NCBI RefSeq assembly: GCF_007741495.1
Contig: NZ_CP036262.1
Coordinates: 3,844,001-3,908,000 of the forward strand
Reading direction: 5' to 3'
DNA from: Roseimaritima multifibrata
GTDB taxonomy: Bacteria > Planctomycetota > Planctomycetia > Pirellulales > Pirellulaceae
DNA: 64,000 nt
Part shown: in pieces, positions 1 through 64,000 of the stretch
Layout: each line of letters starts with the position of its first letter
Numbering within the stretch: position 1 is the stretch's first letter
The notes under the pieces: model-generated
Databases searched by the model: none
Told to the model about the DNA's origin: nothing
Seen by the model: only the letters and a program-made list of their open reading frames with translations
Translations under genes and position numbers: made by a program

Positions 1-1245
1 GGGACAATATTGCCGTCCGTTGCTCTCGATCGCGGCGACCGTTGGAATGTGAGCCGCCAGTGAAGCCGAATGCAGCAGCGACATGCCGACACAGGTTAAA
101 TCTTGGACGCACAGATAAAGCCCAAGGTGCTGCGCCGCCGCCCCCATCAGCAGGGCTTCCGCGTGTCCTTTGCAGGCTTTCAGGGCCACGCCGCTATATC
201 CTTGTTCTCGAGCCAACATCAAACTGGGCAATCCCAGCAGCGACTCATCGATCACAACCGGCAGTCGCTCGGCAACGCGGTGCATCGTGTTTTCTGGATG
301 CGCCTGCAGATCGCGATGCGTCGGTTGCTCGATGTACTGAACTCGTTCAAGCGATTTTTCATCGGTCCCAGCAACGCGGTCCAGCATCTCCAGCACGTAC
401 GCCTCATCTTGGCAACGCTCGTTGAAATCAAGCGAGAAAGCCCACTCGGCCGCCGCTCCTCGAGTCGACTGATCGGCAACCTTGCTAACTTCCAGAACGC
501 GTCGAACATCCCAGTCCAAATCGTCACCAGAAAGTTTGATCTTCAGATGCGACAAACCATCGCGTTCGATCCAAGCGGCCAAGTCCTCCGGCAAGTGATC
601 GCCAACCGGCTTTTCAACTTCGCTTGGGACCAAAGGATCCAGGGCTCCAACCAGATGATAGAGAGGCATCTTTGCCTGAGGCTCAGCACTGACAAACGAA
701 TCCAACCGCAAGCCTTGGAAATCAGATCCCAAGTAGACGCCAAGGTCATTGGGCAGATGGTCTTTCCCCAGCAATTGATAACTACTGGTCTGACAAGCTT
801 TCCCGTGAGCGTCAAACAGAGCCGCCTCCAGAGGGGAAGCCGCCATCAGGATTGCCAATTCCGGAATCGATTCCGACAATCCGAATTCTTGACGGACTTG
901 TTCGGCCAGACCGGCGCGTCGTTCCCCAAGCTCAACACAGATATCAAGCGGGTGCCCACTCACGACATCGGTCGCAGCGTTCTCAACAATTTTTTTGGCC
1001 AAGCTAAGCACGGCGGCCAGCTTTTGATCGCTCTCGATCGCAGGACTAGGCCAAGCCCAAGCGACGCCCATCGTCATGCTACCGCCACCGACGGCACGCT
1101 TCGAAGCTCTGTTTTCAGCTTTGCAGGTGACCGTTACCAGGTCGACGCCATCGACGACCCGTCCCCCAAACTTCATCGGGGTTCGGTACTCGATCGACTC
1201 GCTTTGAAAATCAAGATCGTAAGCAACAAGATCAGACAGTGGCAT
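1..1245 (-). CDS. Enolase-superfamily enzyme (mandelate racemase/muconate lactonizing type), 3' end outside window
   Basis: Reading the minus strand from the ATG at 1245 gives 415 codons without a stop, so the gene leaves the window on the left. It shows the superfamily layout: an N-terminal capping domain, then barrel motifs. These are a K-x-K catalytic pair (HLKIKLSG, about residue 235), an Asp metal ligand in FSLDFNER, a Glu ligand in YIEQPTH, an Asp-Glu pair in VVIDESLLG and a Lys in VALKACKG. Members abstract a proton alpha to a carboxylate and stabilise the enediolate with Mg2+. The substrate (dipeptide, sugar acid or other) cannot be told from these motifs. The start is placed where similarity begins; no strong ribosome site is obvious. 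Confidence 0.85.
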   Translation of the reverse strand, partial: MPLSDLVAYDLDFQSESIEYRTPMKFGGRVVDGVDLVTVTCKAENRASKRAVGGGSMTMGVAWAWPSPAIESDQKLAAVLSLAKKIVENAATDVVSGHPLDICVELGERRAGLAEQVRQEFGLSESIPELAILMAASPLEAALFDAHGKACQTSSYQLLGKDHLPNDLGVYLGSDFQGLRLDSFVSAEPQAKMPLYHLVGALDPLVPSEVEKPVGDHLPEDLAAWIERDGLSHLKIKLSGDDLDWDVRRVLEVSKVADQSTRGAAAEWAFSLDFNERCQDEAYVLEMLDRVAGTDEKSLERVQYIEQPTHRDLQAHPENTMHRVAERLPVVIDESLLGLPSLMLAREQGYSGVALKACKGHAEALLMGAAAQHLGLYLCVQDLTCVGMSLLHSASLAAHIPTVAAIESNGRQYCP

Positions 1246-1444
1246 TGCGATTCCGCACAGATTGAAAGGGATATTTGCGACAGTTCGACGACACAAAAGT
1301 CGACAGAAATGGATTCGCGAACATCCTAACAACAACCGGTCGTTATCGCAGTAGTGCTGCGACGCGGGCCCAACAAATGCCTCTATCTGCTAATCAGCGG
1401 AAACAGTCGATCGGTATGAAATCGACGTTCCGCGTAAAGAGATC

Positions 1445-2077
1445 TTAGAACAAGTTCTTGCGAACGGCCCAAACAGCAGCTTGAGTACGATCGGTCACGC
1501 CGATCTTACGCAGGATGTGCTGAACGTGCTCTTTGACAGTCTCGTAGCTGATGCCCAAGGTCTTGGCGATTTCTTTGTTCGTCAGACCAAGCGCCATTTG
1601 CCGCAGGACTTCGCTTTCGCGCTGAGTCAGCGGAACTTCGATGTCGCCGGCTAGACGAGGAGTCGCCAAAGCACCGGTGACGCGACGAAGTTCTTCACGA
1701 GTCCAAGCCGATTCGCCTTTGGCAGCCGTCTGGACACATTCAAGCAATCGCTCGCGTGAAGAGTCTTTGACGACATAGCCCGCAGCACCCAGAGCAACGG
1801 CTCGAGCAACATACGTAGGGTTGTCGTAAGCGGAAAACAACAGGATTGGAAGCTCTTGGAAATCAAGCTTTATCCGACCCAAGGTGTTGAGGCCATCGCC
1901 CCCTTCCATACGGATATCCAGCAGGACGACGTCGGGATTGCACGTTTTGACTAACTCAAGGGCTTCAGCAGCCGATGTCGCTTCGCCACAAACTTCAATA
2001 CCGGATTCGCGAAAGATTTGCTTTAAACCAACGCGAACCACTTCATGATCGTCAACAATCAGAACACGAGTGGACAT
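1445..2077 (-). CDS. Two-component response regulator, NarL/FixJ (LuxR-HTH) type
   Basis: The product has 210 residues, normal for the family. The receiver domain (1-120) has the acidic pair in IVDDHE, the phospho-acceptor Asp in VVLLDIRM (about residue 54), a Ser switch residue in LLFSAYD and the Lys in YVVKDSS. The C-terminal LuxR-type helix-turn-helix (about 145-205) has the signature LTQRESEVLRQMALGLTNKE and the recognition-helix region ISYETVKEHV. It should bind DNA when phosphorylated. A GAGGAG ribosome site lies just upstream of the ATG. No histidine kinase lies in the window, so the input signal is unknown. It is transcribed on its own, 200 bp upstream of and in the same direction as the enolase-superfamily gene. 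Confidence 0.93.
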   Translation of the reverse strand: MSTRVLIVDDHEVVRVGLKQIFRESGIEVCGEATSAAEALELVKTCNPDVVLLDIRMEGGDGLNTLGRIKLDFQELPILLFSAYDNPTYVARAVALGAAGYVVKDSSRERLLECVQTAAKGESAWTREELRRVTGALATPRLAGDIEVPLTQRESEVLRQMALGLTNKEIAKTLGISYETVKEHVQHILRKIGVTDRTQAAVWAVRKNLF

Positions 2078-2775
2078 GACAATTCTCCTCTAACAAATTT
2101 CGATTAGATCGCCGCCACCGCTGTGGCAAGCAAAGTAGGCTGTGCGGCACTCGCGACATAACGCCAATGCCTTAGATACTCTTCTTCTATACTTTCGCTT
2201 CTGCCCATCCAGTCACCTCCGTTAGGCACTGGCAATTCATCCTTCAACTTCTCTTCGCAAGCACTCGACTTAAATCACTCCGTTGGAAAAACCGATCTTA
2301 AAAAGCGGTCTTCTAACAGGGTGTTTTCATGATCAAGATGGGGGGAAAGGTGCTGTTTCAAATGAATGTCGTGTCGTTTTAGTCGTTCTCGCACACCTCG
2401 AACAGTGGCAGAGAATGCTATCGCAACGTTTAGAGCGATTCCGATCCCTATTGGTTCCGAAATCGCCATTCATCTTCAACTATCGTCTTTCTACCAAATC
2501 ATCCGCCATCTAGCCTTCAGAAACTACCCAGACAGGACTACTTTACGGAAAGCCGTACCAACTAGCGTAACACGAACCCCCTAATCAAGTAATACTCTAA
2601 ATCTTTGTTTGGATACTTCCATCCTGTACGAATGAACGCCTACATCCATGATACCCGTGTCGACAACACCTACCTAATCACCGCCCGTTAAATCGTTAAA
2701 ATGATTTATTTCTGTTGGAATGATCGTTCCTACTCGCATTATCCGACGCGAAACCCGCCCCGCTAAACTTCGCCG
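2078..2775. other. Intergenic region without a supported gene
   Basis: This gap between divergent genes should hold both promoters. Short open frames occur on both strands, but none has a ribosome site, a recognisable domain or a coding-like composition. Confidence 0.5.
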
Positions 2776-3891
2776 TTGCCTCCTCCAATTCCAGCAGGCC
2801 ATCCGCTGCCCCTCCCGCCATCAAAATCGCAAAGCCGCCCCCCCTACCTAGGGAAGAACCTGTCGATTGGACTGGTCGGATGTGGCGCGATCGCCCATGA
2901 ACATCTGTCCGCATATCGGGCGGCAGATCTGCCTGTGGTCGCCTTGAGCGATCGGCATTACGACCGAGCATCCGCCCTAAGGGACAAGTATTTCCCGTCA
3001 GCAAAAATCTTCACCGACCACCATCAGATGCTACTGGACGGCTCAACAGAAGTAGTCGACATCGCGACGCATCCGGAGGGCCGCTCACAGATCATTCGAG
3101 ACTGCCTGCAAGCCGGGCGTCACGTCCTCAGCCAAAAGCCGTTTGTGCTTGATCTGGACGAAGGAGCCGCGCTCTGCGACCTAGCGGAAGAGCAGGGCGT
3201 TCGCCTGGCCGTCAATCAAAACGGACGTTTCGCTCCCCATTTCCAATATTTGAGGAAAGCGGTCGCCGAGGGGCGACTGGGGATACCAAATGCAGCACAC
3301 CTCTCGGTTCACTGGGACCACACCTGGGTCGCAGGGACACCGTTTGAGCGGATCCATCATTTGATTCTGTATGATTTTGCAATCCACTGGTTCGACATTG
3401 TCCGCTGCTTGCTGCCAGCCGCAAAAGCCGAGCGAATCTACGCGACGGTCAACCGAGTCCCCAACCAGCCGATCGCACCGCCGCTGGCAGCGACCGTCGC
3501 CATCCAGTTCGACACCGCCCAGGCAACGTTGGTCTTTGACGCCTATACCCGACACGGGCCAAGCGACCGCACGCTGATCGTCGGAGACCAAGCAACCGCA
3601 ACCAGCAGCGGCCCCGACCTACAAAATCAGACCGTCACCATCACCGACGCTCAAGGGAGCTTCAGCCCCAAGTTAACCGGGAAATGGTTTCCCGACGGAT
3701 TTGGGGGCGCCATGCAAGAATTCCAAGCAGCGATCCGCGAAGAGCGTCCCTCATCCATCGAAGCCCGAGACAACCTGGAATCGCTATCACTCTGTTTCGC
3801 CGCCATAGCCAGCGCCAACACCGGCCAACCACAACAACCGGGCATCCACCGCAAACTTCCAAGCAACAACCAAGACTCCGCAATCCGGTAG
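2776..3891 (+). CDS. Gfo/Idh/MocA-family NAD(P)-dependent oxidoreductase
   Basis: The product has about 371 residues. A Rossmann dinucleotide-binding fold is seen at residues 30-50 (IGLVGCGAIAHEHL). It is followed by the cofactor-loop motif QKPFVLDLDEG (family consensus EKP; Gln replaces Glu here) and a C-terminal alpha/beta substrate domain with DFAIHWFDIVRCL, which contains the usual catalytic-region His. The family oxidises or reduces sugars and cyclitols. The frame opens after a stop at 2764 and has no early ATG. The TTG at 2776 gives a Pro-rich extension, and a start nearer residue 27 is possible. It stands alone, divergent from the response regulator. Confidence 0.85.
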   Translation: MPPPIPAGHPLPLPPSKSQSRPPYLGKNLSIGLVGCGAIAHEHLSAYRAADLPVVALSDRHYDRASALRDKYFPSAKIFTDHHQMLLDGSTEVVDIATHPEGRSQIIRDCLQAGRHVLSQKPFVLDLDEGAALCDLAEEQGVRLAVNQNGRFAPHFQYLRKAVAEGRLGIPNAAHLSVHWDHTWVAGTPFERIHHLILYDFAIHWFDIVRCLLPAAKAERIYATVNRVPNQPIAPPLAATVAIQFDTAQATLVFDAYTRHGPSDRTLIVGDQATATSSGPDLQNQTVTITDAQGSFSPKLTGKWFPDGFGGAMQEFQAAIREERPSSIEARDNLESLSLCFAAIASANTGQPQQPGIHRKLPSNNQDSAIR

Positions 3892-4320
3892 ACAACGAAG
3901 CATCCAAGCAAAGAAACGACAAAGAGCCGACACGGGCACCAAGACGAACGGTCAACCTATCGAGCACCAAGCAGAGCCCCAAAACCAACCAAGCCACCAT
4001 CCTCCAGCATTCTCCAAAGACCAAAAGGAAAAGAACCATCGCAAAGAAGCAGCGAGCCTAGTCCCGCAACGGAGCATCGCGAGGCGAAGCAACGAGTATC
4101 GGGAAAGCGGTCAAAAAAAGAAACGAGCAGAAACGAGCAAATGGGTCAAAGAAGGGGGCAGGGTAAAGCCGAAAAGCGTAACATCAGAGGGCGATCCCTC
4201 GGCGAGCCGAAGCCCAAAAGAAAAAAAGGCAAGGTGAACCAAAAGAGAGCGTCCCGGGTCTTTGCAAGCGAGACATCGATTGCTAAACTCTGACCCATCA
4301 ACCGAGCAATCGGAAGAAAA
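3892..4320. other. Purine-rich intergenic stretch before the tRNA gene
   Basis: From about 3940 to 4260 the plus strand is strongly enriched in A and G. Open frames here follow from this composition and show no domain. The promoter of the tRNA gene should lie at its right end. Confidence 0.4.
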
Positions 4321-4526
<206 letters not shown>

Positions 4527-4865
4527 AGTTCGGAGGTCGGCTTCGTTCCCAGTCCCGGTGAAGTGAAGGGCGAATTGGGATCAGGATGGCTAACGCCAGA
4601 GCTGAACGGATCAGGGCTAGGTAGTTGCACTCGACAGAATGTGGCTAGGCTCCCTTAGAGTGCGTTCAAAGGGTGTAGGAATTCCACCGGTACGCTTGGC
4701 GGTCGGTTTAAACTCGCCAATTTACCGCTCCTCAATTTCATCCTCTCGCCGAAAGCTTATGGCGTTGGGGCCGGTGGTTTGTCGGTTACAGGTGGTCGAT
4801 TCGTGACAGCGTGTTTTCGAGCGTTGGCGTGGTGTCGATGCGTCGACTCGGTTGCCAAACGAAAA
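4527..4865. other. Island left margin, no gene seen
   Basis: Short frames only, and none with recognisable features. The stretch starts immediately after the attL repeat, where the left and right copies diverge. Confidence 0.4.
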
Positions 4866-4894
4866 CGGCGGGGCTACCTGAAATAGCCCCGCCG
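4866..4894 (-). terminator. Terminator of the first PEP-CTERM gene
   Basis: A perfect 11-bp stem (CGGCGGGGCTA with its complement) around a 7-base loop is followed on the minus strand by TTTTCGTTT. It lies ~110 bp after the stop of the minus-strand gene at 5002-5628. Confidence 0.75.
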
Positions 4895-5001
4895 ACGTTT
4901 AGCCGCTTGTTGAACGTGTGAACCAGCTCAAAGAGCAAGGAGCGGATGCAGTCCGCATTGGTCAGTAAGTTCGATGTTGGTTTAGTTGGGTTACTGTGGG
5001 G

Positions 5002-5628
5002 TTAAAGCAAATCCAATTTAACCTTCCGGCGTCTGCGGAAGACGACAAGGCCCAACGCACCGATGCCGAAGATGGCGAGGGAGGCTGGTTCTGGGACGGC
5101 AGCAGCCGACGAGTACTCGATATTGTCGACGTAACCGTAACCCAGTGCACCGCCATTACCGACGGTGTCACTCAGGCCTACCACAGTGAAAGCGTTTGTG
5201 GAAACAATGCCGAAGAAACCCGATTGTTGCGCTGGGCCAAACGTCTGAGCGAAATTTTCACTGGCAATGATGAGTTCTATTTGATCGTTGGTCGGGTCGG
5301 TATTCCGCCAGTCGAAACCAATCGCATGTATTGGGTCTGCAAAGGTCAGATTGGTCACGGTGTCAAACCTCCATAATTGCAATCGCAATTCCTCACCAAA
5401 GAAGACTGGAACATAGCCCAAATTTTGGTTCACGATGCTGATGCTGAAATCGCCGTTATCGAAACCGATAGCATTACCACTGGTCCCGGTAAAATCCTCG
5501 ACGGCAGTAGCTCCTGCAGCCAACTGAAAGGCAGCTTTGTTGGTGTACGTGATGACCCCTGCCTGCACTTGCCCCGTCGTAGCGACCAACATCGCCAAGC
5601 ACGCAATCGTCAATAAAAATCGTTTCAT
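5002..5628 (-). CDS. PEP-CTERM sorted secreted protein (first of three)
   Basis: The product has 208 residues. A signal peptide (1-24) ends QVQAG, the same ending as in the two other PEP-CTERM proteins near 10.5 and 14 kb. The mature part is a beta-rich domain of about 150 residues with no catalytic motif that I recognise. The C-terminus has the sorting signal VPEPASLAIFGIGALGL followed by the Arg-rich tail RRRRK. Such signals are cut and anchored by an exosortase, usually for export to the surface or matrix. A ribosome site (AGGA) lies 8 bases upstream of the ATG. It lies inside the tRNA-Arg island, with a terminator downstream. Confidence 0.88.
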   Translation of the reverse strand: MKRFLLTIACLAMLVATTGQVQAGVITYTNKAAFQLAAGATAVEDFTGTSGNAIGFDNGDFSISIVNQNLGYVPVFFGEELRLQLWRFDTVTNLTFADPIHAIGFDWRNTDPTNDQIELIIASENFAQTFGPAQQSGFFGIVSTNAFTVVGLSDTVGNGGALGYGYVDNIEYSSAAAVPEPASLAIFGIGALGLVVFRRRRKVKLDLL

Positions 5629-5772
5629 TTTGTTTTCCTGAAAGCATCCTCGTGTCGAGGATTAGTTGAGTCGTAGATGTCAGTAATAACTTGGAAGTCA
5701 CGCAGCACAGTCGCGTGTCTTGGTCATGGCTAACAATGCCACGACTTGTCACCGAAAAGAGTCGTTGAGCAT

Positions 5773-6132
5773 CTACGAAGGTTTCAGGAGAGAGCGATAG
5801 TGAGGGGTTTGCGCCAGACGAGTGACGCTGATTGCCAAACGCCACCGCAATTCAGCGATGGGCAGTGGCGTCGCAACGCCAACCAATGCCGCAAACGAAA
5901 CGACAGAACCGATGGAGGGTGAAGGAAACGCAGCAAGTCCCTCTGTGGGAATGGCGTGGTGAATGTGTTCCCTATGCTCCCTATCGCCATGGGGAACAAC
6001 GACCGGAATGGACATGGCCTCACTTGCCTGCGAAATACTCGGACCTGGCTGCAAACGGATCATTATCCCAGCCTTTGCCAGCGACGGGCAAAGCATCAGC
6101 GTGCAAATCAATAGGAGCATTCGCGCAACCAT
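5773..6132 (-). CDS. Small secreted protein of unknown function
   Basis: The frame is open from 6342. The ATG at 6132 was chosen because it directly gives a signal peptide (MVARMLLLICTLML..SLAKA), leaving a mature part of ~95 residues that is rich in His near its middle (HGDREHREHIHH) and then hydrophobic. No domain is recognised, and earlier starts (6165, 6342) remain possible. It is 145 bp upstream of the PEP-CTERM gene on the same strand, so co-transcription is possible. Antisense frames of similar length exist, which lowers certainty. Confidence 0.45.
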   Translation of the reverse strand: MVARMLLLICTLMLCPSLAKAGIMIRLQPGPSISQASEAMSIPVVVPHGDREHREHIHHAIPTEGLAAFPSPSIGSVVSFAALVGVATPLPIAELRWRLAISVTRLAQTPHYRSLLKPS

Positions 6133-6396
6133 ATGGGTCAGCGTACACAACCCCAAGAGGGGCATCAAGTGTTCGCCCCCCCGTTTGTCGAAGAAATCTG
6201 CAAAATCTTCATGGTCAGGTTTTCTCGCATTTGCAGACATGCCGGAAACACCAAAGGCGGGAGCAGATTCACGTTCTTTGCTTTCCACAATTCCGACGGG
6301 TACCGCCGCAGGCAAACGAGTGCCGCATCGACCATCCCGCACTCGATCGAGTTAGTTCAGCAACACCGTCCTGATAGCCAAAAAATGCCCGCGATG

Positions 6397-6421
6397 CCCA
6401 GCCGGATGCTATCCGGCTGGG
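6397..6421. repeat. Perfect 11-bp inverted repeat
   Basis: CCCAGCCGGAT-GCT-ATCCGGCTGGG. No T run follows directly on either strand. A second hairpin, GAGGACAAC-AACGAA-GTTGTCCTC, lies at about 6469-6492. They may mark old recombination ends beside the IS remnant. Confidence 0.5.
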
Positions 6422-6540
6422 TACGCGAGACTTGGTGCAGTGAATGCTACTTCGAAGATGGCAGCGTGAGGACAACAACGAAGTTGTCCTCCATCCGATT
6501 TACTTCTTTTGGTTTGGAAGTGATGTCGGGCATCGAACGC

Positions 6541-6750
6541 CTACGCTGACTGCAGGTTGCCTTTTAGCTCATCGATCAACGTTGACACCTCACTGATCGT
6601 CAGTGCCGAGAGTGCCGAAACACCAAACCGATCGTGTAGCGTACGTTCCAGCGTCACGCCCTGTCGCTTGGCCCCGGCCGAGGTCGCATTGACCTGCTTT
6701 TCAGTCACAAGACGTTTCGCTGACTTTCTGTTACCCGACACTGTTCGCTG
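6541..6750 (-). pseudogene. C-terminal fragment of a phage-like or recombination protein
   Basis: The last ~65 codons read TEKQVNATSAGAKRQG...RFGVSALSALTISEVSTLIDELKG. This resembles the short C-terminal helical domain of several phage and recombination proteins (consensus T-x-K-Q...RFGV...LT..EAS.LIDELK). The rest of the gene is missing: upstream the frame runs into the broken IS transposase near 6750. The family assignment is from memory of the motif. Confidence 0.4.
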
Positions 6751-7321
6751 CCGGTTTTCCCTCGGAAGGGACGCGTTCGGAAATGATTGTTCCGCCATGC
6801 ACTGCAAACAGTTCTGCCAGCGTATCAATCGCATCTTCGCTCGTGATATTGCGCCCAACTTTGATGCTCAGGCACTGACGTGTGTACTCGTCGACAATGT
6901 TCAGGAAACGAATTGCCCGTCCATTAAGAGTCGACGATTGAACGAAGTCCCACGTCCAAACGTCGTGAATGAAAGACGCCGCTTGAACATCGCAAGCATT
7001 GCCACGAACACCCGCAGCACGCTTTTTACAGCGTTTTGTGACACTTTCAAGCCAGCAGCTCTCCAAAGTCGGTACATCTTCTTCATGTTCGATGTCTCAC
7101 CTTCGCGGCGCAGAGCTTGGCAAATCAGTCGGTAACCGAAACGCAGGCGTTGCCGAACGAATTCAAGAATTGCTTCGTCAGTCGCTGGTCTTCATCCTTG
7201 GGTTTCCCCTCAAATCGCTGACTCGACCGCGGTTGGTCTCGCACCCGGCAGGCACGTCGCTCCGATACTGAGAATTTCTCTTGAAGCTCGATGACTGCAT
7301 CGCGGCGAGATTGAGGGGTTG
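6731..7321 (-). pseudogene. IS3 orfB transposase, frameshifted and truncated
   Basis: Three frames together give an orfB. The first has LTTPQSRRDAVIELQEKFSV. The second has RFGYRLICQALRREG and YRLWRAAGLKV, the region before the catalytic domain. The third has HDVWTWDFVQSSTLNGRAIR and LNIVDEYTRQCLSI, which contain the first catalytic Asp (WDF) and second Asp (DEYTR). The third catalytic residue (Glu) and the C-terminus are absent. At least two frameshifts, near 7160 and 7030, separate the pieces. Confidence 0.8.
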
Positions 7322-7603
7322 TTAGTTTCCCTTGGTGATTTCCTTGAGCATCGAGATGTCCAGCGTTTGGTCGGCAACGATCTTCTTGAGGCGATTGTTT
7401 TCTTCCTCAAGTGTCTTCAGACGCTTGGCTTCTTCGCTCTTCATCCCGCCGTACTGAGCTCGCCAGCGGCTCAGTGTCGCTTCACTGACCTGGAGGGATT
7501 GCAGCACTTCGCCAACGCTCTTTCCAGCCGCCAACATCGTGTCGGCGTCGCGTAGCTTCTTAATGATCTGTTCAGGTGAATGTCGTCGTCGTTTCTTGCT
7601 CAT
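7322..7603 (-). CDS. IS3-family transposase OrfA
   Basis: The product has 93 residues. The N-terminal helix-turn-helix (RHSPEQIIKKLRDAD...SVGEVLQSLQVSEATLSRWR) is followed by a leucine-zipper-like coiled coil (LKTLEEENNRLKKIVADQTLDISMLKEI), the normal OrfA layout for end binding and multimerisation. It is full length for the family. Its partner orfB is broken, so the gene is probably functionless on its own. Confidence 0.88.
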   Translation of the reverse strand: MSKKRRRHSPEQIIKKLRDADTMLAAGKSVGEVLQSLQVSEATLSRWRAQYGGMKSEEAKRLKTLEEENNRLKKIVADQTLDISMLKEITKGN

Positions 7604-7720
7604 GAAAAATCCTTTACCGAAATTGGTTCTAGACTTTCATAGCACCTGGATCAGGTTTTGGGGAGCATTCCAGGAGTGCAGCTTGGAAAAACCCTTGGAA
7701 CTGGAAGTAAGCATCGCAGG

Positions 7721-7972
7721 CTCCTGAGTGAATTGGCTAGTATTGACGGTGCCGTAGTCTTCGACGCCCAATCGGTACTGGCAGTTGGTGCTGTTATCAA
7801 TACTCACCCAGATGCCGGAGACTGTATTGGAGCACGGACCACCGCCGCAAAGTCAGCGTTCAAATGGGGTGGGATACCGATGAAAATAAGTTCCGATGGC
7901 GATGTTACACTTTACTTTTCCAGTGGTAGCGATGAAGACGGCTACTGCGATGCGGAACTCTCATTCACATAG
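7721..7972 (+). pseudogene. C-terminal fragment of a DisA/DAC-like nucleotide cyclase domain
   Basis: About 83 codons are left. Motifs resemble the conserved core of diadenylate-cyclase (DisA_N/DAC) domains: IDGAVVFD, then GARTTAAKSA, then KISSDGDVTLYFSS. The N-terminal half and start are missing because the IS remnant abuts at ~7690. In planctomycetes such DAC-like domains also occur in sensor proteins of unclear activity. The assignment rests on motif order only. Confidence 0.5.
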
Positions 7973-8056
7973 GATGAAACATTGGCCGTCATGAAGACGC
8001 AGACAGCACGGGCTGACGGTTGCACTAAATGCGATGCTTTTTGCCAAGCATTCGGA

Positions 8057-8152
8057 TTAAACGCTTGTATCACCCGATTGCCGCTCCCAAGAATCAGTTC
8101 GTTCGGCGATCAGTTCTTTGTGAGTGATGTCTTCTCGAAAAAGCCAGCCCAT
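8057..8152 (-). pseudogene. Truncated N-terminus of a small conserved protein (MGWLF type)
   Basis: The ATG is preceded by AAGGGAG at good spacing and gives MGWLFREDITHKELIAERT, the start of a widespread family of small proteins (often plasmid- or cassette-borne) with unknown function. The frame stops after 31 residues, after which the sequence no longer matches, so the gene is cut short. It starts right after the attC-like junction at 8193. Confidence 0.45.
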
Positions 8153-8164
8153 CTTTATTCTCCC

Positions 8165-8204
8165 TTGTGAGTTGCGTTGCTTAACTACAAGGAAGCGGGT
8201 GTTA
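8165..8204 (-). repeat. attC-like junction 1
   Basis: On the minus strand: GTAACACCCGCTTCC, then GTTAAGC (fits the integron core GTTRRRY). A CCTTGT/ACAAGG stem encloses this core. The next minus-strand start codon follows at 8152. Confidence 0.5.
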
Positions 8205-8310
8205 CTCGAATTGAGCGGCAAGTGGTTACTGCAACAACTGATTGCTGTGACCCTCGAACCAGTTTGCTAAAATAATTCTCTACCGAATCACATTTCGATC
8301 AGGAACAAGC

Positions 8311-8940
8311 ATGAGCCAGTCACAACAATCACCGATCAATTTGACAAACGCAGTCCACACTGACTTCGGCAAGAACAAGCTTGCCATTAGGTGGAAGAAA
8401 TCCGCTGCCGGAACGATCGACGACGAACACGGTGTTACAGTTGTCTTCAGTGCTGACCAGAGGCAGTACATTGAATTGGACCGGAAACGATTCCACCTTG
8501 TTCAGTTCCATTTCCACCACCCCAGCGAGCATTGGGTTGACGACGTTCAGCAGACGCTGGAACTACACGTTGTGCATCAGAACATTGACGACGGTACTCG
8601 TGCAGTGCTCGGCATATTCATTGAGGCTGGAGGGAAAACGGCTTCAGTGCCGACACTCGTTCCGAAGATGCGTGCTTACTTCGAATCCAAAGACGAAGAT
8701 CCTGAACCAGTGATTGCAACGAATCCGCTGGAATGGCTTCCAGATAATAGGGAACACTACTATCGCTACGAGGGCTCACTTACCACGCCGAATTACGACG
8801 AGAATGTCAGTTGGGTGGTTCTTCGAGATTCATTGAAGATCCCCAAAGAAGAACTATTGAAGCTAATTCCCTACCTGAAGCATCCGGCTCGACTACCGCA
8901 GGCGTTGAACCGAAGATTTGTTCTCGCCAACTTCAAGTAG
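8311..8940 (+). CDS. Alpha-class carbonic anhydrase
   Basis: The product has 209 residues and reversibly hydrates CO2 to bicarbonate with a Zn ion. Class signatures are QSPINL at the N-terminus, the two zinc His in HFHHPSEH (about residues 66-73), the third zinc His in ELHVVHQN, and the late motif YEGSLTTPNYDENVSWVVLRD (split here by class variation). There is no signal peptide, which is unusual because bacterial alpha enzymes are mostly periplasmic. It lies alone between two attC-like junctions (8204 and 8993), the stop being ~55 bp before the second, as for a gene-cassette cargo. It is transcribed opposite to the other cassette genes. Confidence 0.92.
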   Translation: MSQSQQSPINLTNAVHTDFGKNKLAIRWKKSAAGTIDDEHGVTVVFSADQRQYIELDRKRFHLVQFHFHHPSEHWVDDVQQTLELHVVHQNIDDGTRAVLGIFIEAGGKTASVPTLVPKMRAYFESKDEDPEPVIATNPLEWLPDNREHYYRYEGSLTTPNYDENVSWVVLRDSLKIPKEELLKLIPYLKHPARLPQALNRRFVLANFK

Positions 8941-8965
8941 CAACCGTGGGGACTTCTTGTCTCCC

Positions 8966-9005
8966 TTTCAGGTTGGGTTGCCTAACAACCAACAAGCGGG
9001 TGTTA
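8966..9005 (-). repeat. attC-like junction 2
   Basis: Minus strand TTAACACCCGCTTGTTGG followed by GTTAGGC, a perfect GTTRRRY core, inside the imperfect palindrome GTTGGTTG..CAACCCAAC. The TAA is the natural stop of the amber-interrupted gene next to it. Confidence 0.55.
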
Positions 9006-9407
9006 ATCCGCATCGACGTGCTCAAACTCGGTGGGGAGAACTCCTTCATCGGGTAGTCCGTCGCCGTGATAGCGACACAGAAATGGTGTTTCGCTCCCCT
9101 CTTGGCCGTATGCCATCAGATGATCGAGATCCAACACCTAGCCACTGTGGCCATAGTGGCGGTCCTCCTCGGGATAGTCGCCGAGATACTCGTCCTCCAC
9201 GACGATGTGGTGCCCGTGTTTCTCGCTGTCCGCCAATTCATCGATTGCATCGCTCATGCTGTTGGCTTCGATGATCAGATACAATGACGAATAGCTTCCA
9301 CCGATTTCGATCAACCACGTTTTGCCAAACCAGTCACCGGGATTCAGTACCGGGATGTCGGTCAGGTCGTGGCCATGCAGGTTGCCTGATGCTTTGATCT
9401 CGCTCAT
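9003..9407 (-). pseudogene. Cassette gene of unknown function interrupted by an amber codon
   Basis: From the ATG at 9407 (GGAG at good spacing; M at 9419 also possible) the frame runs to TAG at 9138-9140. It continues with coding character (VLDLDHLMAYGQEGSETPF..RYHGDGLPDEG) to a TAA that lies exactly in the attC-like junction. A single C-to-T change (CAG to TAG) would explain the stop. The same RxHGxGLPDEG ending is found in another fragment at about 10234-10310. No function is recognised. The N-part has a beta-rich, acidic character. Confidence 0.5.
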
Positions 9408-9419
9408 CGCTTGCTCCAT

Positions 9420-9463
9420 TACAAATGGTTGGATTGCTGTTGATGTCGATCAAGCGGGTGTTA
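9420..9463 (-). repeat. attC-like junction 3
   Basis: Minus strand GGATAACACCCGCTTG, then ATCAACAGCAATCCAACC and the small hairpin CCATT-TGT-AATGG. The outer arms CGCTTG and CAAGCG can pair. It shares the block ATCAACAGCAAT-x-CAAC and AATGGAGCA with junction 5. Confidence 0.5.
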
Positions 9464-9874
9464 TCCGTCCTCGCTGATGGCGAACGCTTCCTCATCGTCC
9501 GCATCAAGCTGGGCGAAATGATCAGATAATTGATCTGCATGGTATCGAGCGTCGTCTTCATCCCTGTGACGTATCAATTCGCCACGGAAGAGCATTCCAT
9601 CGTCAGCGAGTGCATAACCAACGATGAATCGATTTGCGGTAAGTCGGAACAACAATGCCATTGAGCCGTCCGAGAACCGCTGAACGACTTCGGATCGACA
9701 GGCAAGAATCGTTTTGCCGCACCACGATGTGAGATGGATTTTACCCCTAGTTGATTTAGTGTAGGCGGTGAAACTGCGACCGACAACACTTGCTCCGATG
9801 GCGGCAAACTGGTTTCCTTCGTGGGAGATGATTCCGACCTCAACTTGTCCTGATCGAATACAACTGGTTTTCAT
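9461..9874 (-). CDS. Cassette-borne conserved hypothetical protein
   Basis: The product has 137 residues, soluble and with an acidic C-terminus (DADDEEAFAISEDG). The N-terminal half is beta-rich (FAAIGASVVGRSFTAYT.., GKIHLTSWCGKTI), similar in style to small planctomycete proteins of unknown function. The stop TAA lies inside junction 3 and the start follows junction 4 by ~75 bp, so the gene fills one unit of the array. No catalytic motif is seen. Confidence 0.65.
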   Translation of the reverse strand: MKTSCIRSGQVEVGIISHEGNQFAAIGASVVGRSFTAYTKSTRGKIHLTSWCGKTILACRSEVVQRFSDGSMALLFRLTANRFIVGYALADDGMLFRGELIRHRDEDDARYHADQLSDHFAQLDADDEEAFAISEDG

Positions 9875-9961
9875 TTTTGTTCTCGCTTGTTTTTTCGTCG
9901 CAGGCGGTTGGAACGAAGTGTTCCGTGGAAGCCGACTGCGACGAATATCAAGCGGGTGTTA
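9875..9961 (-). repeat. attC-like junction 4 with long imperfect palindrome
   Basis: Minus strand TTAACACCCGCTTG at one end and CAAGCGAGAACA at the other. Between them TTCGTCGCAG pairs with CTGCGACGAA and a GGAAC..GTTCC inner stem. This is the copy most like a full integron attC site (outer simple sites plus folded arms, ~85 nt). Confidence 0.55.
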
Positions 9962-9962
9962 A

Positions 9963-10241
9963 TTACAACGGAATGACTTCATACTCCGTCGATTCACCGT
10001 GCTCGATGCGGTCACCAACAAACACTCGATCCGCATCAACCGGTGGCCGGATATCGAGATAGGCGTGCAAGCCTTGACGAGCGAGAATTGGCAACGGGAC
10101 TGAGCGTTGCTTGTTTCCTTTGCCTTGCCTGAAGACAGCCGTGCCGCTTCTCACCCCGATCATCAGATCATTCAATTCCATTCCCACTAAATCACTGACT
10201 CGGCAGCCAGTAAACAGAAACAGGTTGAAAATCGCCTTCAT
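9963..10241 (-). pseudogene. Tyrosine recombinase fragment (XerC-like, N-part of catalytic domain)
   Basis: It has the first catalytic Arg motif (LFLFTGCRVSDLVGMEL) and the Lys beta-hairpin (QGKGNKQRSVPL), then RPPVDADRVFVGDR. There the family similarity ends: the HxxR box and the Tyr are missing. The tail HGESTEYEVIPL resembles instead the C-terminus of the gene at 11549 (EGESVEFDVLPI), so the fragment is fused to the end of another cassette gene. Its 5' end is also a junction, near 10235. Confidence 0.7.
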
Positions 10242-10310
10242 CGGGCAGCCCCTCGCCGTGCCGTAGCTTCGTTGCCGACTCCTCGGCTAGAGTCTCTTCA
10301 CTTTTCTCTG
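10234..10310 (-). pseudogene. Fragment of the RxHGxGLPDEG gene family
   Basis: About 25 codons (EESATKLRHGEGLPDEG) match the end of the amber-interrupted gene at 9003-9140. The frame then passes directly into the recombinase fragment in a different frame, suggesting a recombination joint near 10235. Confidence 0.35.
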
Positions 10311-10471
10311 CTGTTGGACCGGTTTTGCGAGGCGGGAGTATCTTTCGAATTTTCCGCTTGTGACTATTGCCCCCCCCCCACGCATGGTAAAGTACCTCTC
10401 CAGTAGTGGACGCCACCGGTGCCGGATCTGGAGCGGGCCAACTTCCTAGACCTACAACAAGGAGAAGCGAG

Positions 10472-11200
10472 ATGATGCGAACAATTCAATTGGCGGTGGC
10501 GTGCGTGGCAATGCTGGCCTTCACGGCGGGGCAGGTGCAGGCGGGGATAATCACTACCACTACGACATGGGATGGAACTAGTAGCATTAGTTCTTTCGGA
10601 GAACTAAATTCCGCCACCTATGGGCAGACATTCCTCGTGTCTGGCTCGGATGACGTTCTAGATAGCTGGACCTTTTTCCTGAACGATTCTCAGGATCCCG
10701 ATTTCGTAGATTTTGCTTTTTACGTCATGGATTGGGATGCCGGAACGACTCGAGCGACGGGGTCCGTGCTTTACCAAAGTGCAGCAGTTTCAACAAGCAA
10801 CAATGGCGGGTTTGGCGGCATGGAAGCGTTCACTTTCAATACAGGCGGATTGCAACTTACGTCTGGCAATGATTACATTGCATTTGTTAGTGCGACCGGC
10901 CTCTTTGATGGGAGTAACGGTACGGCTTCGGCAGGTTCACTGCTAGACGAGTCGGTGTATGCAGATGGTAGCTTTTTTTGGCAAAATAACGGTAATACGG
11001 CAGGCACTTGGGACACACAAGGGTGGTCATCTAATGGCAACTTTGGGGATCTAGCTTTTACAGCGACGTTTTCGGAATCGGGCATCTCGCCTGTTCCTGA
11101 ACCCTCTTCGCTCGCTTTGTTCGGGTTTGGTGCGTGTGTCGCTGGTGCCGGTGCCGCCCGTCGCCGCCGACGTGAAAAACAGCAAGAAACCACGGCCTAA
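10472..11200 (+). CDS. PEP-CTERM sorted secreted protein (second of three)
   Basis: The product has 242 residues. An AAGGAG ribosome site lies 7 bases before the ATG pair at 10472/10475. The signal peptide ends QVQAG; the middle part (about 30-205) is Ser/Thr/Asn/Gly-rich and beta-rich; the C-terminus has VPEPSSLALFGFGACVAG and an RRRRR tail. The leader DNA and first ~25 codons are nearly the same as in the gene at 13587-14345, although the middle is unrelated. It is followed by a strong hairpin terminator and, convergently, a small gene. It lies between attC-like junctions 4 and 5. Confidence 0.88.
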   Translation: MMRTIQLAVACVAMLAFTAGQVQAGIITTTTTWDGTSSISSFGELNSATYGQTFLVSGSDDVLDSWTFFLNDSQDPDFVDFAFYVMDWDAGTTRATGSVLYQSAAVSTSNNGGFGGMEAFTFNTGGLQLTSGNDYIAFVSATGLFDGSNGTASAGSLLDESVYADGSFFWQNNGNTAGTWDTQGWSSNGNFGDLAFTATFSESGISPVPEPSSLALFGFGACVAGAGAARRRRREKQQETTA

Positions 11201-11227
11201 TCTAGCCGACACAACAGGCAATCAAAG

Positions 11228-11254
11228 CGGGCGACCATTACGGTCGCCCGTTTT
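11228..11254 (+). terminator. Terminator between PEP-CTERM gene 2 and its convergent small gene
   Basis: CGGGCGACC-ATTA-CGGTCGCCCG followed by TTTTC. An equivalent hairpin is found in the other copy at 13533-13555. Confidence 0.8.
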
Positions 11255-11310
11255 CAATGGTGCGATGGAAAATTTCAGCAGCACCGGACGCACCTGCGGC
11301 TTGGCCGCCT

Positions 11311-11442
11311 TCACGGCTTGCGTTGGGGCGGTTTCTTCGGTTTGGGCTGGGGCAACTTCGACAGACCTTCCACGGCCTTGCCGTCGTTCAGCCACAACCC
11401 TTCCAGAATCGCCAGCCATTCTTGAAACGTCATTATGTTCAT
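11311..11442 (-). pseudogene. Small MTFQEWL-type protein, frameshifted copy
   Basis: It encodes MNIMTFQEWLAI..EGLWLNDGKAVEGL, as in the 72-residue gene at 13327-13545. It stops after 43 residues because of a small deletion in the Pro/Lys-rich region; the remaining codons (VKAAKPQVRPVLLKFS) continue in another frame. Function is unknown. It converges on the PEP-CTERM gene, the same arrangement as in the other copy. Confidence 0.6.
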
Positions 11443-11499
11443 GCCCGTCTATGCGTCGGTCGGAAACCCCGGTCAGTTGGTGTTCATGTAGATTGCCCG

Positions 11500-11551
11500 A
11501 TGCTCCATTCCAAAAGTTGTATTGCTGTTGATATGGAACAAGCGGGTGTCA
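11500..11551 (-). repeat. attC-like junction 5
   Basis: Minus strand TGACACCCGCTTGTTCC, then ATCAACAGCAATACAAC and GGAATGGAGCA, homologous to junction 3. The TGA is the stop codon of the gene at 11549-11839. Confidence 0.5.
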
Positions 11552-11839
11552 GATCGGGAGCACATCGAATTCGACGGATTCACCTTCAGCGATTTTCTCG
11601 ATGGCTGAGAATGCCCTCATTTCACGTTCGATGGTCATTCGGCAAAGCGAGTTGAGCTTGCTGATAAAGACGATTGAAACCGGATGATTGTTGAGATCGC
11701 TGCCCAGCCCTGGCTGTCGGCGAGCGATGTGTACTACCAAATGGGCGAGTGCGGTTAGGCGACTGGGTGGACTGGAGACGCCTTCCATCACTGAGTCGCC
11801 GCATCTGTGTCCTATGAACCAACCCTGGAAATATTTCAA
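11549..11839 (-). CDS. Cassette-borne hypothetical protein
   Basis: The product has 96 residues, mainly helical (RLTALAHLVVHIARRQ, NHPVSIVFISKLNSLCRM), with an acidic end GESVEFDVLPI whose stop lies in junction 5. No domain is recognised. The start is uncertain; the convincing part begins near SVMEGVSSPPSRL (about 11790). Its C-terminus resembles the tail fused to the recombinase fragment at 9963. Confidence 0.45.
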   Translation of the reverse strand: MKYFQGWFIGHRCGDSVMEGVSSPPSRLTALAHLVVHIARRQPGLGSDLNNHPVSIVFISKLNSLCRMTIEREMRAFSAIEKIAEGESVEFDVLPI

Positions 11840-12002
11840 CCCTCCATCGCAAGGCGGGGACAGGCTCGCTTGCTGAATGGGTTTTGACGAAACAGTTAAC
11901 GCCGAATAACAGCAATGTGGGGCGACTTATGGGGTGACTTGCGAAAATCACATACTCCCTAAACCCTTTCTAGCAAAGAACTTGGCAGAAATGGCAGGGA
12001 GT

Positions 12003-12146
12003 CCTCGGGGGTGTACTTTTGTGGTCCTCCACAACCATCAGCAATCGTCAAAAGCCGGTTTTACCGGGCTTTTTTCGTTTTGCGACTTCTCTAGGGGGCT
12101 CCTGACTACGTTGTGATGGATCCCCCAATGGGATCCCCAGTAGGTC
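12003..12146 (+). repeat. Right attachment-site direct repeat (attR)
   Basis: Copy of 4382-4526 with a handful of substitutions and one deleted C in the terminator stem. It carries the last ~13 bases of the tRNA-Arg gene but no further tRNA sequence. Confidence 0.8.
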
Positions 12147-12710
12147 CCCGGCCAAATCGAAGTCCTCTTCGGCCGTTTGCAGATAATGCGTCTCCGCAAT
12201 CGCACCACTGTGGCCGAACCAGTCGTTTAGGACGTGGTTGGCAAATCGACCAGAACGTTCCAGCTCCGTCCGCCGCGTCGAACGCAAACACATGAATGGC
12301 TTGGGCCACCTCTCCACACCGGCCAGGTCAGCGATTCGGTGCAGCTGCGACCTCAGATTCTGCTCCGTATGACGGTACCGATTAATCACGTAGTCAGTCG
12401 CTGGCACATCGACGCCCGGCTGACGGATATCCGCAAGATCCTCTAACTCGACTCGAAGCTCCGGGAACAAAGGGGCGCCGCGTTCACCTTTCCCCGCTCG
12501 TTTCGTCTTCGTAGCATGAATCTTGAACCGGCCACGCTCCCAGTTGATATCCGACCACCGGAGCCGAAGAACTTCCGAAGGGCAACGGAGACCTCCGTAT
12601 CGAGCCAGGGAAAAAATTGCCCGCCACTCCTGGTCTGGGCAGGCTACGACGCCGAGGATCGCCAGTGTCAGGCACATAGCGATTGGTCGAATCTGGATCA
12701 CGCGATTCAT
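12048..12710 (-). pseudogene. Island tyrosine recombinase, N-terminus replaced by a foreign signal peptide
   Basis: The C-terminal catalytic domain is complete: [14 protein letters not shown] (first Arg), KTKRAGKGE (Lys), [14 protein letters not shown] (second Arg box), [17 protein letters not shown] (His and nucleophile Tyr). This is the pattern of planctomycete integrases. The ~150-residue N-terminal DNA-binding part is missing. Instead the frame starts from an ATG with a GGAG site and a signal-peptide-like sequence ([22 protein letters not shown]) that joins at ACPDQEW near 12655. The 3' end lies within attR. A secreted half-integrase should not work. Confidence 0.8.
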
Positions 12711-12870
12711 CGTCATTTCTCCATTGGTTAAAAACTCGGGCCAAGAGCGACTGCAGAGCACGCCTGAGACGAAACTTTTTAGCCCAAGCCAGGGTGATGA
12801 GCACAACCAACACGCTGCTTGTCGCAATCAAAGCTGTGGTCATACGGACCTCTATTGGCGAAAGGGGGTG

Positions 12871-12930
12871 AAAACGAAAAAAGCCCCGCCCTCCGGAAAT
12901 CTCGTAATGAGATGACCGGAAGACGGGGCT
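12871..12930 (-). terminator. Long hairpin terminator
   Basis: AGCCCCG..CTTCCGG..ATCTC pairs with GAGAT..CCGGA..CGGGGCT over ~49 bases and is followed on the minus strand by TTTTTT. It ends whatever is transcribed leftward from about 13150, where no protein gene is visible. Confidence 0.75.
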
Positions 12931-13160
12931 GTGGACTCCAAATTGGAGTGCTGGAAGAGCTAAGTCTCCCCTAGTATTAGTGACACCAATCGGCCAAAAA
13001 TTTAGCGGATCGTGGCTGCACTCGAATCACACGTGCCACGATTGCTATGCGGTAACAGCTTTAACGTTTCTTCAACGCCGGGATCACTTGGAGAGCCGAC
13101 GCCATCATGGCCGCTCGCACGTCACCACCGCCAGAACGTGGTGGCGTCGGCCCTGCCCAT
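12871..13160 (-). ncRNA. Candidate structured RNA ending in a strong terminator
   Basis: Two further inverted repeats precede the terminator: 13095-13151 (GCCGACGCCA/TGGCGTCGGC) and 13009-13042 (ATCGTGGC/GCCACGAT). No convincing open frame lies on the minus strand here. The combination of hairpins with a terminator but without a gene suggests an RNA, but a family cannot be named and the promoter is not evident. Confidence 0.3.
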
Positions 13161-13326
13161 TATTAGCCGGGTTTGTAAGCCAATTTCCCCCGTGGTCCGC
13201 CCCGAACCCGTTTCTCCACAAACGCCAGCAACAGCAACACCTTAGAGACCGGTGTAGGCATGGTGTTGGCATGTTTCGAGGGGGCTGGCCTGCTCCGTTT
13301 TTATGACCGCCAGCGTAAATACAGAC

Positions 13327-13545
13327 ATGAACATCATGACGTTTCAAGAATGGCTGGCGATTCGGGAAGGGTTGTGGCTGAACGACGGCAAGGCCGTGGA
13401 AGGTCTGTCGAAGTTGCCGCAGCCCAAACCGAAAACACCGCCCTACCACAACCCGCTCACGCAGGCCGTGAAGCCGGCAAAGCCGCAGGTACGTCCGGTG
13501 CTGCCGAAGTTTTCCACTGCAGCAAAGAAAAACGGACGACCGTGA
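13327..13545 (+). CDS. Small MTFQEWL-type protein, intact copy
   Basis: The product has 72 residues: a short helical start (MTFQEWLAIREGLWLNDG), then a Pro/Lys-rich basic tail (PQPKPKTPP..AVKPAKPQVRP..AAKKNGRP). Function is unknown. It converges on the PEP-CTERM gene at 13587, and both pass into a shared hairpin. The copy at 11311-11442 next to the other PEP-CTERM gene shows the pair was duplicated as a unit. Confidence 0.6.
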   Translation: MNIMTFQEWLAIREGLWLNDGKAVEGLSKLPQPKPKTPPYHNPLTQAVKPAKPQVRPVLPKFSTAAKKNGRP

Positions 13546-13555
13546 TGGTCGCCCG
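13528..13555 (-). terminator. Terminator of PEP-CTERM gene 3
   Basis: CGGGCGACC-ATCA-CGGTCGTCCG followed on the minus strand by TTTTTC. It overlaps the end of the convergent small gene and is homologous to 11228-11254. Confidence 0.75.
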
Positions 13556-13586
13556 CATTGATTGCCTGCTAGTTCTGTAGGTCAGG

Positions 13587-14345
13587 TTACGCCGTGGCCT
13601 CTTGGAACTTCTCACGTCGTCGACGACTAGCGGCCCCAACACCCGCCACACACGCACCAATACCGAACAATGCGAGAGATGAGGGTTCGGGGACTGCTGC
13701 CGTAGAAGTCGCATCCAAAAACAAGTTATCCACTGCGAATGTTGAAAAACTGTGAGTCACTGCCCCAACATATCGTAACGTGAGCGTTTGGCCTACGAGC
13801 GGGGCTAGGTTGCCGGTAACGTCGACGTTGTACGACCGCCAACCTCCCGAATCGAAGGGCTCGCCCCCCGTACCAACGGCGAGACCGGTCGCAACCACGT
13901 TGGCGACGCTGATGTTCGTGAATGGCGTACCGTTAAGCACGATGTCCACAACCAGTGTCTGATCAGTAAGAAGGACTGGACCCAAATATTCCCACCCCCC
14001 TTCACCGTTGTAATCCCAGATCACGTCAAACGAAAGAGCATAAGTTGAAGCGGCTGGAACGACGAAATTCTGTGTCAGTTGGTAAGCGTTCCCTGCGTTC
14101 CAAGTTTGATATGCGAAATTGTCCCCCGTCGGCGCTGCAGGAAAATTCGTAAAGATAGAAGTGTTGTTATTCCCCGTTGGGGATCCAGTCGTGGCGATTC
14201 CATTGAGACTAGAACCGCCGGTGACAGTCCAGCCTGCCAGCCCCGTTTCGAAATCCCCATTGGTGTTAATAATCCCCGCCTGCACCTGCCCCGCCGTGGC
14301 GACCAGCACCGCCATGCACGCCACCGCCAATTGAATCGTTCGCAT
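13587..14345 (-). CDS. PEP-CTERM sorted secreted protein (third of three)
   Basis: The product has 252 residues. AAGGAG lies 9 bases before the ATG at 14345 (GTG at 14348 also possible). The signal peptide ends QVQAG. The mature part starts NTNGDFETGLAGWTV, typical of a carbohydrate-binding-like or choice-of-anchor jelly-roll, with SYNVDVTGNLAPLVGQTLTL and FAVDNLFLDA near its end. The sorting signal VPEPSSLALFGIGACVAG and a basic tail follow. Leader and tail match PEP-CTERM gene 2; the middle does not. It lies outside the tRNA island proper. Confidence 0.88.
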   Translation of the reverse strand: MRTIQLAVACMAVLVATAGQVQAGIINTNGDFETGLAGWTVTGGSSLNGIATTGSPTGNNNTSIFTNFPAAPTGDNFAYQTWNAGNAYQLTQNFVVPAASTYALSFDVIWDYNGEGGWEYLGPVLLTDQTLVVDIVLNGTPFTNISVANVVATGLAVGTGGEPFDSGGWRSYNVDVTGNLAPLVGQTLTLRYVGAVTHSFSTFAVDNLFLDATSTAAVPEPSSLALFGIGACVAGVGAASRRRREKFQEATA

Positions 14346-14643
14346 CACCTCGCTTCTCCTTGTTGTAGATCTAATAATGGGGCCCTCTCCCAATCCGGCA
14401 GTGATGGCGCTCACCACTGGAGTGGCAATCATACCAGCCTACAGAGGGGCTTCAACAGACAAGACCGAAAAAATCCGAAAGATTTTCCCGCTTCGCCAAA
14501 CCGCTCCGACCGGGCCAGTGCGTGTAAAGTCTCTATATCTACAATCAGTGACGGCGGATCACCCTCGTTTCCGGCTTCGTTGCGAGCAATTAGTCCGTCA
14601 AGTGTCGTGAGTACGTTGTTCTCGCATACCCGACTCTACCACG
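14346..14643. promoter_or_regulatory. Leader region conserved with PEP-CTERM gene 2
   Basis: Minus-strand sequence upstream of 14345 shares blocks with 10330-10471, including ACAACAAGGAGAAGCGAG just before the start and a stretch like AATCTTTCGGATTTT further up. The shared upstream DNA probably includes the promoter; I cannot place -35/-10 boxes with confidence. Confidence 0.45.
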
Positions 14644-14877
14644 ATGGTGATGTGCTGCGTCTCGTTCGACGATGGAACCTGGATCTTCTGGCACGACGAC
14701 TCACCGGTCCTAGTTACGTTCCCTGCTTTAGAGCCTGAGCAGTACGAGAGCGGCACGGTACATGAAATCGACGATTTGCTTGATGCTCCCGAAAGACTCT
14801 ACGAGCTACCCGAAAAACGGATGGACGCGGTACGAGAACGGTACGTTCGAATAGTCTTGGGTTTTAGTGAATTCTGA
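14644..14877 (+). CDS. Possible small acidic protein
   Basis: The product has 77 residues: a start MVMCCVSFDDGTWIFWHDD, then an acidic helical part (VHEIDDLLDAPERLYELPEKRMDAVRERYVRIV). Composition looks protein-like, but no ribosome site or family is recognised, and it could be the tail of a decayed gene. Confidence 0.3.
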   Translation: MVMCCVSFDDGTWIFWHDDSPVLVTFPALEPEQYESGTVHEIDDLLDAPERLYELPEKRMDAVRERYVRIVLGFSEF

Positions 14878-14997
14878 TTCGCACGCGAGCAACTGATATC
14901 TCGCGACACACAAAGTTGTGTTGCCCCGAACCTCATTGGCTCCTGGCTTTTCCAAGCTTTGGTTCGACCATACTCTGTGGATGCATATCATAGGCAG

Positions 14998-15290
14998 CCG
15001 CTTGTGTAGCTGGAGAGCTTGTTCCATCGGAGGTGATGCAATTTCGTCGAAATACTGTTCGGCCATCTTTTGCAAGACTGCTAGTTCAGCACGTTCGGTG
15101 GCACTAATTGAGCCAGTGATCTCACGATCGATCAATTCACACCGTCGATCGTCTTTAGCTTGTGTCCATTGCGAGTCGTCTCCGGTCGCATCGACTTCCT
15201 CGGCAACAAACCGTGTTACGGCGAGTTGGATCAGATGCCTAAAGTCCTGCCCGGATTTCCGTGCCGTGCCTGTTCTGCTTCGATTGCGTG
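14998..15290 (-). pseudogene. Fragment of a planctomycete conserved hypothetical gene
   Basis: An open frame without ATG reads FRHLIQLAVTRFVAEE and then RRCELIDREITGSISATERAELAVLQ..ALQLHKRL. It resembles a short helical domain common in planctomycete hypothetical proteins (RCELIDREIDGT-like). Similarity stops near 14998, while the frame continues to 14806 without family character. No start codon with a ribosome site is seen, so it is treated as a remnant. Confidence 0.35.
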
Positions 15291-15292
15291 CG

Positions 15293-15643
15293 TCAGATTG
15301 AGTGAAACTGTCTCAAGAAGTCTCGCTTTGTTCGACGAAATTTTCGATGGGTCTCGTGCTGAAGCCTGCGGGATGATTTTTCAAACGCTGGGGCGACCAC
15401 GCCCCAGTCACCATTTCGTGCAAACAGGACAAGAACGTCGACAAGGCTTTTCGACCAGGAATTCTGAATGCGATGGTTCTTGCCAGTCGACTCGAACGTT
15501 TTGACCTGGATTCGATAAAACTTCGGACCGTCGGATATTAGCAAGTCTGTTTTATGACCGTGATCAAGCAACGGTGCGAAAACCTGCCATCCATCTTGCA
15601 TCAACCAGCATGCCACCATGTTTTCAAACGAAATATTCTTCAT
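15293..15643 (-). CDS. Small PD-(D/E)XK nuclease-like protein
   Basis: The product has 116 residues from the ATG at 15643 (a GTG at 15688 would add 15). The pattern FENMVACWLMQDGWQVFAPLLDHGHKTDLLISDG..FYRIQVKT fits the fold: helix with a Glu, then Asp in the second strand (TDLLI) and Q-x-K in the third (IQVK). Such stand-alone proteins are related to group I intron-associated and other small endonucleases. It could be a homing-type or defence nuclease; the target is unknown. It stands alone in a region of broken genes. Confidence 0.55.
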   Translation of the reverse strand: MKNISFENMVACWLMQDGWQVFAPLLDHGHKTDLLISDGPKFYRIQVKTFESTGKNHRIQNSWSKSLVDVLVLFARNGDWGVVAPAFEKSSRRLQHETHRKFRRTKRDFLRQFHSI

Positions 15644-16055
15644 CGTTTGATGGGTCTTTACAAGCGTTTTTGTTGACCGTCGGGGCACTGTTCTAGATCC
15701 AGCTAGCGGCTTATTCAGAACGACTATAAATCGCAGCTCGGAAATTTGGCTCGGGCAAAGATCTCTAGTGAGGAAAACGGTAGAAAAGAGAACGCGGTAC
15801 CGTATCGGCTTCGAAAATTGAGAACTACTTTAAGATTGAACAGGCCTTGGTTGAGGCACTTGAGGAAGTTCGTCATCGACTCACTAACAACGTGAAGATA
15901 CTCGAATTGGGGCGAAGCGAGATCGCCCGCGGCGCTGTCGAAACCCGAAAAACATTCGACAATTCGCAGCTCCTTCCCTTACCTGAATGTCAAACATTGA
16001 CAAATAAGGTCGCGAACGCCAACTTTGTCTGATTACTTCGCGAGGAATCATTCTA

Positions 16056-16370
16056 GTGGCTAATTCACTCAATTTATCCCAGTCTGACGAGCTTCGGGCT
16101 TTCATCAACGAGAACTGCGGCGATGGAACCCTCTATGCAACTCCCAGCGAATAGGCTCGGGATGTTTTTCGGCAGGTGAATCGGAAGAAAGAGCCAGCCG
16201 AGACTTGCGATAAAATTCTATCCGGATACCAGGATGCAATCGAGGGACGCACCGTGGAATTCACCGGTGACCTACGCAAGGCCTTGAAAAAAATGCTCGA
16301 TCGTGAGTCCAAAGAAATCCGCAAAGCTCGCCCTGACTCAGGCCGCTCTGGCGTCAATCAACGCGCTTGA
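16056..16370 (+). pseudogene. ParD/CopG-like antitoxin gene with in-frame amber codon
   Basis: From the GTG at 16056 (AGGA 10 bases upstream) the frame reads LNLSQSDELRAFINENCGDG..YATPSE, then TAG at 16152-16154, then ARDVFRQVNRKKEPAETCDKILSGYQDAIEGR...KALKKML. Family members continue PSEY-x-RD at this point, so the TAG replaces a Tyr codon (one base change). The rest of the frame overlaps the toxin start by 68 bases, as normal for such pairs. Either the antitoxin is dead or a shorter form or readthrough is used. Confidence 0.6.
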
Positions 16371-16683
16371 TCAGTGCTCCGTTGAGAATTGGGGCAAAAA
16401 AGTAGCGGGACGTTATCTCGATAATTTAGAAGACGGGCTGCTTGGAATCCAAGAACAGCCTGACCTGCTGCGATCGCAATCGAATTTCCATCCTGCTCTT
16501 TGCTTTTACCGAGTCAACAAGCTTCTCTTCGTCTGCGATCGACAAGCAAATTCCATCATTGTTCTGGCAGTCGTTCAGGCGACACAAGACATCCCAGTAC
16601 GTTTGGCCGAACTCGAACCAACGCTGACGCAAGAAGTCGAGCTTATCCACAAGAAACGAGAAACAGCAAATCCCCAAAAGTAG
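16303..16683 (+). CDS. ParE/RelE-superfamily toxin-like protein
   Basis: The product has 126 residues from the GTG at 16303. The compact ParE fold is suggested by LTQAALASINALDQCSVENWG (helix), AGRYLDNLEDGLLGIQEQPDLL, then beta strands ALCFYRVNKLLFVCDRQANSIIVLAVV. ParE toxins poison DNA gyrase; related RelE toxins cut mRNA on the ribosome, and the sequence alone does not decide between them. It lies directly after the antitoxin frame. If the antitoxin is truly inactivated by its amber codon, this toxin must be inactive or unexpressed. Confidence 0.65.
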   Translation: MSPKKSAKLALTQAALASINALDQCSVENWGKKVAGRYLDNLEDGLLGIQEQPDLLRSQSNFHPALCFYRVNKLLFVCDRQANSIIVLAVVQATQDIPVRLAELEPTLTQEVELIHKKRETANPQK

Positions 16684-17254
16684 CTATTGCAAGGAGGCGC
16701 TGCCATGTTGGTGAATTAAGCGGACCAGGGAATGTCGCAAAAGAGCACAAAAAAATCGTCAACGGACCTCTTGTTGACGCCCTGTTTTTGGCTGACACGT
16801 ACTGCTTTCTCCTTGCGTTGATGCTACCACTGACAAAGCTTTCATTAGATACCAGACGGTTCGATTCGCTTTGAATTCAACTCAACATTCGACATATCGT
16901 CCTTTCCGCACAAGTAGTTGCATCGGTTTCTGCAATCGCTGGGGCCGTGCTGACCGTTCGCTTGCAACCGGAGGAGACCGGCAGCACCGCAACGGAAAAC
17001 CCTGTGCCCCCGCCCAAGGCGGACAATTAGCCGAGATGTTAGCGAGCCGAAATTTGTTCCCGGCAGATCCTACGAACAAGCTAAGATGTGAGCTGAGCGT
17101 AACACGATGCGGCGTCTTGCCCCCTCGCGGTTGTTCGTGCGGCCTTTTTCTGGTCGCCCGGCGGTATGCTGGGATCGGTTGCTGATGGTGATGCGGCGAC
17201 GGCAGAGCACGCGAGTGAATGATGAAATCAAAACTTAGGAACAGGATCCATCCC
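16684..17254. other. Intergenic region with a possible gene tail
   Basis: An open frame ending at about 17030 (VVASVSAIAGAVLTVRLQPEE..PVPPPKADN) has a membrane-protein-like character but no start codon. Otherwise no gene is seen. The promoter of the carbohydrate gene cluster should lie at the right end. Confidence 0.35.
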
Positions 17255-19603
17255 ATGAGAACAAAACGTTCGTGCATTCAGTTCGCGCTGATGGTCTTCG
17301 TGTGGCTTCCGATCCTACTTGTCGTTGCGGTTCCCAGGACAAGCCTTGCGCTGGATATCTTTGTGTCCGTCGATGGGGGCGCCGATGCAGATGGCAGCTT
17401 GGCGAAACCGTACAGATCACTTCGCGCTGCGGTGCAGGCGGTCAGGGCCTCACGCGGCGAAGGCAATACGGAACCCGCCGTGATTTACCTGCGTGAGGGA
17501 CGTCACCAATTAGACGAAACTCTGGTCTTGGGCCTGGAAGACGGTTCTCCTACGGCGGTCGCTGACGCAGCACTTCCGCAGTATGGCGTCGGTGATAAAA
17601 CAGATCCTGCTTTCTTGACCTTTGCTGCCTATCAAGGTGAACACCCGGTTGTCAGTGCAGGAGTGCCGATCACCGGCTGGAAACGGTTGGAATCGCCGCC
17701 TGCGGATTTGCCAGCCAAAGCGGTTGGTCAGGTGTGGGTCGCAGACATGCCCGCGGGATTGGAAAGATTTTACACCCTCTACGATTCGCAAGGACGATTG
17801 AATCGTGCCAGAGGTGACGGATTTCTGCCGACCGAAAATGGAAACAACAGCACATTGCATTTTCCTGAAGGTGCTTTGAAAAACTGGGACAATCTTGAAG
17901 ACGTAGAAATTCAGGTGCGGCCAGGTGTCGCCTACGAGATCAATATGCTCCCGCTTGAATCAGTCGACGAAACGACTGGTGTCGCACAAACTGGAGTGTC
18001 GGCTGCAGGGCGAATTGGATCGTTGCCTCCCTATCTATTGGGAATGATGGGGGACGATGCGGCTTCGGCATGGGTGGAGAATGTCCTGGGAAAACTTGAC
18101 GAACCCGGGGAATGGATCGTCAACACGAAAACGCGCAAGATCTATTTATGGCCGGCCAATCCAGCAGCGGATGGGGCTCCGCAAGGAATCCTTGCGCCCG
18201 TAACCAGTGAACTGATTCGTGTGGAAGGAGAAATCGACCTAGAAGGCCCCACAGATACTCCGGTCCGTCGAATCGCGTTTTCAGGACTTACCTTTACCCA
18301 TGCCGATCGATGGGCGTGGACGAGCAATGAAGAAGTTTCGGGCTGGGGATTGCAGCACTCCTGGGACATGTTCGACAAGCCGACTGCACTGCTTCGCTTC
18401 CGTGGGGCCGAAGACTGCGAAGTGTCCGATTGTCGATTTGTAAATTCCGGAGGTTCAGGGATCCGGCTGGACCTTCACGCCCAACGCAATCGGATCACCG
18501 ACTCAGAGTTCGCTCATCTTGGCGAGGCAGGGATCCTGCTGGTCGGCTATGGAGTCGGCAGCAAAGACGTCAATCACCACAATGAAATTATCAACAACTA
18601 CCTACATCACTTCAGTGAAATCACTTGGCAATCCCCGGGCTTTTGGGCCTGGCAAAGTGGGCACAACCGGATCGCGCACAACGAATTTGCATACAGTGGC
18701 TACTGTGCGGTGGTCATCAGCACACGCTCAGCCGGAAACAAAACCAGACCTCAAGGAACCGGCCAAGGAAATGGAGAAAGAAGACAGCGAGGTGCTCAAG
18801 GACAACGCGGTGCTCAAGGGGGAGGAGGCAAGCGAGGACGGGGTAATCGAGGACGGAGCTATGAAGGTTGGAAGCTTCGCGAAAAGCAACTCCATTCCCG
18901 TCACAACCTCTTTGAATACAACGAAATTTCGCATTCCGTTCAACGGCTTTCTGATGGGAACGGCGTTTACGTGTCCGGGACGGGAACGGGCAACATCATT
19001 CGCTACAACTACCTGCACGACAATCAGTCGCATTCGCTGCCGGCGGCTATCCGCTGTGATGATGACCAGCATGAGACGCTGATCTACGGAAATGTTCTCT
19101 ATCGCAACGGCGGCCATGCGGCGGCAATCGCATCCAAAGGTGTCAACGACATCATCAACAATTTCATTGTTGACCAACGGGTGATGCCAAGGAACGGTTA
19201 CATCAGCTTTGAATGGGTCCCGGTAACAGGGTCGAAAGTAAAGCGAAACATTATTATCTCTCATCCCGATGGCGGCCTTCCCCAATCCGAAAGGTTGCGT
19301 GCCGGCCAAACCACCGGCGGACCGAAGCTTGAATCCACGGAGATGGATTTCAACCTCTACTACCATCCCAAGGATCCAAACTGGGTGGATGAGCATCTAG
19401 CCAAGATGCGGGCGGTCGACAATGAGCAGGCAAGTCGTTTTGGCGATCCTCGGTTTGTGGACCCCGCGGGCGGCGATTTCAGTTTCCAGCCCGGCAGTCC
19501 GGCTTTGGCATTGGGGATTGAACCTTTGAACGTTTCCAAGATGGGGCGAGTGAACGATGATGCCTCCATCACCCCACATGAAGGGAAAAACTCTGATGAC
19601 TAA
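17255..19603 (+). CDS. Secreted right-handed parallel beta-helix protein (polysaccharide-active type)
   Basis: The product has about 782 residues; the ATG at 17255 was chosen because it follows AGGA and starts a normal signal peptide (MRTKRSCIQFALMVFVWLPI). The mature part begins LDIFVSVDGGADADGSLAKPY, the usual opening of pectate-lyase-like beta-helix enzymes. Helix coils with N-rich turns follow (NRITDSEFAHLGEAGI, NEIINNYLHH, NIIRYNYLHDN). An inserted stretch rich in Gly, Gln and Arg (about residues 498-535) interrupts the helix. It overlaps the next gene, so it belongs to a carbohydrate cluster. The substrate is not readable. Confidence 0.8.
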   Translation: MRTKRSCIQFALMVFVWLPILLVVAVPRTSLALDIFVSVDGGADADGSLAKPYRSLRAAVQAVRASRGEGNTEPAVIYLREGRHQLDETLVLGLEDGSPTAVADAALPQYGVGDKTDPAFLTFAAYQGEHPVVSAGVPITGWKRLESPPADLPAKAVGQVWVADMPAGLERFYTLYDSQGRLNRARGDGFLPTENGNNSTLHFPEGALKNWDNLEDVEIQVRPGVAYEINMLPLESVDETTGVAQTGVSAAGRIGSLPPYLLGMMGDDAASAWVENVLGKLDEPGEWIVNTKTRKIYLWPANPAADGAPQGILAPVTSELIRVEGEIDLEGPTDTPVRRIAFSGLTFTHADRWAWTSNEEVSGWGLQHSWDMFDKPTALLRFRGAEDCEVSDCRFVNSGGSGIRLDLHAQRNRITDSEFAHLGEAGILLVGYGVGSKDVNHHNEIINNYLHHFSEITWQSPGFWAWQSGHNRIAHNEFAYSGYCAVVISTRSAGNKTRPQGTGQGNGERRQRGAQGQRGAQGGGGKRGRGNRGRSYEGWKLREKQLHSRHNLFEYNEISHSVQRLSDGNGVYVSGTGTGNIIRYNYLHDNQSHSLPAAIRCDDDQHETLIYGNVLYRNGGHAAAIASKGVNDIINNFIVDQRVMPRNGYISFEWVPVTGSKVKRNIIISHPDGGLPQSERLRAGQTTGGPKLESTEMDFNLYYHPKDPNWVDEHLAKMRAVDNEQASRFGDPRFVDPAGGDFSFQPGSPALALGIEPLNVSKMGRVNDDASITPHEGKNSDD

Positions 19604-20795
19604 ATGCAATTTTGTAGTCGTTGTCTTTGCGTGCCTCTCGCTGGCTGCGATCGCCAGGGCAGAGGAAAACGTAGACGTAATCCAGCCGGTTGATCGTACC
19701 TTGATCAACAGCGATGGAAGCCGCTTCGTCCCCAAGGACTTCTATCCGAAGTTTAGCTGGCAGACCACGCCTCGCTATTTCATGTTTGGGGACAAGAGTC
19801 GTGTGCTCCGTCCAAAGCAAGTTCAGTTCATTGCTAAGCAAACCGATTTTCTTTGTATTGAAAAGTCACATGGGATGGAAGAACTTGGGGCTGCTGAGCT
19901 AGGAGCCAAGCATGAAGCGGCGGCCTTTAAGAAGGTCAATCCCGACATCAAGGTGTTGTTCTACTTCAATGCCGCCTTTGCTTGGCCGTATACTTCTTAC
20001 AATAAAAACTTCACCAGTCGACGTATCGATGCGCATCCTGAACTTAAGAAGTTCCTGATCACCAACCCCAGGACGGGTGAACTTGTCAAGCGATTTGGGG
20101 TTGCGTTCTGTTACGACGTTTTGAACCCCGACTTCCGCAACTGGTGGGTGGAAACGGTTGCCAAGGGCGTTGCCGAATCCGGCACCGACGGTGTCTTCAT
20201 TGACCAAATGCATGGCAACCTGATGTATCGCGATCGAAATACAGGACCCGAGGTTGAAAAGGCCATGGGGCAGATGATGGCGGCGCTTAAACAGAGGATG
20301 CCAGCCGATAAAATCCTACTAGCGAATAATGCTTATAGCGACGATGCCAAGCACGTCTATCCCGTCAGTGACGCGATCATGTTTGAAAACTATGCGAGTT
20401 CGAAGTCCAGTAAGGAAAGTCTGCTGGCGGAGTGGGGGCACATGCTGAAGAACGCGAAGGATGGAAAAATCTCCGTCTTTCGCCTAGGCGTTGAAGGAAC
20501 CGGCCGAGGCAATATGAAACCCAACATGCCTGGACTGTCCCAGGAAAAACTGGAGTTCGCCCAGGCGTGCTATCTGATCGGCGCACAGCCGTATTCCTAT
20601 TTCATGTACAGCTGGGGGTGGAAGCTGGGGACCGGAGCGTTGGTTGAGTATCCCGAACTGGAAAAACCACTCGGCCCACCAAAAGGGGCTTACAAACGCA
20701 CCACACCCGATGGTTGGGAATTTACCCGTGATTTTGAACATGCCAGCGTTTGGGTGAACACGAAAACCAGGCAAGCCAAGATCACTTGGCGATAG
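19596..20795 (+). CDS. Secreted GHL15-like putative glycoside hydrolase
   Basis: The product has 399 residues. The ATG overlaps the end of the preceding gene by 8 bases, implying translational coupling. The signal peptide MTKCNFVVVVFACLSLAAIARA is followed by a TIM-barrel-like domain: FLCIEKSHG, KVLFYFNAAFAWPY, FRNWWVETVAKGV, the acidic strand end DGVFIDQMHGNL, and KILLANNAY. The layout resembles the hypothetical glycosyl hydrolase 15 family, whose activities are poorly known; the Asp of FIDQ is the likely catalytic acid. It lies between a beta-helix protein and a fucosidase-like enzyme. Confidence 0.7.
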   Translation: MTKCNFVVVVFACLSLAAIARAEENVDVIQPVDRTLINSDGSRFVPKDFYPKFSWQTTPRYFMFGDKSRVLRPKQVQFIAKQTDFLCIEKSHGMEELGAAELGAKHEAAAFKKVNPDIKVLFYFNAAFAWPYTSYNKNFTSRRIDAHPELKKFLITNPRTGELVKRFGVAFCYDVLNPDFRNWWVETVAKGVAESGTDGVFIDQMHGNLMYRDRNTGPEVEKAMGQMMAALKQRMPADKILLANNAYSDDAKHVYPVSDAIMFENYASSKSSKESLLAEWGHMLKNAKDGKISVFRLGVEGTGRGNMKPNMPGLSQEKLEFAQACYLIGAQPYSYFMYSWGWKLGTGALVEYPELEKPLGPPKGAYKRTTPDGWEFTRDFEHASVWVNTKTRQAKITWR

Positions 20796-20844
20796 AATGA
20801 AAATTTGGTCGACCAAGCCGAAACGGTAAAGTAAGGCATTGAAT

Positions 20845-22401
20845 ATGAGATGCACAGATATCTTCCGTGAAACTCTCCTGTCGACGGCGTTGATAGTCGG
20901 TTTGCCGACCTGTGTTTGTGCTCAGGAGGGGGAAACGACCGCGCCGCCTGACAAAGTCATCCAGTTGAATCCTGATGGCGTGACAGCGATCATTGCTTCA
21001 AGTGGAACATTGTCCGGCAACGCGAAGCGTCACTTCCGAAGTGGCAATGTGGTGCACGGTTTTGAGTCTCCGCAGGATACGGTGACCTGGACGGTCGATG
21101 TTCCGAAAGCAGATGATTACGTGATCGATGTGCTGCTGAGCAAGCTGGAGCCGACGCAACTGGAAGTGAGTTCGGGAGACTCGGTTCTGACCGCGCCGTC
21201 CATGATCAGGACCTGGGAGTATCGCCCATTTTTCTGGCGTCAGGAACTACCGGGCACATTGCATTTAAAGGCCGGTGTGAACCAGATCACCCTACGTCTG
21301 CCGGATGCAATCCCGGCAACAGCGTCCGCTGGAAAAAACGCCAACCAGTCGTCGCGCTTCGGCCAAGGGGTGACGGAGGAATTTCACCTGTTTTCCATCG
21401 AATTGGGAACCGCCGGTGCGCGTCAACGGCAAATGGAACGCGCCAAGGCGATTCGAGGCGATGTCTCGTGGATGATCGATGGCAAGTACGGCATCTTCGT
21501 CCACTGGTCATCCCAAAGCCGTGGATTCAACATCGACGAAAAGAGAGCCGAATGGTTCCAGAAGTCCGTGGAGATGTTCGATGTGACGGCTTTTGCGGAT
21601 GCCATTGAGCGTACCGGTGCCGCATGGATCACTTTTACCGCGACACACCAAGGATTCTATTGGCCCGGGCCAAGCGCAGCCATCGACAAGGTTGCGCCGG
21701 GACGTACCGCCCATCGCGACCTGCTGGGCGAAATCATTGATGAACTGGACCAGCGGGGCATTCGCACGCTGTTTTATCTGCATACCGGCTACAACGGTTA
21801 CGACCCCAAGGTGTGGCGGGAGGCGTTGGGCGCCAATGATGCCGACACCAAACGTTTCAGCGACAATATCGAGGCGATTCTTCGCGAATGCAGCCTCCGC
21901 TATGGCGAGAAGCTGATGGGATTCGGCTACATGGATGGGGCACTTGCCTGGGACTATCCCCTCAGGCCATCCTGGGAAGGCTGGGCTCGCGCGATCAAAG
22001 CAGGCAATCCCAATGCCATCGTGGGGCTCAGTTCCAACCGGGGCCCGTCCGTCAGTCCGTTCAGTGAATTGGCCGTCACCGATGGTGGGAGTGAATTACG
22101 CCAGGTCGATCCACAGTTGATCGGTCCCGGAAAGCAATTGGGGGATGTTTCTCCGGCATGGTGGTGCCTGATGGACCAGGGCGGTTGGTTCCAGAATCAG
22201 CCGATGAAAGGCCGCTACGGCCCCGGACCAGTACATTCGACAGAGGCGTACGTTGACTTCTTCAAACGGATGGCAGAGGCCAAGGTTCCCGTGACCATCA
22301 ACCTGATCATGACCGCCGATGTTACCGATGACCATCCGATCTTTAACCCCGAATGCATGGCGGTCATGGAAGAAGTCCGCAAGGCCATACGTGGGAAATA
22401 G
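20845..22401 (+). CDS. Secreted GH29-type alpha-L-fucosidase-like enzyme with N-terminal accessory domain
   Basis: The product has 518 residues from the ATG at 20845 (AAGG upstream; a TTG two codons earlier is possible). Signal peptide to about residue 27; then a beta-sandwich accessory domain (about 40-190: TVTWTVDVPKADDYVIDVLL, GVNQITLRLP); then the GH29 barrel: DGKYGIFVHWSSQSRGF, WITFTATHQGFYWPGP, RDLLGEIIDELDQRGI, and MGFGYMDGALAWDYP, where the Asp of MDG corresponds to the nucleophile position. It should remove alpha-linked fucose or a similar deoxysugar from algal or mucin-like glycans, together with the two genes upstream. Confidence 0.82.
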   Translation: MRCTDIFRETLLSTALIVGLPTCVCAQEGETTAPPDKVIQLNPDGVTAIIASSGTLSGNAKRHFRSGNVVHGFESPQDTVTWTVDVPKADDYVIDVLLSKLEPTQLEVSSGDSVLTAPSMIRTWEYRPFFWRQELPGTLHLKAGVNQITLRLPDAIPATASAGKNANQSSRFGQGVTEEFHLFSIELGTAGARQRQMERAKAIRGDVSWMIDGKYGIFVHWSSQSRGFNIDEKRAEWFQKSVEMFDVTAFADAIERTGAAWITFTATHQGFYWPGPSAAIDKVAPGRTAHRDLLGEIIDELDQRGIRTLFYLHTGYNGYDPKVWREALGANDADTKRFSDNIEAILRECSLRYGEKLMGFGYMDGALAWDYPLRPSWEGWARAIKAGNPNAIVGLSSNRGPSVSPFSELAVTDGGSELRQVDPQLIGPGKQLGDVSPAWWCLMDQGGWFQNQPMKGRYGPGPVHSTEAYVDFFKRMAEAKVPVTINLIMTADVTDDHPIFNPECMAVMEEVRKAIRGK

Positions 22402-22468
22402 ACAATGATCCGATTTCCAAGGTTCCCGTGGTTAGAGTCGAGCGTTTTTGCACGGTCGCCTTTCGCTC

Positions 22469-22779
22469 GGGACGTGAAAAGAATAGGTAACGATTTCCGG
22501 GCAGGCTCCTCCCGTTTGTTTCCGCCGGACTTGTCCCCGGTCCGGGGCAACAACTGGCAGCTACCTCAATGCCTCACCCTACTCAATCCTTCTCCGCGGG
22601 CCCCGCATTTCGATCGCACAAGAGGGTAGCTGCCAGTTGTGAGCCCGCCGGGGTAAACTCGGAAACGGAACTCTTTTACCAGCATGCGAGGTAGGAGGGT
22701 CGGTGCTATAAAACTCAGCCAAAGCGAGGCGGAAGCGATTCGGAGGTCGCCAATCCCTCACATATCGATTTCACGACCC
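22469..22779. repeat. Miniature inverted-repeat element, copy D (composite)
   Basis: Ends GGGACGTGAAAA and ATTTCACGACCC are inverted. Inside is a perfect 15-bp inverted repeat CAACTGGCAGCTACC (22551) and its complement (22625-22639). It is preceded by TCGCCTTTCGCTC as in copy B. No coding frame is convincing. Confidence 0.6.
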
Positions 22780-24079
22780 GAGCGGTAGGCAACCTATAAT
22801 AAGCCGACAGTCTACAAGCGTCGGCGTGTTGTAGGCCGATTGCATTTTCGCATTTTTACTCAGCGCGGAAGTGGGACAAACCTCCGCGGTAAGCGAAACA
22901 GTACAAATTTCGTCGGTCCCAAGGAGCGAAGCGGGATGAACGATTGGCAGCATCGGTATCTCTACCGCAGCGCCGTTCGAGCAAACCGGACTGGCCGAAG
23001 ATGAAGCAACCGCCGCGAGTTTACGACAATGCAAGCTGACGTCGGTGTCCGGGCAACGCACGTACCTGCGCCGGTGTCGGCAAACGGAGGGTGCGTCGGC
23101 GTTCGGGACCGAAGGCAATTCCCCGGTCTTCCACGAGCTCTCGGCTTGTCCAACTTCAGCGTGGGAAGATCAGTTGCATCGGTCTGATAAGACAGTTCTG
23201 ACGGATCGAAGCAGCGAGAAAAGAGAGTTCTTCCAAGGGGCATAACCTTGTCGGCAGCGACCGCGTTAACTGTTTCGGGTTACAATAAAACGGCCCTAAT
23301 TGACATCGGCGTCCCGCTTAATCCACCAATGAGTCAATACCTTGCTAGACGACTTTGATTTTTTCGGCGATGTAAGTGGATCCAACAATTCCATTGGCTG
23401 TGTAGGGCTAATGATCACATTCGCCATCGCTGCTCTACTATTCATCATCATTTCGGCTTGGATGTCGTGAGAGCGTTTTCGTCTTGCTGAGATTGCTTGG
23501 GCCGAGGCGAATTTGACTACAGACACTCGGGCATCGGCCGCCGGAATATTTTTTGACAGGTCGTGGGATCATCTACCAAAGCAGCCACGAGGGAAATCTG
23601 AATCCGCTGAAGTTGGACAAACCTTAGTGGCCAGATAGAGGCTTCCACTTACTTCAGCCTGCGGCCCGTCGCGCTTCGATCTTCCGAAGGAAACCGCTCG
23701 TCGTATTTGATTTGCGGCGAGCTGTTTCTCTCTAACTGGCGGCGATTGTGGCATTGGACTCCTTTCGTATCGCAACTTCAAACGGTTCTTGCATTTTGGC
23801 AACTTAACGCTCCCCGCTAATACGTGCTCTACGATTTGCTGACCGCTCCGGCGGAGACCCGCGATCTGGCGATTGTTACGCAACATGCGGCGACCCTATC
23901 GAAAGAGAAACTTCAACTCGCCTCTCGCGAGCTATCAGGAACGCTCCGTTGCTGAACCCGTACAATGCATCATTCAACGCGGGCCGATAGCAGCCTTGCG
24001 GGCCACGCAGTTGGAACCGTCGTCAAGAACACAATAGGGTTAACGATTAATGCCGGCTACTTTTGCATCCACGGGCGTT
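22780..24079. other. Long gene-poor stretch
   Basis: Only short frames in all registers. One small frame with a membrane segment (23342-23470) is listed separately. Near-repeats GTGGGACAAACCTCCG (22871) and GTTGGACAAACCTTAG (23612, other orientation context) hint at decayed elements. Confidence 0.4.
23342..23470 (+). CDS. Possible 42-residue membrane peptide
   Basis: From a TTG the frame reads LDDFDFFGDVSGSNNSIGC, then a single hydrophobic helix (GLMITFAIAALLFIIISAWMS), then stop. The acidic-then-membrane layout looks non-random, but there is no ribosome site and the start is weak. It may be the tail of a lost membrane-protein gene. Confidence 0.3.
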   Translation: MLDDFDFFGDVSGSNNSIGCVGLMITFAIAALLFIIISAWMS

Positions 24080-24167
24080 TTTCTTAGCGGATCGGCGCAA
24101 GCCGACCGGCAAAGTTATTGTGTTTGCAAAACGATTGCTGGACGGCTCGCGCCGTTCCGCTAAGAAA
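24080..24167. repeat. 88-bp element with near-perfect 19-bp inverted ends
   Basis: TTTCTTAGCGGATCGGCGC at the left pairs with GCGCCGTTCCGCTAAGAAA at the right, one mismatch. No gene inside. It resembles a miniature transposable element or REP-like unit. Confidence 0.55.
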
Positions 24168-24359
24168 GGAGATGGCAACCGAGTCAACTCGCACGGGCCG
24201 TCAAACATCCGCAGTGCATCCGTAACGATTCGGACGGGCGATCGTTGAAGCTTGCAGAATGGCGGTCTGTGAGACCGCTTGATCATTTGGTGGGTGCAAT
24301 AACCGTAGCCGATCCAGCCCCGATCTTGCTGTCTCAAATCCTGGAAAACGAACCTGAAA

Positions 24360-25622
24360 ATGACTCACCCTCCAACGCTATTTCGGATTACTTTGGCATG
24401 CGTGCTCGGTTCTTCTTTGCTAAACGGTTCGTCGTTGGCGGCCAGCGATGTGACTTGGCCCGGTTTCCTCGGCCCGCAACGCGACGGCTGGGTCGATCAT
24501 TTTGAGCCGCCTGCTGAGTGGCCGAAATCGCTAACCAAGGTGTGGCAGGTGGATGTTGGCACGGGATACGGGTCTCCGCTGGTGGCCGATGATCGCGTTT
24601 ATCAGCACGCTCGCCAGGGGAATGACGAAGTGTTGCAGTGTTTGGAACTGCCTACGGGAAAGCAGATTTGGAAGCAGACTCACGTGGTTCCTTTCAAAGC
24701 CTCGTCGGGTGGTGAGCGACATGGAGATGGCCCGAAGTCATCCCCCATCATCGCCGACGGCCGAATCTTCACCTTGAGCAGCCTTGGTGAAATTTCTGCA
24801 TGGGACGCGGAGTCGGGCGATCTGTTGTGGCGCCGTGACTACCGGAAACGCTTCCCGCAAAATCACCCTAACTGGGGCGCCTCCACTTCGCCAATTGTTG
24901 ACGGGGATCGCGTGATCGCTCACGTTGGCAATGACGACGAAGGAGCATTGATTGCTTTGGACGTGAAAACGGGCGACGAAATTTGGAGTCAGGGCAATGA
25001 TGGAGCTGCCTATTCGTCGCCGTTGGCTGTCGAAATTCATGGTGTCCGCCAGATCGTTGATTGGAACCATCGTGCCCTTGTGGGTGTGGACCGTGACTCG
25101 GGTGTGGCGTTGTGGGAGTTCCCCCTACCGCAATACACCAGCAACCAAAATATGCCGACGCCGACGTTGCACAACGGGCGGATTCTATTGGGCGGCGAGA
25201 ATCGAGGCATCTATGGTCTGGAACCAGAGATGAAAGACGGCAAGTGGTCGGTAAAGGAACGTTGGTTCCAAAAAGACGTCGCTTTGGACATGAGTACCGC
25301 CGTGATCAACGGAGACCTGTTGTTTGGGTTCTCGCACTACAAGAAGGGGCAACTGTTCTGCCTGGACACCGCGACCGGTGAAGTGCTGTGGCAGGGGCCG
25401 GGACGAACGGGAGCTAACGTGGCGTTCCTGTCGATTCCGGACCACGTTGTCGCCTTGCTGGACAATGGGCAACTGCAGGTGATCAAGGCCACCGACGGTG
25501 CTCTTGAAGAAGTCGCCAGTTACCAGGTCGCCGATAGCCCCACATGGGCACCGCCAGTACTGTTGAAGAACGGTCTCCTGATCAAGGATCAGACAAGTTT
25601 AGCGTTGTGGTCGTTCGAATAG
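24360..25622 (+). CDS. Secreted PQQ-like beta-propeller protein
   Basis: The product has 420 residues. The signal peptide ends about residue 28 (LLNGSSLAASD), then WPGFLGPQRDGW, a common opening of planctomycete propeller proteins. Repeated blades follow with A-x-D-x-x-x-G..W motifs: ALDVKTGDEIWSQG, CLDTATGEVLWQGPG, AWDAESGDLLWRRD. No PQQ-dehydrogenase catalytic residues are evident, so a scaffold or binding role (BamB-like fold) is as likely as enzyme activity. The neighbours are secreted carbohydrate genes. Confidence 0.8.
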   Translation: MTHPPTLFRITLACVLGSSLLNGSSLAASDVTWPGFLGPQRDGWVDHFEPPAEWPKSLTKVWQVDVGTGYGSPLVADDRVYQHARQGNDEVLQCLELPTGKQIWKQTHVVPFKASSGGERHGDGPKSSPIIADGRIFTLSSLGEISAWDAESGDLLWRRDYRKRFPQNHPNWGASTSPIVDGDRVIAHVGNDDEGALIALDVKTGDEIWSQGNDGAAYSSPLAVEIHGVRQIVDWNHRALVGVDRDSGVALWEFPLPQYTSNQNMPTPTLHNGRILLGGENRGIYGLEPEMKDGKWSVKERWFQKDVALDMSTAVINGDLLFGFSHYKKGQLFCLDTATGEVLWQGPGRTGANVAFLSIPDHVVALLDNGQLQVIKATDGALEEVASYQVADSPTWAPPVLLKNGLLIKDQTSLALWSFE

Positions 25623-25673
25623 CACAGCCTTTCGATCGGTGAGTGCCCGAAAAGCTTTACCGTTCGACCGCGT

Positions 25674-25808
25674 GGGACGTGAAATGTATTGGTGACGTAT
25701 TGCCGGCCTCTGCGCTCTCTGGCGAGCGTCGCTAACGTGCCTGCCGTCGCTACCGTCGCCAGACGGTGGTCTCCACTCGGCAACCGTCCCTTATTGATTT
25801 CACGTCCC
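25674..25808. repeat. Miniature inverted-repeat element, copy A
   Basis: Ends GGGACGTGAAAT and ATTTCACGTCCC are perfect inverted 12-mers. The inside holds GCTCTCTGGCGAGCGTCG-like GC-rich palindromic sequence. It starts 50 bp after the propeller gene, between convergent genes. Confidence 0.75.
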
Positions 25809-25917
25809 TTGCAGCCGTCTGTCAAAATGATTGTTGCACGCCAAATCAGCAACCAACGTTCACACCGGCAACACGCCGCCGGTCGACGGACTCTTGTTTC
25901 CGCTACAGACAGCAGAA

Positions 25918-26922
25918 TCAAGGGCTCAACGCTTTCTCGAACTCGACGCGGAATCGGTCGAAGGCTTCGATTTGAGGCATGTGGCCAAGACCCTCCAGTT
26001 CAAACAGTTGGCTATTCTCAATAGCCGCCGCAGTCTGCTTGCCCAGATTCTGATACTGGCCCAATTCTCGCTCGACGCCCGGTTTCATCCAACCACGTCC
26101 TGGCCCAGTTCGATCGCGAGTTCCGATAATCAGCCGCGTGGGAGCCGTGATGTCGGCCCATTCGTTGCACACGGGTTGCGAGAAAATCATGTCGTAGGTC
26201 ATTGCGTTGTTCCAAGCGACTCGCTCCCAATCGGGCCCGTTAATCCAACCGACGTGAATCTTTATCAATTCGTCATACGCCGGATCCCATTTGCCGTCGT
26301 AGTAGTTTTTCAGCTGATACGCCTTGATGCCAGCAGGTGTATTTTTGATTTCGTTCTGGTAGAAGAATTGCACATCTTTGTACTGCACAAATTTCAAATA
26401 GTCTTCCAGACCAATCGGATTCACCAGAATCAAACGCGTGACATCACTCTGGAACATCAGCGTGTATCGCGTTGCCAACATGCCCCCCATCGAGTGTCCG
26501 ACGATGATCGGCTTGTCGATTCCAAGCGATTCTATCAATAGCCGCGTGTTGTGCGCGAGCTGCGGAAAACCGAATTGGTAGTAGGCAGGTTTGGACGATT
26601 TGCCAAAGCCGATTTGATCGGGAATCAAGACAGAATAGCCTTTCGACTGCAAAAACTTCGCCGTCTGTTCCCAGTACGAACCGGAGAAATTCTTGCCATG
26701 CAGCAAGACAACCGTCGGCATCGCATCAGAACCTTTTAAATGCATATAGGCCATCTGTAATGTTTGTCGCTGCGAGACGAATTCAAACGTCTGAACGGGG
26801 AACGGATAGGGATACTCATCCAGTTGGTCATTGTATGACGGCGATTCTTGACCGACCGCCACCACCGACGTCAGTACCATCACAATCAGACTGGCAAGGA
26901 CGCATCGAATACTTTGATTCAT
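25918..26922 (-). CDS. Secreted alpha/beta hydrolase
   Basis: The product has 334 residues. Signal peptide 1-24 (CVLASLIVMVLTSVVAVGQ). Fold motifs: LLHGKNFSGSYW (oxyanion region), nucleophile Ser in IVGHSMGGM (about residue 144), an Asp in IIGTRDRTG and a His in LEGLGHMPQIE near the C-terminus, so the triad is complete. The cap region includes FYQNEIKNTPAGIKAY. Substrate unknown; relatives include epoxide hydrolase- and haloperoxidase-like esterases. It is convergent with the propeller gene across repeat A. Confidence 0.85.
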   Translation of the reverse strand: MNQSIRCVLASLIVMVLTSVVAVGQESPSYNDQLDEYPYPFPVQTFEFVSQRQTLQMAYMHLKGSDAMPTVVLLHGKNFSGSYWEQTAKFLQSKGYSVLIPDQIGFGKSSKPAYYQFGFPQLAHNTRLLIESLGIDKPIIVGHSMGGMLATRYTLMFQSDVTRLILVNPIGLEDYLKFVQYKDVQFFYQNEIKNTPAGIKAYQLKNYYDGKWDPAYDELIKIHVGWINGPDWERVAWNNAMTYDMIFSQPVCNEWADITAPTRLIIGTRDRTGPGRGWMKPGVERELGQYQNLGKQTAAAIENSQLFELEGLGHMPQIEAFDRFRVEFEKALSP

Positions 26923-27443
26923 TTGAAGTTTTCCTAAGGCTGCACGTTCATATCAACTCGAAAGTAAACACCACCGAACGGGTTCGTCCGACGTTTGGGG
27001 CACTGGCCTTTTCGGTCTAAAGACCGCACATTCCCCGGCACCGTCATCGCGCACTCACTTCTCTTCTCTTCTTGCACGGTAGCAGAGTTCCGTCGCAGGA
27101 TCCGCTGCCTCCCCCGACGACGATGACCAAGCCAGACAAAATTTGAAGAAAAATCCGCAGAGAGTGCTATCGGCTCTGGTTTTCTGTACGGCACAACGAT
27201 TCTCGCCTTAGCTGTACACAATGGCCGCGAGAATTCCAATCGAGAAGATGTGCCGTTTCCAAGTCTCCATGCTTGTTTCAAAATCGGTTTTGCCTAACGC
27301 GCAAGGTGGCGGGCCTAGCGTATGCACCGTCATTGAATTAGCGCGAAGGTGGCACTCGGTCCATCAAAGACCCTGTTGCCATCACCTCCATAAAACGAAC
27401 AGACAAACGGCACACAACACGTTAGGGTCGAGCGGTTTTGATA
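26923..27443. other. Intergenic region between divergent genes
   Basis: No gene supported. It should contain the hydrolase promoter. The plus-strand neighbour starts only after the repeat at 27444-27656. Confidence 0.4.
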
Positions 27444-27656
27444 GTCGCCTTTCGCTCGGAACGTGAAATCAATAAATGACGGATTTCGAGGTAGTCACTA
27501 AGCACGCTCGCCAGAGCGTGCTTAGGCTGCAACAACCACCGTCTAATTGCGCAGGCACGCTCGCAGAGCGTAGGCAGCCCGGCAATGCGTCACTATTAGA
27601 TTTCACGTCCCCCGCGAAAGCTGAGTTATTCAAACTTTCGCGGAGCGAAAGGCGAC
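27444..27656. repeat. Miniature inverted-repeat element, copy B (long form)
   Basis: Nested ends: GTCGCCTTTCGCTC (27444) with GAGCGAAAGGCGAC (27643-27656), and GGAACGTGAAATC (27458) with GATTTCACGTCCC (27599-27611). Internal inverted copies of CACGCTCGCCAGAGCGTGC-like sequence. It ends ~50 bp before the aldo/keto reductase start, where it may affect transcription. Confidence 0.75.
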
Positions 27657-27706
27657 ACGTATTTCCCGCTCGACCGTTACTTAAATCGATCACGGAGAAT
27701 GACGAC

Positions 27707-28879
27707 ATGATGACACGAAGAAACTTGTTACAAGCAGGTGCGGCGTTGGGCGTTGGATCGGTCGTCCGTTCAACGGCTTCAGCGCAAGCACTGAAGTTCC
27801 AAATGTCCTCCGGCGACGTGATGAAGACGAAGGGTCTAGTGGATATCGCCGAGAAGTTACCCATCAATGAAACCAGCGGCGACAAACGCTATCGCCCCAA
27901 ATTCAGGATGGGCTTGGGGGGCCTTGCCGCGGGCAATGGTTTTAACACGGTATCGAACGATGAAGAAATCCTTGGCATGCTCAATAAAGCCTGGGACTCG
28001 GGGATTCGGTATTTTGATACCGCACCGTTCTATGGGCTTAGCCTAAGCGAGAGGCGTTATGGTGACTTGCTGCGAAACAAGAAACGCGAGGACTATGTCT
28101 TGTCATCAAAGGTGGGGCGCATTCTCACCCCATCATCCGAACCACTAGAAAAAAAGTGGCATTGGGCGAACCCTTCTCCCTTCCACTACAAATACGACTA
28201 TACGGCTGCGGGGACTCGTCGATCGGTCGAAGATAGCCTGCATCGGATCGGTGTCTCGTCGCTTGACATCGTGTTCATCCATGATCTTTCGCCCCAAAAT
28301 AGTGACATGGGCGAAGACTGGACCAAGTATTTTGATCAAGCTGTCAAAGGCGCCATGCCTGAACTGACAAAGATGCGTGAAGAGGGCATGATCAAAGCAT
28401 GGGGTTTTGGCATCAATACTCCCCATGCCATCTACAAGGCGGTTGACGTCGCCGATCCGGACATTTGTTTATTGGCTCTGCAATACTCTATTCTGGATCA
28501 CCAACAAGCCCTTGAAAAAACGTTTCCTCTGCTGGATGAACGAGACATCTCGGTCGTCGTCGGCGCCCCACTGAACGGCGGATTTTTGGCAGGACGAGAT
28601 CGGTTCAACTATTCGAGCAAGATTCCTCAGCCGATGAGGAAGAAATTTACCGCAATCGATTCGATTGCGAAAAAACATGGCATCGATATCAAAACCGCTG
28701 CGTTGCAATTTGCCGAGGCACCGTCGACGGTTGCGGCGATTGTCCCGGGCGCAAGAACCGCTCAGCAAGTGGAAGAAAATATCGCCTCGATGAAAGTTCA
28801 AATCCCGGCGGATTTCTGGAGGGAGTTGAAAGCCGCAAATCTCATCGCTGAAGAAGCTCCCACCGGTACCGAGAGTTGA
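27707..28879 (+). CDS. Tat-exported aldo/keto reductase
   Basis: The product has 390 residues from the ATG at 27707, with GGAG upstream; earlier in-frame codons lie within a repeat. A twin-arginine signal (MMTRRNLLQAGAALGVGS) is present. The family core: FRMGLGGLAAGNGF, IRYFDTAPFYGLSLSERRYG with catalytic Asp and Tyr, LSSKVGR with the Lys, and SLDIVFIHD with His. Exported members in planctomycetes often act on sugars or galactose-like substrates; NAD(P) use outside the cytoplasm is puzzling, so folding with cofactor before Tat export is likely. Confidence 0.85.
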   Translation: MMTRRNLLQAGAALGVGSVVRSTASAQALKFQMSSGDVMKTKGLVDIAEKLPINETSGDKRYRPKFRMGLGGLAAGNGFNTVSNDEEILGMLNKAWDSGIRYFDTAPFYGLSLSERRYGDLLRNKKREDYVLSSKVGRILTPSSEPLEKKWHWANPSPFHYKYDYTAAGTRRSVEDSLHRIGVSSLDIVFIHDLSPQNSDMGEDWTKYFDQAVKGAMPELTKMREEGMIKAWGFGINTPHAIYKAVDVADPDICLLALQYSILDHQQALEKTFPLLDERDISVVVGAPLNGGFLAGRDRFNYSSKIPQPMRKKFTAIDSIAKKHGIDIKTAALQFAEAPSTVAAIVPGARTAQQVEENIASMKVQIPADFWRELKAANLIAEEAPTGTES

Positions 28880-29447
28880 TAGGGAAACGATTCGGTCGCT
28901 GAGTCAGGTCAAATGGGGCAAACCTTTGTCTTGATCATTCAGTGCAATGGTCGCACTCTTGGTCGCCGGCGAGGCCCCTGCATTGATTCGAGGTTCAATC
29001 GTCAGCCGATGGAATCGCCCCAGCGATCGTTTCCAAGAGGTGCTTAGCGCTATGCGTCGTTGCGGATAGTCTTACCCTCAGTGTCAGAAAGCGGTTCGTT
29101 GCCTTGATCACCCCAATTGGGCAGGCGTGCTATCCGCCATAGCGATAGCAACTTCCGTTCAGGTTCTGAGCCGGACCAAACATCGCTCGAGCAAGCCCCG
29201 ACGCCGAGCGTGTTGGTTACAATGGATGAGAAACAGGAAGCATAAATCGAGTTCGCAAGGTATTGCTAGACTTAAATTGGAACGCAATAACTTTGCTGCG
29301 GGGAACGCCCATGGTGGAAACTTTCTCGGCAGAAACGCCGTCTCTGATTCCTGAATGCTCCCTCAGCAGGCCAGGATGCCTTCTATGAAAATCTGCTCCT
29401 ATTCGCGGCACATCGATGCGTTGCGATTTAAGACCAAAGTGTATTGA
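28880..29447. other. Intergenic region, no gene seen
   Basis: Short frames only. The promoter of the esterase gene should be in the right part. Confidence 0.4.
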
Positions 29448-30605
29448 ATGAGCGCTCGCATTATCTTTATTGTCCTCGTTGTGTCATGGATCTCGCAAAG
29501 AGCGATGCTAGTTCCTCTGCGTGCGGAAGAACCCAACTGGGAACCGCGTCCATTCGATAAGCTGCCGATCGTTGAGACGCTGCCCGACTTGCTGAATTTC
29601 GAAGACGGAAAACCGGTGGTGACGAAGCAAGATTGGCTGCGGAGACGCAAGGAACTGCAAGCGATCCTTGAGTATTACGCTTACGGCCATTCGCCACCAC
29701 GGCCTGCTACCATTCATTCCGAAACAACCCGCATTTCAACACTCCCAGATAGTACCATTTCGGAGGAACTGATTACTCTTTCGGTTGCCGAGCATAAGGC
29801 CGTGCGGTTTCGAATTGCCGTCTATCGCCCCGACACCGACAAACCACTCCCTGTGATCGTTCGCGAAGAGCATGCACTCGGACATACCGAAGAGGTTCCG
29901 CTGGTCGTTGGACGCGAGTTCATGTTTGTGGAATTCGCCCGGGAAGACCTCGCCCCAGACGAGGCCAACGTGGTTGGGCCCGCGCAGGCGGCCTATCCCG
30001 AATACGACTGGGCAACCCTTGCCGTTTGGGCCTGGGGGGCCATGCGTGTCGTCGACTACCTGGAATCACGCGATGATGTTGACTTAACGCGGATCGGTAT
30101 CGTTGGCCATTCACGAGGTGGAAAAATGTCACTGTTGGCCGGTGCACTCGATCAGCGATTTAGCCTTGTCGCTGCTAACGGTTCTGGCGCTGGTGGCGCG
30201 GGTAGTTTTCGAATCCAAGGCAAGCGTGTGGAGACCCTGGAATTGATCACTCGTCCAGATCGATTCGGCTATTGGTTTCACCCCCGTCTTCGACAATTTG
30301 CTGGCCATGAATCACGCCTACCCTTCGATCAGCATTTCCTCAAAGCTCTCGTTGCTCCACGTGCACTCATTTGCACCGACGCCATCGATGATCAGTGGGC
30401 AAATCCCGAAGGAAATCGCATTACAAGCAAGGCCGCTCAGCCAGCCTTTGAACTGCTAGGTGCGAAAGACCACAACTCGCTCCGCTTCCGCCCCGGTAAC
30501 CACGACCTACTCGCGGAGGATTGGAATTCGATTTTGGATTTTGCTCAGTGGCATTGGTACGGCAATCGCCCAAGCGACATCAAACCCTACTTCGATTATC
30601 GGTAG
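29448..30605 (+). CDS. Secreted CE15-like (glucuronoyl esterase-type) hydrolase
   Basis: The product has 385 residues. An N-terminal signal peptide runs to about residue 26. Then PDLLNFEDGKPVVTKQDW and RRKELQAILEYYAYGHSPPRP, the usual opening of CE15 enzymes. The nucleophile motif is IGIVGHSRGGKMSLLAGALD (Ser at about residue 225), followed by VAANGSGAGGAG, and a late His in FRPGNHDLLAEDW. CE15 enzymes cut ester bonds between glucuronate and lignin or other groups. Its context of secreted sugar enzymes fits; the exact ester is not known. Confidence 0.8.
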   Translation: MSARIIFIVLVVSWISQRAMLVPLRAEEPNWEPRPFDKLPIVETLPDLLNFEDGKPVVTKQDWLRRRKELQAILEYYAYGHSPPRPATIHSETTRISTLPDSTISEELITLSVAEHKAVRFRIAVYRPDTDKPLPVIVREEHALGHTEEVPLVVGREFMFVEFAREDLAPDEANVVGPAQAAYPEYDWATLAVWAWGAMRVVDYLESRDDVDLTRIGIVGHSRGGKMSLLAGALDQRFSLVAANGSGAGGAGSFRIQGKRVETLELITRPDRFGYWFHPRLRQFAGHESRLPFDQHFLKALVAPRALICTDAIDDQWANPEGNRITSKAAQPAFELLGAKDHNSLRFRPGNHDLLAEDWNSILDFAQWHWYGNRPSDIKPYFDYR

Positions 30606-30973
30606 ACGAAAGATTGAGGGCAGGTCCGAATGGCGTTGCTGCCCGTTTTTAACGTTTCCAGCGCAGGATGGAGAACCTGGAAAGCCTTGTGGCATCCAAA
30701 ACGATTGTCTTTCCGAGACGATGCATTCCGATATTTTGACGTGCCCGCTCTGCCTGTATTGTTGGCCTGGACGTGGTCTTTAAGAATTGAAGTGCGTGAT
30801 CACCTATCAGCGGAAGCATGTTAGACCGCAAATATGTCACCAATTAGAATCACGTCTTCCACGAAAGCTAACCATTTTTTGTCCTACCACTATCAGGAAG
30901 CATGCAGTTTTTACGGACGTTGTCAGTTTCCCCCGCTCTAACAGCCATTCGTTTGCGATGCGTAGCGCGTCGA
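30606..30973. other. Intergenic region between convergent genes
   Basis: No gene or clear terminator recognised. Confidence 0.4.
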
Positions 30974-33900
30974 TTAGTCATCGAACGTTAGGGACCAGAC
31001 TTGCGGGAGATCTTCGTGATGCGTGGTCACGAACTTTCCGACTGTTGGGAAATAATACAGCGAAGTGGCGGCAGAGTTTGGCAGATTTAGCGTGCCTAAT
31101 TCACGCCCCGTTGCGACGTTCCAAAACCGAATCGTGTTGTCGTCCGAGCTCGACACCAGTGTCCGATCATCGTCTAGGAACAGACAGGCGAGGGGTTTCT
31201 TGCGATGTCCAAGCAGCAAGACCGGAGGGACGGCACCATCACAAGATTCAATGCGAATGCTTCCGTTCTGAAAGCAAAGGGCGCGTTTATTTGCGGATTT
31301 GGAGAACTCCACGTGCATGTAATTTTCGGCTGTCGACGGTGATGTCGCGATCGTAGATAACCTCCCTTGATCCAGTTCATGGATATTCAATCGCGTGACA
31401 ACGTAAACCTTTCCGGTGCCAGGGACGCGAACAAGTTCTCTTGCATTGTCATCCGGCAACCCGCAGACATCTTTCGTTTCGAAGGTTTCAAGATCGATGA
31501 TCATCAGATGGTCATTGAATAACGCAAACAGCTCGTCACCCACGACCATCATCGCTGCACAGGCTTGCTCCGGATCACTCTTGTCGACTCGACGTTCGAT
31601 GCGGCCACTTTGTGGATTAAGACGAACAATCTCGTCCGGCGTGGAGACGACAATGTGCTGGTCGTCGTCCGTTACAGCGATCTTTTCTAATGTATCCGCC
31701 GGCGGACCATGGATCCGACGAAAATTTAGCGATGCATCGAGAATACCGATGGAGCTATCTCCGAATCGCATATAGAAAGCCCCATGATCGTCTGCACCAC
31801 GCCAATTTGAACTCACATAGTTGTGGAGCAGGTTCTCGGAGGCGGCAAATAGTGGTCGGGGATTTTTCTTCGGCAAAGACCAAAGTCGCACGTAGCCGTC
31901 GTCCGATGCGGCTAGGATTCCGCGCCGCGGATCCGAGTCCTGCGCGTTAAGATCTCCTGCCCCTACCACGATCTTCACACTCGTAATCCTCTGTTCGCTC
32001 GCGTAGATCACCTGAGGCGGATGAGTCGGCTGCTGTTTGTCCAAATTCGTCAAATCCCAAACATAGACACTACCCTCGTCGCATCCGGCAGCGATGATCT
32101 CTCCATCGGGACTGATATCGACACATCGAATTCTCCCGACAATCTCTTGTTCTTTGAGAATCGGCTTTTCGCTGGGCCACTGGAGGACGCCAATTCTATC
32201 CATGCCTGCCGCGACGACCGCACAGGTTGAATCAATCGCACTGGACGCCGAAAACGCAAACGTTTTTGTATCCATTCCAAAGTCTAATTCCGACATCTGG
32301 CCATTGGTCAAGTCACAGATTTGCACCGTATCACCACCGACGGGTCGACGAATGATGGCCGCAAGAAAATCATTGCTGTTGAAAAAGGCCATCGACTCGT
32401 TGCGTGACGCCGCCTCGATACGGTGCTTGAGTACTCCATCACCGTCATGAATTTGAATCTCGTTGTAACGGTCGGCGGTTGCGAAAAGGGATCCGTCCGG
32501 CGAGATCGCTGCAGCATCGACAGAATTGGCATGCCCGGGCCACGTCGCTATCACCCTGCCTGTCTTAACATCGCAACGGTGAATGCTATTGGGCCCTTCG
32601 ACGGCGTTGGCCCCGGTCAGGATCGAAGAACCGTCGGAAGAGACAGCAACACTTTCCAGTTTCTTACCAACCTCGATAATCTTCGTGTCTGCGTCGCCAT
32701 CAAGATTGAATACGTGCGCCTTTCCATCAAAGCCGACTGAAATGGCTTGCTTGGATCCAGGAAACAGAGCCACCTCAGTGGCGGGGCCATCATGTTTGGT
32801 TAGTACGATCGGCTGGGAAGTACTTGAAAGGCTATCGAGAAAGTGCCATGCAAAGCCTCTCATATCCGCATCTTTTGACGGGTCTTGATGCTGCAGGAGC
32901 AGTTGCCGAACTACGGGCGAGTCACGTTCATCGAACGCTTCGAAAGCGGCAGCCACGTCGGAAATGTAGAGTTGTTGACGCAGTTCTTGCTCGCGAGCGA
33001 TTAAAGCTTGGTTGGAATGAGAAAGCACTCGGTTCATGGTTTCCTGTGTTCGATTGACTGCCTGCAGTGCATTCGCTTTTACGGCTTGAACGATGAAGAT
33101 GGCGACTATCGTTGCGATCAATCCTAGAAGGGACGTGAGTGTCACCAACGGATTTCGCTCGATCCAGCGATATGTTCGCTCAAACCGATTCGGGCCTTTG
33201 GCGTGCACGAGTTTGCCCGCAGCAAAACGCCTTAGATCCTCTGCCATCGCCGTCGCCGACTGGTAACGATCGCCTGGTAATTGAGCCATTGCCTTAAGAA
33301 TGATGGCTTCCAAATCGGCCGGAACTTTCGATCGTACCGCACGCGGAGCACTGATATCGCCTCGCATCACACCAAACAAGATTTGGTGACGGTTTCCGAC
33401 AAACGGTTTTTGGAACGTGGCAAGCTCATACAGCGTGGCACCGAGGCTATATAGATCGCTTCGCGAATCCACTTGCGCGCTCGGCCCCATCGTTTGTTCG
33501 GGACTCATGTACGCAGGAGTCCCGATGATTTCACCGGTCATCGTTAATGCGGTTTGATCATCGGAGAACGAGGCGAGACCAAAATCGGTCAACCACGCTT
33601 TGCCCTTGGCATCGAGCAAAATATTGGACGGTTTGATATCTCGATGCACAATCCCGGATCGATGCGCCACTGCGAGCGCGTCAGCGATCGTCGCAGCGAT
33701 CAAGGCGATGCCAGGGAAGTAATTGACTGGGTCCAGAAACGAAGCCGCACATTCGGCCGCCGAAACAGAAGTCACCGGCGTTCTCGAAAGCGAACCGTCA
33801 TCCGCTTGTCCGACTTTTGTGTGGGCGTCGTCTTGTCTTTCGTTATGCGGTTCTTCAGACAACTGAATTTCGGCGTATGCGATCACTTCGGTGAGAGTCA

Positions 33901-34402
33901 GGCCGTCGACCAACTCCATTGCCAAGAAGGCGTGTTCCGGCTCGATGCCCGTCGCGACCAGGGGGACGATGTTCGCATGCGAAAGGGAAGCAATCGCTTG
34001 GACTTCGCGCTGGAAACGTTGATTCAAGCTCCGATGCTGGGCGATCGATTGCCGAAGCACCTTAATCGCGACAAGTTTCTCGTTCTCACGGTGCTTGGCG
34101 AGATAAACGATTCCCATGCCGCCGACACCGAGCGTCCGAATGACTCGAAACTCCCCGTAATCGACACCGCATTTGTCAAAGTTCTCCTTCGACGAAGGGA
34201 TCCTATGAGGGTGGTCGACTGTGGCCGCGGGGACCGTAGCCATGTCGCCTGCCAATTCGACGAAGCGAATGAACCGTTCGCGAACTCTCGGATCAATCCC
34301 AGCGATTGCTTGGACTGGAATGGAACGTCCGTCATCGATGGCTTCGAGATATTGCGCGACCAATTCATCCAAGGCGGAATCATCCGCCGGATTGTCGTTC
34401 AT
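30974..34402 (-). CDS. Large Ser/Thr protein kinase with C-terminal WD40-like propeller
   Basis: The product has 1142 residues from the ATG at 34402. Order: N-terminal helical part (1-75); Hanks-type kinase (about 84-395) with glycine loop LGVGGMGIVY, Lys in AIKVL, HRDIKPSN, DFG and GTPAYMSPEQ; one membrane helix (about 418-441, TLTSLLGLIATIVAIFIVQA); short coiled coil; then many WD40-like repeats (for example CVDISPDGEIIAAGCDEGSVYVWDL). A ~50-residue hydrophilic insert (about 180-230) splits the kinase between hinge and catalytic loop. It lies 35 bp after an ECF sigma gene, so the two probably form one regulatory unit. Confidence 0.92.
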   Translation of the reverse strand: MNDNPADDSALDELVAQYLEAIDDGRSIPVQAIAGIDPRVRERFIRFVELAGDMATVPAATVDHPHRIPSSKENFDKCGVDYGEFRVIRTLGVGGMGIVYLAKHRENEKLVAIKVLRQSIAQHRSLNQRFQREVQAIASLSHANIVPLVATGIEPEHAFLAMELVDGLTLTEVIAYAEIQLSEEPHNERQDDAHTKVGQADDGSLSRTPVTSVSAAECAASFLDPVNYFPGIALIAATIADALAVAHRSGIVHRDIKPSNILLDAKGKAWLTDFGLASFSDDQTALTMTGEIIGTPAYMSPEQTMGPSAQVDSRSDLYSLGATLYELATFQKPFVGNRHQILFGVMRGDISAPRAVRSKVPADLEAIILKAMAQLPGDRYQSATAMAEDLRRFAAGKLVHAKGPNRFERTYRWIERNPLVTLTSLLGLIATIVAIFIVQAVKANALQAVNRTQETMNRVLSHSNQALIAREQELRQQLYISDVAAAFEAFDERDSPVVRQLLLQHQDPSKDADMRGFAWHFLDSLSSTSQPIVLTKHDGPATEVALFPGSKQAISVGFDGKAHVFNLDGDADTKIIEVGKKLESVAVSSDGSSILTGANAVEGPNSIHRCDVKTGRVIATWPGHANSVDAAAISPDGSLFATADRYNEIQIHDGDGVLKHRIEAASRNESMAFFNSNDFLAAIIRRPVGGDTVQICDLTNGQMSELDFGMDTKTFAFSASSAIDSTCAVVAAGMDRIGVLQWPSEKPILKEQEIVGRIRCVDISPDGEIIAAGCDEGSVYVWDLTNLDKQQPTHPPQVIYASEQRITSVKIVVGAGDLNAQDSDPRRGILAASDDGYVRLWSLPKKNPRPLFAASENLLHNYVSSNWRGADDHGAFYMRFGDSSIGILDASLNFRRIHGPPADTLEKIAVTDDDQHIVVSTPDEIVRLNPQSGRIERRVDKSDPEQACAAMMVVGDELFALFNDHLMIIDLETFETKDVCGLPDDNARELVRVPGTGKVYVVTRLNIHELDQGRLSTIATSPSTAENYMHVEFSKSANKRALCFQNGSIRIESCDGAVPPVLLLGHRKKPLACLFLDDDRTLVSSSDDNTIRFWNVATGRELGTLNLPNSAATSLYYFPTVGKFVTTHHEDLPQVWSLTFDD

Positions 34403-34437
34403 CTGCCTATCGTCATTTAGGTCTTGCAAATCATCCA

Positions 34438-35094
34438 CTATTGGTGCACACCTGAATTCGATCGGACTCCCGAGGGCAAAGTATGATTTAACTCCTCCAA
34501 GCCGCGACGCAATGATCCCGCAACGACACCGATGGTCGTTTCCATTTGGCAAGCGATTTCACGCAACTTGAGCCCAGCGATGAATCGGAGCTCGATTGCC
34601 CAGCGATAACGCTGAGGATGCGAATGCGACGACTGGGCCACCATCAGCAATTGCTCACCAGACATCCCTTGAGCCGACGGAACACGATCGCGAGGAATAG
34701 GCCTTAGGAACGAGAGTTCCGAGGGACAAGCCTGCATCGCAAGTCCGCGGCGGACGTCACGTTTCTTGGCGACGTGCTCTCGCCACATTCGCAGAGTGGT
34801 CCGTTCCAAAATGACTTCGACCCAACGCGTGATCTCCTGCGTCGTCTTGCCGTTGAAATCAGGGAATGACGAACAGACTTCCAGCAAAGTAACTTCCACG
34901 ACGTCCGACTGGTCATATCTAGCCTTGAAAATCCGCCGCGTGTATCGACCGGCAACCAAACGCATCCATGGACGGTCCATGCCAATCAACTCTTCGCGAC
35001 CACGATCGTCCCCCGCGGTCGCACTCCCTGGCAAAATAGCGAGGCTACCTTCCTGAATCACTTCGCAATTTCCGAACTGGTTCTGAGCCAACAA
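34438..35094 (-). CDS. ECF-type RNA polymerase sigma factor
   Basis: The product has up to 218 residues. The sigma-2 region is seen in WMRLVAGRYTRRIFKARYDQSDVVEVTLLEVCSSFPDFNG, and the sigma-4 helix-turn-helix in YRWAIELRFIAGLKLREIACQMETTIGVVAGSLRRGLEEL. Spacing is normal for planctomycete kinase-linked ECF factors. The start is uncertain: TTG at 35094, GTG at 35061 or a later codon. It is followed by the WD40 kinase on the same strand; kinases of this type are thought to control such sigma factors by phosphorylation. Confidence 0.85.
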   Translation of the reverse strand: MLAQNQFGNCEVIQEGSLAILPGSATAGDDRGREELIGMDRPWMRLVAGRYTRRIFKARYDQSDVVEVTLLEVCSSFPDFNGKTTQEITRWVEVILERTTLRMWREHVAKKRDVRRGLAMQACPSELSFLRPIPRDRVPSAQGMSGEQLLMVAQSSHSHPQRYRWAIELRFIAGLKLREIACQMETTIGVVAGSLRRGLEELNHTLPSGVRSNSGVHQ

Positions 35095-35769
35095 AATTGC
35101 TCTCGCAATTTAAACCTAAATATTCGACTGATTTCGCGAAAAATTGCCGTTCTTTTTTTTAGCATCTTCTCTGTTATACCCGAATCGCAATGCCAGACGA
35201 GACGCCGAAACCTCATCCAGTTTTGGGAGCAGCCGAGATCGAAAAGCATGAAGCAAGGACCGCAACTTTTTGCAATGGGTTTCCAAGCCGATCGATGGTA
35301 GCCGATCGGTAGGTTCCGTCTGTTTTCAATACGAGTGACGGACGGTTCGCGACTTGTTGCCTTAATCGAAAGCAGAGAAAGAGTGCAGCCTTTCGCTCAG
35401 CAAAGGTAGCTTTAAGGGAGCGTTCTTTCACGGAGGACATGAAATGTATTGGTGATACATTGCAGTCTGCCGACGCTCTGGCGAGCGTCGCCACGTGACT
35501 GCCTTGGAGACCATCACCAATGGATTTCACGTCCCGAACGAGGGGCGATAAGCACTAAATCAACATGCTGCTCACGCCATTCCGCTAACGAAGTTGATGG
35601 CACTGGAAGGTAGCTGGCGAATCGCTGATTCAATCGACACCGCCGCGACAACGCCACGCAAGGCAGGCAAAACCCCTCTAGATAGCCAGGCAGCACCCCC
35701 GTACAATCATCGGCGCACCGATCCAACGCTTTCTTAGGTTCACTGATTTACTTGTCTGGGAAAAATCCC
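35095..35769. other. Divergent intergenic region with one repeat element
   Basis: It holds repeat C (35435-35535) and presumably the promoters of the sigma gene and of the zinc-ribbon operon. No gene seen. Confidence 0.45.
35435..35535. repeat. Miniature inverted-repeat element, copy C
   Basis: GGACATGAAATGTATTGG at the left shares its first half with copy A. The right end is GGATTTCACGTCCC. Inside is CGACGCTCTGGCGAGCGTCG, a near-perfect palindrome. Confidence 0.7.
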
Positions 35770-37920
35770 ATGGGTGATCGACTAATAGCATGTCCCTGCG
35801 GTCAAAAGCAGAAAGTGGGCTCAGACGTCCAGCAGGCTCGTTGTCCGAAGTGTTCGACCGTGTTGAAAGTCCGCGCCAAGCCAAGTGGCGGTGTCGCGAC
35901 TCAAACCCGATCGGATGACCGCGCCCGCTCAGGAAGCCATGGGCGCCCGACCAACGCGTCTCCGACGAGCACGCGATCGCATATCGACAGCACGCGTGAT
36001 GCGTCATCGTCGAAGTTTCGCTGCCAGTGCGGCCAAATGCTGTTGATCCCAAGCAACGCCAAGGCTGTCAGGTGCCCCAAGTGCTCAACGCTGATTCGGG
36101 CGTCCAGCACGCAGCGTCGCTCCGAACCGAGGACGACGATCGGGAATAAGCCTGCTCCAGATTCTTTTGCGTCGCTTCCAACGCCAACCGTTGGGCAATT
36201 CCAAGAAAGTGCGATGCAGTCGGCATCGTGGAGCCGGTCCGATGCGAAGCGAGGCGGCGAGTCGCAGCGACCGGGATGGTGGTTACCCATCGGTATCGGC
36301 GTCGGCTCGATCGCTTTGTTGGCCGTTACCGCACTGATCGTCTTTCCGCGGTTCTTAAACAATCCGGTCGCAGAAACGTCTGCTCAAACGGAATCCAATC
36401 GATCTGATACGGATGGCTCCAATGACCGTTCCGGCTCCACCTCAAAAGCCGCTGACCGGACATCCAGTCAAAAAAACAACAGCGATCTCGTGCGCATCGG
36501 CACGTATCCGCCAGGTCCCCGCCTGCCTGGGATGGCCGAGTTCGTGGAGCGAGACTTCGTCGCAACCCTGCCGCGGCCGATTAGCGACTACGTCGAAGAC
36601 GTACCGCCAGACATGAACATAGCTCCAAAGATACTTGAGACGCTCACGCCCCTCTCGGCGGAACTGGTCGTTTGTTATCCAGAACCTTTGTACCCGCAAT
36701 CGAAGCGAACGGAGATCATCCGCGTTGGAAAGCAAAACAGTCAACGAATTGGACGTTGGTATCAGGACTACCAGGAATTGGGCAAGCTACCTGAGCCCAG
36801 CGAGCTCCGAGCCTTCGACGACTTATTCAACGATCTCAATCGGTTAACTCATCAAACGCGTTGCAGCTTTTTGTGGGTGCAGGATTATCCAACAAGAAAG
36901 GAGTTCCAGTCGGCGAAAGTGTTTCAAACACTAATTTGGCTACTCCATCTTCGGCAATTGGCTCGAGCAGACAGTCCAGAAATCGATCAGAGTATTGCTG
37001 ACCTCGAGGTAGTACTCCGATTAAACAGGCTGCACGATACCTACGACATGACAACTGACGGCTCCATTGAATGGTGGAACCTAAACGACTATGTCTACAC
37101 CTTGCTTGTGCCTGAAATTGTCAACAATAACAACCTAACGGAAGCAAACGTCAAACGTTTGCTGTCGGCACTTGATAACGATGCCGATCGTGACCATATC
37201 AATACGGCCAACGCAATAATCCGGATGAAAGAATTGGTTTTCCTCCGCAGCATGTACAACATAGAAACGAACGTCTATGCGTCCGACCCGCTGAGTAGTT
37301 TGTCTTCAACGGTGGACAAAGCCCAACGGGCCAATATGGGCTATCTTGCAATCCCGCTTTCAACGATTACACCTGATCAGATCCAAAGCAATCGGGATGC
37401 GTTCAATCGAGAGGCTGAATCGATTTCGAACTTTTTTGAATCCGGAGACTACGAACGAATCACCTCAGTGGATGCGTACTTAGAACAGCGCAACCAAATC
37501 GAGGCAGGCCAAATGGAGGCCTTCAAAGCGGCCATGAAAAATGACGCAGATATGTTCAAACGCATGAACACGCTACCCTGGTTGAGCATGATGATGCGCC
37601 CAGTCCCTAAACAATTAGTCGGGCTTTCAACTTGGGCAATCGCGCGGCGCCGAGTTGCGATCGCGACACTTGCGGTCCGGATCGCTTCACTACAAAACGC
37701 TCAGGACTCAGAAGCATTGCCCAGCCTATTCAGACGTCTCAACATCAAGGCATCACCGATCGACCCCTACTCGGGACAGCCACTGAAGACCATTCAGAAA
37801 GACGGGAAGACATTGGTGTACTCGATAGGATCGGATCGAATCGACGATCAAACGGTCACCAAAGCTGAGAGTTATCACTTACCAGGGGACCTTTTCTTTG
37901 TGAAAAGAACTTCCCAATGA
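35770..37920 (+). CDS. Zinc-ribbon membrane protein, first of a tandem paralogous pair
   Basis: The product has 716 residues. The ATG at 35770 (MGDRL) aligns with the start of the paralogue. Two zinc-ribbon motifs (CPCGQKQKV..CPKCSTVL and CQCGQMLLI..CPKCSTLI) lie in the first ~115 residues, then a low-complexity Ser/Arg/Thr region. One membrane helix follows (IGIGVGSIALLAVTALIVFP, about residues 175-195), then a helical outer domain of ~500 residues. The C-terminus SPIDPYSGQPLKTIQ..LVYSIGSD resembles the end of pseudopilin-like planctomycete proteins. It is co-directional with a WD40 kinase; function unknown. Confidence 0.8.
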   Translation: MGDRLIACPCGQKQKVGSDVQQARCPKCSTVLKVRAKPSGGVATQTRSDDRARSGSHGRPTNASPTSTRSHIDSTRDASSSKFRCQCGQMLLIPSNAKAVRCPKCSTLIRASSTQRRSEPRTTIGNKPAPDSFASLPTPTVGQFQESAMQSASWSRSDAKRGGESQRPGWWLPIGIGVGSIALLAVTALIVFPRFLNNPVAETSAQTESNRSDTDGSNDRSGSTSKAADRTSSQKNNSDLVRIGTYPPGPRLPGMAEFVERDFVATLPRPISDYVEDVPPDMNIAPKILETLTPLSAELVVCYPEPLYPQSKRTEIIRVGKQNSQRIGRWYQDYQELGKLPEPSELRAFDDLFNDLNRLTHQTRCSFLWVQDYPTRKEFQSAKVFQTLIWLLHLRQLARADSPEIDQSIADLEVVLRLNRLHDTYDMTTDGSIEWWNLNDYVYTLLVPEIVNNNNLTEANVKRLLSALDNDADRDHINTANAIIRMKELVFLRSMYNIETNVYASDPLSSLSSTVDKAQRANMGYLAIPLSTITPDQIQSNRDAFNREAESISNFFESGDYERITSVDAYLEQRNQIEAGQMEAFKAAMKNDADMFKRMNTLPWLSMMMRPVPKQLVGLSTWAIARRRVAIATLAVRIASLQNAQDSEALPSLFRRLNIKASPIDPYSGQPLKTIQKDGKTLVYSIGSDRIDDQTVTKAESYHLPGDLFFVKRTSQ

Positions 37921-37951
37921 AAAATGTCTACGATTGCCCAAGAGCAAACCG

Positions 37952-40105
37952 ATGAGTGATCGACTAGTAACATGTCCTTGCGGGCTGCGACTGAAGGTGG
38001 GTGCGGGTGTGGAGCAAGCTCGTTGTCCCAAGTGTTCGACCGTGTTGAAACTGCGGGTCAAGCCGCAGGGCGGCGTCGCGACACAGACCCGATCGGCCAA
38101 CCATGCTGGGCCAAGTAGCCGTGCCCGGACAACTGACAAGGCCGCAGCGGGCGCGCGATCGCAAGTCGCTAGCACACGGGGTGCTTCTTCGTCGAAGATT
38201 CGATGTCAGTGTGGGCAAGTGGTGTTGATCCCAAGCGAGGTCAAGGCTGCCAAGTGCCCCAAATGTTCTACGCTGATTCGTTGGTCAAGCACGCAGCGGC
38301 GTTCCGAACCGGAGACGACGATCGGGAACCAGCTTGCACCTGATTTGTTCGCCTCGCAGTCAACGCCGCTAGTCGGGCAGTTCGAGCAGAGTTCGGTGCA
38401 AACCGCATCGCGGCAGCGGTCCGGTGCAAAGCGGGGCAGCGAGCGACGTCGAACAGGATGGTGGTTGCCTGTCGGCATCGGCGTCGGTTCAATCGCATTG
38501 TTAACCACCACCGCACTGATTGTTTTTCCTCGGTTCTTGAACACTACCGTTGCAGAAACGTCTGCGCTAACGGACTCCACCGGCACCGATGATGGAGGTT
38601 CCCGAAACAGCTCCGGTTTCGACGCAAAAGCCGCCGGCTCGGCATCCAGCCAAAAACACGACAGCGATCTCGTCCGCATCGGGACGTACCCACCAGGACC
38701 ACGCCTGCCCGGCACCACCGAGTTCCTAGAACGAGACTTTATTGCCACGCTGCCGTGGCCGATTAGCGACTACGTCAAAGACGTTCCGCCAGACGTGAAC
38801 GTGGCTCCAAAGTTACTGGAGATGCTCTCGCCATTACTAGGGGAACTTGCGGTCTGCTATCCGGAAACCGCCTATCCGGATTCCAAGCGAGCAACGATCA
38901 CGCGGATCGGGGCGAAGAACCAACAGCTCATCAAACAATGGCATGAGGAATTCAAGACGTCCGGCAAACTACCAGACCCTAGCAAACTTGATGCCTTCGA
39001 CGGCCTCTATCAGGATCTTGATGGCCTAACCGGTCAGACTAAACATAGCTTTTTGCTAGTGCCCGAGATGGATCACGTCATGCCTCACTTACAAGCCATC
39101 CGAGTGCTGGCCCAACTTACCGTTCTTCGATTCCATTCCCGCAAAGACAGCTCAAGCATCGGAGATCGTATCGCTGAGCTGGGTAGCGTTTTAAGGTTGC
39201 TGAAGATCTTTGAGGATCAATATATCATTGGCAATATCGTATGTCAGGTTTCCAGGGATTTAGCATATGATTCAATCGCGTCGGACATCATTCACAATCA
39301 AGATTTAAGTGAATCGTCCGGACTTCAGCTTCTTTCAGTACTCGATGAATCGGCTACTTACAAAGATTCAATCCAACTTTCGCGCGTCATACGGTCCGAG
39401 CAGATAAGGGCTAGCCGTTTTTTCTACCATTTAGAAAAAGGGAGGGGTGCGGTGGAATCATTGATGGAGGTCATGTCGTCTTTGGGCACTCAATCGGCGA
39501 GTGCTTCGAAAAACCAAGAGCAGCTTATGAAGCTTACCTTGTCGAAAATGACCGTCGCACAGATTCGCAACAACCGCGATGAATACGATCGCGACGCAGA
39601 GCTAATTCTTGCCTATTTTGATTCGGAGGGATTCCAGAGTCCCGACGCCGTCGATCCGTTTCTGGAAAATTATGAACAACGAGAGCAAGAGAGGAGGGCT
39701 TGGGAAAAGAATCTTCAACAATTCAGAAACATCGAGGCTATTGTGCAGGAAATGGTCAATCATACTTGGTTGACAGAGCTAGTACGACCTTCGCACGACG
39801 CGCTGATTTCTGCTTCCGTTCGCTCAGTCGCTCGACGTCGCGTTTTAATCGCAACCCTCGCCTTGCAGATTGCTTCGCTGCAAAACGAGGGCGAATCCGA
39901 ATCTTTACAGAACCTATTCAAACGTCTGAACATCACAGAGTCGCCGATTGACCCTTACTCGGGACAACCACTTAAAACGATTCAGCGGAACGGCGTTAAG
40001 ATCGCGTACTCGGTAGGGTCGGATCGAACGGATGACCGTGCAGCTGCAGCCGATACGAATGGTGATTCCTTAGGTGACATATTCTTTGATGCAACAGCGC
40101 AATGA
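37952..40105 (+). CDS. Zinc-ribbon membrane protein, second of a tandem paralogous pair
   Basis: The product has 717 residues. It has the same layout as the gene upstream: CPCGLRLKV..CPKCSTVL, CQCGQVVLI..CPKCSTLI, membrane helix IGVGSIALLTTTALIVFP, outer domain beginning LVRIGTYPPGPRLPG, C-terminus SPIDPYSGQPLKTIQ. The N-terminal ~330 and C-terminal ~70 residues are very similar between the two; the central ~300 have diverged strongly, which suggests different partners or ligands. The stop overlaps the start of the kinase gene (ATGA), so they are translationally coupled. Confidence 0.8.
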   Translation: MSDRLVTCPCGLRLKVGAGVEQARCPKCSTVLKLRVKPQGGVATQTRSANHAGPSSRARTTDKAAAGARSQVASTRGASSSKIRCQCGQVVLIPSEVKAAKCPKCSTLIRWSSTQRRSEPETTIGNQLAPDLFASQSTPLVGQFEQSSVQTASRQRSGAKRGSERRRTGWWLPVGIGVGSIALLTTTALIVFPRFLNTTVAETSALTDSTGTDDGGSRNSSGFDAKAAGSASSQKHDSDLVRIGTYPPGPRLPGTTEFLERDFIATLPWPISDYVKDVPPDVNVAPKLLEMLSPLLGELAVCYPETAYPDSKRATITRIGAKNQQLIKQWHEEFKTSGKLPDPSKLDAFDGLYQDLDGLTGQTKHSFLLVPEMDHVMPHLQAIRVLAQLTVLRFHSRKDSSSIGDRIAELGSVLRLLKIFEDQYIIGNIVCQVSRDLAYDSIASDIIHNQDLSESSGLQLLSVLDESATYKDSIQLSRVIRSEQIRASRFFYHLEKGRGAVESLMEVMSSLGTQSASASKNQEQLMKLTLSKMTVAQIRNNRDEYDRDAELILAYFDSEGFQSPDAVDPFLENYEQREQERRAWEKNLQQFRNIEAIVQEMVNHTWLTELVRPSHDALISASVRSVARRRVLIATLALQIASLQNEGESESLQNLFKRLNITESPIDPYSGQPLKTIQRNGVKIAYSVGSDRTDDRAAAADTNGDSLGDIFFDATAQ

Positions 40106-43100
40106 AAACCTTCCCTTGCCCATCTTGCCGGCAGCCGATCGACCCAGTGGATGCCAATGCGACCACGGTGCGGTGCAAAAACTGCGATACCTCGATCGAT
40201 CTTGGGGCGATTCGCGAAACGTATTCGGTCGAAGTGAAAACTTCACGGCCCGCGAAACCTTCGGTCCCTCAATACTTAGGCCACTATCGGCTCGTCCAAA
40301 TACTGGGGCAAGGCAGCTTTGGTGCGGTCTGGAAAGCACATGATGAACGACTGGAGCGGACGGTCGCCATCAAGGTCCCGCGTGACGGTCGATTTTCTAG
40401 TAGCCAACTCGACGATTTCCTCAACGAAGCTCGCGCCGTTGCCAAGCTGAATCATCCGGGCATCGTCCGCGTTCACGAGGTCGGCCAGTCGACGACGGTC
40501 CCCTATATCGTCACCGAGTTGATTCACGGCTCCGACCTGAAGGATTTTCTGAAAACGAAAACGCTATCCGCCAAGCGAGCGGCTCAGCTGAGTCTCAAGT
40601 TAGCCGAAGCGATGGGGCACGCTCACGACTCCGGAGTGGTTCACCGAGACTTGAAGCCAGCCAACGTGATGATGGACGAAAAAAATCGGCCACACGTGAT
40701 GGACTTTGGGTTGGCGAAACAGTTCATCGGCCAAGACGTCGAACGGACCATCGACGGTCAAATCATGGGCACCCCAGCCTACATGTCGCCCGAACAAGCA
40801 CGGGGAGATTCGAAGCATGTCGACCAGCGATCAGATGTCTATTCGCTCGGCGTGATGCTGTTCGAATTCCTTACCGGCGAGCTACCGTTTCGAGGACGTT
40901 CGGCAATGCTGCTTCGCCAGGTGATCGAGGAGGAACCACCGCTACCCCAAAAACTCAACGCGTCGATTCCTACGGACCTCCAGAGTATTTGTTTGAAGTG
41001 TTTGGAAAAGGAACCCGACCAACGTTACGAGTCAGCTCAAACCTACGCGGAGGATTTGCGGGCGTTCTTGAACGACCAGCCCATCCAGGCGAAACCATCG
41101 ACGCGTTGGCAGCGATTCAACAAGTGGTGTCGTCGCAATCCGGTTGTGGCATCGATCTCCTCGCTGGCCCTTTCGTTTTTGGTTGCGATGTTGATTTTGA
41201 GCGTCGTGTTTTTGTTTCGCGAGCGTGGGCTGCGCCTTTCCATCGATGAGGCACTTGTCGAAAAGACGGAGGCTCTGGCGAACGCTGAGGCACTGACCCT
41301 GGACCTGCGACGAAAACGCAGCGGTTTGGACGCCGCGATGGGCCTGGTTACCAACGCACAGGAGCAAATCAAAACGCAGGTGCTGTCGTATGCCCAGCAA
41401 TTGTATGCCTATCGCCTGCGTGACGTTCAGAGGGAAGTCGACAACGGACGCTGGCATCAAGCTCGGCAGACGTTGGATCTGATCGCAGAGGAAGACCCTG
41501 ATGATCAGTTGCGATGTTGGGCTTGGTCGACGCTAGATCAATCGCTTCAGCAGCGTTGCACATGGCTGGACGTCGGTAAAAGATCCATCACGCGGATGAC
41601 GGTGGACTTCGAGACACGCCGCGTTTGTCTGTTGGCCTATGGGCAAGTCCATCAATATCGCCGCGTCGACAACGATTTAGTGGAACTGGCATCAGTTATT
41701 AGTGCCAACACGAAGGTACGTGATTTTGACCATCACCCTGGCAGTGGCCTGTTTGCCGTGGCAAATGAAGGGGGCCGCGTAAGGCTGACCCGATCCGATG
41801 ATCAGTCGGAGTGGTTACCGGTATTGAGTTCACTCCAAGGCATTGCTAAGGTCCGGATCTCGCCGGATGCAGGTCGTATTGTTGTTGCCGCAAACGACCA
41901 AAAGTGCGCCGTCTTTGATGCAAATTCACTTGAGCCGCTGGCGCATTGGCGATGTGATAGAGGACGTGTCGAAGATATCTGCTGGCATCCCTCAGGCGAA
42001 TCGTTCGCCCTCCTCACCGGCGGTAAAGTAGAACATCGCTTGGCAAGCTCGGGAGACTTGCTCAACACGATCGAACACGGTGAGGCGTTTCGCTGCGTCG
42101 CTTGGAACCGAGACGGCAGCCGATTGCTTGTCGGTGGGTGGTGGAATGCATGGTCGGCCGACCCCGAAACAGGACGGCTCGACCGGTTCGCGGATCATAC
42201 TTCCGGCACGCGTGGGATCTTCGCGGGAGCGAGCGTTGACCAAGCTTACTCGGTGTCCAGCACAGGGCAAATCTCACTTTGGGATGTAGCGAAGCATCGT
42301 TTAATTCATACGAGAAACTTAGTCGCAGGAGCCCCGCTCCAGATTTGCGTAGATGGGCGTAGCGGTGCAATGGTTTGCACGTCCGGCTCCAACGAGATCG
42401 CATGGACGGCCCCGGAGCAAGAATCGCTACTCGAGCCGTTTGTATTGAAACACCAGGCGCCGGTCCGGCGCATCGATTGGCATCCGGATAGCAATCGCTT
42501 AGCGGCCGCCGATTGGCAGGGACGGTGTGTCGTTTGGGATGTGGATCAACGCAGCCGCCTTTTGGATTTTTACGCCTGCAAAGGTCACTACTGCGAAGCG
42601 GCAAAGTGGAACCCAGCAGGCGACCGTCTTGTGACCAGCGGGAATGACGGATCGATCCAGGTATGGGATGCCAAAGATGGGTCTCGGCTGTTGAAAATGT
42701 CCGGACATCAGGGACCGGCATACGGGTTAGCATGGCATCCGGATGGGCACGCTTTTGCCTCTTGCGGCGTCGATGAACACGTCCGTTTTTGGAACACTGA
42801 TTCGACGGACGAAACGGATTCCTGGAAAGTCGGCGGCGTGATCGAGGAAGTTGCTTGGGGCCGCGACGGGAAACACATTTTTTCGGTAGGACATCGATTG
42901 GCGATTCGTGACGCCGCCTCGGGCAAAACACTGTCAAACGCTTCCGCACCCAGCATGTTTTCCAGCGTTGCCCCGCACCCGATCGATGATCGCTTCGCGG
43001 CGTGTAACATGACCGGTCAGATTCATATCAAAAGCACGGCTTCAGACTACGAAGACGTTGTCGTCCAGTGTTCCGCTACCGAACTCCGTGCGCTCGCCTG

Positions 43101-43308
43101 GTCGCCCAACGGGCGCTGTCTAGTCTGCGCCGACATAAGGGGAAACGTCTGGATCCGAGCGCCCGATGCTAAGCCATACTTAATACGATTGCGGGGTGAG
43201 GAAGGCCGTATCGAAAGTCGAGTTTGGGACGCGAAGTTTTCACCCGATGGGAAACGATTGGCCGTCTGTGATGAAAAAGGAAGGATTTTCGTATGGAATC
43301 GTCCGTGA
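40102..43308 (+). CDS. Ser/Thr protein kinase with zinc ribbon, membrane helix and WD40 propeller
   Basis: The product has 1068 residues. N-terminal zinc ribbon CPSCRQP..VRCKNCDTSI (6-32), in style like the ribbons of the two genes upstream. Kinase domain about 62-330: LGQGSFGAVW, AIKVPRD, HRDLKPAN, MDFGLAK, GTPAYMSPEQ. Membrane helix about 353-376 (ISSLALSFLVAMLILSVVFLF), short coiled coil, then WD40-type repeats to the end (VWDVDQRSRLLDF, IQVWDAKDGSRLL, FVWNRP). It probably senses something outside the cytoplasm and signals with the paralogous membrane proteins of its operon. Confidence 0.92.
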   Translation: MKTFPCPSCRQPIDPVDANATTVRCKNCDTSIDLGAIRETYSVEVKTSRPAKPSVPQYLGHYRLVQILGQGSFGAVWKAHDERLERTVAIKVPRDGRFSSSQLDDFLNEARAVAKLNHPGIVRVHEVGQSTTVPYIVTELIHGSDLKDFLKTKTLSAKRAAQLSLKLAEAMGHAHDSGVVHRDLKPANVMMDEKNRPHVMDFGLAKQFIGQDVERTIDGQIMGTPAYMSPEQARGDSKHVDQRSDVYSLGVMLFEFLTGELPFRGRSAMLLRQVIEEEPPLPQKLNASIPTDLQSICLKCLEKEPDQRYESAQTYAEDLRAFLNDQPIQAKPSTRWQRFNKWCRRNPVVASISSLALSFLVAMLILSVVFLFRERGLRLSIDEALVEKTEALANAEALTLDLRRKRSGLDAAMGLVTNAQEQIKTQVLSYAQQLYAYRLRDVQREVDNGRWHQARQTLDLIAEEDPDDQLRCWAWSTLDQSLQQRCTWLDVGKRSITRMTVDFETRRVCLLAYGQVHQYRRVDNDLVELASVISANTKVRDFDHHPGSGLFAVANEGGRVRLTRSDDQSEWLPVLSSLQGIAKVRISPDAGRIVVAANDQKCAVFDANSLEPLAHWRCDRGRVEDICWHPSGESFALLTGGKVEHRLASSGDLLNTIEHGEAFRCVAWNRDGSRLLVGGWWNAWSADPETGRLDRFADHTSGTRGIFAGASVDQAYSVSSTGQISLWDVAKHRLIHTRNLVAGAPLQICVDGRSGAMVCTSGSNEIAWTAPEQESLLEPFVLKHQAPVRRIDWHPDSNRLAAADWQGRCVVWDVDQRSRLLDFYACKGHYCEAAKWNPAGDRLVTSGNDGSIQVWDAKDGSRLLKMSGHQGPAYGLAWHPDGHAFASCGVDEHVRFWNTDSTDETDSWKVGGVIEEVAWGRDGKHIFSVGHRLAIRDAASGKTLSNASAPSMFSSVAPHPIDDRFAACNMTGQIHIKSTASDYEDVVVQCSATELRALAWSPNGRCLVCADIRGNVWIRAPDAKPYLIRLRGEEGRIESRVWDAKFSPDGKRLAVCDEKGRIFVWNRP

Positions 43309-43484
43309 CCGAAACGAACGATACGGTGAAGCAAGGAAATCCTCTTTCGTAAATTCGTGAAACGGTTCTCGATTCAACAAGAAACGCCATGCGAAGGGGT
43401 AACCCCGTATCGATCGTCAGGAACCGAATGCGTAAAGCCCCCGTGACCGTGTCCGGGATGTCAACAGACACTCGCCCAATTCGA

Positions 43485-44138
43485 TCAGACGGCGTCCCTT
43501 AAGGCAGAAAGATCGGCGCCGACGATGGCTGGCAAATTTCGCGTGACTTTGTCGACCGGCCAATTCCACCATTTGATCACTAGCAATTCGCGGATCACCT
43601 GATCGGAGAAACGTTGCTTGATGACTTTTGCCGGATTGCCTCCGACAACCGAATAGGCAGGTACATCGCTGACCACGACGGACCGTGCCGCGATGATGGC
43701 ACCATCGCCAATTGTCACTCCCGGCATCACCAACGCATCATAGCCCAGCCATACATCGTTTCCGAGGACGGTGTCCCCCTTGTAGGGTAAGTCGCCTGGT
43801 TGCGGCGTCACCGATTCCCAGCCGTTTCCGAAGATGTAAAACGGATACGTCGAGAAACCGCTACTCTGGTGATTGGCACCGTTCATAATAAACCGAACGC
43901 CGCGGGCTAATGCACAGAATTTTCCGATCACCAGCTTGTCGCCGATGAACGGAAAGTGGTACAGCACGCATTTGGCCTCAAACCCCTCGGGTCCATCTGG
44001 ATCATCGTAATAGCTGTAATCACCGACAACGATGTTCGGATTATCTATCAGCGACTTCAGAAACCCCACCTGAGGGAAACCTAGCATTGGATGCGATGCA
44101 TCGGGAGACGGCCCCAACATCTTTGACTCCTCCATCAT
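43485..44138 (-). CDS. Vat-like xenobiotic acyltransferase (left-handed beta-helix)
   Basis: The product has 217 residues, as in the Vat/CatB family. Motifs: NPNIVVGDYSYYDD, VLYHFPFIGDKLVIGKFCALARGV, FIMNGANHQSSGFSTYPF with the catalytic His, FGNGWESVTP, KGDTVLGNDVWLGYDALVMPGVTIG, then GGNPAKVIKQRFSD. It should transfer an acetyl group from acetyl-CoA to a small hydroxyl compound; Vat enzymes of pathogens inactivate streptogramin A. Whether this one confers resistance is unknown. Its ATG overlaps the stop of the MscS-like gene (ATGA), so they are coupled. Confidence 0.9.
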   Translation of the reverse strand: MMEESKMLGPSPDASHPMLGFPQVGFLKSLIDNPNIVVGDYSYYDDPDGPEGFEAKCVLYHFPFIGDKLVIGKFCALARGVRFIMNGANHQSSGFSTYPFYIFGNGWESVTPQPGDLPYKGDTVLGNDVWLGYDALVMPGVTIGDGAIIAARSVVVSDVPAYSVVGGNPAKVIKQRFSDQVIRELLVIKWWNWPVDKVTRNLPAIVGADLSALRDAV

Positions 44139-45637
44139 TCAATGGACTTCGGTGAAGTGGAGGACAAATGTTGATACACATGAACATCACGCTGAGGATA
44201 AGGAATCGAGATTCCAATGGCATCGAACCGGCGTTTAACTTCACGTGTGATATCGGTCTTCACTTGCCACCAGTCCGCCGTCTTGGCCCACGGACGACAA
44301 ACGATGTTGACGGAGGAGTCAGCAAGGGCGTGAGTCACGACCACCGGAGCGGGGTCATTCAAAACCAATTCGTGCTCCTCAACAACCTCTTTGATAATCC
44401 CCTCTGCGTTATCGAAGCTGTCGTCGTAACCAATGCAAAACTCCAAATCGACTCGGCGAGTGCGATTCGCAGTCACATTTGTGATAACGTTGTTCCAAAT
44501 TTCGTTGTTAGGGACATGGATCGTTTGATTGTCAAAAGTTCGGAAGTTGGTCGAGACTAGATTCATTTGCCTTACCGTGCCGGTGACGCCCCCCGCAGTG
44601 ACAACATCTCCAACGTCGAAGGGACGATTAATAAGAATCATTAAGCCGCTAGCCACATTGCTTAATGAATCCTGTAGAGCCAACCCGACCACAAGTCCGG
44701 TGGCTCCGATCGCTGCCAAAACAGGCGTCACGTCGATCTCCAGTGCCGTTAGGGCGACCGCAAAACCGACCAGCAGCAGGACATACTTGATGATGTTCGC
44801 GATCAGCCGCTCCGCAAGCTGACTTAATCTAATTTTGCGTTCGAGAAGCCAATTGACAAAGGTGCTAAGGAACCCGGCGACCAGATAGGCACAGAGAAGG
44901 ATCAGGATGAATTTAGTTACATTCCACGCCCACCGCTGTCCACCTTCCTTCGAAGTAGCCCAACCGACAAGCCCAGACCAAACGCTCTCTATGTCGGATG
45001 TCTCAAGCTCGACGCTCGACACTGCAACCGAGTATTTCCGATACTCCTCGACATCCCCGCCTTTCTCTTCCAGCGAATCCAGCACGACGGCCAGCCGATC
45101 ATTCAGTGCAGTACGTTGTTCTTGCAATTCATTGATATCGGCCAGCAAATCCGTTTTGATTTTTGATGCGACGCCAGCTGTCGACCCGTTTGTCTCTGTA
45201 GAATCAGCCCCCGGCGTCTCCTCCATCGGCTCGCTGCTGTCTGTTTCCGCAACTTGTGTGATTTCCTTTTCAGTCTCTTCAGCAACCTGTTCGGCATTCT
45301 GCGCCGCTTGTTCGACCTTGCCTATTTTTTCTTTTGCGGTTTTTTGATTCGTCTCAGACTCCGCGTCGATCGCTTCCCTGACTCCTAATCGTAACACCGC
45401 AATCTGCCCGGCCTTACCACGCAGTAGTTCAAACCATGCATCGGCCTCTACTTCCAATTCGGTTTTCGTGAGCGGCTTGACCATCACGACCAAATTGTCA
45501 ATCGGAACACCTGGATCCACCGTAGTCTGCGGCGAAGCGGGAGGAGGGGATGCGGCTTCGGTTCCCTCCTGTGCAAAGCAACAGCCAACCCAAAAATTAG
45601 TTAGCACAATTACAGTTGAGATCCATCTGCTGAACAT
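44135..45637 (-). CDS. MscS-type mechanosensitive channel with coiled-coil periplasmic domain
   Basis: The product has 500 residues. Signal peptide 1-22 (ISTVIVLTNFWVGCCFAQ). An acidic Glu/Thr-rich coiled-coil region (about 60-205). Three membrane segments (about 234-258, 280-300, 305-330), the last being the pore helix with LAAIGATGLVVGLALQDSLSNVASG. The MscS beta domain follows (FDVGDVVTAGGVTGTVRQMNL, VPNNEIWNNVITN) and then the cytoplasmic cage. Such channels release solutes under hypo-osmotic stress. It is the first gene of a two-gene unit with the acyltransferase. Confidence 0.92.
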   Translation of the reverse strand: MFSRWISTVIVLTNFWVGCCFAQEGTEAASPPPASPQTTVDPGVPIDNLVVMVKPLTKTELEVEADAWFELLRGKAGQIAVLRLGVREAIDAESETNQKTAKEKIGKVEQAAQNAEQVAEETEKEITQVAETDSSEPMEETPGADSTETNGSTAGVASKIKTDLLADINELQEQRTALNDRLAVVLDSLEEKGGDVEEYRKYSVAVSSVELETSDIESVWSGLVGWATSKEGGQRWAWNVTKFILILLCAYLVAGFLSTFVNWLLERKIRLSQLAERLIANIIKYVLLLVGFAVALTALEIDVTPVLAAIGATGLVVGLALQDSLSNVASGLMILINRPFDVGDVVTAGGVTGTVRQMNLVSTNFRTFDNQTIHVPNNEIWNNVITNVTANRTRRVDLEFCIGYDDSFDNAEGIIKEVVEEHELVLNDPAPVVVTHALADSSVNIVCRPWAKTADWWQVKTDITREVKRRFDAIGISIPYPQRDVHVYQHLSSTSPKSIE

Positions 45638-46194
45638 CGCTTTTTCCTTTCAATGAAAGTAATGGTTTCAAGAGCCCAAAGAATCCGTAGACGCCTAGCA
45701 GGAACTGTGATATTAGCCCCCTTTCAATGACCAACGGATTCTCAGCAACTCAGATGGCTACGCTTCGGGGATTTCCTAAGTACCGCCGGGAGTACGTTAC
45801 TACAAGCAATCGAGACGAACTAGGTCCTACCGAACAGGTGTGATAGGTAGACAGTTTTGCTTTCCTTGCCACACTTTTCGAGATGAATGGTAGCAGATCC
45901 ATCACGTTTGGGGACGCGGGATCGGTCGAACGCAGTTGCTGCCGGTCTGCGAAAAGACATCAATCCCCCCCGACCGCGTGAGCTAGGACGGGAGTCGCGT
46001 AGAGCGTTGTTATTCGTTCCCCCGTCGGGATTGGGATCATTGCAGCTAGGAACCAAACGCCTCCGCGAGACCTGCCCCCCTAAACGCCGCCTTAACAACG
46101 CAGAACGAACCATTGTCACTGCAGGTCTAACTAAGCAGCGTCCTTGGCAACAACGGACAAAGCGTTTTGATCAGAGCTCGCGATTCATTATTGC
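45638..46194. other. Intergenic region, no gene seen
   Basis: It contains the upstream region of the channel gene. Short frames on both strands lack ribosome sites and domains. Confidence 0.4.
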
Positions 46195-47049
46195 CTACTG
46201 AAAAACAGCCAACTGCGGCAGATGATCACTCAGCGAATAGGATTCCTCGTCATTGATGTTTAGGCGAAACGCTCCCTCATACAATGGTCTGGATTCAATG
46301 ATCCTTTCGGCGATTGGCCCAGCGGCCATGACATAGTCGATTCGCGAATTCGGAATGTCGGCCTTGAACGTCAGGCCTTCGCCTTTGCCGACCTTGGCAA
46401 ACGTATCCACCCAACCGGCGTCCATCCAAATCGCGTATTCTTCCGTATCAGGACGATGATTCATATCGCCGATCAAAAGCATCGACTTCCCAGCATCCAG
46501 ATCGGATTTCATCGATTCGATCATCGCTCGAATCTCTCTCAGCCGAATCTTAGGATCGGGAGTTGGGAAAAGATGTGCCGAATGCACGATAAGCGGTTCG
46601 TAGCCTGCCAATTCGACTGTGGCTCGCCCCCAGTGTCGGGTGAATAGGTCTTTCGGTCTCTCGCCTTTCGTGGGAGCGTTCTGAGATTCGATGACCTTTG
46701 ATTTACTCAGCAGTGTTCCCGGCCAACTTCCGCCACTGGGGAAACGAACGTGATTCATCCCCATCAGTTCAGCGACGTCTTTGGTGAATTCCTCATTCGG
46801 GGATTCTGAGAAGTTCACGATGTCGGGATCATGCAGCGCCAGTTCCATCGCCAATCGCTCTGCCATCTGGCCCTTCGCTACCGCTCGCCTCGCCAACGGT
46901 CGGTCGCTCGGCCAGCCCTTGCTTTTGTAAATGTTGTACGCGATCACTCGAAACGGCTTGGGTTTTGAATCATCCGCGAACAAATTTGAATTGGCTACGG
47001 CAAGGCTCGTTCCGAGTGCTCCGCAGAACTGTCGGCGTGAAATCGTCAT
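46195..47049 (-). CDS. Tat-exported endonuclease/exonuclease/phosphatase-family protein
   Basis: The product has 284 residues from the ATG at 47049, which starts a twin-arginine signal (MTISRRQFCGALGTSLAVANS). Motifs of the DNase I-like fold: RVIAYNIY (Asn metal ligand), IVNFSES (Glu variant region), LIVHSAHLFPTPD (catalytic His), LLIGDMNHRPDTEEY (Asp-x-Asn) and SYSLSDHLPQLAVF (final Asp-His). It cuts phosphodiester bonds in nucleic acids, lipids or sugar phosphates; the substrate is not clear. Divergent from the small basic protein gene. Confidence 0.85.
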   Translation of the reverse strand: MTISRRQFCGALGTSLAVANSNLFADDSKPKPFRVIAYNIYKSKGWPSDRPLARRAVAKGQMAERLAMELALHDPDIVNFSESPNEEFTKDVAELMGMNHVRFPSGGSWPGTLLSKSKVIESQNAPTKGERPKDLFTRHWGRATVELAGYEPLIVHSAHLFPTPDPKIRLREIRAMIESMKSDLDAGKSMLLIGDMNHRPDTEEYAIWMDAGWVDTFAKVGKGEGLTFKADIPNSRIDYVMAAGPIAERIIESRPLYEGAFRLNINDEESYSLSDHLPQLAVFQ

Positions 47050-47128
47050 GTGTGTCTCCAAGGTTAAGTAAATTGCATTGTAGCCCGCCCAAACCGTTCC
47101 AGGTAAAATAGTAGAAAGGAGAACGGTC

Positions 47129-47245
47129 GTGGTTAAAAACAGACCCCAGACCGCCCGAAAACCAGGAAACAAGTTCGCTCAACCTAAAAAGAAGATGCAG
47201 AAGCGAAGGATCGAAACAAAGAAAAAGACAGGAAAGAAGCAGTGA
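47129..47245 (+). CDS. 38-residue strongly basic protein
   Basis: GTG start 7 bases after AGGAG. The product reads VVKNRPQTARKPGNKFAQPKK.. and continues with Lys/Arg/Gln to the end; about half the residues are basic. Its TGA overlaps the ATG of the DUF2905 gene (TGATG), a strong sign that it is translated and coupled. It may bind nucleic acid or ribosomes, but nothing more can be said. Confidence 0.6.
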   Translation: MVKNRPQTARKPGNKFAQPKKKMQKRRIETKKKTGKKQ

Positions 47246-47466
47246 TGCAGCACCCCGCATGGATCTTGATTCTGGTAGGTCTGGTTACGATCGCCATCGG
47301 TGCTGCCTGGTTACTGGCTCCATCGATTTCATGGTTTGGGAAGTTGCCGGGCGACATCCGAATCGAGGGCGAGAACGTTACGTTCTATTTTCCTGTCGTC
47401 ACTTGCGTCGTGATCAGCCTGTTGTTGACGGCGATCATCTGGCTTCCTGGATACTTCTCGCACTAG
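47245..47466 (+). CDS. DUF2905-family small membrane protein
   Basis: The product has 73 residues, family length. Two membrane helices (AWILILVGLVTIAIGAAWLL and VVTCVVISLLLTAIIWLPGY) flank the conserved loop WFGKLPGDIRIEGENVTFYFP. The family is widespread in bacteria with unknown role. It is coupled to the basic protein upstream and its stop overlaps by 4 bases the stop of the convergent gene. Confidence 0.9.
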   Translation: MQHPAWILILVGLVTIAIGAAWLLAPSISWFGKLPGDIRIEGENVTFYFPVVTCVVISLLLTAIIWLPGYFSH

Positions 47467-48008
47467 GTCGATATCGATACCCACTGCGCCAGTTCCTTCA
47501 GATCGGCTACATCCATTTCGAGAACAAGTTCCTGACGGTGAATATCATGGACGGCCAAGACGTGATCCTCCTGAAAGACGATCTCGTCACCCTTCGCCAC
47601 TCCGTGCAATCGAGTTTCAACCAGTGGATTGTCCACGGTCCCTCGAAAACATTTTCCCGACCGTTCCTCTATTCGCACCCAAAAATCCTCGCCCCATCCC
47701 CGTGACGGAACACTCTGCTTCGGCAACGGCACTAGCGTTGCCGGGTGGTTGTGCCGCAAGATTGGCTTGGTCATCTGGCCATTGCACGACGGACACGAGC
47801 ACTTCTCAGGGGTGTCTTCATGCACCGAGAATCTAGGGGAATCAATCCTAAGCTCGACGAACTGCCCCGGTCGGACATGCCGTTTGATGACTGCAGGTGG
47901 GATCTGGAACGTTTTGGGAGACTCCGCGTGCAGGACAACACCGTTCACCAACTGGTAGGCGTTGGTGAATTGCTGAGAGTCGAATTGTTGCTGAAGACGA
48001 TTGTTCAT
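47463..48008 (-). CDS. Conserved hypothetical protein with Cys motif
   Basis: The product has 181 residues from the ATG at 48008. The middle contains EKCSCPSCNGQMTKP, a possible metal site with three Cys, and HNHPATLVPLP. The C-terminal half (VRIEERSGKCFRGTVDNPLVETRLHGVAKGDEIVFQEDHVLAV) resembles the DUF2314-like type of fold (short beta-rich domain). No catalytic role can be named. It is convergent with the DUF2905 gene. Confidence 0.7.
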   Translation of the reverse strand: MNNRLQQQFDSQQFTNAYQLVNGVVLHAESPKTFQIPPAVIKRHVRPGQFVELRIDSPRFSVHEDTPEKCSCPSCNGQMTKPILRHNHPATLVPLPKQSVPSRGWGEDFWVRIEERSGKCFRGTVDNPLVETRLHGVAKGDEIVFQEDHVLAVHDIHRQELVLEMDVADLKELAQWVSIST

Positions 48009-48234
48009 TTTCGAATAAGACCCAACGTTTGGCTCTACGCGGAACAGCGGATAAGCGGATAAGCGTCCACCAACGCAACCAATGCGACCGACGCAAAACG
48101 ATCTTAACGAACCCATTGGCTACCAGCAAATTCACCCAAGTTCGACACTCTGTGTTCCACATATTGTACATATTGTGAAAATCGAAAATGCCGCTCGTGC
48201 AAAGATCGATGTCGCCAGAGCCGTCCAACCCATT

Positions 48235-48723
48235 CTATTGTGATTCAAATGGCGGATCTTGATCGGGACCTTGATCGGAACTAGGGGACCGCGTTTCGAG
48301 GAACAGGCGTATTGATGGCGAGAAGAAGAATGCAAGGCCAATGACGACGAAGATGGACGCGTGAATTACCGGCATGGTGAATAGCATATCGGAAATTCGA
48401 AAAAAGGAATCTGCGTTTTCAGGTGGCGTGATTTCAGCCATCCGGTACATGACGTATCCCAATACCCATAACGATGTGATCCCTTTCAATAAAGCCCATG
48501 TGGCCAGCCCCCAACGTGTCCACTTTTCGCCCGTTTCCCAAAGACTCCACACAGCGCCAATCAGCAGCACCGGCAGGATAACGGACTTAAACCATTGGAA
48601 ATTTGCGGACATCCCCGAAAAGGCGAACAGGATATTTGCCGCTTCGTTCAGAACGATCAACAAGGCAAAAATCACAAATAGGACGCGGCCCCGATTAACC
48701 ATTCTGTTTTGGTCTGTGTTCAC
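48235..48723 (-). CDS. Small four-helix membrane protein
   Basis: The product has 162 residues with four hydrophobic segments (VLFVIFALLIVLNEAANILFAF, SVILPVLLIGAVWSLW, ATWALLKGITSLWVLGYVMY, VIHASIFVVIGLAFFF) and a short hydrophilic C-terminus (SSDQGPDQDPPFESQ). No family recognised. Confidence 0.65.
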   Translation of the reverse strand: MNTDQNRMVNRGRVLFVIFALLIVLNEAANILFAFSGMSANFQWFKSVILPVLLIGAVWSLWETGEKWTRWGLATWALLKGITSLWVLGYVMYRMAEITPPENADSFFRISDMLFTMPVIHASIFVVIGLAFFFSPSIRLFLETRSPSSDQGPDQDPPFESQ

Positions 48724-49204
48724 GGTGATGGTTCAGCGACACAAAGATTGAGATCATTCAGGTGCCGCGAATGATGTAACTTCAGTTTGCGACCGGCCGA
48801 CAGCTCAGCGAACGTAGACGGGGGCTCTTTGGCTTAGGTTAGTGCTTGAGTTCACCAATTACCACCGATTCATGGAACTCGCAACGCAAAACACCAACTT
48901 CGCCACGTCGTTGGCCGGCCTCTCTCAGATCGGGATGTGCCACACTCAAGCATCCGACTCCCTGAGTTCACGTGGTACCACTCCGTAATACAGGCAGGGC
49001 ACAGCCATCGGCAAATCTTTTGTGGCGAATCGTGCAGCGGGCATTGATGGTTTCGCCGGTCAAATCGTTGGCCCGTTGGCAAACAACCGGCCGCGCCCGC
49101 AAGACCGTCCGGTCTGACACCGCGATCAGGGTTCGCATCGCCTCCGCAGGACGGTTGATGGACGCGTTAAATCAATCGCTGTTTTTTACTGTTTTCGGGA
49201 CGGA
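48724..49204. other. Intergenic region, no gene seen
   Basis: Short frames only; upstream region of the membrane protein gene. Confidence 0.4.
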
Positions 49205-49645
49205 TCAACCATGAACTCGCTTTCCATTTCCCCGCAACTTCGACGCAATCGTCGGACTGAACAAGAGGATGCCTAACCCGATAGGCATTAACCCACCTTG
49301 CATCAGGTTGTAGTCGGCGCAAAGCCTTTCCCAAGATAATCCCACAACGAACCGTCCGAAACTCAACTCGAACGCTACCGTCAAAAAGAGCCAGATAGCG
49401 CCCACCACTAGCAATTCCGATGGACTGATAGCACCGATCGAGCGGATGGTGAAGTAGGCGATTGCTAGGATGATTGCCGAACCGGAAAACACACCCAACT
49501 GATTCGAACGGAACTCGCCAACGAACGGAACGAGGGCAATCGCTCGAAGAACCCCATGGAGAATCTCGAAAACAATCAGGACCAGCCAGATCGTCAAACT
49601 ACGTACAATGATTCGACAGCGACTGGCGGAAGCTTCGTTATCCAT
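49205..49645 (-). CDS. Small membrane protein
   Basis: The product has 146 residues with about four hydrophobic segments (SLTIWLVLIVFEILHGVL, GVFSGSAIILAIAYFTI, LLVVGAIWLFLTVAFEL, LMPIGLGILLFSPTIA) and a conserved-looking Arg/Gln-containing loop (FRSNQLG). No function recognised. Confidence 0.65.
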   Translation of the reverse strand: MDNEASASRCRIIVRSLTIWLVLIVFEILHGVLRAIALVPFVGEFRSNQLGVFSGSAIILAIAYFTIRSIGAISPSELLVVGAIWLFLTVAFELSFGRFVVGLSWERLCADYNLMQGGLMPIGLGILLFSPTIASKLRGNGKRVHG

Positions 49646-49989
49646 CGCCCATCCAATCCCACCGATTCTGGTACTTATCTATGGGATCGCTCCATTTGTT
49701 TGCCATCAGGACCAACGATTGCGGTCATCGGCATGAAATTCAACTGGGAAGCGACACCGCACGGAGCCATGACGTTTGCTCGTATCCATCTGACTGCATG
49801 GAAGTCTTCGCTCATTGCCGCCATGCCATAGCGAATCAACGCTTTGGCAACTGTGGCAAAAACATCCGAATCCATTTGAGGAAATCCTAGTCCCAGGCCG
49901 GGCGAACTACGTATATCACACGCGTTGAAGCATGCGGTTCCACGACAGTACGCCTGAAAGAGAATCGTAGATCTGGCAAGACGCAACGC
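49646..49989. other. Intergenic region, no gene seen
   Basis: Frames on both strands overlap each other and none has supporting features. Confidence 0.4.
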
Positions 49990-50406
49990 CTATAGATCGG
50001 CAAGATACCGAATCAAGTCGGTTGATGTCACAATGCCTACAAGCTTGTCACCTTCGACGACAGGCAAAGCGTGGAAGCTGTGAGACCCGAGCAGCCTCGC
50101 TGCTTCACGGATCGTGCCCGATTTCTCTATCGTGACACAATCGGTCACCATCACGTCATGGATCTTGTACATGTGATCAAGTGTCTGGTCCAACGATTTC
50201 GATGTTTGATTTCCGAACTCGCCAAAAGAGATTCTCGCGAAGTCACTCCAGCTGATGACGCCGATCAGCTTTTCCCCGCTAACAACGGGAACGTGATGAA
50301 TACCACCTTCTTCAAACATTTTGCGCAATTTTGAAACGGGTTCACCATCGTGAATCGTCTGTAATCCTGTTGACATGATTTTTGTCAGCGGCTCGTTCTT
50401 CTTCAT
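49990..50406 (-). CDS. CBS-domain pair protein
   Basis: The product has 138 residues, just two CBS domains (about 8-63 and 80-136): IMSTGLQTIHDGEPVSKLRKMF..HHVPVVSGEKLIGVISWSDF and VMVTDCVTIEKSGTIREAARLL..HALPVVEGDKLVGIVTSTDL. Such pairs bind adenosine nucleotides and regulate other proteins. The partner is not evident here. Confidence 0.93.
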   Translation of the reverse strand: MKKNEPLTKIMSTGLQTIHDGEPVSKLRKMFEEGGIHHVPVVSGEKLIGVISWSDFARISFGEFGNQTSKSLDQTLDHMYKIHDVMVTDCVTIEKSGTIREAARLLGSHSFHALPVVEGDKLVGIVTSTDLIRYLADL

Positions 50407-50497
50407 CTTATCTCCAAGGAGTGGTCGCAGAACCGATACTAGATAATTTTGAAATCGATCGGGTCAGCATGTGGGTTTCATGTTGCCATCATGCTTT

Positions 50498-50539
50498 CGC
50501 AAACGTTGTTCCAAGATGCGCAAACGTTGTTCCAAGATG
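50498..50539 (+). repeat. Exact 21-bp tandem duplication
   Basis: CGCAAACGTTGTTCCAAGATG occurs twice in direct succession, 90 bp upstream of the CBS gene start. It contains AACGTT; it may be a chance duplication or a doubled operator. Confidence 0.7.
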
Positions 50540-51004
50540 GACGAGAATTCCAGAATGAACTCCGCTGCGACTGCGAAAGGGATTGCGACCAGCCTATTCC
50601 ATGTGCCTGCCACGCATCTCTTCGACGAGAAAGGAGGCTGTACCACAGGGCCCCCAGAGATACGATCTAATGCAACAACGGCCAGAGTGTGCCTAAGATG
50701 CACAGCGACCGCGTGCGATGTCGCACATCAACGGTCCTGTACGACGAAACGGGGATTCAACATCGCACTTCGTCCGGCCCGAATCGTTGGCAGATCGAAT
50801 AACAGAGAATCCGCCAACTGAGCGCCCGGAACCGAAACGTTAGAAGGAGGTGAAGCGTGGCACACAGCAGGGTTCCATCGATCCGTCCGAGCACTCTGGG
50901 CGTTTCCATCACGATTGAATTCATCGTGCTGCTCTACCGAATCAGCGCGACTCCAAGAGAGACGCCGTGGGGAGCCCTTTACTGCGTGCAGGACGAGTCA
51001 GGGT
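50540..51004. other. Intergenic region, no gene seen
   Basis: No supported gene; includes the upstream side of the CBS gene. Confidence 0.4.
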
Positions 51005-52081
51005 TCATGGCGAGCTAAATTTGGCTTGCGTCGAGACGTTGAATTCTTCCAGGATTTCGTCGCACGTATGGTTTTCGAATTCGTAGTTCCAAGCTTCGAT
51101 GTAGCGCATGCCCAGTTCCTTTGCCTGCTTGAAGACGGTGGTGTAGTCGCCACCTCCAAACCGGTCTTGCTGACTGGAGCGACCGATAACTTGGCCATAG
51201 AGATCGCCTTGATAGTCTTTCAATAACGTGATCAAGTTGCCTTGGTAACTGGTTTTACCAGAAATCCACCACATCGCGATGCCGACACGATTGTCGTATT
51301 CAGGCTTTTGGAATTCGCTGATAATCCGGGCGGGGATTTGAGGGCTGCGGAACAGTTCGTGAACTTCAAAGGCGACGGCTTTGTCGGGAAAAGCTTTCAG
51401 CACACTCTGAGTGGCCTCGGCGGATGCTTTGATCCAAACATCGCCAAACCTGCGTTCAGCGTTTTTGTCACGCGAGTTGATTCCGGCAGCTTGGAGAAGG
51501 GTTTGATCCGGGACGCCGTTGAAATGCCCTTCGAGTCCGTTGCTGGTCATCTGAGGAACGTAAACCAATTTCAAACGTGGGTCTTTTCCGTATTTTGCGC
51601 CGACAGCCAACAGCATTTCTCGAAGACGTTTCTGTACGATCGGGTCCCAATACTTCGGCATTTGGACGGGGTTTCCACGGAAGGCCATTGCAAATGTTTC
51701 GGCGTGGAGATCCGAGACCAACCAGCCCGGCGAGAGGGATTGAGATCCTCGACGCCTGCGCGACAAACGCGAGGGGGTTTTACTGTCAGCAGAAGCTTCG
51801 GTAGACGTCCAACCGCCGTGAATGGCAAGCGTCCAGTTCATTGTGGGTTTGAGAAGTCGAACCTGGTCTTCGATCCGGGTAAAGTCAAACCGGCCGGGCG
51901 CGGGTTCAATTTCGCTCCAGGTGACTCGGACGAGCCCACCGTTCATGTGCTTGTTTTGGACGGCACGTGGGGTGATCGTACTGGCATAGGTGCCGATTGG
52001 TTTATCAACGTCCTTGCCAAAGCCATCGGAGGCAAGGAAGATGGCAATAAGCAGCAGCGAGAGCAGGTTTGGAGTTTTCAT
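51005..52081 (-). CDS. Secreted TIM-barrel-like hypothetical protein
   Basis: The product has 358 residues from the ATG at 52081. Signal peptide MKTPNLLSLLLIAIFLASDGFG. The body looks like a glycoside-hydrolase-type barrel: GGLVRVTWSEIEPAPGRFDFTRIE, NWTLAIHGGW, YWDPIVQKRLREMLLAVGAKYG, RLKLVYVPQMTSNGLEGH, AVAFEVHELFRSP, YIEAWNYEFEN. The Glu in VTWSEIEPAPG and the late EAWNYEFE are typical of clan A/GH42-like barrels, but the catalytic pair cannot be fixed. Planctomycete proteins of this type are mostly unstudied. Confidence 0.6.
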   Translation of the reverse strand: MKTPNLLSLLLIAIFLASDGFGKDVDKPIGTYASTITPRAVQNKHMNGGLVRVTWSEIEPAPGRFDFTRIEDQVRLLKPTMNWTLAIHGGWTSTEASADSKTPSRLSRRRRGSQSLSPGWLVSDLHAETFAMAFRGNPVQMPKYWDPIVQKRLREMLLAVGAKYGKDPRLKLVYVPQMTSNGLEGHFNGVPDQTLLQAAGINSRDKNAERRFGDVWIKASAEATQSVLKAFPDKAVAFEVHELFRSPQIPARIISEFQKPEYDNRVGIAMWWISGKTSYQGNLITLLKDYQGDLYGQVIGRSSQQDRFGGGDYTTVFKQAKELGMRYIEAWNYEFENHTCDEILEEFNVSTQAKFSSP

Positions 52082-52192
52082 GATGATTGAACACACTAAG
52101 GGAGTGAAAAGTTCCGCGACTGGAAACAGTTTTTGGAGTCTTACCCCGTTTTCTTGATCCTTCCGCGTTGAAAGTGGAGGAGACGACGCATC

Positions 52193-52279
52193 AAAACCTG
52201 GCGTAGTGGACGCGGCAAAACCTGGTGTAGTGGACGCGGCAACGAGCCCCGTTTTGCAGGACTTGTTGCCGCGTCCACT
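52193..52279. repeat. Direct and inverted repeat cluster
   Basis: A 24-bp unit ending GTAGTGGACGCGGC is present twice in tandem (52193-52240, one difference). AGTGGACGCGGCAAC (52229) is inverted at 52265-52279 with a 21-base gap. It lies between divergent genes. Confidence 0.7.
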
Positions 52280-52339
52280 TCGCCAAACAAGGCGATGCCA
52301 CCAGCAATGTAAATCCTTCTGGAGACGCGGTCAGCCATC

Positions 52340-52954
52340 ATGGGGTTTTATTCAAAAGTCGTTTTTCCTGCCTTCTACGATTTTGTAATCGACAAGCCGT
52401 ACTGGGACGAACACCGAAAACGACAACTGGCCGATGTGAGCGGCGAGATTCTAGAGATCGGTGTTGGCACGGGGCTAAATCTTCCGCACTACCCTAAGCA
52501 CGTTCGAAAGATAACCACGGTCGATCCGAATCCGGGCATGAACCGTAAACTTGCCAAACGAATGGCTTCGACTGAAATCGAAGTCGACCGACGAATTTTG
52601 TCCAGCGAAGAACTTCCCTTCGATGACGCGACGTTTGACTATGTGGTCAGCACCATCACGCTTTGCAGTATCGCCAACGTCGATCAAGCTTTAGGCGAGC
52701 TTTGCAGAGTGCTCAAGCCGGGGGGTCGGTTACAATTTTTCGAGCACGGGATCAGCCCCGATCCCGCTGTGCAGAAACAGCAAGTGCGATGGAACTGGCT
52801 TCAGGGAATCATCGGCGATGGTTGTCGGCTGGACCTGGATCTTGCGGCATTGCTGGCGAAGCAAGCCTTCCGTGCCGTAGAAATCGACAATTTCTACATG
52901 CAGCAAACTCCACGAACACACGGATACATGTACCGCGGCATCGCCACAAAGTGA
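52340..52954 (+). CDS. Class I SAM-dependent methyltransferase
   Basis: The product has 204 residues. SAM-binding motif I EILEIGVGTGLNLPHYP, motif II acidic TTVDPNPGM, then ELPFDDATFDYVVSTITLCSI and LGELCRVLKPGGRLQFFEHG, as in the UbiE/METTL7-like group. The N-terminus FPAFYDFVIDKPYW and the C-terminal QQVRWNWLQGIIGDGCRLDLD also fit small methyltransferases of lipid or quinone-like acceptors. Substrate unknown. Confidence 0.88.
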   Translation: MGFYSKVVFPAFYDFVIDKPYWDEHRKRQLADVSGEILEIGVGTGLNLPHYPKHVRKITTVDPNPGMNRKLAKRMASTEIEVDRRILSSEELPFDDATFDYVVSTITLCSIANVDQALGELCRVLKPGGRLQFFEHGISPDPAVQKQQVRWNWLQGIIGDGCRLDLDLAALLAKQAFRAVEIDNFYMQQTPRTHGYMYRGIATK

Positions 52955-53173
52955 AATTCACTCGTAACTTCGGAAGCGTCGATTGAAAACCTTTGAAACA
53001 CTGGGAATCTGAGTAAACTAGTTCCAGTTTATCACGCGGGGTGGTGGTAACCTGACACCCTTCGTGCAACGCGTGCGTTCGATGATTCTTTGCTGAGATG
53101 TTTTCAACTCCAACACGACCCGTTCCGATATGCGCAGGCGTTCATTTCATGGGTTCCTTAGTTGCAGTCATGG

Positions 53174-56100
53174 ATGCCCAACCAAATGAATTCAAGCTGC
53201 GACGACGAACCTAACGAAGGTCAACCTGGTGTCGCCGATTTCGAACCGGCATGCTTTCAGTCCTGCCTCGGTTTGCCCGATGGCGACGATCAGCAACTTA
53301 AAGATACCGCGGTTGCAGTTCGCCAAGAGTATCGAGACGGGTCACGGTGGAAACGCTTGAACTGTCAACGGGTGAGCATTTTTGCGGAACGCGATCGGGG
53401 AACCGTCTTCGTTGTCCATGTTGGCTCGTCTGTTGAATTCGACTGGACCTGGGAAGGCGCGAAAGCGTTTCGCCCGAAGTCGCTTGACGACAACGAGCGT
53501 TATTCGGATCGTTTCTACGAAGAAGCCGACTACGAAGACGAGATCCTTTGGTCGGGTGAGATCGTCGAAGTGGATGAGCGGAACGGTTGCCTGTTCATCA
53601 GTCTTGATGATCCAGAGAGGACTCCAAAAGCTGGACCGTTCTTTGTTCGTCCGTTTGAATTTCTGTCGGTTTTGGATTCCATTTACAACGGCGACGAGTT
53701 TGCCGAACTCCGGAAGCACCTTCCGGCTAGGCTGAACGCCGCTGAGGGCGATATCCATCCGCAAGTCTCCGCGTCCAGTGACTGCGGCCTATCAAATTTG
53801 CACGATTGGTGGCAACATTCCTGGAGCGTGCTCTGGGGGCCGCCCGGCACGGGAAAAACTTGGACGACCGGACAACAGATCGCCAAGGTCCTGCAAGACG
53901 AAAGCGAGAGGATCCTGGTAATTTCGACGACGAACCGGGCGACCGACGCCGTCGCAGTCGCCATCGGCGAAGCGGCCAAGATTCACTGCCCAAATGAAAT
54001 GGATGCCGACACGCTGCTGCGAATCGGCAAGGGGGCGTCCTATCAAACGTTCGTTGCGAAAGAACTTGACCCGATGCTCCGAGGGACGGAGTCGGAAACC
54101 CTGGCTCAGATCGATCGCCTTGTACAGCAGCTCCAAGCCTTTGAATCGTCTGAAGACAAAGCCCTAGCAAGAAAACAGATAGGCAAATTGCGAACGTCGG
54201 CCAACGATCAAAGCAATCGCATCTTTGTCGATGCGGATCGACGTGTCGTGGTTGCAACCGCTTTCAAAGCAATGAGCTATCTAAAAGACGAATCGATCCG
54301 AAAGATGGTTGAAGATGGTGAAGCCCCGTTCACGACGATCTTTATCGACGAAGCAGGATTGATCTCCAGAGCCGCGGTCGCAGCCTTATCGTTGTTGGCG
54401 GGGCGGAGAATTGTATTGGTCGGCGATTCGAAACAGCTGGCGCCCATCAGTCGTATTTCACGCATCCTTCCGACTCGTCAGCAAATTTGGCTGGCAAGCA
54501 GCGGCTTGAGCCACCTGGACCATACGGACAACATTCCCCAAGCGGTTCACTTGCTGTCGGCACAACACCGAATGCACCCGGACGTTTGCAAAGTCGTGTC
54601 GAATTTTCAGTACGATGGAGTCCTGTCGACCGCACCAGATCGAGCCGAAATGAAGTCGACGCTTTCGCCGTTCATCGCCGATCAATCGAGAGCCATTTGG
54701 TACGTGCTTGATGAAGAAGATGCCGATCTGGCGTCGATTCGCGCGGCACGCGGGCCAGCCAAAAAAAGCTGGGTTCGTGGGATGACGGCGGCGACGCTCC
54801 GAAAACTGTTCTCCGATGCTGGAGTGCGTGGTTCACACGGACTTTTTATTTCGCCATTCAAAGCCCAGGCTCAGCAAATCGGAAAATTGTTGGCTGGTTG
54901 GGGAATGAAAACATGGGAAGCGTCGACGGTCCACAGCCAGCAAGGATCGGAGGCGGACATCGTCATTTTTGACACGGTCAATGCGGGTAGCGGCACGTGG
55001 CAAATACCCGAATGGAAAAGGCTGGTCAACGTCGCACTCAGCCGAGCAAGGGAAGCGGTCATTGTCCTGGCAAGCCGCAGCGAGATGGAAGAACCCTACC
55101 TCCGTCCGCTTAAGCAGACCATGACGGCTGCGTTCCTGGTAAATGATGGGAAGCGCTTCGTATGGCGGGACGCTGGTAAAACGCCTTCATCGCAGGCCGT
55201 CGCTGTGGCCGAGCCAAACGCTGGTTACAAATCAAAAACCTCAGGCCGTATGGGCGATCAGTTTGATGGACGCAAGGGTCTAAAGCCAATTCTGTCGCAG
55301 GAACAGCAACGGCTGACCAATCTGGATCTAGACGGAAAGCCCCGCCTGGTTCGAGGCGTCGCGGGCAGCGGCAAATCGATTGTTCTCTGCAACTGGCTGG
55401 CCAAGACGGCGATGCGTCTGCAAGATCAAAAAGACGCCCGCATCTGGGCCGTCTATGCGAATCGAAGTTTGCAAAAGCTGCTTCAAGAATCGATTGAATC
55501 AGCATGGACCAACCTCCACGAAGGCGATTTGTTCGATAACTCCGAATTCCCTTGGGAGAAGGTGTCGCTTCTCCACGTCAAAGATGTTTTGGCAGGAATG
55601 CTTCCAAGCGTTCAAATGTCCATCGAATCGATTGGTTTTGATTATGACCAAGCAGCCGAGGAATTTCTCAATCGGAAAGGCTCTGATGAATTACTTCCAC
55701 GATGCTCGGCCCTGTTCATCGATGAAGCTCAAGACATGGGACCGTCAACATTGCGACTGCTATTGTCCATCGTCGAACAAACGGACAAAGAAGATGCCAA
55801 CAGTCGATCGGCACATATTTTTTACGACAATGCTCAAAACGTCTACGATACCAAGACCCCGAAATGGTCCGATTTTGGCCTCGATATGCGTGGACGATCG
55901 ACGATCATGCGAGAAAGCTTTCGATCGACAACGCCGATCACCGAATTGGCAGTCAACGTGCTCAGCCGACTGTCAGAGAGAAGTAAACGTCAAGATCAGC
56001 AAGAATTGCTCCAACTCGGGCTGCTAGAAAAAGCCGACCGAAGCGGCGAGGCCTGGTTGCGAGTTCGGTACAACCAGATCGCTGGCCCCAAACCGATCTA

Positions 56101-56593
56101 TCACAGCTTTGATAATCGAAGCCAGGAAATGGCTTCGATTGCTGTTCATTTGAAACACTTGATCGTGAAAGATGGGATATCGCCAACCGATATTTGCATC
56201 ATCTATAACGGCCGGGTGCAAAGTTTCCTCGAATCCAAACTGTCGCCGGCACTTGCGAAGATTGGCGTCGAGCTTTCATTCCAGAAGAATCGTTCGTTCG
56301 AACGACAGCCCAACACGCTGGTTGCCACCACTCCGCATTCTTTTAAGGGCTACGAATCGGAAGTGGTCGTGATTCCCTGCGTAGACAACTATGTCGCTCC
56401 CGGAGGTAAGATTTTGGAGAACAGCCTGTACGTGGCGATGACACGAGCTCGATCGCTGCTTGCGATTTACGGAATGAACCGGGGATCGGAGGCGAGTCAA
56501 AAAGTCGGCGAAACGATTCGTACATGCATTTCAACACAGAATCGTCGCCCACTGATTGAATCGGTCCCCGATGAAAGTGGGCAAGGGCAATAA
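53174..56593 (+). CDS. Double superfamily-1 helicase: Upf1-like module fused to UvrD-like module
   Basis: The product has about 1139 residues (numbering here from the TTG at 53162). An accessory, acidic beta-rich N-domain occupies 1-200. Helicase module 1 (about 215-650) is SF1B Upf1/DNA2-like: GPPGTGKT (226-233), FIDEAG (394-399), GDSKQLAPI (421-429), LSAQHRMHPD (465-474), STVHSQQGSEADI (588-600), NVALSRAR (623-630). Module 2 (about 705-1105) is SF1A UvrD/Rep-like: GVAGSGKS (732-739), FIDEAQD (852-858), RESFRST (917-923), TPHSFKGYESEVV (1057-1069), VAMTRAR (1091-1097). Both ATPase cores look complete; no nuclease domain is seen. It is alone, followed directly by an Rhs fragment. Confidence 0.88.
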   Translation: MPNQMNSSCDDEPNEGQPGVADFEPACFQSCLGLPDGDDQQLKDTAVAVRQEYRDGSRWKRLNCQRVSIFAERDRGTVFVVHVGSSVEFDWTWEGAKAFRPKSLDDNERYSDRFYEEADYEDEILWSGEIVEVDERNGCLFISLDDPERTPKAGPFFVRPFEFLSVLDSIYNGDEFAELRKHLPARLNAAEGDIHPQVSASSDCGLSNLHDWWQHSWSVLWGPPGTGKTWTTGQQIAKVLQDESERILVISTTNRATDAVAVAIGEAAKIHCPNEMDADTLLRIGKGASYQTFVAKELDPMLRGTESETLAQIDRLVQQLQAFESSEDKALARKQIGKLRTSANDQSNRIFVDADRRVVVATAFKAMSYLKDESIRKMVEDGEAPFTTIFIDEAGLISRAAVAALSLLAGRRIVLVGDSKQLAPISRISRILPTRQQIWLASSGLSHLDHTDNIPQAVHLLSAQHRMHPDVCKVVSNFQYDGVLSTAPDRAEMKSTLSPFIADQSRAIWYVLDEEDADLASIRAARGPAKKSWVRGMTAATLRKLFSDAGVRGSHGLFISPFKAQAQQIGKLLAGWGMKTWEASTVHSQQGSEADIVIFDTVNAGSGTWQIPEWKRLVNVALSRAREAVIVLASRSEMEEPYLRPLKQTMTAAFLVNDGKRFVWRDAGKTPSSQAVAVAEPNAGYKSKTSGRMGDQFDGRKGLKPILSQEQQRLTNLDLDGKPRLVRGVAGSGKSIVLCNWLAKTAMRLQDQKDARIWAVYANRSLQKLLQESIESAWTNLHEGDLFDNSEFPWEKVSLLHVKDVLAGMLPSVQMSIESIGFDYDQAAEEFLNRKGSDELLPRCSALFIDEAQDMGPSTLRLLLSIVEQTDKEDANSRSAHIFYDNAQNVYDTKTPKWSDFGLDMRGRSTIMRESFRSTTPITELAVNVLSRLSERSKRQDQQELLQLGLLEKADRSGEAWLRVRYNQIAGPKPIYHSFDNRSQEMASIAVHLKHLIVKDGISPTDICIIYNGRVQSFLESKLSPALAKIGVELSFQKNRSFERQPNTLVATTPHSFKGYESEVVVIPCVDNYVAPGGKILENSLYVAMTRARSLLAIYGMNRGSEASQKVGETIRTCISTQNRRPLIESVPDESGQGQ

Positions 56594-56712
56594 CTACCGT
56601 CAAGATTCGCTTCCCACATGGGCGGCAACGTGTTGTCACGACCAGGTTTACCGATACGTTCACTTTCGACGACGCAGGACGAATGCTGACAGCCGTTAGC
56701 AGTCGTTACAGT
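56590..56712 (+). pseudogene. Fragment of Rhs/YD-repeat core
   Basis: In one frame: VVTTRFTDTFTFDDAGRMLT followed by AVSSRYSNTV, a typical YD repeat. It begins at the end of the helicase gene and stops where the Rhs spacer repeat starts (about 56713). It marks the left end of the array as a recombination scar. Confidence 0.6.
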
Positions 56713-57334
56713 AATACGGTCATGGCGGGGTATGCTCCTCGATCGCCCTGGCTAGAACTTCCATCGCCTGTTTTTGGCGATGCTGTTGAGATCTCTGCCC
56801 GTCGGCGACGAAGGCTCGCAGGTGATCGGGAGCTAAGAATGGTACCTTCTCAGGCGGGCTCTCCGTCTTACCGCCCAGCCACGCGATCACTCCGATCAGA
56901 TAGGGCAAGATCCGCAGCGTCAGGCGGCCATCCATCTGCTCCAGCGGTTGCATCGACTTCGTACACACGCGGCAACGGGCCGGATAACTTCACCGTCGCT
57001 TGTTCGCCTCTCCGGTGAACATCGCGCGGCGTTCGTTTTCGATGAGCGTCGCCTTTCGCTCGGGTCGGCGGCATTTAGTTGACGGTCTGGCAGCGAAAAC
57101 AGGCCCCATGCCAGCTTGTCTGGCATGATGCCGAGATTTCAAATTAGTTAGCATGCCCCTAAAAATACGCCACACCGGATCGGATTGCCGCCGAAGGCGG
57201 CAATCCGATCCGGTGGCGACATACGGGGAGCAACCAGTTCTAAGTTCAAATCTTGCGTTCCTGTCGGGCGAGCCGACGAGGGGACGTGCTGATCGGACGT
57301 CTTCGCAGACGCTAGCTACATCGACGAACCGGTC
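56713..57334. repeat. Rhs array spacer, copy 1 (5'-truncated)
   Basis: Homologous to 58711-59332 and 61738-62358; the first ~320 bp of the full spacer are missing. Holds an antisense frame (56720-56968) conserved in the other copies and the palindrome at 57174-57214. Confidence 0.85.
57174..57214. repeat. Perfect palindrome of Rhs spacer 1
   Basis: 19-bp arms with loop GAA. The outer continuation CGCCA..TGGCG pairs as well if an extra CA is bulged. It lies 120 bp before the Rhs tip start. Confidence 0.9.
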
Positions 57335-58005
57335 ATGAGAGCGGGAACACTAGCAACCGAGCGTCTGTACTACCATCGCAACCAACAATACAGCGTCACC
57401 GCACTCACGGACACAACCGGTACGATCTCCGAACGCTACGCCTATGATGCCTACGGAAAGCTGACCGTGTTGGCTGGTGGCGGGACGGTGCCGGTTCGGC
57501 GTATGGGAACCGTTACACCTATACCGGACGCGAGTGGGACGAGGAACTTGGTCTCTATCACTACCGGGCGAGGATGTACGATCCGGTGGCGGGGCGGTTT
57601 TGTTCGCGTGATCCGATTGGGTTTAAGGGAAGCCCTTGGAACCTATTCGAGTACGTTAGTTCGTCGCCCCTTGCTAACATGGATCCAAGTGGGGAATCGC
57701 GCATTATCGCGGTAGGCTGTGGGGGTTGCATGGCAGCTTTGGGTCCAGGCGCCGTTGTATGCCTTTTCGCAAATGAAGCGTTTAATGACAGCATCGGAGA
57801 GTGTTATAAGTCTTATTGGAATGATCTCCCCTGGATACATCGTCAAGCGACAAAACTGGCCTGCATTGGGTGTGTGCTTCGTGTGGCTGGACCGGTCGTA
57901 TACCGCTGGGTCATCAGAAATGCGGGCGCTTGCGGACCTAACGCATGGGAACAGATCGCCGTTCGTAGCGAACGCGTAATTCGTTTTTCGGTCTTGCTAC
58001 AATGA
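57335..58005 (+). pseudogene. Orphan Rhs tip 1, frameshifted
   Basis: The conserved core starts MRAGTLATERLYYHRNQQYS and SERYAYDAYGK. A 4-base deletion near 57490 (compare tip 3) shifts the frame, and the core resumes in a second frame with LGLYHYRARMYDPVAGRF-type codons to DPIGFKGSPW. The variable end (about 57665-58005) has Cys pairs and hydrophobic stretches (AVGCGGCMAALGPGAVVCLF, CIGCVLRVAGPVVYRW). It is unlike the ends of tips 2 and 3, and no toxin family is recognised. No ribosome site precedes the ATG. Confidence 0.75.
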
Positions 58006-58403
58006 GCGACGAGGCTTTTATGAGTTACCGCAATGACAATTGGTTGGCTTTGGTTTTAGCCAGCGTATTCATGCCGCTTGTATTGGTCACGTCCGTGTGG
58101 CCGCACGAGCTACTCCTTAGTTGCTTGAATTTCTTCGGAATTTTTGCCACATGTTTCTTTGCCGTTCTTTCCCTCGGAAGCTCGTTGCTAACGCGTTCTC
58201 GGTGGCGTCAGGTTCAGCTTTTTCTTTTGCCATTTGTAGTAATACCTGCATTTTTGTTCTATAAGTTGATCAGCGATATTTTTCTACTAGAAGCAGTTTT
58301 TCTTTACACGGGCATTTTTTGGATATCCATTCTTTCTGTTGCCACCATAAGGGAAAGTAGAGCTCATCCAAAGGAAAGGCGGTCCCTCGACAAAAAAGAA
58401 TGA
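58002..58403 (+). CDS. Membrane protein, candidate immunity partner of Rhs tip 1
   Basis: The product has 133 residues. The ATG overlaps the tip's stop (ATGA). Four hydrophobic segments (LALVLASVFMPLVLVTSVW, LLSCLNFFGIFATCFFAVL, VQLFLLPFVVIPAFLFY, FLYTGIFWISILSVATI). The last codons (DKKE, stop) lie in the start of the next spacer repeat. Position directly after an Rhs tip is that of an immunity gene; a membrane location suggests a toxin acting at the membrane. Confidence 0.65.
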   Translation: MSDEAFMSYRNDNWLALVLASVFMPLVLVTSVWPHELLLSCLNFFGIFATCFFAVLSLGSSLLTRSRWRQVQLFLLPFVVIPAFLFYKLISDIFLLEAVFLYTGIFWISILSVATIRESRAHPKERRSLDKKE

Positions 58404-59332
58404 CTGAGTCGGGAAATGACGACGAGTAGGTCTCCTCTGTGTCATTCTTTTTCTTTAGCTGCTGACTGCCGGGGTTAGCTGCGGTTTGGACCGCAGTGGC
58501 GTGTAAGAGGTAGCGAGCGGTTTTGATCCGCTCGCTTGTCACGCAGTTCCGACTGGCAGCCTGATTCGCCGCCCCAAGAGATAAGTTTTACCGGCTTTGA
58601 AGGTTGGTACTTCGTTGATTGCGGCAGATAACACCGGAGCGGCGATACAGGAAGAGGGCCACGTGGATAGCAGCTTTCCGAAAGTCGATTCATGGAGCGG
58701 AGCAATCGTTGCACGATCATGGCGGGGGATGCTCCTCGATCGCCCCGGCTAGAACTTCTGTCGCCTGCTCTTGGCGATGCTGTTGAGCTTTTTGTCCGTC
58801 AGCGACGAAGGCTCACAGGTGATCTGGAGCTAATAATGGCACTTTTTCAGGCGGGCTCTCCGTCTTACCGCCCAGCCATGCGATCACTCCGATCAGATAC
58901 GGTAAGATCCGTAGCGTCAGGCGGCCATCCATCTGCTCCAGCGGTTGCATCGACTTCGTACACACGCGGCAACGGGCCGGATAACTTCGCCGATGTTTGT
59001 TAGTGTCTCCCGTGACCATCGCCCGTCGATCGTCTTCGATGAGCGCCGCCTTTCGCTCGGGACGGCGGCATTTAGTTGACGGTCTGGCAGCGAGAACAGG
59101 CCCCATGCCAGCTTGCCTGGCACGATGCCGAGATTTCAAATTAGTTCGCATGCCCTCAAAAATACGCAACCGGATCGGATTTGCCGCCTTTGGCGGCAAA
59201 TCCGATCCGGTTGCAACATACGGGGAGCAACCAGTTCTCATTTCAAATCTTGCGTTCCTGTCGGGCGAGCCGACGAGGGGACGTGCTGATCGGACGGCTT
59301 GCGCAGACGCTAGCTACATCGACGAACCGGTC
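58390..59332. repeat. Rhs array spacer, copy 2 (full)
   Basis: Begins ACAAAAAAGAATGACTGAG. Contains hairpins GCGAGCGG..CCGCTCGC and CTGCGGT..ACCGCAG near 58486-58540, then the 23-bp palindrome at 59166, and ends in the Rhs core. Copies at 61431 and 63490 start the same way. Confidence 0.88.
59166..59214. repeat. Perfect palindrome of Rhs spacer 2
   Basis: 23-bp perfect arms (starting GCAACCGGATCGG) with loop TTT. It differs from copy 3 by paired changes in both arms (GCAACC/GGTTGC here, GCCACC/GGTGGC there; one extra T-A pair). Confidence 0.92.
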
Positions 59333-60418
59333 ATGAGAGCGGGAACGCTAGCAACCGAGCGTCTGTACTACCATCGCAACCAACAGTACAGCGTCACAGC
59401 ACTGACGGATACGACCGGTGCGATCAGTGAACGTTACGCCTACGATGCCTATGGTGAACTCACGGTGCTGGCTGGCGGTGGGACGGTGCTTTCGGGTTCA
59501 GCGTATGATAACCGGTATACCTTTACGGGCCGTGAGTGGGACGAAGAGCTTGGGCTTTATCACTACCGGGCGCGGATGTACGATCCGGTGGCGGGAGGAT
59601 TCGTGTCCCGCGACCCGATTGGGTATATTGACGGTGCCGGGCTTTACACTCCCTATTTTTTGCCGGAGGGACTCGATCCTTATGATTACTTCCAAATCGC
59701 TGTTGAGAATCCCTACTTGCCACAGCCATATCTTCCAGATTTCATTGATCCTTATGGAGACCTCGAAGCCGGACTGAGCAAGTGCTCCGCGTATGCTACG
59801 CAGTACCCTTGCAGCAGCACAAGGTTTAGCGAAGGTAATTGCGACGACAGGTTGATTGACGGCGTAATACCAGCAAAGGGATGCAAATGCAGCAACTCGA
59901 AAGATGGTGCAGTTATCCAGCAAAGTGAATGTCAGAGCCAATTGGAGGCGGCAAAGGGCAATGTCAACTTGGGCGTGGCGAACGTTGTCTTGGGCAATGT
60001 TTACTGCAGCCAGAGATGCGGAGGTTCTAATTACGGATTGACGTGCTGGCGTCCAATTCAGCGAGGGCCATCGGCAGGGAAGTTGGAAATTGGTGTTTGT
60101 ATTCCTATAGCCAATCAGAGCGGTTGCAATGCGGAGGCGCTTACCGCAGACGAACTTACGCATGTCACCTACCTAGTGATGTCGGTCACCACGAACCCAG
60201 GTACAGCTAACGGAGACATGATGGGGTTGTTTGACCGTGATAAATTCGAAGACAAAGCATATCGCGCCCAGTGTGACATTGAGCCTAGCAACCGCTGCTT
60301 GAAGGATGGTGAGAGAGTTGCTTATGTTGAGGGGTGCGTCCTTCGAAGAAAGCCGCAAAGCACACTCGGCGCAAACGTGACGTCGATCCGTAACGCATGC
60401 GATCGTTTTCAATGGTAG
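59333..60418 (+). CDS. Orphan Rhs tip 2 with Cys-rich C-terminus
   Basis: The product has 361 residues from the ATG at 59333; the frame is open upstream to 58997 through the spacer. The Rhs core end is complete: YHRNQQYSVTALTDTTGA, RYAYDAYGEL, FTGREWDEELGLYHYRARMY, DPVAGGFVSRDPIGYIDG. The variable part (about 110-361) has ~20 Cys (CKCSNSKDG, CSQRCGGSNYGLTC), suggesting an extracytoplasmic disulphide-rich domain. No catalytic motif recognised. The stop overlaps the start of the next gene. Confidence 0.75.
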   Translation: MRAGTLATERLYYHRNQQYSVTALTDTTGAISERYAYDAYGELTVLAGGGTVLSGSAYDNRYTFTGREWDEELGLYHYRARMYDPVAGGFVSRDPIGYIDGAGLYTPYFLPEGLDPYDYFQIAVENPYLPQPYLPDFIDPYGDLEAGLSKCSAYATQYPCSSTRFSEGNCDDRLIDGVIPAKGCKCSNSKDGAVIQQSECQSQLEAAKGNVNLGVANVVLGNVYCSQRCGGSNYGLTCWRPIQRGPSAGKLEIGVCIPIANQSGCNAEALTADELTHVTYLVMSVTTNPGTANGDMMGLFDRDKFEDKAYRAQCDIEPSNRCLKDGERVAYVEGCVLRRKPQSTLGANVTSIRNACDRFQW

Positions 60419-61401
60419 CCATAAAGAAACTGAACTACAGATTTCTTGTCCTTCTCGTGAGAGTGACTATCGTAGGGGCTGCGTTATACTTAGCCTGCTT
60501 TGCTTCATACGTTGTCAAGTCAAGCGGAGGTTCTGCGGGTGGTTTGCAGATGACGAGCCGCACCGTAAGTTATGGTTTTCCTGCCGAGTATGAAATTGCT
60601 ATAGTCACTGCCCCTGGCGCAAGTTGGTCAACAGTCCACTTCTCTGCTGCTGCCGTGTTCTTTGACGTAACCTGGGCTGGTCTATTTGCCCTTGCCCTTT
60701 TTCCACGTCGCGGAAAACCAAACTGGTTTTGGCGACATGTCGTTCTTTTCTGCAGTCTTTCCATCTTGTGCTGCGAAATTGCTTGGGGCATCAAGGCTAG
60801 CACTAAGGCAATTGGGCATGGGGTTGCGTTGGAGGAACGTGGCGCTTCTGTGTACTTTGAAAAGGGAGGCAGTCGTTTCCTTTCTTTGACGAACCTTTCG
60901 AGCTTCATTTCTCCGGATTACGACGCACAGCTTGCTGACATCACTTTCTCGGATACGCTAATTTTGCCATTCAGTAAGCCTGGATTCGAAAAGCCCCGCC
61001 CCACATCGACTGTGATCTTTCGTGGCAGGAAGCTCTCGACAGAAACCATTGAACTTGCGTTGGAACAAATAGACTCGAGTAAGTTTTCTGTACTAATAAT
61101 AAGTACAGAGGAGCTTTCAGGGCTTCCGGATGTTAGTAGATGCCAGAATCTGAAGCGTATTTATTTCAACGGCACACAGTTTAAAGATGTTTCAACGGAT
61201 GCGAGAAACCTTGGCTCCCGGGTTGAATACCTCGATCTCGCCTATTCGAATATTTCGCTATCGTCGGTCTTGAAGTTTCTTGAGGCACCAGCGTTACGAG
61301 AGATTGATATAACGGGCTGCGGACTCGACGTTTCCAGGGTTTTGAGAAGCGCTCCAGACCATGTCGTAGTAAAGCACGCGGATCCGCTACCGTCGATATA
61401 A
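60412..61401 (+). CDS. Membrane protein with leucine-rich-like C-terminus, candidate immunity partner of tip 2
   Basis: The product has 329 residues; the ATG at 60412 overlaps the tip's TAG by 7 bases. Two to three membrane segments in the first 130 residues (FLVLLVRVTIVGAALYLACFASYVV, FDVTWAGLFALALF, VVLFCSLSILCCEIAWGI), then a soluble domain with LRR-like strands (CQNLKRIYFNGTQFKDVS, VEYLDLAYSNISL, LREIDITGCGL). Its place after an Rhs tip argues for immunity; the repeats may bind the Cys-rich toxin. Confidence 0.6.
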   Translation: MVAIKKLNYRFLVLLVRVTIVGAALYLACFASYVVKSSGGSAGGLQMTSRTVSYGFPAEYEIAIVTAPGASWSTVHFSAAAVFFDVTWAGLFALALFPRRGKPNWFWRHVVLFCSLSILCCEIAWGIKASTKAIGHGVALEERGASVYFEKGGSRFLSLTNLSSFISPDYDAQLADITFSDTLILPFSKPGFEKPRPTSTVIFRGRKLSTETIELALEQIDSSKFSVLIISTEELSGLPDVSRCQNLKRIYFNGTQFKDVSTDARNLGSRVEYLDLAYSNISLSSVLKFLEAPALREIDITGCGLDVSRVLRSAPDHVVVKHADPLPSI

Positions 61402-61430
61402 AGGAAAGGCTGTGCCGAGTCAGTGCGTCC

Positions 61431-62358
61431 ACAAAAAAGGAATGACTGAGCCGGGGGATGACGACGAGTAGATCCTCTGTGTGCCATTCTTATTTCTTTA
61501 GCTGCGGTTTAAACCGCAGTGGCGTGTAAGAGGTAGCGAGCGGTTTTGATCCGCTCGCTTGTCACGCTGTGCTGGTGGACTGCCTGTTTTGCCGCCCCAA
61601 GAGATAAGTTTGACCGGCTTTGAAGGTTGATGCTTCAATGTTTGCGGCGAATTGCACCGGAGCGGCGATACAGGAAGAGGGCCGCGTGGATAGCAGCTTT
61701 TTGGGAGTCGATCCATGGAGTGGATCAATGGTTGCTCGATCATGGCGGGGTGGGATGCTCTTTGGTCGATCCGGTTAGAACTTCTATCGCCTGGACTTGA
61801 CGATGCTTTCGGGCTTTTTGCCCGTCGGCGACGAAGGCTCGCAGGTGATCGGGAGCTAAGAAGGGCACCTTCTCAGGCGGGCTCTCCGTCTTACCGCCCA
61901 GCCACGCGATCACTCCGATCAGATACGGCAAGATCCGTAGTGTCAGGCGGCCATCCATCTGCTCCGGCGGTTGCATCGGCTTCGTACACATGCGGCAGCG
62001 GGCCGAATAACTTCACCGTCGCTTGTTCGCCTCTCCGGTGAACATCGCGCGGCGTTCGTTTTCGCTGAGTGTTGCCTTTCGATCGGGACGTGCGATATAT
62101 CAGTTAACGGCCTGGAAGCGACAATAGGCCCCATGCCAGCTTGCCTGGCACGATGCCGAGATTTCAAATTAGTTCGCATGCCCCCTAAAAATACGCCACC
62201 GGATCGGATTGCCGCCGAAGGCGGCAATCCGATCCGGTGGCGACATACGGGGAGCAACCACCTCTAATTTCAAATCTCGCGTTCCTGTCGGGCGAGCCGA
62301 CAAGGGGACGTGCTGATCGGACGGCTTCGCAGACGCTAGCTACATCGACGAACCGGTC
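61431..62358. repeat. Rhs array spacer, copy 3 (full)
   Basis: Begins ACAAAAAAGGAATGACTGAG. Same order of hairpins as copy 2, with palindrome at 62194 and the Rhs core at its end. The antisense 81-codon frame (61498-61743) is kept, as at 58475-58720 and 63575-63820. Confidence 0.88.
62194..62242. repeat. Perfect palindrome of Rhs spacer 3
   Basis: 23-bp perfect arms (starting CGCCACCGGATCGG) with loop GAA. Confidence 0.92.
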
Positions 62359-63216
62359 ATGAGAGCGGGAACGCTAGCAACCGAGCGTCTGTACTACCAT
62401 CGCAACCAACAGTACAGCGTCACAGCACTGACCGACACGACAGGAACGATCTCTGAACGCTATGCGTACGACGCGTACGGCAAACCGACCGTGCTGACTG
62501 GCAGCGGGACGGTATTGTCCGGTTCGGCGTATGGGAACCGTTACACCTATACGGGACGGGAGTGGGACGGGGACCTTGGGCTGTATCACTATCGGGCGCG
62601 GATGTATGATCCTGTGGCGGGGTGGTTCGTGTCTCGTGATCCAGTCGGTTACACTGATAGTGCGTCTCTGTATTGCGCATCAATGTTATTGATGCTGGTT
62701 GACCCTGCTGGCAATGCGGGAATCTGGGAGCCTCGGGATCCGCGACATGGAGGCCCTCATCCTAGAGTGTTGTTGCCTCGTGATCCGCCTCCACCGCCGG
62801 AGCCACTGACGCTTGATCAGTCCGCAGCCTATGCCGCATGCGCTGACACTTCTTATTCACGTTGTGGCGGGTGCACTCAGGAGTCGTGTGAAGCAGCGGT
62901 AGCCGCATTCATTCAAGCGGTGGATGATAGCTGGCTAATTGGTGTCCCATTTATTGGGCCGGTTGGGCCTCACACTTGTGAACGACTAGCAAACGATATA
63001 ATAAGGCGAATCCCTGAGTTAGAGAACAATCCTTGCGTCGCCTACGCAAGTGTTACTATCGTGAGGGACTCCCGATCCACACATCCAACGAGGCCGCCGA
63101 CTCATGCCTGGGCAACTCTGAAGTTATGCAATGGCGCTACCATCAATGGAGACAATCACGCCAACGGTGGTGAAGATCAGATTTGGGTTGGATCTCCATC
63201 GAACAATTCAGACTGA
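62359..63216 (+). CDS. Orphan Rhs tip 3
   Basis: The product has 285 residues. Core end as in tip 2 (YHRNQQYSVTALTDTTGT, YTGREWDGDLGLYHYRARMY, FVSRDPVGYTDS), then a variable part from about residue 105: a Pro-rich linker (DPRHGGPHPRVLLPRDPPPPPEP written here in part) and a domain with CADTSYSRCGGCTQESCEAA, LIGVPFIGPVGPHTCERLA and THAWATLKLCNGATINGDNH. The His/Asp-rich end could be catalytic, but no family is recognised. No ribosome site before the ATG. Confidence 0.75.
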   Translation: MRAGTLATERLYYHRNQQYSVTALTDTTGTISERYAYDAYGKPTVLTGSGTVLSGSAYGNRYTYTGREWDGDLGLYHYRARMYDPVAGWFVSRDPVGYTDSASLYCASMLLMLVDPAGNAGIWEPRDPRHGGPHPRVLLPRDPPPPPEPLTLDQSAAYAACADTSYSRCGGCTQESCEAAVAAFIQAVDDSWLIGVPFIGPVGPHTCERLANDIIRRIPELENNPCVAYASVTIVRDSRSTHPTRPPTHAWATLKLCNGATINGDNHANGGEDQIWVGSPSNNSD

Positions 63217-63227
63217 AAGGGTTGGCC

Positions 63228-63503
63228 TTGGATGCGTATAAACCCCCTGTGGAACCTTGTTCTACGTATACCGAAAGAAAGAAAAGCGTAATTGCGGGCA
63301 AACTTCGGTGGCCGTTCATTGCGGTATGCGTCGTTGGACTTGGACTCGTATTTCAGCATAGCCTGTCGGATTTTTTTCGATGCGTTGGGGACCCTGAAGG
63401 AAAAGGGATTGCATTTGGGGCTGGCGGACTTTTGGGGCTGATTATCGCGATGTTGTTTATTGGAATTGTTCATTGGCGCTGCGAAGTTCACAAAAAAGAA
63501 TGA
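63228..63503 (+). CDS. Small membrane protein, candidate immunity partner of tip 3
   Basis: The product has about 91 residues from TTG at 63228 (TTG at 63222 equally possible; GAAAGGG upstream). Two hydrophobic segments (WPFIAVCVVGLGLVFQ, GIAFGAGGLLGLIIAMLFIGIVHW). It ends HKKE, stop, at the start of spacer copy 4, as in the gene after tip 1. Confidence 0.55.
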   Translation: MDAYKPPVEPCSTYTERKKSVIAGKLRWPFIAVCVVGLGLVFQHSLSDFFRCVGDPEGKGIAFGAGGLLGLIIAMLFIGIVHWRCEVHKKE

Positions 63504-64000
63504 CTGAGTCGGGAGATGGCGACGAATAGACCCCCTCTGTGTCATTCATTTTCTTTAGCTGGTGACTGCCGGGGTTAGCTGCGGTTTAGACCGCAGTGGC
63601 GTGTAAGAGGTAGCGAGCGGTTTTGATTCGCTCGCTTGTCACGCTGTGCTGGTGGACTGCCTGATTCGCCGCCCCAAGAGATGGATTTGAACGGCTTTGA
63701 AGGTTGATGCTTCATTGTTTGCGGCGAATTGCACCGGAGCAGCGACACGGCAAGAGGGCCACGTGGATAGCAGCTTTCCGAAAGTCGATTCATGGAGCGG
63801 ATCAATGGTTGCTCAATCATGGCGGGGAATGCTCCTCGATCGATGCGGTTTGGACTTCGATCGCCTGCTCTTGACGATGCTTTTGGGCTTTTTGCCCGTC
63901 GGCCACGAAGGCTCGCAGGTGATCGGGCGCTAAGAAGGGCACCTTCTCAGGCGGGCTCTCCGTCTTACCGCCCAGCCACGCGGTCACTCCGATCAGATAG
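63490..64000. repeat. Rhs array spacer, copy 4 (cut by window end)
   Basis: Begins ACAAAAAAGAATGACTGAG and follows copy 2 and 3 to the window edge, so at least one more tip is expected beyond. Confidence 0.85.

Follow-up and report, generated by a model that had tools for sequence, protein, structure and literature searches.

A single-chain pair of Upf1-like and UvrD-like SF1 helicase cores with a proposed role in bacterial defence

Architecture of the two-core protein

The window, a 64,000-nucleotide stretch of the Roseimaritima multifibrata genome, carries an open reading frame (53162..56593, + strand) that encodes two SF1 helicase cores in one chain, each with a Walker A, a Walker B and an arginine-containing motif VI. 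The protein comprises 1143 residues from the TTG at 53162, from which residues are numbered here, or 1135 from the likelier ATG at 53186 (M9), which is probably the translation start because the relatives begin at this residue. The reading frame is exactly as given in the preliminary description of this DNA, and all six motifs named there were located by residue: GPPGTGKT (226-233), DEAG (396-399) and SRAR (627-630) in the first core, and GVAGSGKS (732-739), DEAQD (854-858) and TRAR (1094-1097) in the second. A frame error joining two normal genes, which the same description had raised against itself, and an assembly artefact are both ruled out by 48 of 62 distinct related loci, in which the two cores are open in a single frame with no stop. 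Sequence duplicates were removed from this count, and L061 (no match) and L066 (a piece of the L050 locus) were left out. The remaining loci are degraded (11/62) or cut by contig ends (3/62); in L027 and L055, the sole stop seen lies upstream of the gene start.

The first core (residues 216-655; 53807..55126, + strand) is Upf1-like, of the SF1B type. Pfam assigned AAA_12 (5.5e-28) and AAA_11 (7.9e-15) to the N-terminal half, and the best single PADLOC model was MkoA (7.9e-44), spanning residues 222-638. Structural similarity search using Foldseek matched the half to Upf1 (2gjk, 3.5e-25), and the nearest solved folds are those of Upf1, Setx, Sen1 and Ighmbp2; Dna2 (5eax, 2.5e-21) was also matched. 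These Pfam domains, the element order of the AlphaFold2 model and the Foldseek match to the Upf1 core place the half among the SF1B Upf1-like helicases, and its score against TIGR00376 (IGHMBP2 family helicase) stays at 72.7 bits against a cut-off of 348.9.

Such folds, together with a top PADLOC match to MkoA of Mokosh, which is described as an RNA helicase, would also fit a Upf1/Senataxin-like helicase of RNA or RNA-DNA hybrids, one that detects phage transcripts or R-loops and uses the UvrD-like half as an accessory motor. We consider this quite unlikely, for Upf1-like cores occur also in the DNA helicase Dna2, and the partners encoded near several relatives (Mrr, PglX, type I and III methyltransferases) act on DNA.

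The region preceding the first Walker A (residues 27-215; 53240..53806, + strand) matched no Pfam family at E<=1. In the AlphaFold2 model, the chain starts with a short tail of low confidence (model residues 1-17), after which come one helix, a beta barrel and further helices that lead to the Walker A, an order which we take to be that of the Upf1 stalk/1B. Given this order, and a Foldseek alignment that extends over 681 columns against the 614-residue Upf1 core chain, the region is probably an Upf1-type stalk/1B domain. The "acidic N-domain" of the preliminary description is a low-confidence tail with a probable stalk/1B after it.

A variable linker (residues 656-700; 55127..55261, + strand), of which approximately residues 673-694 fall below a pLDDT of 50, joins the two cores. 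Its dN/dS is ~0.3 in comparison with L003 and L006, and saturated for L004 and L005.

The second core (residues 701-1110; 55262..56491, + strand) is a compact UvrD-like core of the SF1A type, recognized by both Pfam and PADLOC. The C-terminal half alone matched UvrD_C (2.6e-9) and SLFN-g3_helicase (8.2e-7) in Pfam, and the NERD+UvrD model C3a187 (5e-24, residues 712-1102) and GajB (5.2e-12) in PADLOC; a PDB sequence search with this half alone returned nothing at E<=0.01. As the UvrD_C match falls for the most part within profile positions 276-345 (out of 350), and UvrD-helicase (PF00580) remained under its cut-off, the 2B part appears to be missing. The half appears to lack the full set of N- and C-terminal domains including 2B of SF1A UvrD/Rep helicases, and is a compact relative rather than a canonical UvrD. 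It may act as an ATPase or scaffold instead of a helicase, since GajB, a UvrD-like defence protein, is reported to have displayed no helicase activity in assays (PMC10681800).

The chain ends in a short tail (residues 1111-1143; 56492..56590, + strand) that is variable in the alignment with relatives. Sixteen aligned relatives carry at this position a degenerate PD-(D/E)XK-like domain of ~100 residues, which is absent from the window copy; in agreement with the earlier remark that the protein has no nuclease, a Pfam scan found no nuclease family in it. The full-chain AlphaFold2 model has a pTM of 0.56, at which the mutual placement of the two cores is uncertain.

Conservation and distribution of the fusion

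In total, 35 proteins from other loci align to the window protein with identities of 36-81%, and the 36 aligned proteins vary little or not at all in the Walker A and B motifs of both cores and in motif VI. Wherever dS lent itself to estimation, both cores have dN/dS values of 0.05-0.09 and are under strong purifying selection. Trees of the N- and C-terminal halves share 20 of 33 splits, against an average of 0.145 with shuffled labels, and the distances of the two halves correlate at 0.93. This broad agreement suggests a single fusion event, with two pairs of well supported splits that disagree between the trees.

The fusion is sparse, being found in 14 of the 296 genomes of the order, with some copies degraded, and in 8 of the 392 genomes of the phylum; a complete genome of the same genus (G270) is devoid of it. 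The count for the order is 14 rather than 15 matching genomes, as G208 encodes a different Upf1-like protein (31%, residues 222-651 only). Fusion loci occur in Planctomycetes and in scattered MAGs labelled otherwise; in the phylum of an Anaerolinea relative, the genome of that relative alone has it (1/251). Neither the literature searched nor the model libraries (Pfam, PADLOC and TIGR00376) yielded an Upf1-like/UvrD-like fusion. Being sparse, and without a description in the literature searched, the protein does not match the common, described housekeeping protein that the preliminary description had allowed for.

A phage or plasmid origin found no support in the searches of phage, plasmid and viral-contig sequences, among the matches listed.

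Genomic neighbourhoods

The window copy stands alone. One of the ten neighbour proteins scanned has a PADLOC match, a weak one to a methyltransferase; none of the ten matched MkoB, GajA or BREX components. The Rhs array, previously taken as a pointer to a defence or repair role, is therefore unsupported as such here; of that proposal the defence part remains likely, with its evidence coming from the neighbours of relatives. Two Rhs-like open reading frames gave nothing in a Pfam scan.

Among these relatives, the fusion of L030 lies within a BREX operon, beginning 30 bp past brxC (E 0) and stopping 28 bp short of pglX (E 0), with PD-Lambda-2_B (2.3e-133) and brxL (2.3e-303) downstream. In L086 it comes after lmuA-lmuC-lmuB of Lamassu and in L080 it adjoins sngABC of Shango, all three genes being assigned by model in each case. 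In L036 it follows HmaC (1.7e-127) by 23 bp, with an LmuB-like gene upstream, and in L027 it is flanked on one side by an Mrr_cat endonuclease (PDC-S02, 4.4e-141) and on the other by a 3'-5' exonuclease, with DruE and DpdE nearby. A CBASS cyclase and a phospholipase lie near the fusion in L079, a DrmD-like helicase adjoins it in L076 (together with a TIR gene) and in L088, and a NOV_C/PDC-S36 gene follows 37 bp downstream in L078. In L007 and L084 it is preceded by an OLD/AriA/GajA-like ATPase, a weaker match of about 1e-12. The reading of an L077 neighbour as SIR2-like was confirmed by neither PADLOC nor Pfam. Many neighbour genes of relatives are transcribed apart from the fusion gene, so that co-function is putative.

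In a neighbour test on 13 of 20 regions (L081 and L082, which are GC-rich, and L089, L091, L092, L093 and L095 were left out; L090, whose copy is degraded, was kept), PADLOC matches at 1e-20 were obtained for at least 10 of 52 proteins, at 6 of the 13 loci, with 84 families in all; union counts from the batch scans, which list 25 families, are lower bounds. No strong match could be assigned at the other seven loci. Control regions from the same genomes (13 of 16) matched 2 to 5 of 50 proteins, so the enrichment by raw counts is modest. The four families matched in the control are three RtcR/PspF-type regulator models and mad3, and the defence association rests on the kind of PADLOC match and on the multi-gene systems.

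Many copies in Pirellulales, among the matches listed, stand solo beside ordinary genes (by reading of unannotated neighbours). Together with the Dna2 match and the want of a convincing defence neighbour at the window copy, they are what would be expected of a lineage-specific DNA-repair or replication-restart helicase (with a RecD2/Rep/DNA2-like role), found in islands merely because islands gather accessory genes. This explanation is unlikely in view of the sparse occurrence in order and phylum, the absence from G270, the degraded loci, and the copies inside the BREX operon and adjoining Lamassu and Shango genes.

L078 and L084 have ArdC-like genes nearby, L089 has a resolvase and L085, by reading, a ParA-like gene. 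Genes of this kind would suit a helicase that maintains a mobile element (plasmid or ICE replication or transfer) and is no defence protein. Such a function is highly improbable: no phage record matched the fusion, none of 38 matching plasmid records holds it over at least 80% of its length, and the viral-contig matches listed are all short, do not exceed 31% identity and lie almost exclusively in the UvrD half.

Comparison with known systems and proposed role

The protein shares parts with several known systems. Like MkoA/MkoC of Mokosh, it has an Upf1-like SF1 core, but the MkoA match ends at residue 638, and a second, UvrD-like core is added. Mokosh combines its helicase with a kinase domain and MkoB, or with a fused PLD nuclease; neither a kinase nor a PLD domain was found in the fusion by Pfam, nor an MkoB-like protein among the ten neighbours. 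The IGHMBP2/Upf1/Dna2 family shares the fold of the N-terminal half, whereas the second fused helicase belongs to the fusion only. RecBCD likewise combines SF1A and SF1B motors; however, it distributes them over separate subunits and has a RecD-type core and an active nuclease, whereas the fusion is one chain with an Upf1-type core and, in the window copy, no nuclease family. BREX unites brxC, pglX, pglZ and further genes in an operon; brxC, pglX and brxL were matched by model around L030, but no BREX gene was matched among the ten neighbours scanned at the window copy. NERD-UvrD helicases (C3a187) and GajB of Gabija resemble the C-terminal half in being UvrD-like, but where C3a187 has NERD, the fusion has a whole Upf1-like helicase. 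GajB partners an adjacent GajA, an OLD ATPase-TOPRIM protein, of which the scanned window neighbours contain none and L007 and L084 only the weak GajA/OLD-like match. ArmD of ARMADA type II, part of a multi-helicase defence operon (PMC12458937), is a UvrD/GajB-like helicase with another domain fused at its N-terminus, as in the fusion; the added domain is RelE-like, an RNase, in ArmD and a helicase here.

Altogether, we favour the reading that the protein is a single-chain dual-motor SF1 helicase of an undescribed family that probably serves in bacterial defence against foreign DNA, because dozens of other bacteria retain the fusion and the genes around several relatives are antiviral ones. 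The sparse and patchy occurrence, the 11 of 62 loci that are degraded and the placement in or beside known defence operons count for defence; the window copy, with no convincing defence neighbour, counts against it. Judged from the core types, the Upf1-like core would be a 5'-3' translocase and the UvrD-like core a 3'-5' one. With one motor on each strand of an end or fork, these opposite polarities would carry both in a common direction along the duplex. In loci that also encode a nuclease or ATPase (Mrr, NOV_C/PD-T4-1-like, OLD-like, BREX, Lamassu), the fusion would serve the effector as a sensor or as a processing motor, by recognising DNA intermediates of the invader or opening them; stand-alone copies, such as that of the window, would need no partner or have one encoded elsewhere. 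A bolder and doubtful, if conceivable, extension would make it a one-chain analogue of the RecBCD motors (Upf1-type 5'-3' and UvrD-type 3'-5'), a modular helicase of immunity, able either to form an antiphage system by itself or to join BREX, Lamassu-, OLD- or Mrr-type effectors, with the degenerate PD-(D/E)XK-like tail of relatives as a relic of an ancestral helicase-nuclease.

Helicases are the sensors or motors of several bacterial immune systems. A conserved natural pair in a single chain would give direct access to the coupling between motors whose polarities are presumably opposite, and the fusion could be a modular component common to BREX, Lamassu-like and stand-alone defence.

Two helicase cores in a single open frame

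The fusion is encoded by one open frame of 1143 codons at 53162-56593 (+), with amino acids numbered from TTG 53162. As the relatives begin at a position that aligns to ATG 53186, the window protein is probably 1135 residues long. Upf1-type Pfam models, including AAA_12 and AAA_11, cover residues 218-639 in the N-half (Upf1-like), whereas the separately queried C-half (UvrD-like) matches UvrD_C (2.6e-9) and SLFN-g3_helicase (8.2e-7). The top PADLOC models are MkoA (7.9e-44, residues 222-638) and NERD+UvrD C3a187 (5e-24, residues 712-1102); nothing in NCBIfam scored above cut-off. These searches, together with 36 aligned proteins of 36-81% identity to the window protein, bear out the preliminary description of two SF1 cores in one polypeptide. 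In each core, the Walker A, Walker B and motif VI sequences show little or no variation across the alignment.

A frame error joining two normal genes had been raised as an alternative, against which both cores are stop-free in a single frame at 48 of the 62 distinct loci. Another 11 carry degraded copies, either interrupted or internally deleted (L015, L017, L026, L040, L041, L046, L058, L059 and L060) or truncated away from a contig end (L038 and L045), some of which may reflect assembly errors in MAGs. The other three (L035, L039 and L044) lose part of the gene at, or close to, a contig end.

With L003 as the comparison locus, the Upf1 and UvrD cores have dN/dS values of 0.052 and 0.051, and the linker (residues 656-700) one of 0.30. 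Against L004, L005 and L006, the ratio for the Upf1 core is 0.068, 0.085 and 0.086; for the UvrD core it is 0.054 against L004 and 0.056 against L006, dS being saturated for L005. The N-half and C-half trees have 20 of 33 splits in common (mean 0.145 and maximum 2 with shuffled labels) and a distance correlation of 0.93; they conflict at two pairs of well supported splits. The simplest reading is that the cores fused once and were mostly inherited together thereafter. The fusion is real and conserved.

Predicted folds of the N-domain and of a C-terminal extension

The AlphaFold2 model of the window protein has a mean pLDDT of 81.5 and a pTM of 0.56, and the mutual placement of its two cores is not reliable. 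Foldseek ranked the human Upf1 core first (2gjk, 3.5e-25), followed by Setx, Sen1, Ighmbp2 and Dna2. The acidic N-domain, which has no Pfam match, was modelled as a helix, a β-barrel and further helices ahead of Walker A, the same succession as in Upf1's stalk/1B domain. On this element order we read it as a portion of the helicase rather than a separate new domain.

Sixteen aligned relatives (L030 and 15 others) have about 100 extra C-terminal residues, absent from the window protein, with a recurrent EP...AEPLFWF...ACFG pattern. The extension model (pLDDT 84.9, pTM 0.72) follows the order helix-strands-helix-strand, and its top Foldseek matches are the PD-(D/E)XK-type nucleases Bax1, R2 endonuclease, BspD6I and Hjc; these matches are weak (best 4.0e-3, none at 0.001), with unrelated folds such as gelsolin from rank 15. 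The L030 extension has no Pfam match. The modelled extension looks like a PD-(D/E)XK-like nuclease fold, degenerate because the expected catalytic residues are not conserved in the alignment. At the start of the L030 fusion, an extra stretch (L030:3709-3900, +) reads like a putative DnaJ (J) domain.

Sparse distribution and the surroundings of the window copy

The fusion is sparse. Scanning one genome per species yielded 45 loci with relatives, of which 38 cover both cores and the remainder match partially (L035, L038, L039, L044, L045, L046 and L047). Carriers are mostly Pirellulales and other Planctomycetes; the others are MAGs labelled, possibly wrongly, as Riflebacteria, Caldilineaceae, Anaerolinea, Nitrospirae, Myxococcales and a proteobacterium. 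Within Pirellulales, 15 of 296 genomes matched, degraded copies included, or 14 once genome G208 was removed, its match being a different Upf1-like protein. Matches at 1e-80 occurred in 8 of 392 genomes of Planctomycetota, and the genome of the Anaerolinea relative was the only one to match in its own phylum (1/251). The host genome search found a single such fusion, the sole other match being a protein 25% identical over residues 222-650 only. The single-contig genome G538 holds two copies, L076 and L077, about 81 kb apart in differing surroundings.

The fusion was not found in the same-genus genome G270, where homologues of genes 51005-52096 and 24360-25622 adjoin each other and 19.9 kb compared showed no other similarity to the window; the region is thus rearranged between the two genomes. 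A short, partly palindromic sequence at 52209-52299 recurs at at least five other genome places and also matches its own opposite strand.

Among ten proteins neighbouring the window copy, PADLOC matched only the methyltransferase at 52340-52954 (mad2, 4e-8), within its methyltransferase part. A tandem cassette array at 56716-63999 reads as Rhs-like, with three to four copies of 89-300 nt blocks that are 70-93% identical (one copy 60%), lie ~2.0-3.0 kb apart and differ in their tails. The array had been taken as a sign of a defence context, which the PADLOC scan did not support: three of its ORFs and gene 60397-61401 gave no match. Pfam gave nothing for two ORFs of the array, 58997-60418 and 62359-63216. 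The window copy looks like a stand-alone gene.

Defence genes beside relatives and a possible mechanism

HMM searches around homologues, which the preliminary description had proposed to inspect, revealed defence genes at several loci. At L030 the fusion lies between brxC and pglX of a BREX operon, with PD-Lambda-2_B and brxL downstream, and at L027 it is flanked by an Mrr endonuclease and an exonuclease, with DruE and DpdE near. Neighbours comprise Lamassu lmuA, lmuC and lmuB at L086, Shango sngA, sngB and sngC at L080, a CBASS cyclase and phospholipase at L079, HmaC with an LmuB-like gene at L036, TIR and DrmD-like genes at L076, a DrmD-like gene at L088, NOV_C/PDC-S36 with GajB-like and type III methyltransferase genes at L078, GmrSD_N at L077, and an OLD/AriA/GajA-like ATPase (about 1e-12) at L007 and L084.

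PADLOC was run at 1e-20 on two genes per side at 13 loci (52 proteins) and on 50 control proteins drawn from 13 other regions of these genomes. The neighbours match 84 families, and several scans combined place these in at least 10 of the 52 proteins, at six loci (L076, L078, L079, L080, L086 and L088); no strong match was assignable at the other seven. Controls match four families, three RtcR/PspF-type regulator models and mad3, in two to five proteins. By raw protein counts the excess is modest, and the weight of the comparison lies in multi-gene, specific defence systems beside the fusion versus regulator-type models in the control.

A same-strand gene lies within 100 bp of the fusion at 13 of 34 loci examined, a few being probably spurious calls. 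At five loci, L007, L009, L038, L084 (= L049) and L088 (= L056), the start of an α/β-hydrolase-like gene lies in the stop codon of the fusion, with an overlap of 4 bases, which suggests translational coupling. ArdC-type anti-restriction genes a short distance from the fusion, at L078:4305-5318 (-) and L084:5301-6245 (-), hint at mobile elements.

SF1B cores translocate 5'-3' and SF1A cores 3'-5'. Given these opposite polarities, our hypothesis by analogy is a dual-motor mechanism, in which the two cores on opposite strands could progress in the same direction along a duplex, in the manner of RecB and RecD in RecBCD. On damaged DNA, HamB switches on the HamA nuclease, a precedent for a helicase as sensor (PMC12278908). 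GajB showed no unwinding (PMC10681800), which counts against assuming that the fusion unwinds. Domain sharing among defence systems is reviewed in PMC10952713. The closest published fusion idea among the papers covered is ARMADA ArmD (PMC12458937), and no Upf1-UvrD fusion was found in the literature searched, most subscription papers lying outside its coverage; the fusion is apparently undescribed.

Altogether, two motors with intact motifs are maintained in one chain under selection, in a gene that is at times decayed and is defence-linked at several loci. An association of the fusion with defence is likely, and what would be new is an SF1 helicase variant in defence that combines Upf1-like and UvrD-like cores in one chain.
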